A stretch of 43,225 nt of DNA. It comes from Planctomycetota bacterium (lineage in GTDB: Bacteria; Planctomycetota; Phycisphaerae; UBA1845). The stretch covers positions 1-43,225 of the forward strand of contig JAJRWX010000029.1 in the NCBI GenBank assembly GCA_024276605.1, in the 5' to 3' direction. Shown piece after piece: positions 1-43,225 of the stretch. The number at the start of each line of letters is the position of its first letter. The stretch's first letter is position 1. The position numbers were made by a program, and so were the translations under genes. The notes beneath the pieces were generated by a model. It saw nothing but the letters and a program-made list of their open reading frames with translations, ran no database searches and was not told the origin of the DNA.

Positions 1-129
1 ACGCTTCGTGAAGAAACGGCTGCCTGGTCAACTGATGTTAATGCAACGCAACGAGGCGTTGATTGGCAAATGAAAATCGAAGACGCACGGTGCAAACTGA
101 AGTCCGTATATCCCAAAATTAAGGCGTGA
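1..129 (+). pseudogene. IS630-family transposase, C-terminal end (cut by window edge)
   Basis: The frame is open from base 1 to a TGA at 127-129 and gives 42 residues. It contains the pattern AAW..DVNATQRGVDWQM, then EDARCKLKSVYP. In IS630-type transposases the last ~40 residues have the form 'W...N.....V.W.FTT.DAR.KL..LYP', so I assign this as the C-terminal tail of such a DDE transposase. The 5' part lies outside the window, so intactness cannot be judged. A hairpin terminator follows at 209. Family assignment is from remembered consensus, not alignment. Confidence 0.6.
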
Positions 130-208
130 CAAAGCACTAGGATTCGGCGTCGTGCATGTTTTATGACGGATAATAACTCGCTTAACGGCTTTTATTCGAG
201 TTTGTAGT

Positions 209-231
209 TCGGGCTACGGCCCGACTTTATT
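209..231 (+). terminator. Hairpin terminator with TACG tetraloop
   Basis: A perfect 6-bp stem TCGGGC/GCCCGA closes a TACG loop. C(UACG)G is a member of the very stable UNCG tetraloop class. A short T-rich run (CTTTATTAT) follows. It lies 80 bp after the transposase stop and is a plausible factor-independent terminator, though the T-run is interrupted. Confidence 0.55.
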
Positions 232-550
232 ATCTAACACGAGGCTGCTTCCTCACAGGTGCGGTTCAGTTATGTGGTTTCATACGCCTTATCAAATATT
301 TTACGATGACCAGTGGTCCATCTCGTTTCGAGGGAGTCCAATCCGAGCGGCGAGTGCAAGCGACCCGTGTCTTCAAAAAGCCATATACACTGCCATCACA
401 TAGAACAGGTATGACGTGTGTGACCATCCGAAGACACCGGACGCTGGCGCAACCGGATCGGATCAGGTGCTCATGTCGTGACGAACTAAAGAACGACCGG
501 CCCTATTCGGTTGTAAGTGGCGTATTAGGAAACACTTACGTCACTTTGCC

Positions 551-756
551 GCGGGTGCAATACAGATTAGGCAAGCTTGAGTTGGGTGGCATGGACAAGC
601 GTCGCGTTGAGGGGATCGCGGATGAAACGAGGCGTAGGGGCGACGCTTGCCCGTGCTTTTCCTCAGTTACGCCTGCACGGGCAAGCGCCGCGCGTAGCAT
701 CCATTGGACATTCGACAGCCCGATTCCGCGGCGTTTGTCCATGCCACCCACCCGCC
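551..756. repeat. MITE-like palindromic repeat, family 1, copy A
   Basis: This ~200 bp block reappears at 32641-32842 with most positions identical. It has nested inverted repeats. The main terminal arms are TGGGTGGCATGGACAA at 583-598 and its inverse ending at 750, and short outer arms GCGGGTG/CACCCGC bound the element. An internal perfect pair, GCTTGCCCGTGC (644-655) and GCACGGGCAAGC (674-685), can form a second hairpin. No transposase-like protein is encoded, and open frames crossing it are by-products of the palindrome. It fits a non-autonomous mobile or REP-like element. Confidence 0.8.
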
Positions 757-1347
757 GTATGAACAGCAACATACTTGGGAAATAAAATAATTTCCATATT
801 TTTTGTAAAAAAAGTGGGCGCGCGCCGGTCAAATGTGGCTTATCAATATAGCGACGGTGAAATCCGGTGAGGAATACCAGTTTCAAGCCTGATTCACTGC
901 ATGAGAGCCTTACCCCAAAGCTCTGATGCTTCTCCCTACAGAGGGCCTGGCTCCAGAGACATTCAATCCGGAGCCGGACTGGAGGGAATATAGCTCTTGG
1001 TGAGTTGATTGCGATACTTAACGAATACTTACGGTCGTATTTGACGTGTAAATTCTGTTCACAAAAAAGAAAAAAATAAGGATTCTCCGTCTCATGGGCG
1101 GGACGCGTGTTATCAGGTGTTTTTTGTAGAAATAGTTTGGAATTTCCACTATGACTTGCTATTATGGTCTCACTTGTTTAGGAATCGAGTTGAAAGGGGA
1201 AAGGCCCAAAGAGGAAGTTCGATCTTCTGAGCCGCGATTCACGTCCACTTTCACACCCACAGTTGTAACACTGGCACTTGGGAGTCTCGGTTCCTTCATT
1301 TTATCGTGTAATGCCCTGCATATCGTAGTTTCGAAGGGAGTAAGAAT
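757..1347. other. Non-coding stretch upstream of the giant gene
   Basis: I see no convincing gene or RNA here. A 66-codon frame (1151-1351) overlaps the next start by ATGA, contains one hydrophobic stretch and lacks family features, so it is not called. An A/T-rich tract with a TTTTTTGTAAAAAAA run lies at 798-813. The last bases (AAGGGAG at 1335-1341) are the ribosome binding site of the next gene. Confidence 0.5.
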
Positions 1348-4300
1348 ATGAACGTAATGAGCCGTGTGGTTTTGAGCGCTTGGATTGGCACGATGTTGAC
1401 GGTGCCGGCCTTTGGGGTTGTAACGGTATCGCTTACTGGTCCGACAGAAGTATATAACGGCCAGACGGTCACGTATAAGATCTACGTCTCGGCTAGCCCC
1501 TCGGTTGGCGTTAGAGGCTCTGAAATGTGGATGCCCTGTTCGGCTACAGGAGGGATTGCAGGGTCAGTTGACTACAATGTTCCACCAGTCATTAACACAA
1601 GCGACCCGGACTACATCTTCAGGTCGGATTCATCGATCGAAATCACCAACAATGGGTCGTGCCCCGGCACAAACCCAAAGCTTATAGCGCTCTTGGATTT
1701 CGTCGGAAGTACTACGGTCGGTGTGACACCTCAGTACTTGGGCGAGTTTGTCTACACGGCATCCGTTGACGCTCAGGGCACCTTCACGATTGACATCGTC
1801 GATCCCCCAACGACTAGCTTTTTGCTTGATGAGTTTTCAGTCAACATCCCCGCAACTTGGCAGGGACTGACAATCGATGTAGCCGAGTGCTTTACTGCCT
1901 TGGATTGTGACGATGGCATCGATTGTACCGATGACATGTGCAACGCCGGCGTGTGTTCGAATCCGTTGTTGCCAGCCGGTTCGTCATGTGGCGACCCATC
2001 GAGTTCGCAGTGTGACAACCCCGACACCTGCGATGGTGTTGGAATTTGCTTGCCGAACAACCTTGGTGATGGTACTCCCTGCGACGACGGTAACGTGTGT
2101 ACAAACCCCGATACATGCACAACGGGGGTGTGTGGAGGCCCTGCTATCGACTGCTGGAAATATGTGGATGTCTCCGCAACCGGTGCTTCTAATGGAACAA
2201 GTTGGGCCGATGCGTACACGAGTTTGCAGGATGCCTTAGCCGACCCGGGAATTACGGGGGGACCGTTTACTTCCATCTGGGTAGCCGCCGGGGCGTATTT
2301 TCCTGATGATGGCGGGGGAATAACACCGGGTGATCGAACAGCAACATTTCAACTTCTCAATGGAGTAGCTATTTACGGCGGCTTCGCGGGCGGCGAGACA
2401 CTACTTGCGCAACGCGATCCGGTTGTCAACGTGACAAGCCTAAGTGGTGACATAGGTGGCGACGATACACTGATCGCCTGTACGACCGACTCACCTGATT
2501 GCGATGCCCATGGAGGTCTATGTGCCGATGATGGATTTTGCATCATATTCAGCAATAACGGCGAGAACAGTTATCATGTGACGACTGGGAGTGGGACCGA
2601 TGCGACTGCTATTCTTGATGGTATTATTATCACCGCGGGCAATGCTAATGATGTTGCACCTCCCCATAACCAGGGAGGTGGAATGTACAATAATGGTGGG
2701 AACCCCGCGATAACGAACTGCACGTTCCGCAGAAACAACACCGATCTCTGGGGAGGCGGTGTTTGGAATGACACGTCCAATTCCGCGTTGACCAGTTGCC
2801 TATTCGAATACAACATGGCAGACGAAGGTGGAGGAATCAACAACGCTAGATCTACAGTGTCAATCATTGACTGCAATTTTCATCAGAACGCGGCGCGCAA
2901 TGGCGGGGGTATTGCCAACGGTGACGGAAGTGTGCCAACGGTAACCCGGTGTGATTTTGACAATAATGTAGCCAGTGGAAGTGGTGGCGGTCTTTTCAGC
3001 AATACCTCCTCAAGTCCTCAACTTGTCGGATGTCGCTTCTTTGGCAACGCCGCCTTCACCGGTGGGGGGATGTATAGCGATGCCGGTCCCGCTGTGTCGA
3101 TAATCAATTGTACCTACTTCGGGAACACGGCCGTAGGTGATGGCGGTGCAATGTACATGCAGAACAGCAATCCTATGGTGGTGAATACATCGTTCCATGG
3201 TAACTCCGCACAACTGGGCGATGGGGGCGGCATGGCCAATTTCTCAAGCGCTACTCCCACGATCACAAACTGCACGTTTGTCGATAATTCGACCGGCGCG
3301 GACGGCGGTGGATTAAGCACTACCAATAACAGTGACGCCATTGTGACTAATTGTATTTTCTGGGCCAACAGCGATAGCGGCGGGATCGACGAGTCTGCGC
3401 AGTTCAACGATGACGGAACGGGGACACCTTTGGTCAATTACAATCTTATCCAAGGTCTAACGGGAGGACTTGGTGGTACGGGAAATATAGGTGGTGATCC
3501 GTTGTTTATCGACGCCGACGGCGCGGATAACATCGCTGGAACCCAAGACGACAATTTGCGCATCCAGGTCGGTTCACCTGTGATAGATGCAGGTGATAAT
3601 GACGCCTTACCCACTGACACGGGTGACGTCGACAATAACGGCAATACGTCGGAGATCATCCCTCATGACCTAGACGGTAACACGCGGCGTATCGATGACC
3701 TTAGTGTTGTCGATACCGGCAACGCTGGAGCTTTAGGGACGCCGAATGTCGATATAGGGGCTTATGAATTCAATCCACCGATCTTCGTCAACGACGACGC
3801 GAGCGGGGCAAACGATGGTTCGAGTTGGACCGATGCGTACACCAGCTTACAGGACGCCCTAGCCGTAGCGGGAAACGCTTCTCGCGACATTTGGGTAGCT
3901 GCAGGGACATACCTTCCCGACCGCGACGCGGCCAACCCTACCGGTACGTGCGTCCCCGGACCGTGCGATCGCACAGCGACATTCCAACTCCTCAACGGCG
4001 TAGCTATTTACGGCGGATTTGCCGGAAGCGAGACGATGCTTTCTCAGCGCGACCCGGAAGTCAACGTCACAATACTCAGTGGTGATCTTAGCGGTGATGA
4101 CTCGCCGGTTGCTTGTACGATACACGCGCAATGTGCTTCCAACGGTGAACTATGCGCGGATGACGGGTTCTGCATCATCTCCAATAACAACGGCGAGAAC
4201 AGCTACCACGTTACGATGGGGAGCGCGACGGATTCGACGGCCGTGATCGACGGATTCACCATCACTGGTGGGAATGCCAACAACATCTCATCTCCAAATA

Positions 4301-7300
4301 ATGCCGGCGGTGGCATGCGCAATGACATCGGTATGCCCACCGTGACCCGCTGCACATTCTTGGGCAATGCAGGTTTTACCGGTGGTGGTATATTCAATGG
4401 CAGTAGTAGTCCCACAATAGAACAATGCACCTTGTCCGAGAATTGGGCGTTCGACAGTGACGGAGGTGCCATATCCAACACCACAAGTAACCCAATGATC
4501 GTAAGTTGCTTGTTCCGCGACAACTCGGCCATGGCTAGTGGCGGTGCGATTTTCAATCGCGTTGACAGCAACCCTACTATAACAAACTGTGAGTTTGTAG
4601 ATAATTATGCGAATGCCAATGGGGGTGCAATCCAGAACGTGGACAACTGCAATCCAACAGTGACGAGTAGCACTTTTCGGTCAAATTCGGCGGGGGGGAA
4701 TGGTGGAGGTGTAGCCAACTTTACCCTCAGTGATCCGGTACTGACCAACTGCACATTCAACAAAAACACCGCGCTTCTCGGTGGTGGGATGAGCAACGAC
4801 AACTGCAGCCCGACGTTGACCAACTGCACGTTCAGTGAGAACGATGCATTTCTAGATGGCGGTGGACTGTACAACGGGTCCGGATTAAATAATCCCATCC
4901 TGACTAATTGCATCCTGTGGGGGAACAGCGATTCGGGAGGAATGGATGAGTCCGCACAGATTCACACGGTCAGTGGCTTACCAGTAGTCAATTACAGCAT
5001 CGTCATGGGCACCTGGACGGGAGCCGGCGGAACCGGAAACAGTGCGAGCGATCCGCTGTTTGTTGACGCCGATGGGGCGGATAACATCGCCGGAACCCAA
5101 GATGACGATTTGCGGATTCGGGATGGTTCACCGGCGATTGATGCGGGTGACAACACGGCTGTTCCTGCCGATACTCTCGACCTCGATAACGACGGGGACA
5201 CAACTGAACCGATTCCTTTTGACCTCGATGGCACGCCGAGATTCGTCGATATATCCAGTATTGCAGATACTGGAAACGGCACACCGCCTATCGTTGATAT
5301 GGGTGCCTACGAGAACGTTCCACCCATACACTATAATTGGAACACCCCAGCCGGTGGCGGTTTTTCCGGCGATGGAAACTGGGATCAATCAGGTGTTCCC
5401 GGTTCGCTCGATAACGCCTATTTTAATCTAGGCACGACTGGTTATTCCGTAACATTCGCTGACAATGTGACTACAGCCGGGTTGAGCGTTGGTAACGATG
5501 TTGTTACGTTTGATCTAGGTGGTAATCAATACACGATTACCAGCTTTCTCGATGTCCTAGCCACAGATGATTTGTTTACATCTCAACTCACGCTGACCAA
5601 CGGCACTATGCAAGCCAATAGCTTGGCGCGTGTAGTGGTCGGAAAGGGAGCACCTAATAACACTGCCAATCTGATTCTCGACGGTGGGACTACAAGCATC
5701 ATAACAAATAATCTGTACGTCGGTGGTTTTACGTCTACTTCCACATCGGGTACGTTTACCCTGCAAAACGGAGCGGACGCTACGGTCACCGGCATTGAAC
5801 CCATCCGCATAGGACGTAGCGACACCCAAATCGGTACTGTCAATGTAGACGGTGCAGGCTCAAACTTAGACTGCACAGCTTCGGGTATGACTGTTGGGAA
5901 TTTTGGTGATGGGACGCTGAATGTGACCAATGGCGGAGTCGTCAATTGCAGCAACATCGCCATTGGCATCAACCCCTCAGCCGTGGGTGATGTCCTGGTT
6001 ACGGGGGCCGGCTCTTCCATCACGACAAGCGATCGCCTCGATGTTGGTGCTGTTATGGGAATGGCATCGCTAACAATTAGCTCCAGCGGAAGCATCAATA
6101 GCGTTGGTGGTGGATCAATCGGCAATGACGCCACTGCAGAAGTGTCGATTCAAGGCTCGTGGACTAGCGGCGCTGGATTTGATGTAGGGAATTCGATTAC
6201 AGGACAAGGGATCTTAACGATCAGAGAATTAATTGGCTTATTCGACCAAACGCAGGCCGGTGACGGATTTCGCGTGGGTCCGGTAGGTCAGTTGGTGGTG
6301 TTCGCTGGCGGGACATTGCGTACGGGTGGGTCTCTCACACCCGGTGGCACGACAACCATTGGCACTGCAGCCGGTGGTACAGCTATGTTGACCCTCAATG
6401 GTGGGACATGGGAAACGTACGGTCCAACAGATATTGGTGTTAGTGGCCCGGCGATCGTAACCATTTCCGACTTTGGTGTGATGACCGATGTTGGGGGATT
6501 TGGTACGACCATCGGCCAAGACGGGCAGATTTTCAGTAGTGGTCAGATGAACGGTAACTACGTCAGCAGTGGTCGCATTTATCCCGGCACCTCGCCGGGT
6601 GTGCTCACCATCACGGGCAACTACACACAAAATAGCGATGGTCAACTCATTCTTGAAATCGATGGGAGCGCGCCGAGTAGCTTCGATCAGATTAACATAT
6701 CCGGTGTGGCTACGTTGGATGGGCTCTTGGTTATCGATCGGGCGTTTGCCTTTACGCCGCTAGTGAGTGACACCTTTACCGTCATGACCTATGCGTCAAG
6801 TGTAGGTACTTTCGCCCAGGTGGATCGCAGCCCCATAGGCAACGGCCTGGCGTTTCAACTCAATTACAACGCCACGGATTTGACCCTGAGTGTTGTGGCT
6901 GATTGCAACTTCAACGGCATTCCTGATGTCGAAGACCTGGCAAACTGTACGGGTGATCCTAATTGCTCCGATTGCAACGGTAACGGCATCCCCGATGAAT
7001 GCGATATCGATCAGTGCGACAGGGATAACGACCCGACATGTAATGACTGCAACAGCAATGATATTCCCGACCTTTGCGATATAACCGGTGTATGCAATGG
7101 TGGTATCAACGATGGCCTGGACTGCCTGAATTCAACCGATTGCGACGGCTCACCCTGCATTGGCGCATTCAGTACGGATGCCAACGGCAACGGCATTCCC
7201 GATGAATGTCTGGTGGCAGACGGTGGTGGTGGTAGCAGCAACTATACGGACGGAACCAACTGGGTCGGTGGTGTGGCAGCCATAAACGACGCGATAGATT

Positions 7301-9072
7301 CCTATAGCGCCACGTTGGATGGTTGCGGTGCGAAACTGATTCTCGATGCCGATGTGACGGTGGATACCATGAACATCCGTAGTTGTGCCAGCCTGGATGT
7401 GTCCGGTGGAGACTTGACCACGGCTTTGCCAGGTGGGATTGATGTCAACGGCGATACGACGGGGCTGCGTGGTGTAGTGAACGCAGAGCTGTTTATTCGA
7501 GGTACGCACGTGGTCACCACAGACGGTGTGCAAGTACGCAACAGTGGTAAAGTATTTATGGACGAACTTAGCCGTCTGGTGGTTTCGGATACATTGGAAA
7601 TCGCCGCTGGTGGTCGGGTGTCTAAAGACCCTGTAGCGGTGGTTGTAGCTTCGACCATTGATGCGGGTACGGTAGTGATTAGCGGCGGTAGTTGTGCGGC
7701 TCAAACTAATGGTGGTGAGTTAGTGCTCGATGATAAAATGACGCTCAACGTAACCGGTGATTTAATCATGGAAGGATCACTGGAGACGGCGGCGGATTGT
7801 CTGCCATCTCGCGGTGGGGTCACACCGCCACCCAAATTTGATCCCAACGGGTGTGGTGGTGGTCGACGCACGGGTACGCCTAATGTGAACATCGGCGGTA
7901 GTCTACGCATGCAAGATAACGTGGTGGTAACTACGAGTGCGAATTGTGCCAGGAGTACGACAGTAGTTAGCGAAGCGCAGGTACTCGTGAAGGGTGATGT
8001 GATCAATCATTCCACGGCGCCGCTAACTTTCGATTGGTCAACCGGCGGTATCGCATTGTCCTCGCTGGATACACACTTTTTTGAAGTCGCCGGTCGAGAT
8101 GTTAGGGCAGGCTCGAATGGCTTTGCGCTACAAGGGTGTAGTGAGACATTGACGCCATGTGGCTTGGGAACACCCGGATGTACCAATGAAACATGTACGC
8201 CATACACCAATGGGTCTATAGGTCTGGTGGACATTGGTGATAATGCCACGGTCACCTTTGTGGATGACTTCGACAACGAGCATTTTATTCGCGGCGATCC
8301 CGAAGCGCTATATGTCGACACGTTGAACGTAGGCGTCGGTGCGAGTGTGACCGTAAACAATTGTAGCGTTTACTATCGTACCCTGATCCCACCGGAATTC
8401 GCACCTACACTTGTAGGTGTGGGCAAGTTTGAAAAATTATCCGTTTTTATTGCTGCTCCCGCGACTGCGCTTACGCCGCATGACATGACCAAAGATCGTT
8501 ATTTATCCTTCGATCCCAGTACGAATGTGGGACAGTTGACCGCCTTGCGTGTGACGCGCGTAGGCTCGGTTACACCTTGGTACGTGAGTTGCACGTTGCA
8601 AGATGCGGGGGCGGATGGCAAGCTTGGCGAATTGGTGCAAACACCGGAGTTCTGCGATTGGACGGACTCGGTGATCCATGTTCGTGGCTGCGAGGTCGTG
8701 CCGGGTAATGAGTATGTAGTCGAAGCTACGGCTGATGATGTCGTCTTCTCGTCATCACTATCGATCTTTACCACAACGCCTCAGATTAGTGCCAGTCGGC
8801 AGTTTGGTGATGTGGTCGGCTCTCTCGTAGCTGGCGCATGGACTGCACCGGATGGTATTGTCACGGTTAATGACATAACTTCGGTGGTGCAAAAATTCCA
8901 ACTTAATCCTGCCGCACCGCATCTGTCACGCGTGGATAATGACGGCAAGACCCCCAACGGCATTGTCGCCAGTAATGACATCTTACGGGCCGTCGTCGCC
9001 TTCGCCGGCGGCGACTTTGGATTTGGCGTAACAGATTGCCTAACCGGAACTTGTGTGCCGAGTTGTCCTTAG
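1348..9072 (+). CDS. Giant secreted beta-helix protein with dockerin-like C-terminus
   Basis: The product is 2574 aa with a clear SD (AAGGGAG) 7 bases before the ATG. Order of parts: a signal peptide ~1-23; a cohesin-like/beta-sandwich region ~24-180; an Asp/Cys-rich segment ~182-268 with DCDDGIDCTDD-type repeats; two homologous right-handed beta-helix domains (~270-811 and ~812-1326), each opening with a GTSWADAYTSLQDALA-like motif and closing with an IGAYE motif; autotransporter/PEP-CTERM-type beta repeats ~1327-1850; a calcium-binding-like segment ~1851-1954 with DCNGNGIPDECD units; a second mixed beta region; and a C-terminal ~80 residues with two dockerin-like calcium loops (GIVTVNDI and GIVASNDIL). 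It is probably exported and surface-bound or matrix-forming. No catalytic domain is recognised. A hairpin terminator follows. Confidence 0.9.
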   Translation: MNVMSRVVLSAWIGTMLTVPAFGVVTVSLTGPTEVYNGQTVTYKIYVSASPSVGVRGSEMWMPCSATGGIAGSVDYNVPPVINTSDPDYIFRSDSSIEITNNGSCPGTNPKLIALLDFVGSTTVGVTPQYLGEFVYTASVDAQGTFTIDIVDPPTTSFLLDEFSVNIPATWQGLTIDVAECFTALDCDDGIDCTDDMCNAGVCSNPLLPAGSSCGDPSSSQCDNPDTCDGVGICLPNNLGDGTPCDDGNVCTNPDTCTTGVCGGPAIDCWKYVDVSATGASNGTSWADAYTSLQDALADPGITGGPFTSIWVAAGAYFPDDGGGITPGDRTATFQLLNGVAIYGGFAGGETLLAQRDPVVNVTSLSGDIGGDDTLIACTTDSPDCDAHGGLCADDGFCIIFSNNGENSYHVTTGSGTDATAILDGIIITAGNANDVAPPHNQGGGMYNNGGNPAITNCTFRRNNTDLWGGGVWNDTSNSALTSCLFEYNMADEGGGINNARSTVSIIDCNFHQNAARNGGGIANGDGSVPTVTRCDFDNNVASGSGGGLFSNTSSSPQLVGCRFFGNAAFTGGGMYSDAGPAVSIINCTYFGNTAVGDGGAMYMQNSNPMVVNTSFHGNSAQLGDGGGMANFSSATPTITNCTFVDNSTGADGGGLSTTNNSDAIVTNCIFWANSDSGGIDESAQFNDDGTGTPLVNYNLIQGLTGGLGGTGNIGGDPLFIDADGADNIAGTQDDNLRIQVGSPVIDAGDNDALPTDTGDVDNNGNTSEIIPHDLDGNTRRIDDLSVVDTGNAGALGTPNVDIGAYEFNPPIFVNDDASGANDGSSWTDAYTSLQDALAVAGNASRDIWVAAGTYLPDRDAANPTGTCVPGPCDRTATFQLLNGVAIYGGFAGSETMLSQRDPEVNVTILSGDLSGDDSPVACTIHAQCASNGELCADDGFCIISNNNGENSYHVTMGSATDSTAVIDGFTITGGNANNISSPNNAGGGMRNDIGMPTVTRCTFLGNAGFTGGGIFNGSSSPTIEQCTLSENWAFDSDGGAISNTTSNPMIVSCLFRDNSAMASGGAIFNRVDSNPTITNCEFVDNYANANGGAIQNVDNCNPTVTSSTFRSNSAGGNGGGVANFTLSDPVLTNCTFNKNTALLGGGMSNDNCSPTLTNCTFSENDAFLDGGGLYNGSGLNNPILTNCILWGNSDSGGMDESAQIHTVSGLPVVNYSIVMGTWTGAGGTGNSASDPLFVDADGADNIAGTQDDDLRIRDGSPAIDAGDNTAVPADTLDLDNDGDTTEPIPFDLDGTPRFVDISSIADTGNGTPPIVDMGAYENVPPIHYNWNTPAGGGFSGDGNWDQSGVPGSLDNAYFNLGTTGYSVTFADNVTTAGLSVGNDVVTFDLGGNQYTITSFLDVLATDDLFTSQLTLTNGTMQANSLARVVVGKGAPNNTANLILDGGTTSIITNNLYVGGFTSTSTSGTFTLQNGADATVTGIEPIRIGRSDTQIGTVNVDGAGSNLDCTASGMTVGNFGDGTLNVTNGGVVNCSNIAIGINPSAVGDVLVTGAGSSITTSDRLDVGAVMGMASLTISSSGSINSVGGGSIGNDATAEVSIQGSWTSGAGFDVGNSITGQGILTIRELIGLFDQTQAGDGFRVGPVGQLVVFAGGTLRTGGSLTPGGTTTIGTAAGGTAMLTLNGGTWETYGPTDIGVSGPAIVTISDFGVMTDVGGFGTTIGQDGQIFSSGQMNGNYVSSGRIYPGTSPGVLTITGNYTQNSDGQLILEIDGSAPSSFDQINISGVATLDGLLVIDRAFAFTPLVSDTFTVMTYASSVGTFAQVDRSPIGNGLAFQLNYNATDLTLSVVADCNFNGIPDVEDLANCTGDPNCSDCNGNGIPDECDIDQCDRDNDPTCNDCNSNDIPDLCDITGVCNGGINDGLDCLNSTDCDGSPCIGAFSTDANGNGIPDECLVADGGGGSSNYTDGTNWVGGVAAINDAIDSYSATLDGCGAKLILDADVTVDTMNIRSCASLDVSGGDLTTALPGGIDVNGDTTGLRGVVNAELFIRGTHVVTTDGVQVRNSGKVFMDELSRLVVSDTLEIAAGGRVSKDPVAVVVASTIDAGTVVISGGSCAAQTNGGELVLDDKMTLNVTGDLIMEGSLETAADCLPSRGGVTPPPKFDPNGCGGGRRTGTPNVNIGGSLRMQDNVVVTTSANCARSTTVVSEAQVLVKGDVINHSTAPLTFDWSTGGIALSSLDTHFFEVAGRDVRAGSNGFALQGCSETLTPCGLGTPGCTNETCTPYTNGSIGLVDIGDNATVTFVDDFDNEHFIRGDPEALYVDTLNVGVGASVTVNNCSVYYRTLIPPEFAPTLVGVGKFEKLSVFIAAPATALTPHDMTKDRYLSFDPSTNVGQLTALRVTRVGSVTPWYVSCTLQDAGADGKLGELVQTPEFCDWTDSVIHVRGCEVVPGNEYVVEATADDVVFSSSLSIFTTTPQISASRQFGDVVGSLVAGAWTAPDGIVTVNDITSVVQKFQLNPAAPHLSRVDNDGKTPNGIVASNDILRAVVAFAGGDFGFGVTDCLTGTCVPSCP

Positions 9073-9137
9073 TCCGGCTAGAATACAATGAGGACAATCA
9101 GCAGGTGCGGAATGTCAAACGATAGAAATGCCTCTTG

Positions 9138-9172
9138 GCGATAGCCCCTGTGTTTTGTGTATCGCTTTTTTT
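9138..9172 (+). terminator. Rho-independent terminator of the giant gene
   Basis: The stem is GCGATA (9138-9143) with TATCGC (9160-9165), followed by seven T residues. It lies 66 bp after the stop codon at 9072. The 16-nt loop is long but the T-run is uninterrupted. Confidence 0.6.
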
Positions 9173-9204
9173 GCGTCACGTTTATGGGATAACGATAGCC
9201 AGCG

Positions 9205-9232
9205 TTGTCAGGCTAACTTTGCTTGTTATAGG
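9205..9232 (+). promoter_or_regulatory. Candidate sigma-70-type promoter
   Basis: TTGTCA at 9205-9210, a 16-bp spacer and an extended -10 of TG-T-TATAGG (to 9232) form a plausible housekeeping promoter for the small secreted protein at 9419. A second -10-like TATAAT lies at 9291-9296 without a clear -35. The rest of 9173-9418 shows nothing else. Confidence 0.35.
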
Positions 9233-9418
9233 TCGTTATACCTGCCCTAATCTTAAAAAATGAGGGAAGAAAGAACGCTGCATATGCATCTATAATAGTA
9301 GAGGTTTCACAGATGCTTGGCTAAGTTAGGCGTTGTCGGTTGCCGCTTATGTGTCGGTAGGCTGGCGGTTAGTGCCGGCAGGGTGTCCAAGGTCATGGAC
9401 TTGATGAGGGGGGACGTT

Positions 9419-10000
9419 ATGTTTGAGAGAAAGACGATGGCATTGATACCGATCGTGATGGCGACACTCGGTTTTGGACCTTTTTCTACCGCAAGGGCAC
9501 AACAGGAAGATTCGAACGTCGATTCCGAAAAGAAACCTATCATCTTGATCGTTCGACACGATGAGGCGGTCCAATCGCCGATCTCGTCCAAAGTGGCAAT
9601 CTCAGCCATCAATAAATCGTCGCGGGAAATGATTGTCGATGGTGCCAAGAAGATCGTTCAACGAGGCGTGGTCGTAGTCTACCACAATACTGCCGGAATT
9701 ATACATGAGACGGATGCTTATCCAGCAGCAGATGAATCAGACGTTGCTACGCCACCGCAGATGAGTGAGTCCGAAGTCCGCTTTGTACCGGCACCATTCT
9801 CTATCCGTACCCAGCACCAGGATCCGACGCGGCGCGCATGGTCCGTCCACGACAATGCTGCCTGGAGCTATCATCCACCGTCATTCAAATACACCCCTAA
9901 ACGCTACCAAGGCTATAACACCAGACGTGATTGGAAAAGTTCCAAACAAGATCGCGTCGGTTATGCTGCCAAACGGAATTGGTCGTATCATCGACGGTAG
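9419..10000 (+). CDS. Small secreted protein with basic, aromatic-rich tail (unknown function)
   Basis: The product is 193 aa. I chose the ATG at 9419 because GAGGGGGGA lies 5-6 bases upstream and it gives a clean signal peptide: MFERKT, a hydrophobic core, then ARA before QQED. An upstream TTG at 9317 would add 34 residues that hide the signal. The mature part has an acidic start, a short beta/alpha-like middle (IILIVRHDEAV) and a C-terminal third rich in Tyr, Arg, Lys, Trp and His with repeated 'WSYH' (residues ~160 and ~190). I recognise no family. It stands alone between the giant gene and the flagellar locus; a surface or periplasmic role is only a guess. Confidence 0.65.
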   Translation: MFERKTMALIPIVMATLGFGPFSTARAQQEDSNVDSEKKPIILIVRHDEAVQSPISSKVAISAINKSSREMIVDGAKKIVQRGVVVVYHNTAGIIHETDAYPAADESDVATPPQMSESEVRFVPAPFSIRTQHQDPTRRAWSVHDNAAWSYHPPSFKYTPKRYQGYNTRRDWKSSKQDRVGYAAKRNWSYHRR

Positions 10001-10369
10001 ACGACGATATCGATGCCTCCAGGGATAACCCGATCGTCCGTGAATCCTCAGACTCCACGAGGGTAGCATTAGCATTTCGGAAGCAACGCGCATGTTGTCT
10101 CAATCGATTAGTATGCGCATAAACGACTTATGCGATGCAATTCTTGCGCAGAAATTCACAACATCAAATCGCCTGTGAATAGAGGAAGAGGGTTAAACAA
10201 GAAATATATAACCTACTTGTACGTATAGGGTTACGAACTGTTTCGCATGGAATAATCTTCTCGTTAACGCGTGGCGTTCACAGCTTTGGTACAGGCATTG
10301 TTATAGCTGCTCACTGACGGTGGTGTGTGTTAGCGGCTATGCCTTGTCGGTTATGCCGCGCCGTGGGAG
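10001..10369. other. Intergenic region before the flagellar locus
   Basis: About 370 bases without a convincing gene. It contains a sigma-54-like element at 10287-10302 (separate entry). Small frames within it show no family features. Confidence 0.4.
10287..10302 (+). promoter_or_regulatory. Sigma-54-like promoter element upstream of flgF
   Basis: TGGTACAGGCATTGTT matches the -24/-12 consensus TGGYACRNNNNTTGCW at every defined position except the C of the -12 GC, which is T. It lies about 280 bp before flgF and 68 bp before a small upstream frame. Flagellar genes in many bacteria use sigma-54, but the missing -12 C makes this tentative. Confidence 0.3.
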
Positions 10370-10375
10370 ATGAGT

Positions 10376-10585
10376 ATGCGATGCGATGAACAGAAGATGC
10401 AGGCATCGGGTAGTGAGCCATTGATGAGGCTTGATTGGTGTGCGTTGGGTAAACTCGTTCAGGCACGATCGATGATGTCAGTGAGCGAAACGTTTCTAAC
10501 CGCATCACACATTGACTACCTCACCCATGATCCATCCCACGCGAACATGGCGACCAGCCACAGTGAAGGATGTAGTTCATCATGA
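10376..10585 (+). CDS. Possible small upstream ORF (uncertain)
   Basis: A 69-codon frame starts at ATG 10376, with GGGAG about 6-7 bases upstream, and stops in an ATGA overlap with flgF. The spacing and overlap would fit translational coupling. The composition (Ser, Met, His) matches no family, and such overlaps occur by chance. Listed because of the SD and the overlap only. Confidence 0.25.
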   Translation: MRCDEQKMQASGSEPLMRLDWCALGKLVQARSMMSVSETFLTASHIDYLTHDPSHANMATSHSEGCSSS

Positions 10586-11349
10586 GTGGATACGGATTTT
10601 GGCTATCGGCTGCGGGTATGAAGGTGAACGAACACCGGCAGACGGTTAATGCCAATAACATGGCCAATGCGAGCACGACGGGTTTTAAGCAAGACCTTGC
10701 TATGGTTATGCAACGAGACATAGAAAGTGTTGAAAATGCTCAAGGCCTGATGTTTCGTCACACGGTGTTGGACGATTTAGCCGGTGGGTTGAATGTCCGT
10801 CCAAGCGCTATTGATTTTTCTCAAGGTTCTATTGAAACCACCGGTCGTACACTCGATGTAGCCATTCAGGGTGAGGGATTCTTCTCCGTTAGTGACGGTA
10901 ACGTGACACGATATACGAGAAATGGTGAGTTTACCATCAACAATGATGGAGAACTTGTGATGTCGGGCGGTGGTGGTAAATGGCGTGTGCTGAGTGAAGG
11001 TAGCAGTGTTGTCAATATTATTTCCGATGGTGGTCCGATTAAGATTTCCGGAGATGGCACAATTCGACAAGGAAATAATGTTGTCGCCCGTCTTGGTTTA
11101 TTTGCAGCAGACAACCCGCAAGCCATGCGCAAATCCGGTGAAAACCTCTTTGAAACGACTGAGGCAAACATGTCACCAGTGAGCGGTACCGTGCGATCGG
11201 GTGCCCGTGAAAGCTCTAATTTTTCCGCGATAAAGGGTTTATCGTCGATGATCGAAGCGACCCGTGCGTATCAGTTAAACGCCACCATGGTCCAACTACA
11301 AGATCAAGTCACCGGCCAAGCGGTTACAACCGTCGGACGTGTGGCGTAG
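10582..11349 (+). CDS. flgF: Flagellar basal-body rod protein FlgF
   Basis: The product is 255 aa and belongs to the flagellar rod/hook family. The N-terminal heptad region (residues 1-40) has the family pattern NANNMANASTTGFK, the middle has GEGFFSVSDG near residue 95, and the C-terminal helix ends MIEATRAYQLNATMVQLQDQ. It forms part of the proximal rod of the basal body, exported through the flagellar type III apparatus, so there is no cleaved signal. The length and its position before flgG favour FlgF over FlgG. SD-like GAAGGATG precedes the start. It opens the flagellar cluster. Confidence 0.85.
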   Translation: MSGYGFWLSAAGMKVNEHRQTVNANNMANASTTGFKQDLAMVMQRDIESVENAQGLMFRHTVLDDLAGGLNVRPSAIDFSQGSIETTGRTLDVAIQGEGFFSVSDGNVTRYTRNGEFTINNDGELVMSGGGGKWRVLSEGSSVVNIISDGGPIKISGDGTIRQGNNVVARLGLFAADNPQAMRKSGENLFETTEANMSPVSGTVRSGARESSNFSAIKGLSSMIEATRAYQLNATMVQLQDQVTGQAVTTVGRVA

Positions 11350-11361
11350 GAGTTATCGCAT

Positions 11362-12171
11362 ATGGCCATCATGGCTCTAAATACTGCGGCTTCCGGTATG
11401 CGGGCGTTAGACGAAAAGCTTAACGTCGTAGCCAATAACCTGGCCAACATCAATACACAAAGTTTCAAGCGTTCACGCGTGAACTTCGAGGATTTGTTGT
11501 ACCAAGTTAGACGCGAGCCTGGTGTGCCGAATGTCCAAAACGAGGCTATCCCGCATGGTGTCTTGGTCGGTACGGGGGTACGCGTTTCCGGTACGCAATT
11601 AAACTTTGATCAAGGTTCTGTGGATACGACCAATCGCCCGCTCGATTGGATGATCGAAGGTGAGGGATTTTTTCAGGTCACAACGGTTCATGATGGTGAT
11701 GAAATCATCGCTTACACGCGTGCGGGAAACTTTGCCATCAACGCAGAAGGTAACATTGTGCTCGGGGATAGTGGCGGCGCGATCCTGGAACCACCTATAA
11801 CGATGCCCGACGATGCACTCGAAATTACCGTTGGACGTAACGGTGAGCTAAGAGTACGTCAGCAAGGTTCGAGCACGCTGAGTACGGTTGGTCAAATTGA
11901 GTTGGCGCGTTTTGTCAATGTCGAAGGTCTCGCCCCTATTGGTAGAAATCTCTACCGAGAAACGGAAGGGTCGGGCGTGGCGTTAACTTCTGAGCCGCAG
12001 TCGGATGGTTTAGGGGCGATTAGTCAGGGTACTTTGGAACTGAGTAACGTGGACCCCGTTCGTGAATTGATCGATTTAATCACCACACAACGGGCTTTTG
12101 AACTTAATAGCCAGACGATTCAAAGTGCCGACGAAGCATTGCAGATCGTGGCTAACTTGAGAAGGTTCTAA
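11362..12171 (+). CDS. flgG: Flagellar distal rod protein FlgG
   Basis: The product is 269 aa, close to the ~260 of FlgG. The N-terminus carries ALNTAASGMRALDEKLNVVA and NNLANINTQSFKRSR, the rod-family signature. The centre has MIEGEGFFQV near residue 96, and the C-terminus has GTLELSNVDPVRELIDLI then TTQRAFELNSQTIQSADE, typical of FlgG. The start at 11362 is set by AGGAG 8 bases upstream. It forms the distal rod between FlgF and the hook. The gap to flgF is only 12 bp, so the two are surely cotranscribed. Confidence 0.93.
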   Translation: MAIMALNTAASGMRALDEKLNVVANNLANINTQSFKRSRVNFEDLLYQVRREPGVPNVQNEAIPHGVLVGTGVRVSGTQLNFDQGSVDTTNRPLDWMIEGEGFFQVTTVHDGDEIIAYTRAGNFAINAEGNIVLGDSGGAILEPPITMPDDALEITVGRNGELRVRQQGSSTLSTVGQIELARFVNVEGLAPIGRNLYRETEGSGVALTSEPQSDGLGAISQGTLELSNVDPVRELIDLITTQRAFELNSQTIQSADEALQIVANLRRF

Positions 12172-12247
12172 GAAAGACGCTTTAGCGGCGTGACGTGGTT
12201 GGCATGTTAGGTCACGCACTGAAATCATCGCGCAGGATGCGGATAAT

Positions 12248-13426
12248 ATGAGCAAGGATTGCGATATGGTTAGTCAGAATCACATTATCCCGACTAAGCA
12301 GAGTTGGGATGTAGCACCTTGGCTTGTGACCGTATTAGTGGCCATTACGGGGCTACCGGTATTTGCCGGCAGCATTCGTACGTATGACAAAGCGGTTGTC
12401 ACAACTGGCATCGTGCGGTTAAGCGATATTGCATCGTTGGCGGATTTTCCCATCTCGCAAGGTCGCCGTTTGGCAGAAATCGTGATCGCTAACGCGCCAC
12501 AACCCGGTGCCTCCAGCTTCATTTCACTTCAAACGATTCGCGATACGATGCGCAAACAAGGCGTCAATTTTGCTGAAATAACCATGCACGGCGCTACGCG
12601 GTGTCATGTATCGCGTATGATGATAACGTCTACCGCTCAGGCTAGTGCCATGCCAGAGTCGTATGATGCTAGATCCTCACACCAAGCACTAATAAGGGAA
12701 CATGAAAATAGACCATATCAATCGTCAGGCGAATATAGGTCTAGTCGTCACAACACGTTGCGACAGGCTGTGGTCAACTTTTTTCGAAAAGAACTGGATC
12801 GATACCGTGGTGTCGTAGATGTGACATTTGATAGGCATAATGAACAAATGCTAGGACTAAGTGGGCCGAATTATACATTTCGAATTACACGTTCATCCAA
12901 AGCGAAGTTAGGATTGACATCCGTGCGCGTGGATGTTTTATCCGCCTCAACATTGGTTCAGACGATTCCTCTGGCTGTCAACGTTTCCCTGACGCGATCT
13001 TTGTTATCTGCTAAGCGAGCCATCAACGCTAAAGCTACGATACGAGATGTGGATGTTGAGATCGTACCGATCGTCGTGACTGCACTGGAACAGGCCGTGG
13101 TTGACAGCGCTAACTTGGCAGTTGGTTTGCGTGCAAAGCGATTTATTGCGCAGGGCACTTTGATCAAACCGGAGATGTTGGAATCCATTCCAGTCGTGAT
13201 GAGGGGGCAACTTGTACGCTTCACTTCCGTCTCAGGAGGAGTCAGCGTAGTTACTGCAGCCAAGGCCAGTGAGAACGGGTATATCGGTGAAACCATTACC
13301 GTCAGGTCGGTTAACAACAAACGCGTAGAGTTTCCAGCCACGGTGGTTGGTCCCGGCAGCGTACAAATAGGGGGGCATCTGCCCGAGATCATGGGTATAA
13401 CGGACGCCTCTGGAAAAAGACCATGA
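12248..13426 (+). CDS. flgA: Flagella basal body P-ring formation protein FlgA
   Basis: FlgA is the periplasmic chaperone that assists FlgI polymerisation into the P ring. The product is up to 392 aa, longer than the ~220 aa of enteric FlgA because of an extended N-terminal half. A membrane/signal segment lies at ~24-40 (WLVTVLVAITGLPVFAG). The C-terminal SAF-like domain shows GLRAKRFIAQGTLIKPEML (~296-316) and GETITVRSVNNKR near the end. The better SD (AAGGA, 7 bases) favours an ATG at 12266, six codons later. Residues ~135-180 are low in family similarity and may be a linker. It overlaps flgH by ATGA. Confidence 0.85.
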   Translation: MSKDCDMVSQNHIIPTKQSWDVAPWLVTVLVAITGLPVFAGSIRTYDKAVVTTGIVRLSDIASLADFPISQGRRLAEIVIANAPQPGASSFISLQTIRDTMRKQGVNFAEITMHGATRCHVSRMMITSTAQASAMPESYDARSSHQALIREHENRPYQSSGEYRSSRHNTLRQAVVNFFRKELDRYRGVVDVTFDRHNEQMLGLSGPNYTFRITRSSKAKLGLTSVRVDVLSASTLVQTIPLAVNVSLTRSLLSAKRAINAKATIRDVDVEIVPIVVTALEQAVVDSANLAVGLRAKRFIAQGTLIKPEMLESIPVVMRGQLVRFTSVSGGVSVVTAAKASENGYIGETITVRSVNNKRVEFPATVVGPGSVQIGGHLPEIMGITDASGKRP

Positions 13427-14136
13427 GATACACACGATTGTTATTCATTACATTACCAGTTGTCCTCCAGCCTCCCATGGTCGTTGCGCAAACTTCATCG
13501 CTGGGTGTTAGAAGCCGTCATGCGATACATAAGAATCCGCGTGCTTTATCAACGCGAGAGAACCCGTTACTTGAGCGCAACGTTGTCTATGAATCATACG
13601 CGTGGACATCCAAGAAGCCCGCGCCGCCAAAAACATACAAACCCGGTGATCTGATCACGATCATTGTTCGACAGCAAAGGCTTTACGAGGTTGATGCGGA
13701 TCTCCAATCTAGAAAGAGGTGGGAGATGACCAGTGACTTGGTAGCGTTTGCAAACCTTATTAAGGGCGGGCTTGGGGCTGCGGCGTTTCGTCGGGGAAAA
13801 CCAAACATTGAGTACGAATATGAAAGTCGACTCAGAAACATAGGGGATACATCTCGTGAAGATCGACTTACAACACGTATGGCCGCAAAAATCATAGATG
13901 TGAAGCCCAACGGTATGCTCGTGCTTGAAGGGCGGGCTAGCTTAATGCACGACGAAGAAATTAGTAAGATTACCGTTACAGGCACGTGTCGCAAGGAAGA
14001 TATTACCGCTGACAATACCGTGCTAAGTACGCAAATTGCCGATCTAGGTATTGCGGTGGAAAACAAAGGGGCCATGCGGACTACAATTACCCGTGGATGG
14101 ATTACGCGATTCCTGGATTGGTTACAACCAATTTAA
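13423..14136 (+). CDS. flgH: Flagellar L-ring protein FlgH
   Basis: The product is 237 aa, normal for FlgH (~230). The core contains KPGDLITIIVRQQ (~72-85), a glycine/alanine stretch and the C-terminal family block ANGxLxxEG-like NGMLVLEGRASL, then ITADNTVLSTQIADLGI. It forms the outer-membrane ring around the rod. The N-terminus is a signal sequence ending near VVAQ, but unlike most FlgH it has no lipobox cysteine: no Cys occurs before the GTCRKED position. It starts inside the flgA stop (ATGA), suggesting translational coupling, and flgI follows after 4 bases. Confidence 0.87.
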   Translation: MRYTRLLFITLPVVLQPPMVVAQTSSLGVRSRHAIHKNPRALSTRENPLLERNVVYESYAWTSKKPAPPKTYKPGDLITIIVRQQRLYEVDADLQSRKRWEMTSDLVAFANLIKGGLGAAAFRRGKPNIEYEYESRLRNIGDTSREDRLTTRMAAKIIDVKPNGMLVLEGRASLMHDEEISKITVTGTCRKEDITADNTVLSTQIADLGIAVENKGAMRTTITRGWITRFLDWLQPI

Positions 14137-14140
14137 TACC

Positions 14141-15283
14141 ATGACAAAGATAACCATAACATGGATTGTGATGCTGACCTCTCTCATGGGGGTGTCCGCA
14201 GTCGGGCAGATACCCATAGCACGTGTCGGGGATGTGACACACTTGCAGGGTGAAGGTACGAATGTGTTGGTGGGCTATGGATTGGTCACGGGGCTTAACG
14301 GGAGCGGTGACGGTAAAAAGTCATTGGCGACGATGACGGCGCTGGCTACGACTCTCGCACGATTTGGACAGCCTTTAACGTCGTTGGATGATTTGGGGGA
14401 TCCAAAGAATGTAGCCGTGGTGATGATTGAAGTGATTGTGCCGGATCATGGGGCACGCGAGGGAGAACGCTTGAATGTATCCGTCACCGCATTACATGCG
14501 AAAAGTTTACTGGGCGGGCGATTGCTAGCTACGCCATTGGTATATCACGATCGCAACATCGAAGGCCTATTTGGTTTTGCGTACGGTGGTATCGAAGTGG
14601 ATGCGGAGTCAGATACGCTGACTAGTGGGTTGATCCGTGGTGGTGCGCGCATGGAACGTGATGTCTTAATGAACGTTGTGGTCTATGGTACGGATTTGTT
14701 TGCCTCGGGTTTTAGAAGTAACTGGATAAAGGTTGACCAGACTTATACCACGGTGGTTTTAGATGAACCCCACGCCGGGTGGTCTATGGCTGCAGCGATT
14801 GCGCAGGCGATCGATAAGGAGCTCAGTGTCTCTGCTAACGTCGAGCGGGTTGCCTTAGCCTTGGATAGTAAAAATATACTCGTGTTGGTACCTGAACATC
14901 AGCGAAACGATGCGGCTTCCTGGATACGTGATGTGGAACGCACGCCGATTCTTATGGAGTCTAACGAGGCTCGCGTAACGGTAAACCGGCGGTCGCAGAC
15001 CATCGTTATATCAGGAGACACTCGTTTGTCACCCGTGATAATCTCCCAAGCCGGTCTTACCGTTACAGTAGCCAATCCTCTGCCTGACGGATCGATTCCC
15101 CAATCGCCGTTTACGCAGGAAAATTTCGTAGCCATGGATGTTGCCAAAAAACGATTGCCTAATGTAAACGATCTTCTTGAAGCATTGAATCGTCTTAAAG
15201 TGCCATTCAAAGATCGTATAGCGATCCTTGAAGAAATACATCGTGCCGGCAAGTTGCACGCTAAAATTATGTATGAGAGTTAA
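14141..15283 (+). CDS. flgI: Flagellar P-ring protein FlgI
   Basis: The product is 380 aa from ATG 14141, four bases after the flgH stop. The frame extends 30 codons further 5' inside flgH, but this start gives a proper signal peptide (MTKITITWIVML...VGQ). Family hallmarks are present: ARVGDVTHLQGEGTNVLVGY, GLVTGLNGSGD, KNVAVVMIEV, then TLTSGLIRGGARMERDV near the middle. The C-terminus has VNDLLEALNRLKVPFKDRI. It forms the periplasmic P ring bushing around the rod, with FlgA as assembly chaperone. Confidence 0.93.
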   Translation: MTKITITWIVMLTSLMGVSAVGQIPIARVGDVTHLQGEGTNVLVGYGLVTGLNGSGDGKKSLATMTALATTLARFGQPLTSLDDLGDPKNVAVVMIEVIVPDHGAREGERLNVSVTALHAKSLLGGRLLATPLVYHDRNIEGLFGFAYGGIEVDAESDTLTSGLIRGGARMERDVLMNVVVYGTDLFASGFRSNWIKVDQTYTTVVLDEPHAGWSMAAAIAQAIDKELSVSANVERVALALDSKNILVLVPEHQRNDAASWIRDVERTPILMESNEARVTVNRRSQTIVISGDTRLSPVIISQAGLTVTVANPLPDGSIPQSPFTQENFVAMDVAKKRLPNVNDLLEALNRLKVPFKDRIAILEEIHRAGKLHAKIMYES

Positions 15284-15285
15284 GC

Positions 15286-15621
15286 ATGGACATTATGATG
15301 ACAACCAACGCTATGACGAATATGCCTGAGTTATCGCCTCAGTTACAGGATTTACGCGAGAAGGCAGAACAACTAGTGGGTAACGTATTTTATGGCACAT
15401 TATTAAAAGCCATGCGCGAAAGTTCGCTCCAGGGGAAATATGGTCATGGGGGACGTGGTGAAGAAATATTTAACGCACAGTTAGATCAGGTGTTGGCTGA
15501 ACGCATGGGAAAAGCGACGCACGGTGGATTAGCAGATTCGATATACCAGTCAATGAAAAAACAACAAGAAGCCGTTAACTCTACGCCAACGACGGACAAA
15601 GTATTGGAGAACTTGCGATGA
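15286..15621 (+). CDS. FlgJ-type rod-binding protein (no muramidase domain)
   Basis: The product is 111 aa and corresponds to the N-terminal rod-binding domain of FlgJ. The pattern AEQLVGNVFYGTLLKAMRES followed by GGRGEEIFNAQLDQVLAERM matches that domain. Enteric FlgJ (~310 aa) carries an additional peptidoglycan hydrolase domain that is absent here, as is common outside Gammaproteobacteria; local wall digestion must then come from another enzyme. It starts 3 bases after the flgI stop and overlaps the next gene by ATGA, so it sits tightly inside the operon. Confidence 0.75.
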   Translation: MDIMMTTNAMTNMPELSPQLQDLREKAEQLVGNVFYGTLLKAMRESSLQGKYGHGGRGEEIFNAQLDQVLAERMGKATHGGLADSIYQSMKKQQEAVNSTPTTDKVLENLR

Positions 15622-16136
15622 AATCAATAAAAGACCGCCGCGTACAGGATCTCGTCACACTGCTCAACGATCTTGAGCAGCTCTATAGACGTTTGCTGAG
15701 ACAAATTGAGAGAAAAATATATGCGCTCAGGCATGCCAAGCTTGATGAGATACCCATATTAGGGCGAGAAGAGCAGGCCCTTGTAGCCAGAATCGACGAG
15801 CGCGATGGGTTGCGTAGTCAGCTGATTAAAGCTATCGCCAGTGATTATGGCTGGCACACGCGATCAGCGCAGTCATTGACGATTACGCAAATTGCTCAGC
15901 CCCTGGATGAAGATGTGCAACGTGGATTATTCGAAACCTCTGCGCGATTGCGTAAAGCACTTTTCGAAGTGGCTCAGGCTAACCGCATTGCCGGTGCTAT
16001 CGCGCGCGAAATGAATCATCACATGAAATGGGTTTTTGATTCAGTAAGGCCTCACGAGGGCCAAATCACAGGTTACAGTCAACGTGGTGAAAAAGTACCG
16101 CAAAGAGAAAACCGCCTTGTGGACGCGGTGGGATAG
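15618..16136 (+). CDS. FlgN-like flagellar export chaperone
   Basis: The product is 172 aa, mainly alpha-helical, with the FlgN layout: a long N-terminal coiled-coil helix (LLNDLEQLYRRLLRQIERK), a central E/D-R rich region with LGREEQALVARIDERDGLR, and a C-terminal AQANRIAGAIAREMNHHM helix. FlgN keeps the hook-filament junction proteins FlgK and FlgL unfolded and targets them to the export gate. Its place directly before flgK (6-bp gap) supports the call. Sequence conservation in this family is weak, so the assignment depends partly on context. Confidence 0.7.
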   Translation: MKSIKDRRVQDLVTLLNDLEQLYRRLLRQIERKIYALRHAKLDEIPILGREEQALVARIDERDGLRSQLIKAIASDYGWHTRSAQSLTITQIAQPLDEDVQRGLFETSARLRKALFEVAQANRIAGAIAREMNHHMKWVFDSVRPHEGQITGYSQRGEKVPQRENRLVDAVG

Positions 16137-16142
16137 ACGAAC

Positions 16143-17873
16143 ATGGGTCTTCTAAACTCAGCATTACAAATTGGTCGTAGCGCGATCTTGAGTTACCAAG
16201 GGGCGCTACAGGTTGTTGGTGACAATATCAGCAATGCGGCAAATCCCAACTTCACCAGGCTCACACCCGGGCTTGATGCGCAGAATGGTGTACTACTCGG
16301 AAGAGACTTGCAGGCTGGTGCCGGGGTAGCTCTTAGCAGCATACAGCGCAATATTGATGAAGCTTTGGAGGGGCGCATTCGATTAGCCATTGGCGCTAGT
16401 GAATCAGCTTCGGTACAACGAGAGACATTGTCCAGGGTTGAAACCTTTTTTGATACGGTCAGTGGCACGGATATTTCAGCCCGCCTATCTGCTTTTTTTC
16501 AAGCATTTGATGACCTGCAAAATACTCCGGAAGAACCTGCGACGCGTGACCTGGTAGTGTCCGCCGCTTCTCAATTGGCAGGTTCAATGCAATCTACGCG
16601 AAGCCAATTGGTTGAATTAGCTTCAGATATTGATGCACAAATTGCCCCGCTGGTTGTTAATGCTAACGATCTGGCATCTCGTATTGCGTTATTAAGTTCG
16701 CAAATCACGGCGTCGGAGGCGGGCAGGGGGGGGCAAGCGACAGCGCTGAGAGATCAGCGTGATTCTTTACTGAGAGAATTGAGTCAACTGTTTGATGTGA
16801 CCGTGCGAGAAGAACCGGATGGCAGTATCAATATTTATGCAGGTAGCGAGGCGTTGGTTCAGGGTGATCGTGTTCGCAGGTTGGAAGCCGTCACCTCCGC
16901 AGATGGATCATTTGAACGTACCTCCATACGTTTTGTAGATACCAATGGTGAAGTTGATATACGCGGTGGAGTAATCGCCGGTTTGATTTCAGCTCGAGAT
17001 ATCCAGGCTTTGGGGCAAGTCGCAGCGTTGGATAACTTAGCGTTTAACATCGTATCTGAGGTGAATCGTTTACACGCTGATGGGCAAGGTTTGAATGCCT
17101 ACACCGGACTCACCGGCACAAACGCCGTGCTGGAATCGGATCTAGTGTTAAACGATACTGCTGCGGGGCTTGCACAGTCGCCAACAAGTGGAAGTTTTTT
17201 CGTGACTGTGGTGGACGATGCAACGGGTACGCCTAATTCCTTTAGGATCGATGTCACACTGGATGGATCTGACAATGACACGACGTTGGATTCGCTCGTC
17301 GCACAGATAAACACGCAAGTGACGGGTTTAACGGCATCGATTACGAGCGATAACCGAATAGCTTTCACTGCGGACGCTGGTCGTTCCTTTGTTTTTGGCT
17401 ACGACGGCCAAACGCAACGTGAAGATACGTCAGGCATCTTGTCTGCGTTAGGGGTAAATACGCTCCTTACCGGTAAGGATGCGAGTGACATAAATGTGTC
17501 AGATGCGATACGCGGAAATCCCTTGTTATTAGCCTCTGCCGGTGCGATGACTCCCGGTGATGGTACAACAGCCAAACGTATTGCAGGTCTTAGTTCGGCG
17601 GTGTTGCAGGGTGGATCAAACTTGACGCTGATGGACATGTATAACCGTATTGCGGGAGAAGTAGCGGTCAATGCCGGCGCAGCAAATGATGCTACGGAGG
17701 TGGCAGCCACCGTCCTGGAATCTTTACAGATACAGCGTGAAAGCATAAGCGGTGTGAATCTCGATGAAGAAGCGATCGCGCTCGTTAAATATCAACGGGC
17801 ATTTCAAAGTGCCGCAAGGTTTGTCTCGGTTGTCGATGAGTTGTTGGACGAATTGGTCTTGTTGGTGAGGTAA
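16143..17873 (+). CDS. flgK: Flagellar hook-associated protein 1 FlgK
   Basis: The product is 576 aa, within the usual range for FlgK (~550-620). The N-terminus (residues 1-45) has LLNSALQIGRSAILSYQGAL and VVGDNISNAANPNFTR, the rod/hook/filament signature. Residues ~110-200 give FFQAFDDLQNTPEEPATRD and LRDQRDSLLRELSQLFDV, specific to FlgK. The C-terminal helix has EEAIALVKYQRAFQSAARF. It forms the first hook-filament junction zone. It is expected to be a client of the FlgN-like chaperone encoded just upstream, and flgL follows after ~50 bp. Confidence 0.95.
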   Translation: MGLLNSALQIGRSAILSYQGALQVVGDNISNAANPNFTRLTPGLDAQNGVLLGRDLQAGAGVALSSIQRNIDEALEGRIRLAIGASESASVQRETLSRVETFFDTVSGTDISARLSAFFQAFDDLQNTPEEPATRDLVVSAASQLAGSMQSTRSQLVELASDIDAQIAPLVVNANDLASRIALLSSQITASEAGRGGQATALRDQRDSLLRELSQLFDVTVREEPDGSINIYAGSEALVQGDRVRRLEAVTSADGSFERTSIRFVDTNGEVDIRGGVIAGLISARDIQALGQVAALDNLAFNIVSEVNRLHADGQGLNAYTGLTGTNAVLESDLVLNDTAAGLAQSPTSGSFFVTVVDDATGTPNSFRIDVTLDGSDNDTTLDSLVAQINTQVTGLTASITSDNRIAFTADAGRSFVFGYDGQTQREDTSGILSALGVNTLLTGKDASDINVSDAIRGNPLLLASAGAMTPGDGTTAKRIAGLSSAVLQGGSNLTLMDMYNRIAGEVAVNAGAANDATEVAATVLESLQIQRESISGVNLDEEAIALVKYQRAFQSAARFVSVVDELLDELVLLVR

Positions 17874-17925
17874 GTAATTAAGGACGGGTTCGTGGAAGCC
17901 CACCGGTTGTTGGAAAGTGTTTCTT

Positions 17926-19869
17926 ATGGCGATAAGTCCCATCAATGTGTCTCGTATCAGCCTCAATATGAGATCAGACTCCGTATTGAGTTCACTTCGA
18001 CGCAATCAGCTTGAAGTGTTCCGCACGCAGACACGTGTGTCGACGGGCCGATCGTTTGTGACACCCAGTGATGATCCTGTGCGGGCTGCTCGTGCACTCA
18101 ACTTAACGCAGGCGCTATCCAGGCAACAGCAGTTTATAGAAAATCTACGTCATGGCGATGATACTTTAGCAGCGTCTGACCAGTCATTGACTGAATTGAA
18201 CAGCTTGTTGATTGAAGCCAGTCAAATTGCCAGTCAAAACGTGAGTAACTTAACCAGTGCCGCCGAACGAGAAGCCGTGGCGGATATTGTTGCCGGTATT
18301 CGACAGCAACTACAAATTGTCGGTAATCGAGAATTCAACGGAAGATTTCTATTTGCCGGTCAAAACACGACCGAACGTCCATTCATCGATGCCCTGGGAG
18401 GCGTGGCGTATGTTGGTGACACGCGCGATTTATTTACCCGCACGAGTCCGCAACTTGATGCCACCCTCAATGTGCCGGGAAGTAGTTTGTTTCGAGCTTT
18501 ATCGCCTCCCGCAGCGACTGACGCAGATTTGATACCAGCGCTAACGAGCGATACACGTCTTGATGCCATACGTGGGGCTACGGCTCAGGGTTTTAGTGAA
18601 GGTCTTTTGATTCTAAATGAAATATCCGGTGCAGGGGCTATCACGGTTGACTTAACCAATGTGGACACGATTGGCGATGTAGTAACGCGCATCAACGAGG
18701 CGGCCGGAACAGCCGGGTCGACGTTAACCGCTTCGCTTACTGATACAGGTCTGAGTATTCAGCCTGGCTCTAGCGCCGTATCCATTACTGATGTTAGCAG
18801 CGGCGTGATTGCTTCCAATCTAGGCATTTTAACGATTGAGCCGACTACGGATGTGGTGAATGGATTTTCGCTGGAAGCAAAAATAACTCCATTGACCTCC
18901 GTATCTTCCCTTGGGGGTGGTGCGGCGAATATCGATCTTGCCAGTGGTATGGTGATTACGAATGGTGCGAGTACCGCAACCGTTGACCTAAGTAATGCGG
19001 AAACCGTTCAGGATATACTCAATCGTATCAATAATGCAGGGTTGTTTGTGTGGGCGCGGATAAACGATGACGGCAGCGGCATTGAAGTGCTCAACCGTGT
19101 CTCCGGGACTTCGCTTAGCATTGGTGAAAATGGAGGTACGACCGCGTTGGATTTAGGCATTCGTACGCTGTCTACTGCAACGCCGCTCGATCAACTTAAT
19201 TTCGGCAAAGGTGTCACTCGCGCGGATGGTCTAGATGATCTGCGTATTACCGCCGCCGACGGAAGCTCGATAGACCTAAACATCGATACCGTGACTACGG
19301 TTGGTGAACTGATTGATTTAATCAATCAGTCTGCCACCGATGCCGGCGTGAATGTGACGGCGACACTAGCAACAGTCGGTAATGGTATTCGTCTTACCGA
19401 TCAATCCGGCGGGCCTGGTACCATCACAGTTACATCGCTCAATTTGTCTCAGGCGGCTGAGGATTTAGGCCTGACGAATCCGACGGTAGCCAAGGCGGAC
19501 GAATTGGTCAGCCGGGATTCAAACCCGGTGCGCACGGATGGCGTGCTGGATGCTTTATTCGATCTCGAACGTGCGCTACGCAAGGATGATACGCAGGGTA
19601 TCACCATAGCTGCTGATCGATTGAATCCTTTTATTCAAGATGTGACACGGGTGCATGGTATTATTGGTGCCCGTTCGCAGGCGCTTAGTGCGAAGCGTTC
19701 ACAGATGATTGATGCCGCCGCTGCAACTGAGATTTTGTTATCCGATGTACAGGATCTCGATTTTGCAGAGGCGATTACGAAAATGCAAGCAGCATCAACG
19801 CAGCTCCAGGCCGGCCTACAAACGAGCTCGTTGTTGTTGAATGTATCGTTGTTGGACTTCCTACGTTAA
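17926..19869 (+). CDS. flgL: Flagellar hook-associated protein 3 FlgL (large form)
   Basis: FlgL forms the second junction zone between hook and filament. The product is 647 aa, about twice enteric FlgL (~317 aa). The N-terminal part (LNMRSDSVLSSLRRNQLEVF, TPSDDPVRAARAL) and C-terminal part (FAEAITKMQAASTQLQAGLQ) are clear FlgL ends. The extra length is a central insert (~215-520) with at least three repeats resembling flagellin hook-IN motifs (e.g. VDLTNVDTIGDVVTRINEAA, VDLSNAETVQDILNRINNAG), probably surface-exposed beta domains. The start at 17926 is set by GGAAAG 8 bases upstream; an in-frame GTG at 17917 is less likely. Confidence 0.9.
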   Translation: MAISPINVSRISLNMRSDSVLSSLRRNQLEVFRTQTRVSTGRSFVTPSDDPVRAARALNLTQALSRQQQFIENLRHGDDTLAASDQSLTELNSLLIEASQIASQNVSNLTSAAEREAVADIVAGIRQQLQIVGNREFNGRFLFAGQNTTERPFIDALGGVAYVGDTRDLFTRTSPQLDATLNVPGSSLFRALSPPAATDADLIPALTSDTRLDAIRGATAQGFSEGLLILNEISGAGAITVDLTNVDTIGDVVTRINEAAGTAGSTLTASLTDTGLSIQPGSSAVSITDVSSGVIASNLGILTIEPTTDVVNGFSLEAKITPLTSVSSLGGGAANIDLASGMVITNGASTATVDLSNAETVQDILNRINNAGLFVWARINDDGSGIEVLNRVSGTSLSIGENGGTTALDLGIRTLSTATPLDQLNFGKGVTRADGLDDLRITAADGSSIDLNIDTVTTVGELIDLINQSATDAGVNVTATLATVGNGIRLTDQSGGPGTITVTSLNLSQAAEDLGLTNPTVAKADELVSRDSNPVRTDGVLDALFDLERALRKDDTQGITIAADRLNPFIQDVTRVHGIIGARSQALSAKRSQMIDAAAATEILLSDVQDLDFAEAITKMQAASTQLQAGLQTSSLLLNVSLLDFLR

Positions 19870-20098
19870 CGGTCACGGTTGTGGCAATAGGAGCGTAGGA
19901 TTCGACGTGGTAAAATGAGTGCGTGCGACCTCAATGACCGAGGTCGACCGCTAAAAAGACCGTCTGAGTGGGAGACACTTAGGACACCTGCCGTTGTTGT
20001 AGGGTGTCTTGCGGCGAGTTGTATGTACACCTTCGGTGGTGTTTTGACACTTGCTGCGAGACCGGTTTATGACTTGGAATGGTCATGGGAGATACGCG

Positions 20099-20548
20099 AT
20101 GATATTGGAGACGTCGCGCTTTGGACAGTTGGAAGTGGACGAAACCCGACTCATCTGCTTTGAGGAAGGCGTATTAGGATTTCCTACGGAAAAAAAATAC
20201 GCACTGATTCAAACTGGTGAAGGGAGTGGATTCTATTGGTTACAGTCAGTGGAAGTGCGAGATCTGGCATTTGTGGTGTGTGATCCTCGCCTGTTTGTGC
20301 CCGATTATCAGGTTCCTGTAAAGGCGGAAGAACTTCAAACGCTTGGGCTTGATGATCCATCGCAGGGTCAGGTTTTTGTCATTGTTAATAAAGTGGACGA
20401 CCTGTTGACGGGTAATTTTCAAGGGCCTGTAGTTGTCAATGTAGAAAATCGCAAGGCGCGTCAGCTGGTGCTGTCGGACAAGCGGTATTCCACGCGTCAT
20501 CCACTAATGCGAATACCGAAACCCGAGACGATGAGCAAGACCGCCTGA
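20099..20548 (+). CDS. fliW: Flagellar assembly factor FliW
   Basis: The product is 149 aa from ATG 20099, with GGGAG 8 bases upstream; this is the usual FliW size. Family features include GQLEVDETRLICFEEGVLGF near the start, YALIQTGEGSGFYWLQSVE, and then AFVVCDPRLFVPDYQV. FliW binds free flagellin and, when flagellin is scarce, binds CsrA and lifts its repression of flagellin translation. Its neighbours csrA and flagellin are exactly these partners. The longer frame beginning at 20051 runs through non-conserved sequence and is not used. Confidence 0.92.
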   Translation: MILETSRFGQLEVDETRLICFEEGVLGFPTEKKYALIQTGEGSGFYWLQSVEVRDLAFVVCDPRLFVPDYQVPVKAEELQTLGLDDPSQGQVFVIVNKVDDLLTGNFQGPVVVNVENRKARQLVLSDKRYSTRHPLMRIPKPETMSKTA

Positions 20549-20585
20549 TCGTTATGGGGTGGTCACGGGGCACCTGCGATTGTGA

Positions 20586-20607
20586 ACATGCCATTTTAAT
20601 GGCATGT
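20586..20607. repeat. Perfect inverted repeat between fliW and csrA
   Basis: ACATGCCATT and AATGGCATGT are perfect 10-base arms around TT, 38 bp after fliW and 170 bp before csrA. No T-run follows, so it is not a standard terminator. It could be an mRNA processing/stability hairpin or a dyad operator. Confidence 0.5.
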
Positions 20608-20778
20608 AACTCAGCGCAACAATCAAAGCCCCCAAGCGTATCGTCACTGCGTAGTAAATGACGAACGAGCATCGGTCATGATGCATTTATCGTCGATCAT
20701 GAAGAACCTGGCATACTTGTGTCGGGATGCAGAGGCGATGGAATCGTCTCATCGGAATGCGATGGAAGGAGCCAGCCT

Positions 20779-21033
20779 ATGTTAGTACTCTCCAGGCAGC
20801 GCGATGAGACTATTATGATTGGCGACGACATTGAGATCACCGTCGTCGACATTCGAGGTGACAAAGTAAGAATTGGTATTACGGCACCTCGTAGCATACA
20901 GGTCCATCGTAAGGAAGTGTATGACGCCATAAAGAAAGAAAATGAAAATGCAGCCAAGCTAAAGCCGGATGATGTGTCAGATGTCGTCCGGCGAAATGGC
21001 AGCGCGACCAATGACAAGACGGAGAATTCGTAG
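20779..21033 (+). CDS. csrA: Carbon storage/translational regulator CsrA
   Basis: The product is 84 aa. I chose ATG 20779 because the SD GGAAGGAG lies ~6 bases upstream and the protein then begins [20 protein letters not shown], the universal CsrA start. [15 protein letters not shown] and the ...[10 protein letters not shown] block complete the ~60-residue RNA-binding fold. A polar tail of ~20 residues (to NDKTENS) extends it, as in Bacillus-type CsrA. CsrA dimers bind GGA motifs in mRNA leaders, and here the flagellin leader ~145 bp downstream is the likely target, with FliW as antagonist. Confidence 0.95.
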
Positions 21034-21062
21034 TTGTCACAAGGTAAAGTAAGTGCAGTAAG

Positions 21063-21114
21063 GTGTGCACTTTGTGTGCATGTTACAAAGATCGACGTCG
21101 GTCTTTGCTACTAT
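21063..21114 (+). promoter_or_regulatory. Candidate flagellin promoter region with repeats
   Basis: GTGTGCA occurs at 21063-21069 and again at 21074-21080, an 11-bp period (one helical turn). A 20-base near-palindrome around CGACGTCG covers 21087-21106. An extended -10, TG-C-TACTAT, covers 21106-21114. No consensus flagellar sigma-28 site was found. Together these suggest a regulated promoter for the flagellin gene; the start would fall near 21121. Confidence 0.35.
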
Positions 21115-21133
21115 GCGAAATAGAGAATCCACG

Positions 21134-21170
21134 TTGGTGAATGTGTCGTTCACCAAAGTAATCAAGGAGG
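21134..21170 (+). promoter_or_regulatory. Flagellin mRNA leader: hairpin and GGA-type SD
   Basis: TTGGTGAA (21134-21141) and TTCACCAA (21149-21156) form a perfect 8-bp stem with a 7-nt loop. Eight bases later comes a strong SD, AAGGAGG (21164-21170), 7 bases before the flagellin ATG. AAGGA is a fair match to the ANGGA core bound by CsrA, so repression at the SD is plausible. Unlike the Bacillus hag leader, I see no second GGA inside the hairpin loop. Confidence 0.5.
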
Positions 21171-21177
21171 ATTGCTC

Positions 21178-22632
21178 ATGTCAAGAATAAACAGTAATGT
21201 GCCGTCGCTGATTGCTCAGCGACAATTAGCTAGATCGCAACAGTCGTTAGGGCTTTCGCTTGAGCGATTGTCAAGCGGTCTTAAAATTAACCGCGGTAAA
21301 GATGATCCCGCCGGTTTGATTGTGTCCGAGCGACTGCGGGCGGAGATTAGCTCCGTAAACCAGGCTGTTGATAATTCACTGCGAGCCATCAATGTCATTG
21401 CTACCACGGAAGCAGCGCTCGATGAAGTCGCCACCATATTGAATGATATCAACGCACTTGTTATCGAGGCGGCTAATGAAGGGGCGTTTTCTCCCGAGGA
21501 AATCGCGGCTAACCAATTGCAGATTGATGCCTCCATCGATTCCATCACACGCATAGCCAATACGACTGAATTCGCTGGCAGAAAACTGCTTAACGGCCAG
21601 TTGGATTACGTAGTTAGTGGTGTGACTACGACTCAAGTGGCTGACGTCAAAGTGTTAGGCGCTAAATTTGGTTCGCAGAGCTTTGTACCTGTTCGTGTGA
21701 ATGTGTCAGCTTCTGCGCAGCAGGCGCAGGTGCGCTTCCTTGGACCAGGTATGGGGGCGAGTGGCGTATCTGTTAACATCACCGGCCCCGATGGCGTTGT
21801 GACGTTAAGTTTCCCTGCCAGCGCTACCAGTAATGACATTGTCACGGCCATCAATACACGAACAGATTCTACAGGAATTAATGCCACGGCTCTTGGTGCG
21901 GGCGGAGCAAGCGGTGTGTCCATACAGAGTATAGAGTATGGAACGAACTCGTTTATAAGCGTCCGTGAACTCAATAATGGAACAGGGTTATTCGATGTTA
22001 TTGACCGTGCCAACTCGACAGTGACTCGTACCATAGGGCGAGACGCGACAGCTTCGATTAATGGTGTCGCCACTACAGCGGATGGACTCAAAATCAAGAT
22101 TAGCGATTCATTTTTAAGTGTACAAATGAGTTTGGCTGAAAATTTTGGCGGTGGCAGCATCGCACTAGGGACGACGACTTTCGCCATTACAGACGGCGGC
22201 GCGCTTTTCCAGTTAGGCCCCGAAGTCAACACGAATCTTCAAGAGAATATAGGTGTCCAAAGCGTGCAGGCTAACCAATTGGGTAACTCGATTGTGGGCT
22301 TCTTATCACAACTTAAGAGTGGCCAAAATTACGCATTGGTGAATAAGAATTACAAAGAAGCGTCTCAAGTGCTCGACGAAGCCGTCACGCAAGTCTCGAC
22401 ATTGCGCGGGCGATTGGGTGCATTCGAGCGAAATACGCTTGAGCCGAATATTTCTCAGTTGCGTATTACGGCTGAAAACCTGATCTCGTCGCAGTCGGTC
22501 ATTCGTGATACCGACTTTGCCCAGGAAACGTCCGAACTGACGCGGTCTCAAATCCTCGTTCAGGCGGGTAACAGCGTCTTGGCGATTGCCAATGCACAGT
22601 CACAAAGCGTGTTATCGCTGCTCGGCGGCTAA
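21178..22632 (+). CDS. fliC: Flagellin
   Basis: The product is 484 aa and forms the flagellar filament. ATG 21178 is chosen because AAGGAGG lies 7 bases upstream; an in-frame TTG at 21172 is not needed. The N-terminal D0/D1 region has LARSQQSLGLSLERLSSGLK and DDPAGLIVSERL; the C-terminal region has SQLRITAENLISSQSVIRDT, FAQETSELTRSQILVQAG and ends SQSVLSLLGG. The central ~150-340 region is variable and includes a hook-IN-like segment. It is exported without a cleaved signal. Expression is probably governed by CsrA/FliW. It is the last flagellar gene in the window and is followed by a hairpin. Confidence 0.96.
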   Translation: MSRINSNVPSLIAQRQLARSQQSLGLSLERLSSGLKINRGKDDPAGLIVSERLRAEISSVNQAVDNSLRAINVIATTEAALDEVATILNDINALVIEAANEGAFSPEEIAANQLQIDASIDSITRIANTTEFAGRKLLNGQLDYVVSGVTTTQVADVKVLGAKFGSQSFVPVRVNVSASAQQAQVRFLGPGMGASGVSVNITGPDGVVTLSFPASATSNDIVTAINTRTDSTGINATALGAGGASGVSIQSIEYGTNSFISVRELNNGTGLFDVIDRANSTVTRTIGRDATASINGVATTADGLKIKISDSFLSVQMSLAENFGGGSIALGTTTFAITDGGALFQLGPEVNTNLQENIGVQSVQANQLGNSIVGFLSQLKSGQNYALVNKNYKEASQVLDEAVTQVSTLRGRLGAFERNTLEPNISQLRITAENLISSQSVIRDTDFAQETSELTRSQILVQAGNSVLAIANAQSQSVLSLLGG

Positions 22633-22669
22633 TAACCGACAGACTTAAGCGCTTCGAATCATAACAAAT

Positions 22670-22700
22670 GGGCGGCACCTTGGATGACGGGGTGTCGCCC
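22670..22700 (+). terminator. Hairpin after flagellin
   Basis: GGGCGGCACC (22670-22679) pairs with GGTGTCGCCC (22691-22700): ten base pairs including one G-U, with an 11-nt loop. It lies 37 bp after the flagellin stop. The T-run is poor, so it may terminate with help or protect the abundant mRNA 3' end. Confidence 0.5.
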
Positions 22701-22757
22701 GTATCATGTATTGCCCTAAAAGAGTCTTAAATGACCGAATAAGCCGGCAGTGCATCT

Positions 22758-23204
22758 TTACGCCTGAAAGGCCAAAAGCACAGCCTCAGGTGTATTCGCA
22801 TCGGCAATAGCTTGGCGAAACGAGTTAGTAAGCCAAAGACGACTAACGCTGGCTAAAGCTTGAATATGTGGTCCGGTTTCGTCGAGTGGACTGGCCAACA
22901 AAACGATAAAACGACACGCCTCACCGTCAGGACTGAGAAAATCGATGGGCTGAGACGGTTTACCCACAGCCATCGTCAGTTTTGAGCATCCTGAAGATTT
23001 ACCATGGGGTACGGCTAGGGCGTCGCCAATGCCTGTCGATCGTGTTTCCTCACGTGCGAGCACAGCAGATAAAACAGCATTTTTGTCGGTGAGTTGACCA
23101 CTTGATTCGAGGGTATCAATCAGGATCTCGATTGCCTCGGATGGACTGGACGCTTCGAGTGGAACAACGATACATTCAGGTTGAAGTATTTCAATAAGAT
23201 TCAT
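22758..23204 (-). CDS. PTS EIIA (type-2, PtsN/fructose-like) protein
   Basis: The product is 148 aa, the size of a stand-alone EIIA type-2 domain. The pattern LAREETRSTGIGDALAVPHG carries the expected phosphorylation site, His67 in VPHGK. The rest (FIVLLASPLDETGPHIQALA) follows the family. Such single-domain EIIA proteins usually take a phosphate from HPr/NPr and act as regulators rather than in sugar uptake; no permease subunit is present nearby. It lies opposite to the flagellar genes, convergent with flagellin. Two copies of ACACGTGGCA upstream may be operators. Confidence 0.85.
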   Translation of the reverse strand: MNLIEILQPECIVVPLEASSPSEAIEILIDTLESSGQLTDKNAVLSAVLAREETRSTGIGDALAVPHGKSSGCSKLTMAVGKPSQPIDFLSPDGEACRFIVLLASPLDETGPHIQALASVSRLWLTNSFRQAIADANTPEAVLLAFQA

Positions 23205-23261
23205 GGTATAGATTCAAACCAATACAAAACTATAACAATATGCTTAGCTTTTATGCGATGA

Positions 23262-23303
23262 TGCCACACGTGGCAACCCGCAAGGGCGTCAATACACGTG
23301 GCA
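23262..23303. promoter_or_regulatory. Paired ACACGTGGCA motifs, one in a dyad
   Basis: ACACGTGGCA occurs at 23266-23275 and 23294-23303, 28 bp apart. The first copy is part of the inverted repeat TGCCAC-AC-GTGGCA (23262-23275). The pair lies 58-100 bp upstream of the EIIA start and is a plausible operator pair, but no regulator can be named. Confidence 0.4.
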
Positions 23304-23446
23304 TCTAAAGTAGTAAGCGTGAGGTTGTTCGTGACCGTCTATCGGAAAATGTCCAGACTCGACCGCTACACAAAAATAGACTTTGCCCTAAATCTAAACC
23401 GTAACGTTAAGTAGTCGTATGCGAATGGCTGATCAACACAACAAGC

Positions 23447-23474
23447 CTGGCGCCGGTCGAATGACCGGCACCAG
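23447..23474. repeat. Strong hairpin in the EIIA-sigma intergenic region
   Basis: CTGGCGCCGGTC and GACCGGCACCAG form 11 of 12 base pairs with a GAAT loop. There is no T-run on either strand. It is not tied to an adjacent gene end and could be part of a small RNA or a REP-like element. Confidence 0.45.
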
Positions 23475-23689
23475 ACTCAGTAGGAGGGGGACTTATTTGA
23501 GCACTGGATTGCGGCTCTATGTCTACTGATCGGAATCGTTTCTTGCCTGAACTGATGGACAATAGCCAACACCAATCTTTTTATGCCTCTAAATTGATAA
23601 GCAACATTTATGTGTTGAGCACCCACTTTTTTTTGTAGAAATAATGCAGAAATATTATGAAGTGACAATTTAGTCGTTGATTCTCGATG

Positions 23690-23748
23690 TGATATAATTC
23701 AACATGATGCTGTGATTTGCTGAATTTAGCAAGCAAATGTGGTATAGT
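23690..23748 (+). promoter_or_regulatory. Two extended -10 promoter candidates for the sigma gene
   Basis: TG-A-TATAAT (23690-23698) is a perfect extended -10, and TG-G-TATAGT (23740-23748) is a second one. Neither has a clear -35. Both lie 60-120 bp before ATG 23809. The downstream one overlaps the longest possible reading frame, supporting the later start codon. Confidence 0.45.
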
Positions 23749-23808
23749 AGCACCTCAACGTCGAGTTTGAACATATTTCAGCGTGTCAGTCAGCGTAGTG
23801 TGAATTAC

Positions 23809-24426
23809 ATGACGGATCAGTCAAAAGCAAGTTTAGCCGCTGCGGGTGATAAGATAGCACTTATATGGCTACTTACTGAGTCCCGTCTACGATTACGGCT
23901 TTATATTTTTCGGCAGATTCCACTTGATCTGGCTCGTGTAGTGGATGCCGAAGATATTGTACAGGAAGCGCAGACTGAGGTTTTTCGGCGTATCCAATCT
24001 TTTGAAGTTCGCGGCCCAGACTCCTTTTTTCGCTTCACAGCCGCTATTGCCGTCAACTTATTGCGAAATACTATAAAAAAACAAAGAACAGCCAAACGCG
24101 GGGGAGGGCGATTGGCGGTGGCACACCAGAACTTAGAAAACTCCACTCTTGCCTTTTTCGACCTCTTGGGTGATTCACAACATTCGCCGAGTCGCTCGGT
24201 GGCTAGACACGAGGCCATCGATGCCGTGAATCGTGTTATCGACCAATTACCAGACCATTATCGCAAGGCTGTGCGGTTGGTACATATCGAAGGCCGATCA
24301 GTGCGGGAAGTCGCAGCAGAAATGAACCGGACAGAACGGGCGATACAGGGACTTTGTCGTCGAGCGATTAAGATAATGAGCGCCAATCTTGCTGATGCAG
24401 CCAATTTTTTCAGTTCAGCAGGCTAG
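23809..24426 (+). CDS. ECF-type RNA polymerase sigma factor
   Basis: The product is 205 aa from ATG 23809. The frame opens 72 bases earlier, but that stretch overlaps a promoter-like element and is Ser/Thr-rich non-family sequence. Sigma region 2 shows DAEDIVQEAQTEVFRRIQSF (~45-65) with a core for -10 recognition; region 4 shows INRVIDQLPDHYRKAV-like sequence and then GRSVREVAAEMNRTERAIQG, a helix-turn-helix for the -35. It lacks sigma regions 1 and 3. The neighbouring kinase-TPR gene on the same strand is typical of planctomycete sigma/kinase pairs, in which the kinase is thought to control sigma activity. Confidence 0.85.
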   Translation: MTDQSKASLAAAGDKIALIWLLTESRLRLRLYIFRQIPLDLARVVDAEDIVQEAQTEVFRRIQSFEVRGPDSFFRFTAAIAVNLLRNTIKKQRTAKRGGGRLAVAHQNLENSTLAFFDLLGDSQHSPSRSVARHEAIDAVNRVIDQLPDHYRKAVRLVHIEGRSVREVAAEMNRTERAIQGLCRRAIKIMSANLADAANFFSSAG

Positions 24427-24722
24427 AGCATGCTCATTATATGTAGCGGTTAAACCCCGTTATTCCCGAAAAATTGTTGAAAAAAAGCGATACGCGATAA
24501 CGCAGGATGCTGAAATTGAACGTTTATTTTCAAAAAAATTGGGCGCGCCACCCATGCTTTGTTGCTTATCATAATAGGGACTGCCGGATTGGCTAGAGCA
24601 AGCTCATTTTTCAAGCTGCAGACTCAGGCTCGGCTTGCCCCGATGTTTGTCGTTTAGGCGACGCAACAAAAAGCGAGAAGGAAAGCCTAGTATAGGGCTT
24701 TTTTAGAAGAGATTTGTGCGTT
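24421..24722. other. Sigma-kinase intergenic region bounded by short repeats
   Basis: GGCTAGAGCATGCTCATT overlaps the sigma stop (24421-24438), and GGCTAGAGCAAGCTCATT recurs at about 24590-24607. Each contains a short GAGC/GCTC dyad. The stretch between includes CGTTAT/ATAACG arms and A-rich tracts. No gene is seen. A hairpin with T-run ends the region (24682-24704). Confidence 0.45.
24682..24704 (+). terminator. Hairpin with T-run just before the kinase gene
   Basis: AAAGCC (24682-24687) pairs with GGCTTT (24696-24701), and the T-run continues to 24704. It is only ~19 bases before the kinase start, so it either terminates upstream transcripts or acts as a leader attenuator for the kinase gene. 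Confidence 0.5.
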
Positions 24723-27700
24723 ATGAGGTTAAGTACTGGTTACATTCCACCTGATGGTGATCGGCATCTCCAAGTCGAGCGTATTGTGGAGGATGTCATT
24801 CGCAGGCGCCATGCCGGTGAGACAGTTGACGACGGGACTATCATCTTTTCCCATCGCGATCTCATGCCCGAATTAGGCGCTTTCCTTACAGAATTGTCTC
24901 TGGTCGAGAAAGCAGAGAGGAGAGCCTATCACCCAGCATTGCCGAGTAGTGACCTGAATGATCAACGAGCAAAGCGCCATTCCACGACAATGCTTCCGAC
25001 AGATTCCATTCCTAGCTGCGAGCTTGTGGAGGAGATATATCGTGGCGGTCAGGGGGTAGTGTATCGGGCGAAGCATTTGCCCACGGGGCGCGACGTGGCG
25101 ATTAAGGTGATGCGCGACGGACCTTTCCAAAGGCTTAATGATAGCGCTCGTTTTCGGCAGGAGATACGCATTCTTGCGAAGCTCAAGCACCCCCATATTG
25201 TGACCATACACGATGGGGGTGTCGCGTCAGGTCTTCATTATTTTGTCATGGACTATATCGCGGGGAAACCGCTAAGTGCTTTCATCACGTCAAAAGATTT
25301 GTCCGTGCATGAGACATTACGATTATTTTTGAAGATATGTCGAGCCGTGAATGCCGCACATCTACGGGGCATTATTCATAGAGATCTCAAGCCGAACAAT
25401 ATACTCGTGAGTGAGGATGGTGAACCGTACATTCTGGATTTTGGCTTGGCGAAAATCACCACTAGTGACATTTCTGATGCGACCCAGTGGCGTGCGATGA
25501 CAGTCACCGGACAATTTGTAGGGTCTTTGCATTGGGCAAGCCCCGAGCAAGCGGAGGGACAGCAAGACAAAATAGACCTTCGGACGGATGTTTATTCGCT
25601 GGGCGTTATTATATTTCATATGTTGACGAAAGAAATGCCTTACGACGTAGGCAGCAGTATGAGGTCAGCGCTGCGGAGTATCCTTGAGTCTCAGCCCATG
25701 CGACCAGGATCGCTTCGCAGTGACGTGGGAGACGAACTCGACACTATTGTCCTGAAATGTTTAGCCAAAGAGCCATCGATGCGTTATCAAAGTGCCGCAT
25801 CCCTGGCAGACGATGTTGATCGCTTACTTTCCAATCAACCCATTCTCGCTCGTGCGCCGAGTGCAGTCTATCAGATCAAAAAACTCGTTTCACGTCACAG
25901 ACTACCCTCAATGTTAATCGCCATGATGCTTGCGTTAGTGCTAGGCTCCACTGTGTGGATGGGCGTGTTATACCGTCGGGCGGAAGCAGAACGCCGCCAA
26001 TCAACCATCGCTCGCGATGAAGCTGATATAGTGAATGATTTTCTTAACGAGATGCTTGCTTCAGCCCGACCGGAAAAAGCGATGGGGCGCAAAGTCACCG
26101 TCGAAGAGGTATTGGCGTCAGCTGCGGCCCGTGTTGATGGTGCATTTGATAATCAACCGGTGATTGAAGCGTCGGTGAGGATAACCATTGGGCAAACCTA
26201 CTTGAAACTGGGGATTTATGACGAGGCAGAAAAACATTTACGTAAGGCGAGAGATATTCTGCTACGTGAACGTGGCCAGGACCATCCAAAAACACTACAA
26301 GCTCAGGTGTTGTTAGTGAATGCACTGCAACAGTTGGATAGGCTTATTGAGGCCGGCCTGTTGAGCAATATAACTTGGCTAACCTGCCAACGCGTACTTG
26401 GTCTAAACCACGAGACGACCATACAAGCCGCCTCACAACGTGTATGGTTATATTGGAACGAAGGAGACCGCGACAGCGCGTTGGCGTTATTTGAAGATAC
26501 GTTAGAACGCGCGCGTCGTACATTTGGGATAAATGACCCGCGCACAGCCGCTGTCATGACAACCTTGGTAGACTGGGTCTATTACGAGGCTGTCGGCGTT
26601 TCGGCCGAGACGTTGTTTTCTGAATCGCTAAGGATTTCACGCGAGACTTTGGGGAATGAACATCCCCAAACGCTTCGCGTTATGGCCAAACTTGGAAACA
26701 CGCTTGGCAATCAACGACGATTTGCTGAAGCAGAACCATTGTTGCGTGAAGCATTAGCTACCAGTCGTCGAATCCTAGGCGACGATCATGCAGGTACGAT
26801 TTCAGCGATGTTAAATCTTATCGCACTGCTTAGGGAGGCGACCCTGCTTGATGAGACGGAAGCATTGTGTAGGCAGATGATAGAAGCCGCTCAGCGAACA
26901 TTTGGACAGGATCATTTATCCTATCAGGATGCCCGGCAGGCTTTGGCTAACACGTTAAGGCGACAAGATCGTCTAGAGGAGTCGATCAGTATTTATGAAC
27001 CTGTCCTACAAGCAAAGTATCGTTTGTATGGAAAAGAGAATGTGCCACCAGCCGATACATTGGATGAGTTAAGTCTTTGCCGGCTGTTAAGTGGTCATTT
27101 TGCAGAGGCGGAGGCCGGTTTTCGGGAAGTGATTGCGATTTATCATCGCAATAATACCTTGAGCCATCGGGTATCAGCTGGGTGTTTACGTAGACTCGTC
27201 CTGTCTCTTGCGGCCCAGGGTAAGTATGAACAGGCAAGGCCGTTTGCGGAGCATTTACTCGAACTGCGTCGAGATATTGCCGAACAGCCAGGCCCCGATG
27301 CGTATAAGTTGAATTGCTATGCCCGCGAATTACTTATTGTCGAACCTAAAGACTTGCGTCAGCCGCAATTGGCACTGGAAATAGCCCAACGAGCGTTTGC
27401 GCTGAGTACCGATGCTTACCATTACAATCGCTTTACACTTGGTATGGCCTATGAGCAAACGGGAAACATAGAGCAAGCCATTGCGATGAGTCGGCGGGCC
27501 TTAAGTGTGATTCCCATTGAATACTCGAACGAACGGAGTGACTATGAATCGGCTTTGGCTCGTCAGTTGGAAATAAATGAAGACCAAGCAGGCGCATGCG
27601 CCGTCTACCGTGACACCCTAGCCAAGCGGCGTCAACATTTTCCGACGGGGCATGTTGATATTGCAGAATCACTTGTACGTTTGGGCGAAACGTTGATCCG

Positions 27701-28019
27701 GCATGGTGACTATGGCCAAGCTGAGCCATACTTACGAGAAAGCGTCGATATTCGCACCCAAGCGCTGCCGGATAATCATTGGCATATTGGCGAAGCGATG
27801 ATTCTATTGGGAACGTCACTTTTCGAACAAGGGAAAATAAATGATGCTGGTGATTGGTTAACTGAAGGTGCGATTGTTATGAGCGAATCCTCGCGCGCTA
27901 TCCCGCGATATACGTTGAGTGTGCTAAACCAATACGAACAAAGCTACCGCAAGGCGGGACATGTTGGGATTGCAGATACGTTACGCATGGCGTTGGCATC
28001 GGCCACCGATGGCACCTAA
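24723..28019 (+). CDS. Membrane Ser/Thr protein kinase with TPR sensor domain
   Basis: The product is 1098 aa. A Hanks-type kinase domain spans ~100-370: glycine loop RGGQGVVY (~107), Lys128 in AIKVM, catalytic HRDLKPNN (Asp221), DFG (Asp239) and the SPEQA motif, so it should be active. A single membrane helix follows (~394-417, MLIAMMLALVLGSTVWMGVL). The remaining ~680 residues are tetratricopeptide repeats with the recurrent pattern A..L...AL/R..LG.DHP.T (e.g. EALATSRRILGDDHAGTI). It probably senses an extracytoplasmic protein signal and phosphorylates a cytosolic target, likely the sigma factor encoded upstream. ATG 24723 is preferred over a TTG three codons earlier. Confidence 0.93.
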   Translation: MRLSTGYIPPDGDRHLQVERIVEDVIRRRHAGETVDDGTIIFSHRDLMPELGAFLTELSLVEKAERRAYHPALPSSDLNDQRAKRHSTTMLPTDSIPSCELVEEIYRGGQGVVYRAKHLPTGRDVAIKVMRDGPFQRLNDSARFRQEIRILAKLKHPHIVTIHDGGVASGLHYFVMDYIAGKPLSAFITSKDLSVHETLRLFLKICRAVNAAHLRGIIHRDLKPNNILVSEDGEPYILDFGLAKITTSDISDATQWRAMTVTGQFVGSLHWASPEQAEGQQDKIDLRTDVYSLGVIIFHMLTKEMPYDVGSSMRSALRSILESQPMRPGSLRSDVGDELDTIVLKCLAKEPSMRYQSAASLADDVDRLLSNQPILARAPSAVYQIKKLVSRHRLPSMLIAMMLALVLGSTVWMGVLYRRAEAERRQSTIARDEADIVNDFLNEMLASARPEKAMGRKVTVEEVLASAAARVDGAFDNQPVIEASVRITIGQTYLKLGIYDEAEKHLRKARDILLRERGQDHPKTLQAQVLLVNALQQLDRLIEAGLLSNITWLTCQRVLGLNHETTIQAASQRVWLYWNEGDRDSALALFEDTLERARRTFGINDPRTAAVMTTLVDWVYYEAVGVSAETLFSESLRISRETLGNEHPQTLRVMAKLGNTLGNQRRFAEAEPLLREALATSRRILGDDHAGTISAMLNLIALLREATLLDETEALCRQMIEAAQRTFGQDHLSYQDARQALANTLRRQDRLEESISIYEPVLQAKYRLYGKENVPPADTLDELSLCRLLSGHFAEAEAGFREVIAIYHRNNTLSHRVSAGCLRRLVLSLAAQGKYEQARPFAEHLLELRRDIAEQPGPDAYKLNCYARELLIVEPKDLRQPQLALEIAQRAFALSTDAYHYNRFTLGMAYEQTGNIEQAIAMSRRALSVIPIEYSNERSDYESALARQLEINEDQAGACAVYRDTLAKRRQHFPTGHVDIAESLVRLGETLIRHGDYGQAEPYLRESVDIRTQALPDNHWHIGEAMILLGTSLFEQGKINDAGDWLTEGAIVMSESSRAIPRYTLSVLNQYEQSYRKAGHVGIADTLRMALASATDGT

Positions 28020-28444
28020 GCACAGTGTATATGAACAGCATCGTAGCGTTGGCACGACCTAGCGTAACCTAGCCGAACCGCATTTGCCAGGGAGTGGTTT
28101 TACCGTTTTCGGGTGATTGCCAATAAGCCACTACCTCATTCCGGCTGTATATTGGGACGGTTCGGAGCAAGCGCCAATTGATGTATGTTGTGGGCAGGTT
28201 ATTGCCCACCCCCGGCTCACGTCTTTACTCGAATCACCTGTTTCGACGATGGAATTAGGCTGTTTGCAAACTCCTGTAAAAGTTTGTTGTATTCCTTCAT
28301 CCCCTTGATGTTACTTCCGATATGCACCATGTAGAACGGGGGTGATATCCCGTTTATCATGACAATTGGCGTCAATAGTCATGTTCTTGCCAGTGTATGG
28401 CAATCCTTCACCTAACGACTATTAAAGTCAAGGAGACAAGTTCG
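28020..28444. other. Intergenic region with dyads before the small Cys protein
   Basis: No convincing gene. Two dyads lie near the end: CATGAC/GTCATG (28358-28363 and 28378-28383) and TTGCCA-GTGTA-TGGCAA (28387-28403). Both could be operators or leader hairpins of the following gene. No clear terminator for the kinase gene was found. Confidence 0.4.
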
Positions 28445-28732
28445 ATGACAAGTACTACCCAGCAGAAGTCAGTAAACGCCGAAGCACAGTGCGCCTCTTT
28501 TGGTGCGATGATTCCGTTCGAGTCGATTTCGGAATGTGGCGCTTACATCTGTAACTGGAGCGGACATCTCTGTCGCGTTCCGGAAGACGGTGTGGCCCCA
28601 GGCCGCTCGCCGTTGATTAACATCGTCGGCTCCGAGCCGCTCACGGTTACGAAGATCAGCGACAATCCATACATCACGATCACCAAAGCAAAAATGCTGG
28701 CCTGCAACTGCGATCTGAACGTCAACTTCTAG
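28445..28732 (+). CDS. Six-cysteine small protein, unknown function
   Basis: The product is 95 aa. ATG 28445 has a strong SD (AAGGAGAC) 8 bases upstream. Cysteines lie at 16, 31, 36, 43, 87 and 89 (C-x4-C-x6-C in the middle, C-x-C near the C-terminus). There is no signal peptide or membrane helix, so a cytosolic, possibly metal-binding or disulfide-bearing protein is suggested. Codon choice is strikingly biased to C-ending codons (ATC, AAC, CTC, CGC) compared with its A/T-richer neighbours, a sign of high expression or recent acquisition. The segment VGSEPLTVTKISDNPYITIT looks beta-stranded. I do not recognise the family. Its 3' side forms large hairpins. Confidence 0.75.
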   Translation: MTSTTQQKSVNAEAQCASFGAMIPFESISECGAYICNWSGHLCRVPEDGVAPGRSPLINIVGSEPLTVTKISDNPYITITKAKMLACNCDLNVNF

Positions 28733-28747
28733 AACAAGTTTTATCTT

Positions 28748-28804
28748 CTCGTAGCGGTCGAACACTTGTGTTTCTGCCGTACCTGGCAGCTATCATGCTA
28801 CGAG
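28748..28804 (+). ncRNA. Nested stem-loop in 3' region of the small Cys protein
   Basis: CTCGTAGC (28748-28755) pairs with GCTACGAG (28797-28804). Inside, CTGCC (28774-28778) pairs with GGCAG (28785-28789). It starts 15 bases after the stop codon. It may be a 3' UTR structure or a separate small RNA; the sequence alone cannot decide. Confidence 0.4.
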
Positions 28805-28850
28805 TAAAGTGAAACAGCGATAGAAGTGTGCTGATAGATCAGTAACACAT

Positions 28851-28896
28851 GAACCGGCGATTGTCACGCGATCATGCGTACAGTCGCCGGTTCTTT
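28851..28896. terminator. Ten-bp hairpin between convergent genes
   Basis: GAACCGGCGA (28851-28860) and TCGCCGGTTC (28884-28893) are perfectly complementary, with TTT following on the + strand. It lies between the convergent small Cys gene and the PQQ-esterase gene and could serve as a two-way terminator. The 23-nt loop is long. Confidence 0.5.
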
Positions 28897-28964
28897 GCGC
28901 TATGCCCCGGCGCCGTCGTATGTGTTTCGCCGAGTGTCCGCACAACGCCTCCGCGAACTGCAAG

Positions 28965-31406
28965 TTATTGGATCGGAAACAACGAACTAAACATGGCCTG
29001 CGAACGGTTGCGCCAACTGGACCAGCCGGTGCCGTCGTGTAGTTCCCCGCCGCTGGGTTTGAATCCTCTTTCACGCAAGAGCTTGACGAAGTCGCGATTG
29101 GTTTGGCCAAGATCCCAGGCTTCGTCGGGGTTGCGCAAGTCGTACTTACCCCACTCTAGAAAAAAGTGTAGCGGTTGTTCTTTTTCCGTCTTGATGAGTG
29201 GCATCAGTTGATTTTTCATGCTACCGAACATAAAGGCTGATTCCGTACCGATCTTGCCGATCAACTCGGGATTCGCAAATCCACAAAACACGGCATTAAA
29301 ACCTGCAAAACCCGAACCAATGTTCGCGCGTGCTTCACGCGATGAGATTGTGCGAAAGTTCGCATCGATGTAAGGTATCAACTCGGTAGCCATCATTTCA
29401 GCGAATTTATTTACCCCAGTTCGACCGGTAGGCTTCATGAATACGGCGATCAAGGGTCTGACGCTTTTTCCGATCAAGTTGTCAAGAGCGCGAGGTAAGT
29501 CACCATGTGTAATCGCCTTGTCACCATCGTGAATGTAAGCGACTGGATAACGGCTGCTACTACTGTCATACCCGGCGGGCAGGTATACATCGAAGGCGAG
29601 TTTGCTCTCTAGTACTTTGCTGTCCAGTTCTCGACTATCGAGGCGACCCTGCTTGGATGCATCGGGCGTAGCAAGAAACGTTGGCGCTCGCCATTTGGGC
29701 ATAGCCATCCACGACATGTCCAACGCCGGACCGCGAAAATTCATTTCCATCTCTCGACCGTAAACTAGGGACGTCGTCTTGCGCGGATTATTGGGGTCGA
29801 CAATATGATCCTCGTAGTCACGAATGAACATATAGTTGACACGGGCATCTGCTTCGAGGATGGCTGATCGATAAAAAAGGTCCGTGCCGGTAATGCGCGT
29901 CATCGCCCCTTCCTGACGAGCGCCAAAGATGTCACTACCGATAGCCAAGTCTGATCCCGGCCCTCGGTATAGAAAGTGAACGCGCGTATCCCCTTCGATT
30001 AGGGGGAATTCGCTTATTGAGGACATAAATTGATCGACGATAGCCTTTTTGTTTTTCGCGGTAGCGATATCTTTCAGGAAAGAAGAAAACCTACCGGAAC
30101 CTGTACCACCAGTATCAGCGATATGTGATGTAGAATGTGAGGATGATTGGTAGATATTTACCCTGGCTAATTCTCCCAGGCTACGCACGAAAATACTACC
30201 ATCGGCGAAACTCGGATTGGCCCAGATCAAGTCGTCGAAAACAGCTAGCTGGGCGCGCTGCTCGTATCCGTTGGGCGTCGCTTTTACGATGTGCAGACGT
30301 CCGGTTTTTTTCGTACCAATGACTAGATGGCCATCTACCAGGATCAGAAAACCATCACCCGGCTGTCGCGATCGCCACACGGCTTCCCCTGTGTTTGCAT
30401 CGACGCAGGTCAAAAAACGACTGCTAAATGCATAGATATGACCGTCGTGGTATACGGGAACGTTGTAGCTATTTCGTATGGATTTCGATTCCCATGCAAG
30501 CTTAGCCTGGAAATGTTCAGCCGATCCGTCTAACGCATACACGCATGAAGATTGATCTTTGTTAGTCAGAAAAAGACGATCCTCACCGACCGGCACGGCG
30601 GTCAGGCTACCCGCACCTATAGCTCCCGTCCCTTGGTGCTCGAACTGCCAGGCGACTTCTCCGGTTTGGGGTGAAAATGCGGTCAACTTCTTTTTGCCAG
30701 CCGTTAGGATTTGTGTAACCCCGTTTCGGTTATATGCGACTGGTGACTGGTAATCGACTTTGTCTTCGCCGGATTGCCAGAGCAGTTTCCCCGTCTTGGC
30801 ATCGAAGCCAACAGCGACCGCTCCTTTCGCACCGCCAGACACGATCAAAATGCCATCACGCAACATGGGTGACGTCGAAAAACCATAATGAGGTTTAGGT
30901 GCTTCGTGATCTTTCACCAAGTCGACCGACCAGGCCAACGACCCATTCTTGAGGTTCAATGCGAATAGCCGTCCGTGTGCGCCCAGACCATACACCTGTT
31001 CGTCACCGATCACCGGTGTGGCAATCGGACCCGTATGTGAGCCGTCATGGCCAACGTAAGTATCCTCGAATGGGAATCGCCATCGTTGCTTGCCTGTTGC
31101 GACATCGTACGCTGCTAACACGTCCGACTTGCCATCGGAGAACATCGTAACCGCAACGCCCTGAGCCACCGCGACACCTGAGTAGCCGCTACCAATCGAG
31201 ACCTTCCACTCGATCTTTAGCCCCAAGTCGTTGGATGTTGAAAATACTGAACCAACTCGCGCAATCCCGTCGCCTCTTGGGCCTCTAAATCCCGGCCAAT
31301 CCGTGCGTTCACCTGAAGACCCAGCCAATACAACGGAAGGCATCGAGCCGGTTAGGATGATAGTCATAAGTGACAGGAACTTGTTTGCATGTCTTTGTAG
31401 ATTCAT
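28965..31406 (-). CDS. Secreted PQQ-type beta-propeller fused to an esterase-D-like domain
   Basis: The product is 813 aa from the ATG at 31406 (AAGG 8 bases upstream; another ATG two codons earlier is too close to it). A signal peptide runs ~1-29. WPGFRGPRGDG marks the start of a PQQ-like propeller (~35-430) with repeats such as AYDVATGKQRWRFPF and GFDAKTGKLLWQS. The second half (~470-813) resembles enterochelin esterase/esterase-D: VYLPAGYD, YPVAYIHDG, and a C-terminal ELHDGTGWSSWR block holding the expected His. The nucleophile elbow, normally G-x-S-x-G-G, reads GSGFAG here (~697-702), so the catalytic Ser appears to be Gly and the domain may be inactive. It lies 64 bp after the selenoprotein gene on the same strand. 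Confidence 0.85.
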   Translation of the reverse strand: MNLQRHANKFLSLMTIILTGSMPSVVLAGSSGERTDWPGFRGPRGDGIARVGSVFSTSNDLGLKIEWKVSIGSGYSGVAVAQGVAVTMFSDGKSDVLAAYDVATGKQRWRFPFEDTYVGHDGSHTGPIATPVIGDEQVYGLGAHGRLFALNLKNGSLAWSVDLVKDHEAPKPHYGFSTSPMLRDGILIVSGGAKGAVAVGFDAKTGKLLWQSGEDKVDYQSPVAYNRNGVTQILTAGKKKLTAFSPQTGEVAWQFEHQGTGAIGAGSLTAVPVGEDRLFLTNKDQSSCVYALDGSAEHFQAKLAWESKSIRNSYNVPVYHDGHIYAFSSRFLTCVDANTGEAVWRSRQPGDGFLILVDGHLVIGTKKTGRLHIVKATPNGYEQRAQLAVFDDLIWANPSFADGSIFVRSLGELARVNIYQSSSHSTSHIADTGGTGSGRFSSFLKDIATAKNKKAIVDQFMSSISEFPLIEGDTRVHFLYRGPGSDLAIGSDIFGARQEGAMTRITGTDLFYRSAILEADARVNYMFIRDYEDHIVDPNNPRKTTSLVYGREMEMNFRGPALDMSWMAMPKWRAPTFLATPDASKQGRLDSRELDSKVLESKLAFDVYLPAGYDSSSSRYPVAYIHDGDKAITHGDLPRALDNLIGKSVRPLIAVFMKPTGRTGVNKFAEMMATELIPYIDANFRTISSREARANIGSGFAGFNAVFCGFANPELIGKIGTESAFMFGSMKNQLMPLIKTEKEQPLHFFLEWGKYDLRNPDEAWDLGQTNRDFVKLLRERGFKPSGGELHDGTGWSSWRNRSQAMFSSLFPIQ

Positions 31407-31470
31407 TTGCATTACCTTGGCCCCAAAGTAGATCCACCGGGCAACCTAGGCCCCCTTTATACCCTCTTGT

Positions 31471-32496
31471 TCAATGCTTACTATCTGCGCGCAGTTCGGA
31501 AAGTAGCGCCTGGAATCGTTTATCTTGACGGAGGTTATTAAAATCTTCGTCTTTGGCTAGGTGATCGGCGTCTCGATAACCAGCCTTGATAGCTTTGCCT
31601 AGCCAAAGGATGGCGTTATCTGTGTCGCCAATCAGGCTGTATACACATGCGATGTTGTATTGCATACCTGAATCATGTTGATCATATTTATGGATACGAA
31701 GGCCAATGTCGAGTGCTCTGGTGTAGTCCTTAGCGCTATAAGCGCTGGAGAAATCGCTCTGCAATTCGCCCATGTCCACATCGTCGCCGCTCGGCAAGAC
31801 AAGCTTGGGTTCACGTCCTGTTTTTTTGAATTCGATAAGCCAGTCATCTACTTTTTTTAATGCGGGTTTGAAGCCCCAAGGTCCACGTTTGGAAGCAACC
31901 GCCAATTGACCATCCCGTCGTACAAGAAAGACTTTGTCAGGCCAGGCACGGTATTGTTTTTCGACGGTGTTGTTCATGTCATCAACAAGGCACGGAATGG
32001 TAAGCTTTTTGTCTTTGCGAAGACGGCTGGCCACTTTGCATCGTTCACCGAAATTCTTATGTTCTCGAATACCCAACTCGGAGGCATAAGGTACGGGGAA
32101 TTTGTCATCCATCGCATGAGCTTCACTAATATACACCAACCGAAAATTGACTTTTTCTTTATAGGCTCGATACATACGCTCCATTTCGCCAACCTGACGA
32201 AGGAAAGGTGGTCACGTATAGCTTCCGAAAAACAGTACCGTAGGTTTGTTTTTAATCAGCCCGGCCAGCGATTCTTTTTTTGTTTTATCGTCGAAAGTTG
32301 TAAGCACGAACAATGGCGCCTTATCGCCGACACGAGGCGCTTTAGGCCTGGTGGCGGTAGGGGTTGTAGCATTGTCAGCATGTGCTACAGCGGCACTTTG
32401 TGCATTGGTTGAGGCAACAGGTTTTTGAGATTGGCTAACGCACGACACTGATAAAATCGATACCATCAAGCAGATAATCCGGGCCAATCGTTTCAT
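31471..32496 (-). CDS. Deiodinase/thioredoxin-like selenoprotein with TPR tail (in-frame TGA = Sec95)
   Basis: One gene of 341 residues if TGA at 32214-32212 is read as selenocysteine. Start ATG 32496 has GGAG 8 bases upstream. A signal or lipoprotein leader ends near SVSC (Cys19). The thioredoxin-like domain begins PRVGDKAPLFVLTTFDD and reaches KPTVLFFGSYT, then the TGA, then PPFLRQVGEMERMYRAYKEK in the same frame. In iodothyronine deiodinases and bacterial relatives the active site is F-G-S-x-T-(U or C)-P-[PS]-F, so TGA is exactly at the redox residue. A SECIS-like hairpin follows. The domain continues with FRLVYISEAHAMDD and VFLVRRDGQLA, then a TPR-like C-terminus (~245-335). It is probably an extracytoplasmic redox or dehalogenating enzyme. 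Alternative: a pseudogene with a nonsense mutation. Confidence 0.8.
32185..32201 (-). promoter_or_regulatory. Bacterial SECIS-like hairpin after in-frame TGA
   Basis: On the - strand, 10 bases after the TGA, TTCGTC pairs with GGCGAA (six pairs, one G-U) around the loop AGGTT. The loop begins 16 nt after the TGA and has G as second base, which fits the known bacterial SECIS rules (loop 16-37 nt downstream, G in the first two positions) and resembles the AGGUCU loop of E. coli fdhF. Outer bases TTCC/GGAG can extend the stem past a 2-nt bulge. Confidence 0.65.
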
Positions 32497-32640
32497 TATG
32501 TTTTCTCCTAGCGTAGGGCGGCGCAGCTCGAACCCAATTGGGTTGACATCGTCGCAACTGGTTTTTGCTCGGCCCGTCAGCCTGCCATTGTGACACAACC
32601 TTGCACATATTTCAAGGTGAACCCGAAGGATGATATGCAA

Positions 32641-32842
32641 TCGGGTGCAAGACAGTTTAAGCGGGCTTGAGTTGGGTGGCATGGACAAGCGTCGCGTTGA
32701 AGGGGTCGGATGATAAATGCGTTGGGCGACGCTTGCCCGTGCTTTTCCTCGGTTGCGCCTGCACGGGCAAACGCCGCGCGTAGCATCCATTGGGCATTCG
32801 ACAACCCGATTCTGCGGCGTTTGTCCATGCCACCCACCCGCC
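32641..32842. repeat. MITE-like palindromic repeat, family 1, copy B
   Basis: Second copy of the repeat at 551-756, same orientation. Terminal arms TGGGTGGCATGGACAA (32673-32688) and its inverse (ending 32836) are intact, as is the internal GCTTGCCCGTGC/GCACGGGCAA pair. Small internal differences (e.g. a few bases lost after the GTCGCGTTGA block) separate the copies. It lies ~145 bp upstream of the selenoprotein start. Confidence 0.8.
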
Positions 32843-32949
32843 AATTTTGTCTTGCCCCCTATGCAACAAGGGCCACAACACTTCTGTTGGGATGGTTATG
32901 TCGAGTCAGAGTCGGAGTCAGAGCCGCACGGCGCTAGCCTGCGGGCCAC

Positions 32950-33255
32950 CTATGTAGCTGTTGTGGGTGTAGCGAAAAGTCTTTCCCATGTGTAAATACC
33001 GGTATCGTGGCCATCGGTAAAAGTAAATTTGACGGCATAATGGCCAACTAACTGCATATCGGAGATGTTGATGTCGTGGGGAATGTTGTCTGGGTCGAGT
33101 ATTCGTTCACCCGTCATCTCATCCACACAACCTGCACACCCACAGGCACATCGAAGCGCATGAATAGGGTATTGTCGTATGTCCTCTGATGACCAGGATA
33201 CTTCCAGGATCGCCTCGGATCGTTTAAGTTTAATGTCCGTCGGAGCAGCGTGCAT
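32950..33255 (-). CDS. DUF971 domain protein (GBBH-like N-terminal domain)
   Basis: The product is 101 aa. DUF971 is a small domain also found at the N-terminus of gamma-butyrobetaine hydroxylase-like enzymes and in proteins linked to iron-sulfur metabolism; its exact function is unsettled. It has PTDIKLKR near the start, then LRCACGCAGCVDEMTGER (~34-51) with the cysteine cluster and CVDE-TG signature, and finally FTDGHDTGIYTWERL, the domain end. ATG 33255 has GGAACC ~8 bases upstream and a TATAAT (33273-33268) so close that the mRNA leader would be only a few bases. Divergent from the rhodanese gene, 38 bp apart. Confidence 0.8.
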   Translation of the reverse strand: MHAAPTDIKLKRSEAILEVSWSSEDIRQYPIHALRCACGCAGCVDEMTGERILDPDNIPHDINISDMQLVGHYAVKFTFTDGHDTGIYTWERLFATPTTAT

Positions 33256-33293
33256 ACGATTGGTTCCATTATATAAACAAGGAAGGATACTCA

Positions 33294-33869
33294 ATGATGA
33301 ATAGGAAGCAAATAGAACTGGGTATGTGGTTGGTGGTTTTGTCATGTGGTGTGATGACCAATGCCGGTTGCGAAAAGAGCGGACAGTCGGAAACTAAGCA
33401 AGCTGAGCCGGCTACTCAACCCAAGCCCGTAGGGAACATGACTGTACAACAGGTCAATGATTTGATGACCGGGAAGAATGAATACGTGTTTCTTGACGTG
33501 CGCACGGTGGAGGAATTTGAAGCTGGGCATCCGGCGGGTACATTGAATATTCCAGTGTTAATCAAAGATGCAAGTACAGGCAAGAAAATAAAAAATGAAA
33601 AATTTCTTGATGTTGTCATCGCTAATATTCCCAAGTTCGCAAAGGTTATCGTCGGTTGCCGATCCGGCAGACGATCTACCATGGCCGCGAATATGATGCA
33701 CGCGGTCGGATATCAACATGTGGACAATATGTTAGGTGGATTCAGTGGACAGTTTGACAGTGAAGGTAAAGTCATTCATCCAGGGTGGCAATCAAAGGGG
33801 TATCCGACGGAAACAGGTCTGGGGGGTAATCGTAGTTATGAAGTGCTAAAAAATAAAGCCGGTAGTTAG
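33294..33869 (+). CDS. Rhodanese-domain (probable lipo)protein
   Basis: The product is 191 aa. A hydrophobic leader ends TNAGC (Cys26), a likely though imperfect lipobox, so the domain would be periplasmic or membrane-anchored. The rhodanese domain (~48-165) has VFLDVRTVEEFEAGHPAGTL and the active-site loop VGCRSGRRS with Cys122, so sulfur transfer or persulfide handling is possible. The SD AAGGAAGGA lies 7 bases before ATG. It is divergent from the DUF971 gene; a weak hairpin (TTCCTG/CAGGAA, 33875-33899) follows the stop and could end this gene. Confidence 0.85.
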   Translation: MMNRKQIELGMWLVVLSCGVMTNAGCEKSGQSETKQAEPATQPKPVGNMTVQQVNDLMTGKNEYVFLDVRTVEEFEAGHPAGTLNIPVLIKDASTGKKIKNEKFLDVVIANIPKFAKVIVGCRSGRRSTMAANMMHAVGYQHVDNMLGGFSGQFDSEGKVIHPGWQSKGYPTETGLGGNRSYEVLKNKAGS

Positions 33870-33937
33870 AGCTGTTCCTGTCGCAGTACCGAGCAGGAAG
33901 TAAAACCATCGGCTCGGCAGGTATACAAGGAATAATG

Positions 33938-34123
33938 CTAATCGCGCTCGTGTCGGTCGATTTCCAAGGGGGCGTGGTGATGTTCAGATGGTCTAGGTTC
34001 ACGGAGTATACGGTAATAGCAAAACGTGACTAAACAGCAAACCGTGCCCACGCAGCCGATTAACATGATCCACCCCGCCGCGTTGAGGCCGTCAGCTTGC
34101 GCTAAGGTGACTAACCCATTCAT
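33938..34123 (-). CDS. Small single-TM protein, probable NSS transporter small subunit
   Basis: The product is 61 aa with one membrane helix (~18-38, WIMLIGCVGTVCCLVTFCYY) and a basic/His-rich tail. It starts within the stop of the transporter gene (ATGA overlap at 34120-34123), which implies coupled translation. Corynebacterial MetPS and related NSS transporters need a tiny membrane subunit (MetS) encoded directly downstream. Position, size and topology fit that role; sequence similarity is too slight to judge by eye. Confidence 0.65.
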   Translation of the reverse strand: MNGLVTLAQADGLNAAGWIMLIGCVGTVCCLVTFCYYRILREPRPSEHHHAPLEIDRHERD

Positions 34124-35949
34124 GCTACTTCCTCCAAGCCAACACCCACATCTTCCGCCTGTTTAATCACTTTTCCGATGCGTCCCCGACAAGCCATATC
34201 CGCCAGACCGAGCATAAGCAGGAATAGAATAATGATAGCCACGAATACAAACCGCGCTACACTAGCCGTACGTTCCGCAGGCACGCGAGCTTGAGTGGCT
34301 TGTTCATCGACCTGTCGAAGCCAAGCCGGTAGCAAATCGATTGCCGCCGTGATGCTGACACCCTCGCCAAGTATTTTCGTTACGTGCGTGTTAAGTGCAT
34401 CATCATCTGCATCCGGAAAATGTGCCGAGATGGCAGCTTCGTATACGCTGCGCATGGCGAGGTCTCCTTGCAAGCTCGGGCTCATTTTTTTAAGTCGATC
34501 AGGACCGTTGAAGTAACACCACATGCCCAGCACGACGATGAGGAACGTAGGTGTGATGTAGCGGACGACAAATGGCATAAACGTCGGAATTTTCAGTTCC
34601 GCACCACGGCGCGTTTCAGCAAAAGCTCGCTCCGCGCCAATGACCCAACCAAAAATAATAACCTGCCCCAACGCTGCTACTATCATCATGAACTCGCACC
34701 AGAAATCGGTAAAATCTAACGCGGCTAAATTTTCACTAAAGTACATGACCAAGGAAGCACCGGCGAGAGTAAACATCGATAGGATAGTGACGCTAGCACG
34801 ACGCTTCAGGCCGAAGCCATCTTCCAGGAAAGCGGTGGCGGGTTGCAGCATACTGATGGATGAGGTTACGGCGGCTAAGAATAGTAGGCCGAACCACATC
34901 CCCCCGAAAAATGATCCTCCGGGCATGAAGTGCATGATGGCAGGAACAGTGAAAAATCCGAGTGCAAACGTACTGTCCGGCGTATTGCCCGGACCGAGGA
35001 AAAGAAAAGCTGTCGGAACAATGATAAGACCGCCCAATACGACTTCGCAGAATTCGTTCGTACTCGAAGCGCTTAACGACGAAAGTACCACGTCATCATC
35101 AGAACGGAGATAGCTCGAATAACATAGAATCAATCCGAATCCAACGCTCAGACTGAAGAAAATTTGGCCCGCAGCTCGCAGCCATACTTCAGGTTCCCAA
35201 AGCTTCGCCCAATCAGGATTCCACATGAAACCCAGACCGGAACTTATGGTGCGTCCCTCGACAACATTGTCCAATGTCAAAACGCGTATGAGAATGGCGA
35301 TCGCACACAAAACCAGCAACGGCATGGCTATTTTACAGAAAGTTTCAATACCTCGGGTAATGCCGCGATAAATGATGACAAAATTACAGGCGAAGCAGAT
35401 GAGCACATACCAGAGCATTTCCGTGCCGAACATCGCCCCGTTCTCCGCCATGCCAAACGATCGCTTGGCAAAGGATGATGAGGCTTCGGTGACGGCGCTG
35501 CTGACATCACTACCACCAGCCGCGGCGGCTTGTTGGAATGTATCCGCGAAACCGCCACTAAAAAACTCGACGGCATATCTCAGGCACAAAGCTTCTAACA
35601 AAACATAATACACATACACCAACACCGGAATGAGTACCGTCATGGTGCCGATGACCTTCGCGGGCGCACGACGCCATAAGGCGAACATGATGCCTGGGGC
35701 GTTATTTTGACCGTATCTTCCACCGAGTCGGCCAATCGTCCATTCACACCAAGCGATGGGAATGCCCAGCAATATGAAGCTAATGATGTAAGGAATCATA
35801 AACGCGCCGCCGCCATTATTGACTGCGGTGCCTGGGAAGCGGAGAAAGTTGCCTAGACCCACGGCTGAGCCGGCTACGGCGAGCACGACGCCAAGGCGAG
35901 AGCCCCAGTTTTCCTTATCCGGTAGATTCAGTTCAGCCGTTTTTTTCAT
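34120..35949 (-). CDS. Sodium:neurotransmitter symporter (NSS/SNF) family transporter
   Basis: The product is 609 aa, a LeuT-fold sodium-coupled amino-acid importer. The first helix has NWGSRLGVVLAVAGSAVGLG and NFLRFPGTAVNNGGGAF, holding the sodium/substrate-binding unwound region typical of the family. Twelve or so helices follow; helix 6 region IFFSLSVGFGLILCYSSYL also fits. Residues ~480-570 form an extra hydrophilic segment (LKKMSPSLQGDL ... ATQARVPAER) before a final helix, making it longer than LeuT (~520 aa). Substrate cannot be inferred. The small subunit gene overlaps its end. Divergent from the AGCS gene across ~245 bp. Confidence 0.93.
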   Translation of the reverse strand: MKKTAELNLPDKENWGSRLGVVLAVAGSAVGLGNFLRFPGTAVNNGGGAFMIPYIISFILLGIPIAWCEWTIGRLGGRYGQNNAPGIMFALWRRAPAKVIGTMTVLIPVLVYVYYVLLEALCLRYAVEFFSGGFADTFQQAAAAGGSDVSSAVTEASSSFAKRSFGMAENGAMFGTEMLWYVLICFACNFVIIYRGITRGIETFCKIAMPLLVLCAIAILIRVLTLDNVVEGRTISSGLGFMWNPDWAKLWEPEVWLRAAGQIFFSLSVGFGLILCYSSYLRSDDDVVLSSLSASSTNEFCEVVLGGLIIVPTAFLFLGPGNTPDSTFALGFFTVPAIMHFMPGGSFFGGMWFGLLFLAAVTSSISMLQPATAFLEDGFGLKRRASVTILSMFTLAGASLVMYFSENLAALDFTDFWCEFMMIVAALGQVIIFGWVIGAERAFAETRRGAELKIPTFMPFVVRYITPTFLIVVLGMWCYFNGPDRLKKMSPSLQGDLAMRSVYEAAISAHFPDADDDALNTHVTKILGEGVSITAAIDLLPAWLRQVDEQATQARVPAERTASVARFVFVAIIILFLLMLGLADMACRGRIGKVIKQAEDVGVGLEEVA

Positions 35950-36195
35950 GATCCAGTTTCGTCGTAATGAGTAACGTTAATAGCTTAAGGTTACACGATG
36001 ACAACCGATGACACATGGCCATCTTTGCGCTGATTACGCTTTGTCATCGTCAACTCTTATGAGAACAGTTGAGGCGATACCATCACCGACAGCGTTAGTA
36101 GAGTCTAAGCGATCGAGCATGACCATGCCAATGGTTGATTCATTACTGCGTAGCCGTTAAGTTTGGTACTTACTTTATTACGGAGCCGGACTCAT

Positions 36196-38013
36196 ATGAT
36201 GAGCCTTGATGATTTCACAACGGCGTTGAACAGTTGGGTATGGAGCATTCCCCTCTTTTTTATGCTTCTGGGCTGCGGGTTCATCTTCTCAGTGGCTAGC
36301 AAATTTGCGCAATGGCGTATTATGACGCACGGCCTGTCGTGCGTGCGCGGGGATTATGATAGCCCCGATGATGTGGGTCACATCAACCATTTTCAGGCGT
36401 TGTGTGCTGCGCTATCCGCTACGATCGGCCTGGGTAATATCGCCGGTGTAGCCGTAGCCGTGTCGTTAGGTGGGCCTGGTGCGATATTTTGGATGTGGGT
36501 CGTCGGCTTATTCGGTATGGCGCTAAAGTTTATAGAATGTTCACTAGCCGTGATGTATCGAGATGTGCGCGATGTCCCTGATCCCTCTGCTCCCGCTTCC
36601 ATGGAGGCTGATGCAGAGGAGGGGACGCTCAAATACAATGGGGAGAAGACGACCAGCACCGGTGTGGTACCAAGCGCACGTGGTGAAGTGCGTGGTGGAC
36701 CCATGTGGTACATGCAAAAGGCCTTGGTCGAACCGTTACGTAGCCGTGGGAACCCGTTGTGGTTGTTGTTCAAGGTTCTCGCCGTGTTGTTTGCATGTTC
36801 GACGGTGCTCAATTCGTTTGGTGGCGGCAATATGTTTCAAGGGTGGAACGTCGCGGATATGTTAGATAAGCACTTCAGCGTAGGCCGCAGTGTTTCCGCA
36901 GTCGTGGTCTCAGCATTGGTTGCGATGGTTATCATCGGTGGCATTAAGCGCATCGGTAGTGTAGCCGCAACTTTGGTGCCGTTTATGTGTCTCCTCTATG
37001 TCGGTGGTGCGATGTATGTGATTGTATTACATGCATCTGAGGTTCCCTATTATCTGGGGTTGATTGTCAAGTCTGCGTTCACCCCCACGGCAGAGAGTGG
37101 TGCGTGTGCGGGTGTATCGGTATGGATTGCATTTACATGGGGCATGAAGCGGGCGTGTTTTTCAAATGAAGCCGGCGAAGGGTCAGCAGCGATGGCACAC
37201 GCCGCGGCTAAGACAGACGAACCTATTCGCGAGGGTATTGTCGCTGGTCTCGGACCATTTATCGATACGATTATCATCTGCACCATGAGCGCGTTAGTGT
37301 TACTTATGAGTGGAACATGGGATCGACCTCCAGTTGGGAAGATAACGCAAATAGGTGGCGATTATGCGATGGTAACCTGTAGCCGGGAAATGCCTGAAAA
37401 AATGGAATCGCTTTATCTGGATCGCATTGTGGATGCTGATGGATCATTGGCCGTACATATCGTACGCGAGATGGGGCAGGAGTTAGCGACGGAATCCGTC
37501 CCCATTGCGTCTGTGCAACAAGGTGAAGGCGGTCGCTGGACTGATATGCAGTCTGTTACATTGAATCTGTCCGGCTTGGAGGCGGCGGTTCGTGAAAAAA
37601 TTGTGGTTGGTCAAGTGGTTCATCTTGATATCGCCGGTGCAGAGATGACCGGCTTTGCCTTCGATACCACGGTCAAGGGGTTCGGAAAATACATTGTCAC
37701 ACTCGGCGTTTGTTTGTTTGCTTTTAGTACGATGATTAGTTGGAGTTACTACGGCGAGAAAGGAGCGGAGTATTTACTAGGCCCCAAGGCGATTTTGCCA
37801 TTCAAATTCATCTTTGTCATATTCGTGTTTCTCGGTATGACCTTACCGAAGTTTCAGACCGTCTACGACTTCTCCGACGCCACCACAGGACTCATGGTTA
37901 TTTTTAACTTGCCCGCTGTCTTAATCCTGTCACCACATGTGCTCCGTGCATCCAAAAAATACTTCGCCCGCCTGGACGCTGGAGAAATGCCGAAGCTAAA
38001 TCGGAATGTTTAA
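36196..38013 (+). CDS. Alanine/glycine:cation symporter (AGCS family)
   Basis: The product is 605 aa from ATG 36196 (GGAG ~10 bases upstream). It imports small amino acids with Na+. Family signature ATIGLGNIAGVAVAVSLGGP and GAIFWMWVVGLFGMALKF lies in the third region; KRACFSNEAGEGSAAMAHAA is another AGCS hallmark. It exceeds the usual ~450-490 aa because of a hydrophilic insert (~130-160) and a ~120-residue beta-rich loop (~372-500, after LLMSGTW), as seen in some long AGCS proteins. A hairpin pair after the stop may act as terminator. Confidence 0.93.
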   Translation: MMSLDDFTTALNSWVWSIPLFFMLLGCGFIFSVASKFAQWRIMTHGLSCVRGDYDSPDDVGHINHFQALCAALSATIGLGNIAGVAVAVSLGGPGAIFWMWVVGLFGMALKFIECSLAVMYRDVRDVPDPSAPASMEADAEEGTLKYNGEKTTSTGVVPSARGEVRGGPMWYMQKALVEPLRSRGNPLWLLFKVLAVLFACSTVLNSFGGGNMFQGWNVADMLDKHFSVGRSVSAVVVSALVAMVIIGGIKRIGSVAATLVPFMCLLYVGGAMYVIVLHASEVPYYLGLIVKSAFTPTAESGACAGVSVWIAFTWGMKRACFSNEAGEGSAAMAHAAAKTDEPIREGIVAGLGPFIDTIIICTMSALVLLMSGTWDRPPVGKITQIGGDYAMVTCSREMPEKMESLYLDRIVDADGSLAVHIVREMGQELATESVPIASVQQGEGGRWTDMQSVTLNLSGLEAAVREKIVVGQVVHLDIAGAEMTGFAFDTTVKGFGKYIVTLGVCLFAFSTMISWSYYGEKGAEYLLGPKAILPFKFIFVIFVFLGMTLPKFQTVYDFSDATTGLMVIFNLPAVLILSPHVLRASKKYFARLDAGEMPKLNRNV

Positions 38014-38027
38014 GCTGCAATGTGCAA

Positions 38028-38185
38028 CGCTAGAGCTACGGGTGCCCCATCCTTTGCTTACTGGCAAAGGGTGGGGGAAGGATGTTCCGTGCCATGAGAG
38101 CGACGCTTGCAATGCCTTTCTACGCAAGATGAGTGCCCCACCCTTTTTGGAAGTACCCGAAAGATGGGGTACCAATGCTAGAGCC
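38028..38185. repeat. Hairpin-pair repeat element (MITE-like, family 3)
   Basis: GCTAGAGC occurs near both ends (38028-38036 and 38177-38184). Left hairpin: CCCCATCCTTTGC/GCAAAGGGTGGGG, 13 bp with one G-U (38045-38076). Right hairpin: CCCCACCCTTT/AAAGATGGGG (38136-38169). The two share the GTGCCCCA-C-CTTT core in inverted arrangement. It fills the AGCS-DUF418 gap and may terminate the AGCS transcript. No second copy occurs in the window. Confidence 0.6.
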
Positions 38186-38202
38186 GATTGGCTGAGTTTG
38201 GG

Positions 38203-38208
38203 TATGAT
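38203..38208 (+). promoter_or_regulatory. -10-like TATGAT just before the DUF418 gene
   Basis: TATGAT ends 6 bases before ATG 38215. If used, the transcript would begin at or near the start codon. No SD is visible before this ATG, which fits a leaderless mRNA; no good -35 is seen. Confidence 0.3.
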
Positions 38209-38214
38209 ACTGTA

Positions 38215-39432
38215 ATGACTCCACAAGGCCCTATCACCAACGCCGAGCGCATCGTTTCCATCGACGTGCTCCGAGGATTCGTCGTACTCGGCATCCTCGT
38301 GATGAATATACAATCCTTCTCCATGATCGGTATGGCGTATATGAACCCCACGGCTTATGGCGATCTCACCGGCGCGAACTACGCTGTTTGGTTACTAAGC
38401 CATCTCTTTGCCGATCAGAAATTCATGGCTATCTTTAGTATGCTTTTCGGTGCCGGCATCATCGTGATGACCAGTCGCCGTGAATCGATCGGATTTAAGA
38501 CTGCCTCCGTCCACTATCGACGTATGGTCCTGCTGCTTATTTTCGGTCTGTTGCACGCCCACCTACTTTGGTACGGCGACATTCTTTACACATACGCGCT
38601 CTGCGGAATGATGGTGTATCTCTTTCGCCACTGGCGACCGCGCACACTCATTATCGTTGGTACGACACTATTTTTTGTGGGCGTTGGTATCACGGTTTTA
38701 TTTCATATGTCGATGCCGTATTGGCCCTCCGAGCAAGTTCAGGAGCTTGCCTCGGCGTGGAACCCCAGCGAAGCGATCGTGGCACAAGAGCTAGACATCT
38801 ATCGTGCGAGTTGGACTGATCAACTCAGGGATCGGTCGCGTACGGCGCTGTTCTTCGAGACATTTCTGTTCGCGACCGAGTTCATATGGCGTGCGGGGGG
38901 ACTCATGTTGATTGGCATGGCTTTGTTCAAGCTTGGTGTATTCAGTGCGACGGTTACAAATCGGGTGTATTGGATGTTCATAGCGATCGCATTGCTCGTG
39001 GCTGCCCCGGTCGTCCTCTTTGGTGTTCGCAGAAACTTCAGTCATGACTGGTCCTTCGAAGCGGGTTTTCATCTTGGTGGACTGCCAAACCATATTGTTG
39101 CGCCGCTGATGAGCCTCGGATGGATTGGCGTCATCATGCTTATCTGCAAGTCCCCGCGTTTCAGCGCGATCAAAAATGCGCTCACTGCCACGGGGCGCAT
39201 GGCGCTGACCTGCTACCTGCTCGAAACGATCATCTGTACGACAATTTTTTATGGTCACGGCTTTGGACAGTTCGGGCGCATATCGCGCGTCGGCCAAGTC
39301 GGAATTACTATAATAGTGTGGACTGGGCTAATCATCTTCTCCATGCGCTGGATGGAGAGATTTCGATTCGGCCCGTTTGAATGGTTCTGGCGCAGCGCGA
39401 CCTACATGAAAGCTCAACCGCTACGAAAGTGA
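38215..39432 (+). CDS. DUF418 family multi-pass membrane protein
   Basis: The product is 405 aa from ATG 38215. The N-terminus RIVSIDVLRGFVVLGILVMN is the DUF418/HPP-acyltransferase-like signature, and HLFADQKFMAIFSMLFGAGI continues it. The C-terminal DUF418 block includes RMALTCYLLETIICTTIFYG and WTGLIIFSMRWMERFRFGPF EWFWR. About ten membrane helices; the function of the family is unknown, with a suspected transport or acyl-transfer role. A TTG nine codons earlier lies in repeat sequence and is less likely. It ends without an obvious T-run terminator. Confidence 0.88.
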   Translation: MTPQGPITNAERIVSIDVLRGFVVLGILVMNIQSFSMIGMAYMNPTAYGDLTGANYAVWLLSHLFADQKFMAIFSMLFGAGIIVMTSRRESIGFKTASVHYRRMVLLLIFGLLHAHLLWYGDILYTYALCGMMVYLFRHWRPRTLIIVGTTLFFVGVGITVLFHMSMPYWPSEQVQELASAWNPSEAIVAQELDIYRASWTDQLRDRSRTALFFETFLFATEFIWRAGGLMLIGMALFKLGVFSATVTNRVYWMFIAIALLVAAPVVLFGVRRNFSHDWSFEAGFHLGGLPNHIVAPLMSLGWIGVIMLICKSPRFSAIKNALTATGRMALTCYLLETIICTTIFYGHGFGQFGRISRVGQVGITIIVWTGLIIFSMRWMERFRFGPFEWFWRSATYMKAQPLRK

Positions 39433-39531
39433 TTCCTAGTATTCTGATAACGCAAATTTGGCCACCCACCTCTATGAAGCCGGGTCCGTCAAGAGCAAAG
39501 GGTTCGATCGGTCTAACCTTCTATCCGGTTT

Positions 39532-39559
39532 CCGTGACCCCATGCGTTTGGGGTCACGG
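39532..39559. repeat. Perfect 11-bp hairpin downstream of DUF418
   Basis: CCGTGACCCCA (39532-39542) and TGGGGTCACGG (39549-39559) pair perfectly around TGCGTT. It is 100 bp after the DUF418 stop, without T-run on either strand. It may be a REP-like hairpin or a bidirectional terminator. Confidence 0.5.
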
Positions 39560-39689
39560 CCATTCAACTGGTGCAAGCGACGTAGCCTATCCTGCGCGTC
39601 GAGCTAGAGGCTCCAGGGCGGGTACCAGGCTTTCGTCATATCGATCGAACATCGCTTTGCGGTGTTTTCGAATCCAAACCCCGGCTCGT

Positions 39690-39765
39690 GGCCGGCTCCG
39701 ACTCATTCAGGTATTCTGGCCTCCGCACCGAGGAGGATAGGGCAACGCTGGCCCTACCGGCATAG
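39690..39765. repeat. Hairpin-rich block adjoining the RHS remnant
   Basis: This stretch holds TAGGGC/GCCCTA (39739-39757 area), CCTC/GAGG arms around the GCACC loop and GGCCGG-type dyads. It abruptly replaces RHS homology at 39766. The density of dyads suggests another repeat element inserted in the RHS gene. No second copy is visible in the window. Confidence 0.4.
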
Positions 39766-39838
39766 CCATCCTCGTTCCACGTCTCACCCAAAATATACAC
39801 CACGGCTGAACCATTAGCCGCATAACCAAACCGCGTAG
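39766..39838 (-). pseudogene. RHS gene island of 73 bp
   Basis: These 73 bases match 41872-41944 of the larger RHS gene with one visible mismatch (GAACC for GATCC) and encode TRFGYAANGSAVVYILGETW NEDG. Both sides end sharply, in the family-2 repeat at 39838 and a hairpin-rich block at 39765. It is a remnant of an RHS copy cut on both sides. Confidence 0.75.
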
Positions 39839-40042
39839 GTTGGGTGGCCCACCTCATTTGAGGTGGGGGAGTCGATGATCGCGTGCTAATCACACCTTGA
39901 GTAAACGTGGCCGCCGCTGACGGAAAAACACTCGGAAGTGAGATTCGCAAGATCATTCATGTATGTAGTGACGATATTTTGGCACTAATTGTAAATCATC
40001 GACTCCCCCAGGTTCAAAAAGAAGAACCTGGGCCACTTGGCC
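39838..40042. repeat. Inverted-repeat element, family 2, copy 1 (205 bp)
   Basis: Ends: left GGTTGGGTGGCCCA, right inverse GGCCAAGTGGCCCA. Each end carries its own small hairpin (CCCACCTC/GAGGTGGG left; CCCAGGTTC/GAACCTGGG right), and the arms TGGGGGAGTCGATGAT and ATCATCGACTCCCCCA pair across the element. No transposase is encoded. It is similar throughout to 42283-42489, same orientation, and fits a MITE. Confidence 0.85.
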
Positions 40043-40064
40043 GTTACAAATACAACCTGACACC

Positions 40065-41000
40065 TTATATTCCCCCGGTAAACGACGAAGAGTATTCATC
40101 GTTCGGCGCATCGACTGGACACCTAGCTCCTTGGCTAACGAAGCGTACGAGAGCATGTGGCATAGCCACGCGCCTGAGATCAAAATCCACTGATTCCGCC
40201 GGAAGGGATTCCGAATTACAGGTATTTTGTTTTTCGGAAACTTGACGAGGGCGCATGGTCAACAATCTCGTTGCGAAATTGCATACAATATTCTTATCTC
40301 GGAGCGAGACGGTCTTTGCGAGACGGAATTCCCCTGGCTTGAAGAGTGGAACACGCAATATGTCCAAGCGTCCTGGCACAATTCGGATTTTGCTCGAGAA
40401 AACGTGAACTATCATCATCAAGCCGACAAGAACGCAAGATGGTAAAATGATATCTAATATCAGGCCATTACCTTGAATGGTGAACAGTACGATCGCGGTT
40501 GTTGTCAACGCAACCCAATCGTTCCAAACATGCGGGTACGGCAGGTATTTGACGATATGAGGCTCAAAGAAATTCGGCTCCACGCCACGCAGACGGCTTA
40601 GCTCTTCTCGCATCCCAATACATTTGATAAATGTATCCTGTTCGCGGACAACGCGACTGCACCCGTTATCTACGGCCTGGCCGTCGTCGTACTTGCGGTG
40701 TTGAAAACGTCTTAGCATGAACAACCTCACTACTCCGACCAAAACGACCATAACTAGAATTGAGACAGGTGTTACAAGCTCACTCCTCCCAGCGTAGTAC
40801 CGAATGATAGCGGCGAATATCGGAAGCACTATTGCAAACTGAAATGGCCGCGCTAGAACTACCCATTCCGGCCAGTCACATGTCACAAATCCATGATTTT
40901 CCTCAATAAGCTGAAGCATTAATAGTCTCGCGTTGATAGCCTCCTGATCCGCCGTACACTTTTTTCTTGTCTTTCCACATATACAACGGGTGTGTCTCAA
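40065..41000 (-). CDS. Multi-pass membrane protein behind the RHS tip (unknown)
   Basis: The frame gives up to 311 aa. It follows the RHS stop with no gap, starting at TTG 41000; an internal ATG at codon 28 (MLQLIEENHGF) is an alternative. Helices: ~50-67 (FAIVLPIFAAIIRYYAG), ~75-97 (VSILVMVVLVGVVRLFML) and a long double stretch ~165-205 (WVALTTTAIVLFTIQG, then ILPSCVLVGLMMIVHVF). The C-terminal ~90 residues are hydrophilic and stop just before the family-2 repeat. No family is recognised. Immunity or partner proteins of RHS toxins are encoded in this position, so such a role is possible. Confidence 0.55.
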   Translation of the reverse strand: MRHTRCICGKTRKKCTADQEAINARLLMLQLIEENHGFVTCDWPEWVVLARPFQFAIVLPIFAAIIRYYAGRSELVTPVSILVMVVLVGVVRLFMLRRFQHRKYDDGQAVDNGCSRVVREQDTFIKCIGMREELSRLRGVEPNFFEPHIVKYLPYPHVWNDWVALTTTAIVLFTIQGNGLILDIILPSCVLVGLMMIVHVFSSKIRIVPGRLDILRVPLFKPGEFRLAKTVSLRDKNIVCNFATRLLTMRPRQVSEKQNTCNSESLPAESVDFDLRRVAMPHALVRFVSQGARCPVDAPNDEYSSSFTGGI

Positions 41001-42395
41001 TCATAGGACATTACCAATTATATATAATAAGCCGGAAGCTACGGCCCATGTCAAACCGCCCGCCCAGCCCCCAACGGCGCAAGATAAGACGAATCCGGCG
41101 ACCTTTCTCTTTTGTTGTGGTGTGGGTGGGGGATGTGGGTCAAAGTGGTATTGCGGAATTAGTTCCGGATGTAACTCTTGAATATGCTCAGGCATCAGTC
41201 CAGCAGAATCAATGCGTGTACTCGGCTTGTTTCTCACATACCCATACACATTCGCCCCACCGCCAATCCCAATCGGATCCCTCTGCATAAACCTTCCCAC
41301 AGCCGGATCATAATATCTTGCCCCTACATGGCTGAATTGGAAGATTTGGTGGGTTCTTGTTGGGTCTCCTGGTTGGTCGTCTCGTTGTGAGCCGGTGAAC
41401 TCGAAGTTGCTGTGCTGTTGATAGCCCCACGAACCGGCGTAGCCGTAGCGCTCGTAGGTGCCGGTGTCGATTCGTTCACCGAAAGCCGTATATGTCGCCG
41501 GTGCCATTGTGATGGCGTCTTGATTGAAACGATCCATCGTGGTGCCCAGGTGATTCGTCACGTAGTACGAAGCATCCGGAAACACGGTGTCCAGTTCTGT
41601 TACTTGACCAATCCCTGGCAAATACATCGCTTTGTTATCATATACGTCGTCTGGCAGGGCATCCCGATCAGCAAGGAAATCACTATATGCGCTATCACCC
41701 TCATAGTCCGTCCACACGCTATTGACAATCACCGTCATATCACCAGCCTGAACAGCAACCGGATCAAGCTCACGGTTCAAGTATCGCTGCCGAGCACCAT
41801 CATAACGGAATTCCCGGGCATAGCTAACCGTATAGCTATCCACACATCCATCGAGCGGGCTACCGGATGACCCATCCTCGTTCCACGTCTCACCCAAAAT
41901 ATACACCACGGCTGATCCATTAGCCGCATAACCAAACCGCGTAGCCATGAACCTCGGCTCACCGATAGCCGGGTTAGCTAATTCCGTCACAATCCGATCA
42001 GGATTCGCCTCGTTGGTGTAATAGTAGTAGGTCGTGGAAATCGGCGTCGTCGTACCGCCCAGCGTGCTATCGGTCGAGTAGTAGATCAGCCGATTGTTAA
42101 TCCCAGCTAGCACACCCGTCTCCGTGATGTCATAATAATACGTCACCTCGATGGCATTTAGCACATCAATCTTCTTCGTACGATTACCACCCAGATCGTA
42201 TTCGTAGGTGAAATGATACACAACATCGCCATTGCTCGTTATCGTTTGGCGATCATACACTAATCGGCCACGATCATCGTATGGTTGGGTGGCCCACCTC
42301 ATTTGAGGTGGGGGAGTCGATGATCGCGGGCTAATCACACCTTGAAAAAACGTGGCCGCCGCTGACAGAAAATCACTCGGGAGTGAGATTCGCAA
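41001..42395 (-). CDS. RHS repeat-associated protein, 5'-truncated by repeat insertion
   Basis: The homologous part runs from 42282 down to 41001, ~427 residues. It has YD repeats (YDDRGRLVYDRQ, YEYDLGGNRTKK) and the RHS core end GARYYDPAVGRFMQRDPIGI. After the core comes a unique ~60-residue tip with a Gly-rich hydrophobic segment (VAGFVLSCAVGGWAGG, then LTWAVASGLLYIIG). The first ~38 codons of the open frame (42395-42283) are translated repeat sequence starting at a TTG, so the original 5' part is lost or displaced. Intact RHS proteins are >1000 aa and export a toxic C-terminal tip. Probably not functional as it stands unless expressed from the repeat. Confidence 0.8.
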   Translation of the reverse strand: MRISLPSDFLSAAATFFQGVISPRSSTPPPQMRWATQPYDDRGRLVYDRQTITSNGDVVYHFTYEYDLGGNRTKKIDVLNAIEVTYYYDITETGVLAGINNRLIYYSTDSTLGGTTTPISTTYYYYTNEANPDRIVTELANPAIGEPRFMATRFGYAANGSAVVYILGETWNEDGSSGSPLDGCVDSYTVSYAREFRYDGARQRYLNRELDPVAVQAGDMTVIVNSVWTDYEGDSAYSDFLADRDALPDDVYDNKAMYLPGIGQVTELDTVFPDASYYVTNHLGTTMDRFNQDAITMAPATYTAFGERIDTGTYERYGYAGSWGYQQHSNFEFTGSQRDDQPGDPTRTHQIFQFSHVGARYYDPAVGRFMQRDPIGIGGGANVYGYVRNKPSTRIDSAGLMPEHIQELHPELIPQYHFDPHPPPTPQQKRKVAGFVLSCAVGGWAGGLTWAVASGLLYIIGNVL

Positions 42396-42489
42396 GATAA
42401 TTCATGAATGTGAAGTGACGTATATATGACACTAAACGAAAATCATCGACTCCCCCAGGTTCAAAAAGAAGAACCTGGGCCACCCAGCC
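42283..42489. repeat. Inverted-repeat element, family 2, copy 2 (207 bp)
   Basis: Similar throughout to 39838-40042. Left end GGTTGGGTGGCCCACC, right end inverse GGCTGGGTGGCCCAGG. The sub-terminal TGGGGGAGTCGATGAT and ATCATCGACTCCCCCA arms are intact, and both end hairpins are present. It separates the RHS gene (left) from the IS66-type remnant (right), which makes it a second insertion in or next to older insertions. Confidence 0.85.
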
Positions 42490-42592
42490 AACAACGACGA
42501 TCCGTGTTCGAATACTTACGCGAAGCCGTCAACTCGGCCTTCCACAATCAGCCACATCCATCGCTACTGCCCGCAGGGCCGTGAACGGTTAC
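42490..42592 (+). mobile_element. IS66-type element remnant: transposase C-terminus and end
   Basis: The + frame up to TGA 42582-42584 reads QQRRSVFEYLREAVNSAF then ...PHPSLLPAGP. IS66-family (TnpC-like) transposases end with a block of the form 'C.QQ..SV..YL..A......P.PSLLP'. Eight bases after the stop the inverse sequence begins GTAACCGTTCACGG, and IS66 ends begin with GTAA. The 5' side is cut by the family-2 repeat. The element lies antisense to, and terminates, the neighbouring RHS fragment. Confidence 0.6.
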
Positions 42593-43225
42593 AATATTTC
42601 TTCCACCAAAAATCCCCATCACGTCGCGTTGCAGAAACCTTCCCTGCGCCGGGTCGTAGTATCTTGCCCCCACGTGAATGAAGGGAAAATCACTATGTTG
42701 CTGATAGCCCCATGCACCAGCGTAGCCATATCGTTCATCGCTACTTAAAACGATCCGCTCACCGAAAGCCGTGTATGTCGCTGGTGCCATTATAATGGCG
42801 TCTTGATTGAAACGATCCATCGTTGTGCCCAGGTGGTTCGTCACGTAGTACGACGCATCAGGAAATACGGTGTCCAGATCTGTTACTTGCCCGATCCCTG
42901 GCTGATACATAGCCAAGTTGGTATAAGTTTGTCCAGGTGGGGCATTCGGATCAGCTAGATAATCGCTATACACATTATCACCCGCATAGTCAGACCAGGT
43001 GCTGGAAATCTCCACAAATAAAGGAGGATTACTTTGTAGCGCGATCGGATCAAGCTCACGATTCAAATATCGCTGCCGAGCACCATCATAGCGAAATTCT
43101 CTGGCAAAAGTAACCGTATAATTATCCACGCAACCGTTGCCATCTATATCATCGTTCCACGTCTCACCGAGCACATACGCCACCGCCGATCCATTAGCCG
43201 CATAGCCAAACCGGATGGCAGAATA
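42548..43225 (-). pseudogene. RHS repeat-associated protein, fragment cut by IS66 remnant (runs off window)
   Basis: The frame is open from the window edge (43225) and reads RFGYAANGSAVAYVLGETWN, then the RHS core closely parallel to the gene at 41001-42395 (PGIGQV-DLDTVFPDASYY, VTNHLGTTMDRFNQDA) and ends GARYYDPAQGRFLQRDVMGI FGGRNI. After GGRNI, at about 42592, homology stops; the last ~14 codons (VTVHGPAGSSDGCG) are the antisense of the IS66-type remnant. The C-terminal tip is therefore lost. The 5' part is outside the window. Confidence 0.8.

Follow-up and report, generated by a model that had tools for sequence, protein, structure and literature searches.

Organization of the locus

The window, i.e. 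the whole stretch of 43,225 nucleotides that was analysed, carries on its minus strand (32496→31471) a gene for a 341-residue protein in which a TGA codon lies in frame at position 95. The host of this gene is a marine planctomycete. The following features were assigned to the gene and its surroundings, with the basis of each assignment in brackets:

31471..32496, minus strand: deiodinase-like selenoprotein gene (reading frame; Pfam PF00837, E 2.9e-25; fold Z 22.9 to Dio3)
32505..32509, minus strand: Shine-Dalgarno-like AGGAG, 8 nt ahead of the start codon (sequence)
32422..32496, minus strand: putative export signal with the lipobox-like LSVSC, Cys19 (sequence)
32212..32214, minus strand: UGA codon 95, selenocysteine (U 89 / C 11 among 100 homologues)
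32185..32201, minus strand: bSECIS hairpin, 7-bp stem with a GGT loop or, equivalently, 6-bp stem with the loop AGGTT (covariation in 26 homologues)
31816..32334, minus strand: thioredoxin-fold deiodinase core, about residues 55-227 (sequence matches and predicted structure)
31474..31776, minus strand: C-terminal TPR tail, residues 241-341, TPR end-of-group domain (NCBIfam NF047558, E 2.2e-20)
28965..31412, minus strand: downstream neighbour with a BamB-like propeller and an esterase domain, after a 58-nt gap (profile scores)

The frame is open upstream of codon 95 (TGA, 32214-32212) from the ATG at 32496, and beyond it until the terminal TGA at 31471-31473. The sequence at the break reads GSYT-TGA-PPF, and nine codons (PPFLRQVGE) lie between the TGA and the next ATG at 32184. 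Such a pattern, with protein-like sequence on both sides of TGA95, is far beyond chance. The coordinates, the GSYT-TGA-PPF motif, the nine-codon gap and the position of the hairpin had been given in a previous sequence-only reading and were found to be correct when the sequence was re-read. A scan for promoters and terminators around the gene yielded sites no more numerous than in shuffled sequences, and a search for plasmid or phage copies of the gene found none.

Decoding of codon 95

In an alignment of 100 Planctomycetota homologues, the column of codon 95 held Sec (TGA) in 89 and Cys in 11 sequences and no other residue; a smaller set (n = 74, from 392 Planctomycetota genomes) comprised 64 sequences with U and 10 with C. 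Within the host's own taxonomic family the TGA was present in all 34 matches. A sequencing error at 32212-32214 was excluded by the presence of the same TGA in two further genomes of the genus and in dozens of more distant ones. Comparison with the two congeneric genomes revealed purifying selection both before TGA95 (dN 0.15-0.19, dS >1) and after it (dN 0.06-0.07, dS >1), which together with the conserved TGA also rules out a pseudogene.

An ordinary stop at this position would leave two short proteins or a pseudogene. The ATG nine codons further on would suit such a split, as would the relatives with the Cys form, since their existence indicates that a non-Sec protein of the same deiodinase-like fold is viable. 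However, the split would cut the catalytic loop, and with the TGA conserved across genera and families, selection acting on both sides, a compensated hairpin and complete Sec machinery (see below), an ordinary stop is extremely improbable. Decoding of TGA95 as a different amino acid, by genome-wide recoding or suppression of UGA, is likewise hardly conceivable: the gene's own terminator is TGA, the open selA and selB frames contain no TGA sense codons, and the sole alternative residue at column 95 is Cys, not Trp. In-frame TGA codons lacking a SECIS, which such recoding would scatter over the genome, were absent as far as seen.

The hairpin behind TGA95 comprises a 6-bp stem (TTCGTC/GGCGAA), or 7 bp if an A-U pair closes the loop. 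The stem begins 10 nt and the loop AGGTT 16 nt past the TGA; the hairpin thus lies just behind the UGA with a G within the first two loop bases, as in a bSECIS. Covariation was examined in 26 relatives chosen without regard to the hairpin. Standard pairs occupied 92.9% of the pair cells, and pairing fell below 48% when the partner strand was slid by one to three bases. All seven stem pairs showed two-sided compensatory changes, a result equalled by none of 500 shuffles, and the covariation score was 0.469 vs 0.161 +/- 0.026 in shuffles (0/500). A stem of at least 5 bp in one of three registers was present in 49 of 64 Sec homologues vs 6.8 expected from synonymous recoding (maximum 14), a count that is somewhat optimistic since the registers were picked from the same data. 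Folding energy gave a weaker picture. By energy alone the hairpin of this gene reached a z of -0.88 vs shuffles and a p of about 0.07 vs synonymous recoding; as the energy of the single hairpin is unremarkable, it becomes convincing only through comparison across homologues. Energy-based codon resampling gave a mean z of -1.19 for Sec and -0.47 for Cys homologues, a modest signal that is explained by the differing register between subfamilies; the stem count over the three registers was what proved decisive. A search of Rfam with the hairpin returned no match. With seven pairs covarying on both sides, the hairpin is a genuine bSECIS, as the sequence-only reading had proposed.

The same reading had proposed that the rest of the genome be searched for the Sec machinery, and all four components were found: tRNA-Sec (64.8 bits, anticodon TCA), selA (568.8 bits), selB (309.9 bits; 352.3 bits with its neighbours) and selD (367.5 bits), the three protein genes scoring over their curated cut-offs. 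The selD gene (G000:C110 14656-15579) itself encodes a selenoprotein, with Sec at the catalytic site (SCAGU). Given a column restricted to U and C, the Sec machinery and the covarying hairpin, UGA95 is almost certainly read as selenocysteine. Automatic annotation that is blind to Sec would truncate genes of this kind at the TGA.

Deiodinase-like matches (E <= 1e-20) occurred in 92 of the 392 Planctomycetota genomes sampled. selA was present in 76 of 83 genomes with the Sec form vs three of eight with the Cys form only (p = 8e-4), and in 166 of 300 genomes without a deiodinase-like match (p = 9e-11, same 392-genome sample); these p-values are optimistic because related genomes are not independent. 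Seven genomes with the Sec form had no detected selA, several of them being incomplete assemblies and two being rated 90-92% complete. In three genomes that keep selA (G162, G201 and G307) the deiodinase-like gene occurs solely in the Cys form, perhaps as a result of recent Sec-to-Cys changes.

Fold, active site and export

Animal iodothyronine deiodinases remove iodine from thyroid hormone. The protein matched the Pfam family T4_deiodinase (PF00837) with 89.4 bits against a gathering cut-off of 27, and the same profile matched all 55 members of alignment A1. Its best sequence matches in the PDB were mouse Dio2 (3e-15) and Dio3 (2.1e-14). The predicted structure (pLDDT 89.5) was likewise closest to mouse Dio3 (Z 22.9 over 179 residues, rmsd 2.8) and Dio2 (Z 22.2), the next best fold scoring 17.6. 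The predicted fold is that of a deiodinase core, and the family membership proposed from the motif is upheld by sequence and predicted fold alike.

Alignment with Dio3 mapped Ser167, Thr169, Sec170, Tyr197 and Glu200 to S92, T94, U95, Y122 and E125, and His202, His219, Arg225 and Arg275 to H127, H146, R152 and R204, while Glu259 is replaced by Asp187. All seven residues of the Ser167/Thr169/Tyr197/Glu200/His202/His219/Arg225 network therefore have equivalents in the selenoprotein; the roles of the active-site residues in Dio3 have been described (PMC7506546, PMC12025243), His202 being proposed to bind the phenol hydroxyl. Y122, H127, R152, D172 and P206 were invariant in 100/100 homologues and E125 was found in 99. 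Column 146 holds His in this protein and Pro in most of the family. The animal loop motif AHxxDGW is absent, the sequence here being AHAMDDKF; 41 of the 100 homologues have Trp at the column in question, and the position of Dio3 Trp207 is Phe or Lys-Phe in the host's genus. Deiodinase-like proteins are thus common in Planctomycetota, overwhelmingly in the Sec form, and retain the catalytic network of the animal deiodinases.

An extracytoplasmic location had been suggested before and agrees with the N-terminal export signal, in which Cys19 of the lipobox-like LSVSC is a probable lipoprotein anchor. Signal peptides of lipobox type or of the ordinary kind, as judged by eye, were seen in most examined members of the clade described below. 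The C-terminal tail had also been read as TPR, in line with its match to NF047558; it is all-helical in the predicted model and was covered by full-length matches in six further genomes. Taken jointly, that the gene encodes a selenoprotein, with a deiodinase fold, that is exported, is put at a probability of about 0.9.

Relation to known proteins and a clade with a shifted cysteine

The sequence-only reading had suggested that the protein and its neighbour could be a new module. The family as such is not new; bacterial deiodinase-like selenoproteins were already reported in 2005 from the Sargasso Sea (PMC1088965). According to a 2026 review they are still without a function, and their motif is given as UxxC (PMC13188914). 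A literature search found no report on deiodinase-like proteins in Planctomycetota. Like the known bacterial proteins, the present one has Sec at the deiodinase active site, a bacterial SECIS directly after the UGA, Cys-containing homologues and a thioredoxin fold. It departs from the UxxC motif of the review, the sequence being UPPF here with Phe at +3 in 100/100 homologues, and its clade stands apart by C153 for C159, by His146 and by the TPR tail that several members have.

With Dio2 (9h48) and Dio3 (4tr3) the protein shares the GSxTUPPF motif, the fold across the whole core, the seven network residues and Arg275. In contrast to them it is exported and has a TPR tail and a bacterial SECIS; two residues before Sec it has Tyr and no Cys, Glu259 is changed to Asp, and Trp207 is lost. 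The C-terminal domain of the NCBIfam 'deiodinase family protein' NF038285 (deiodinase_rel) was matched with E 1.5e-37, but at 129.9 bits the score lies under the family cut-off of 250 and the domain arrangement differs. Peroxiredoxins and ResA/CcmG oxidoreductases have the thioredoxin fold and a nucleophile in the same place; unlike them, the protein lacks CxxC and has the deiodinase loop and active-site network.

A second cysteine occupied column 159 in 83 of the 100 homologues. In a 12-member clade that includes this gene (SH-aLRT 99, trait columns excluded from the tree), column 159 is Leu or Met and a Cys stands at 153 instead, a residue found in only one of 88 homologues outside the clade. 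C153 and C159 are nearly mutually exclusive (12 vs 82 sequences, both in one). Ten of the 12 members have His at 146, matching Dio3 His219; a TPR tail is present in several, others having a different C-terminal extension or none. From these sequence comparisons, what is new here is the clade with C153 for C159, a gained His146 (10/12) and a TPR tail in several members.

Columns 146, 153 and 159 of Dio2 are His, Cys and Leu. A sister relation of the clade to the animal deiodinases was not supported, as Dio2 and Dio3 were placed outside the clade in a tree with a long animal branch and only two animal sequences; His146 and Cys153 therefore look convergent. How selenium is reset in Dio2 and Dio3 is still debated, a question about deiodinases for which the naturally exchanged second cysteine offers a ready-made experiment.

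The same genome contains a paralogue, a second deiodinase-like selenoprotein of the C159 type that is 45% identical (G000:C16, 2374-3033). It lies in divergent orientation to the adjoining selB (141-2237).

Proposed mechanism

On the computational evidence, UGA95 is decoded as selenocysteine by means of the adjoining hairpin and the genome's own SelA, SelB, SelD and tRNA-Sec. The product is a selenoenzyme of PF00837 that has a thioredoxin fold and a helical TPR tail and is exported, probably with a lipid anchor. In the proposed mechanism, the selenolate of Sec95 would attack a substrate held by Ser92, Thr94, Tyr122, Glu125, His127, His146 and Arg152, which could be an aryl halide, as for the animal deiodinases, or a peroxide or disulfide, as for peroxiredoxins. 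The oxidised selenium might then be resolved by Cys153 or Cys169 in place of the family's usual Cys159, a step for which the odds are about even, the part given to C153 being read from the sequence alone. An envelope thiol-reductant would reset the enzyme, and the TPR tail would probably dock a partner. Most likely, the protein is a cell-envelope selenoenzyme with chemistry of the deiodinase/peroxiredoxin type, its selenolate being reset through a second Cys.

Dehalogenation is possible by analogy with the animal enzymes. A redox chemistry that involves no dehalogenation would fit the fold just as well, because peroxiredoxin and ResA-type folds (AhpE, Bcp, ResA) score Z 15-17. The reading as a purely redox enzyme of the envelope, either a thiol peroxidase or a thiol-disulfide reductase in a deiodinase fold, might just as well be right as wrong. 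AhpC-TSA matched all 55 and Redoxin 48 of the 55 members of A1, and a redox role was also suggested in the 2005 paper (PMC1088965); against it, the deiodinase-specific Tyr197, Glu200, His202, Arg225 and Gly276-Pro277 (Dio3 numbering) are invariant or nearly so, and both deiodinases lie about 5 Z units above every peroxiredoxin.

The same retained network speaks for an envelope reductive dehalogenase that would apply deiodinase-type chemistry to marine halogenated phenols or tyrosines, with His127 at the place of the proposed phenol-hydroxyl binder and His146 and Arg152 corresponding to His219 and Arg225. This proposal is tentative, given that thyroid hormone is not expected in bacteria, that Trp207 is lost in the host's genus and that no halogen-related gene was identified among the neighbours. 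A more specific version, in which the whole clade would be an extracytoplasmic dehalogenase of marine halophenols with a substrate/proton network of Dio3 type rebuilt through His146, a resolving Cys moved from 159 to 153 in parallel to the animal deiodinases, and TPR docking, is unlikely. Both dehalogenation and peroxide or disulfide reduction fit the envelope selenoenzyme proposed here, and the kept deiodinase network makes a direct test between the two possible.

Neighbourhood and further observations

The downstream neighbour had been taken for a PQQ-esterase fusion, but scored as BamB-like propeller repeats with an esterase domain. It is probably cotranscribed with the selenoprotein gene. 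The pairing behind the idea of a new module was seen only within the genus, and an operon with the propeller-esterase gene that is conserved more widely was therefore rejected.

Just upstream of the selenoprotein gene lies a MITE-like element of about 190 bp (32660-32850) with terminal inverted repeats at 32673-32695 and 32814-32836. Another copy was found at 575-756, and the genome has about 40 copies of 83-100% identity. Further along, a GBBH-like_N (PF06155) protein (32950-33345, minus strand) and a rhodanese lipoprotein-like gene (33294-33869, plus strand) are encoded by divergent open frames that share about 50 bases; genome G559 retains the two neighbours.

In genome G647 (locus L130, from 6967), the reading frame of a deiodinase-TPR protein continues over a long extension and reaches a DUF3179 domain, a domain for which selenoproteins have already been catalogued (PMC13188914). 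This domain carries a second in-frame TGA (VGWUPLAN), and the deiodinase-TPR-DUF3179 protein is possibly a double selenoprotein.
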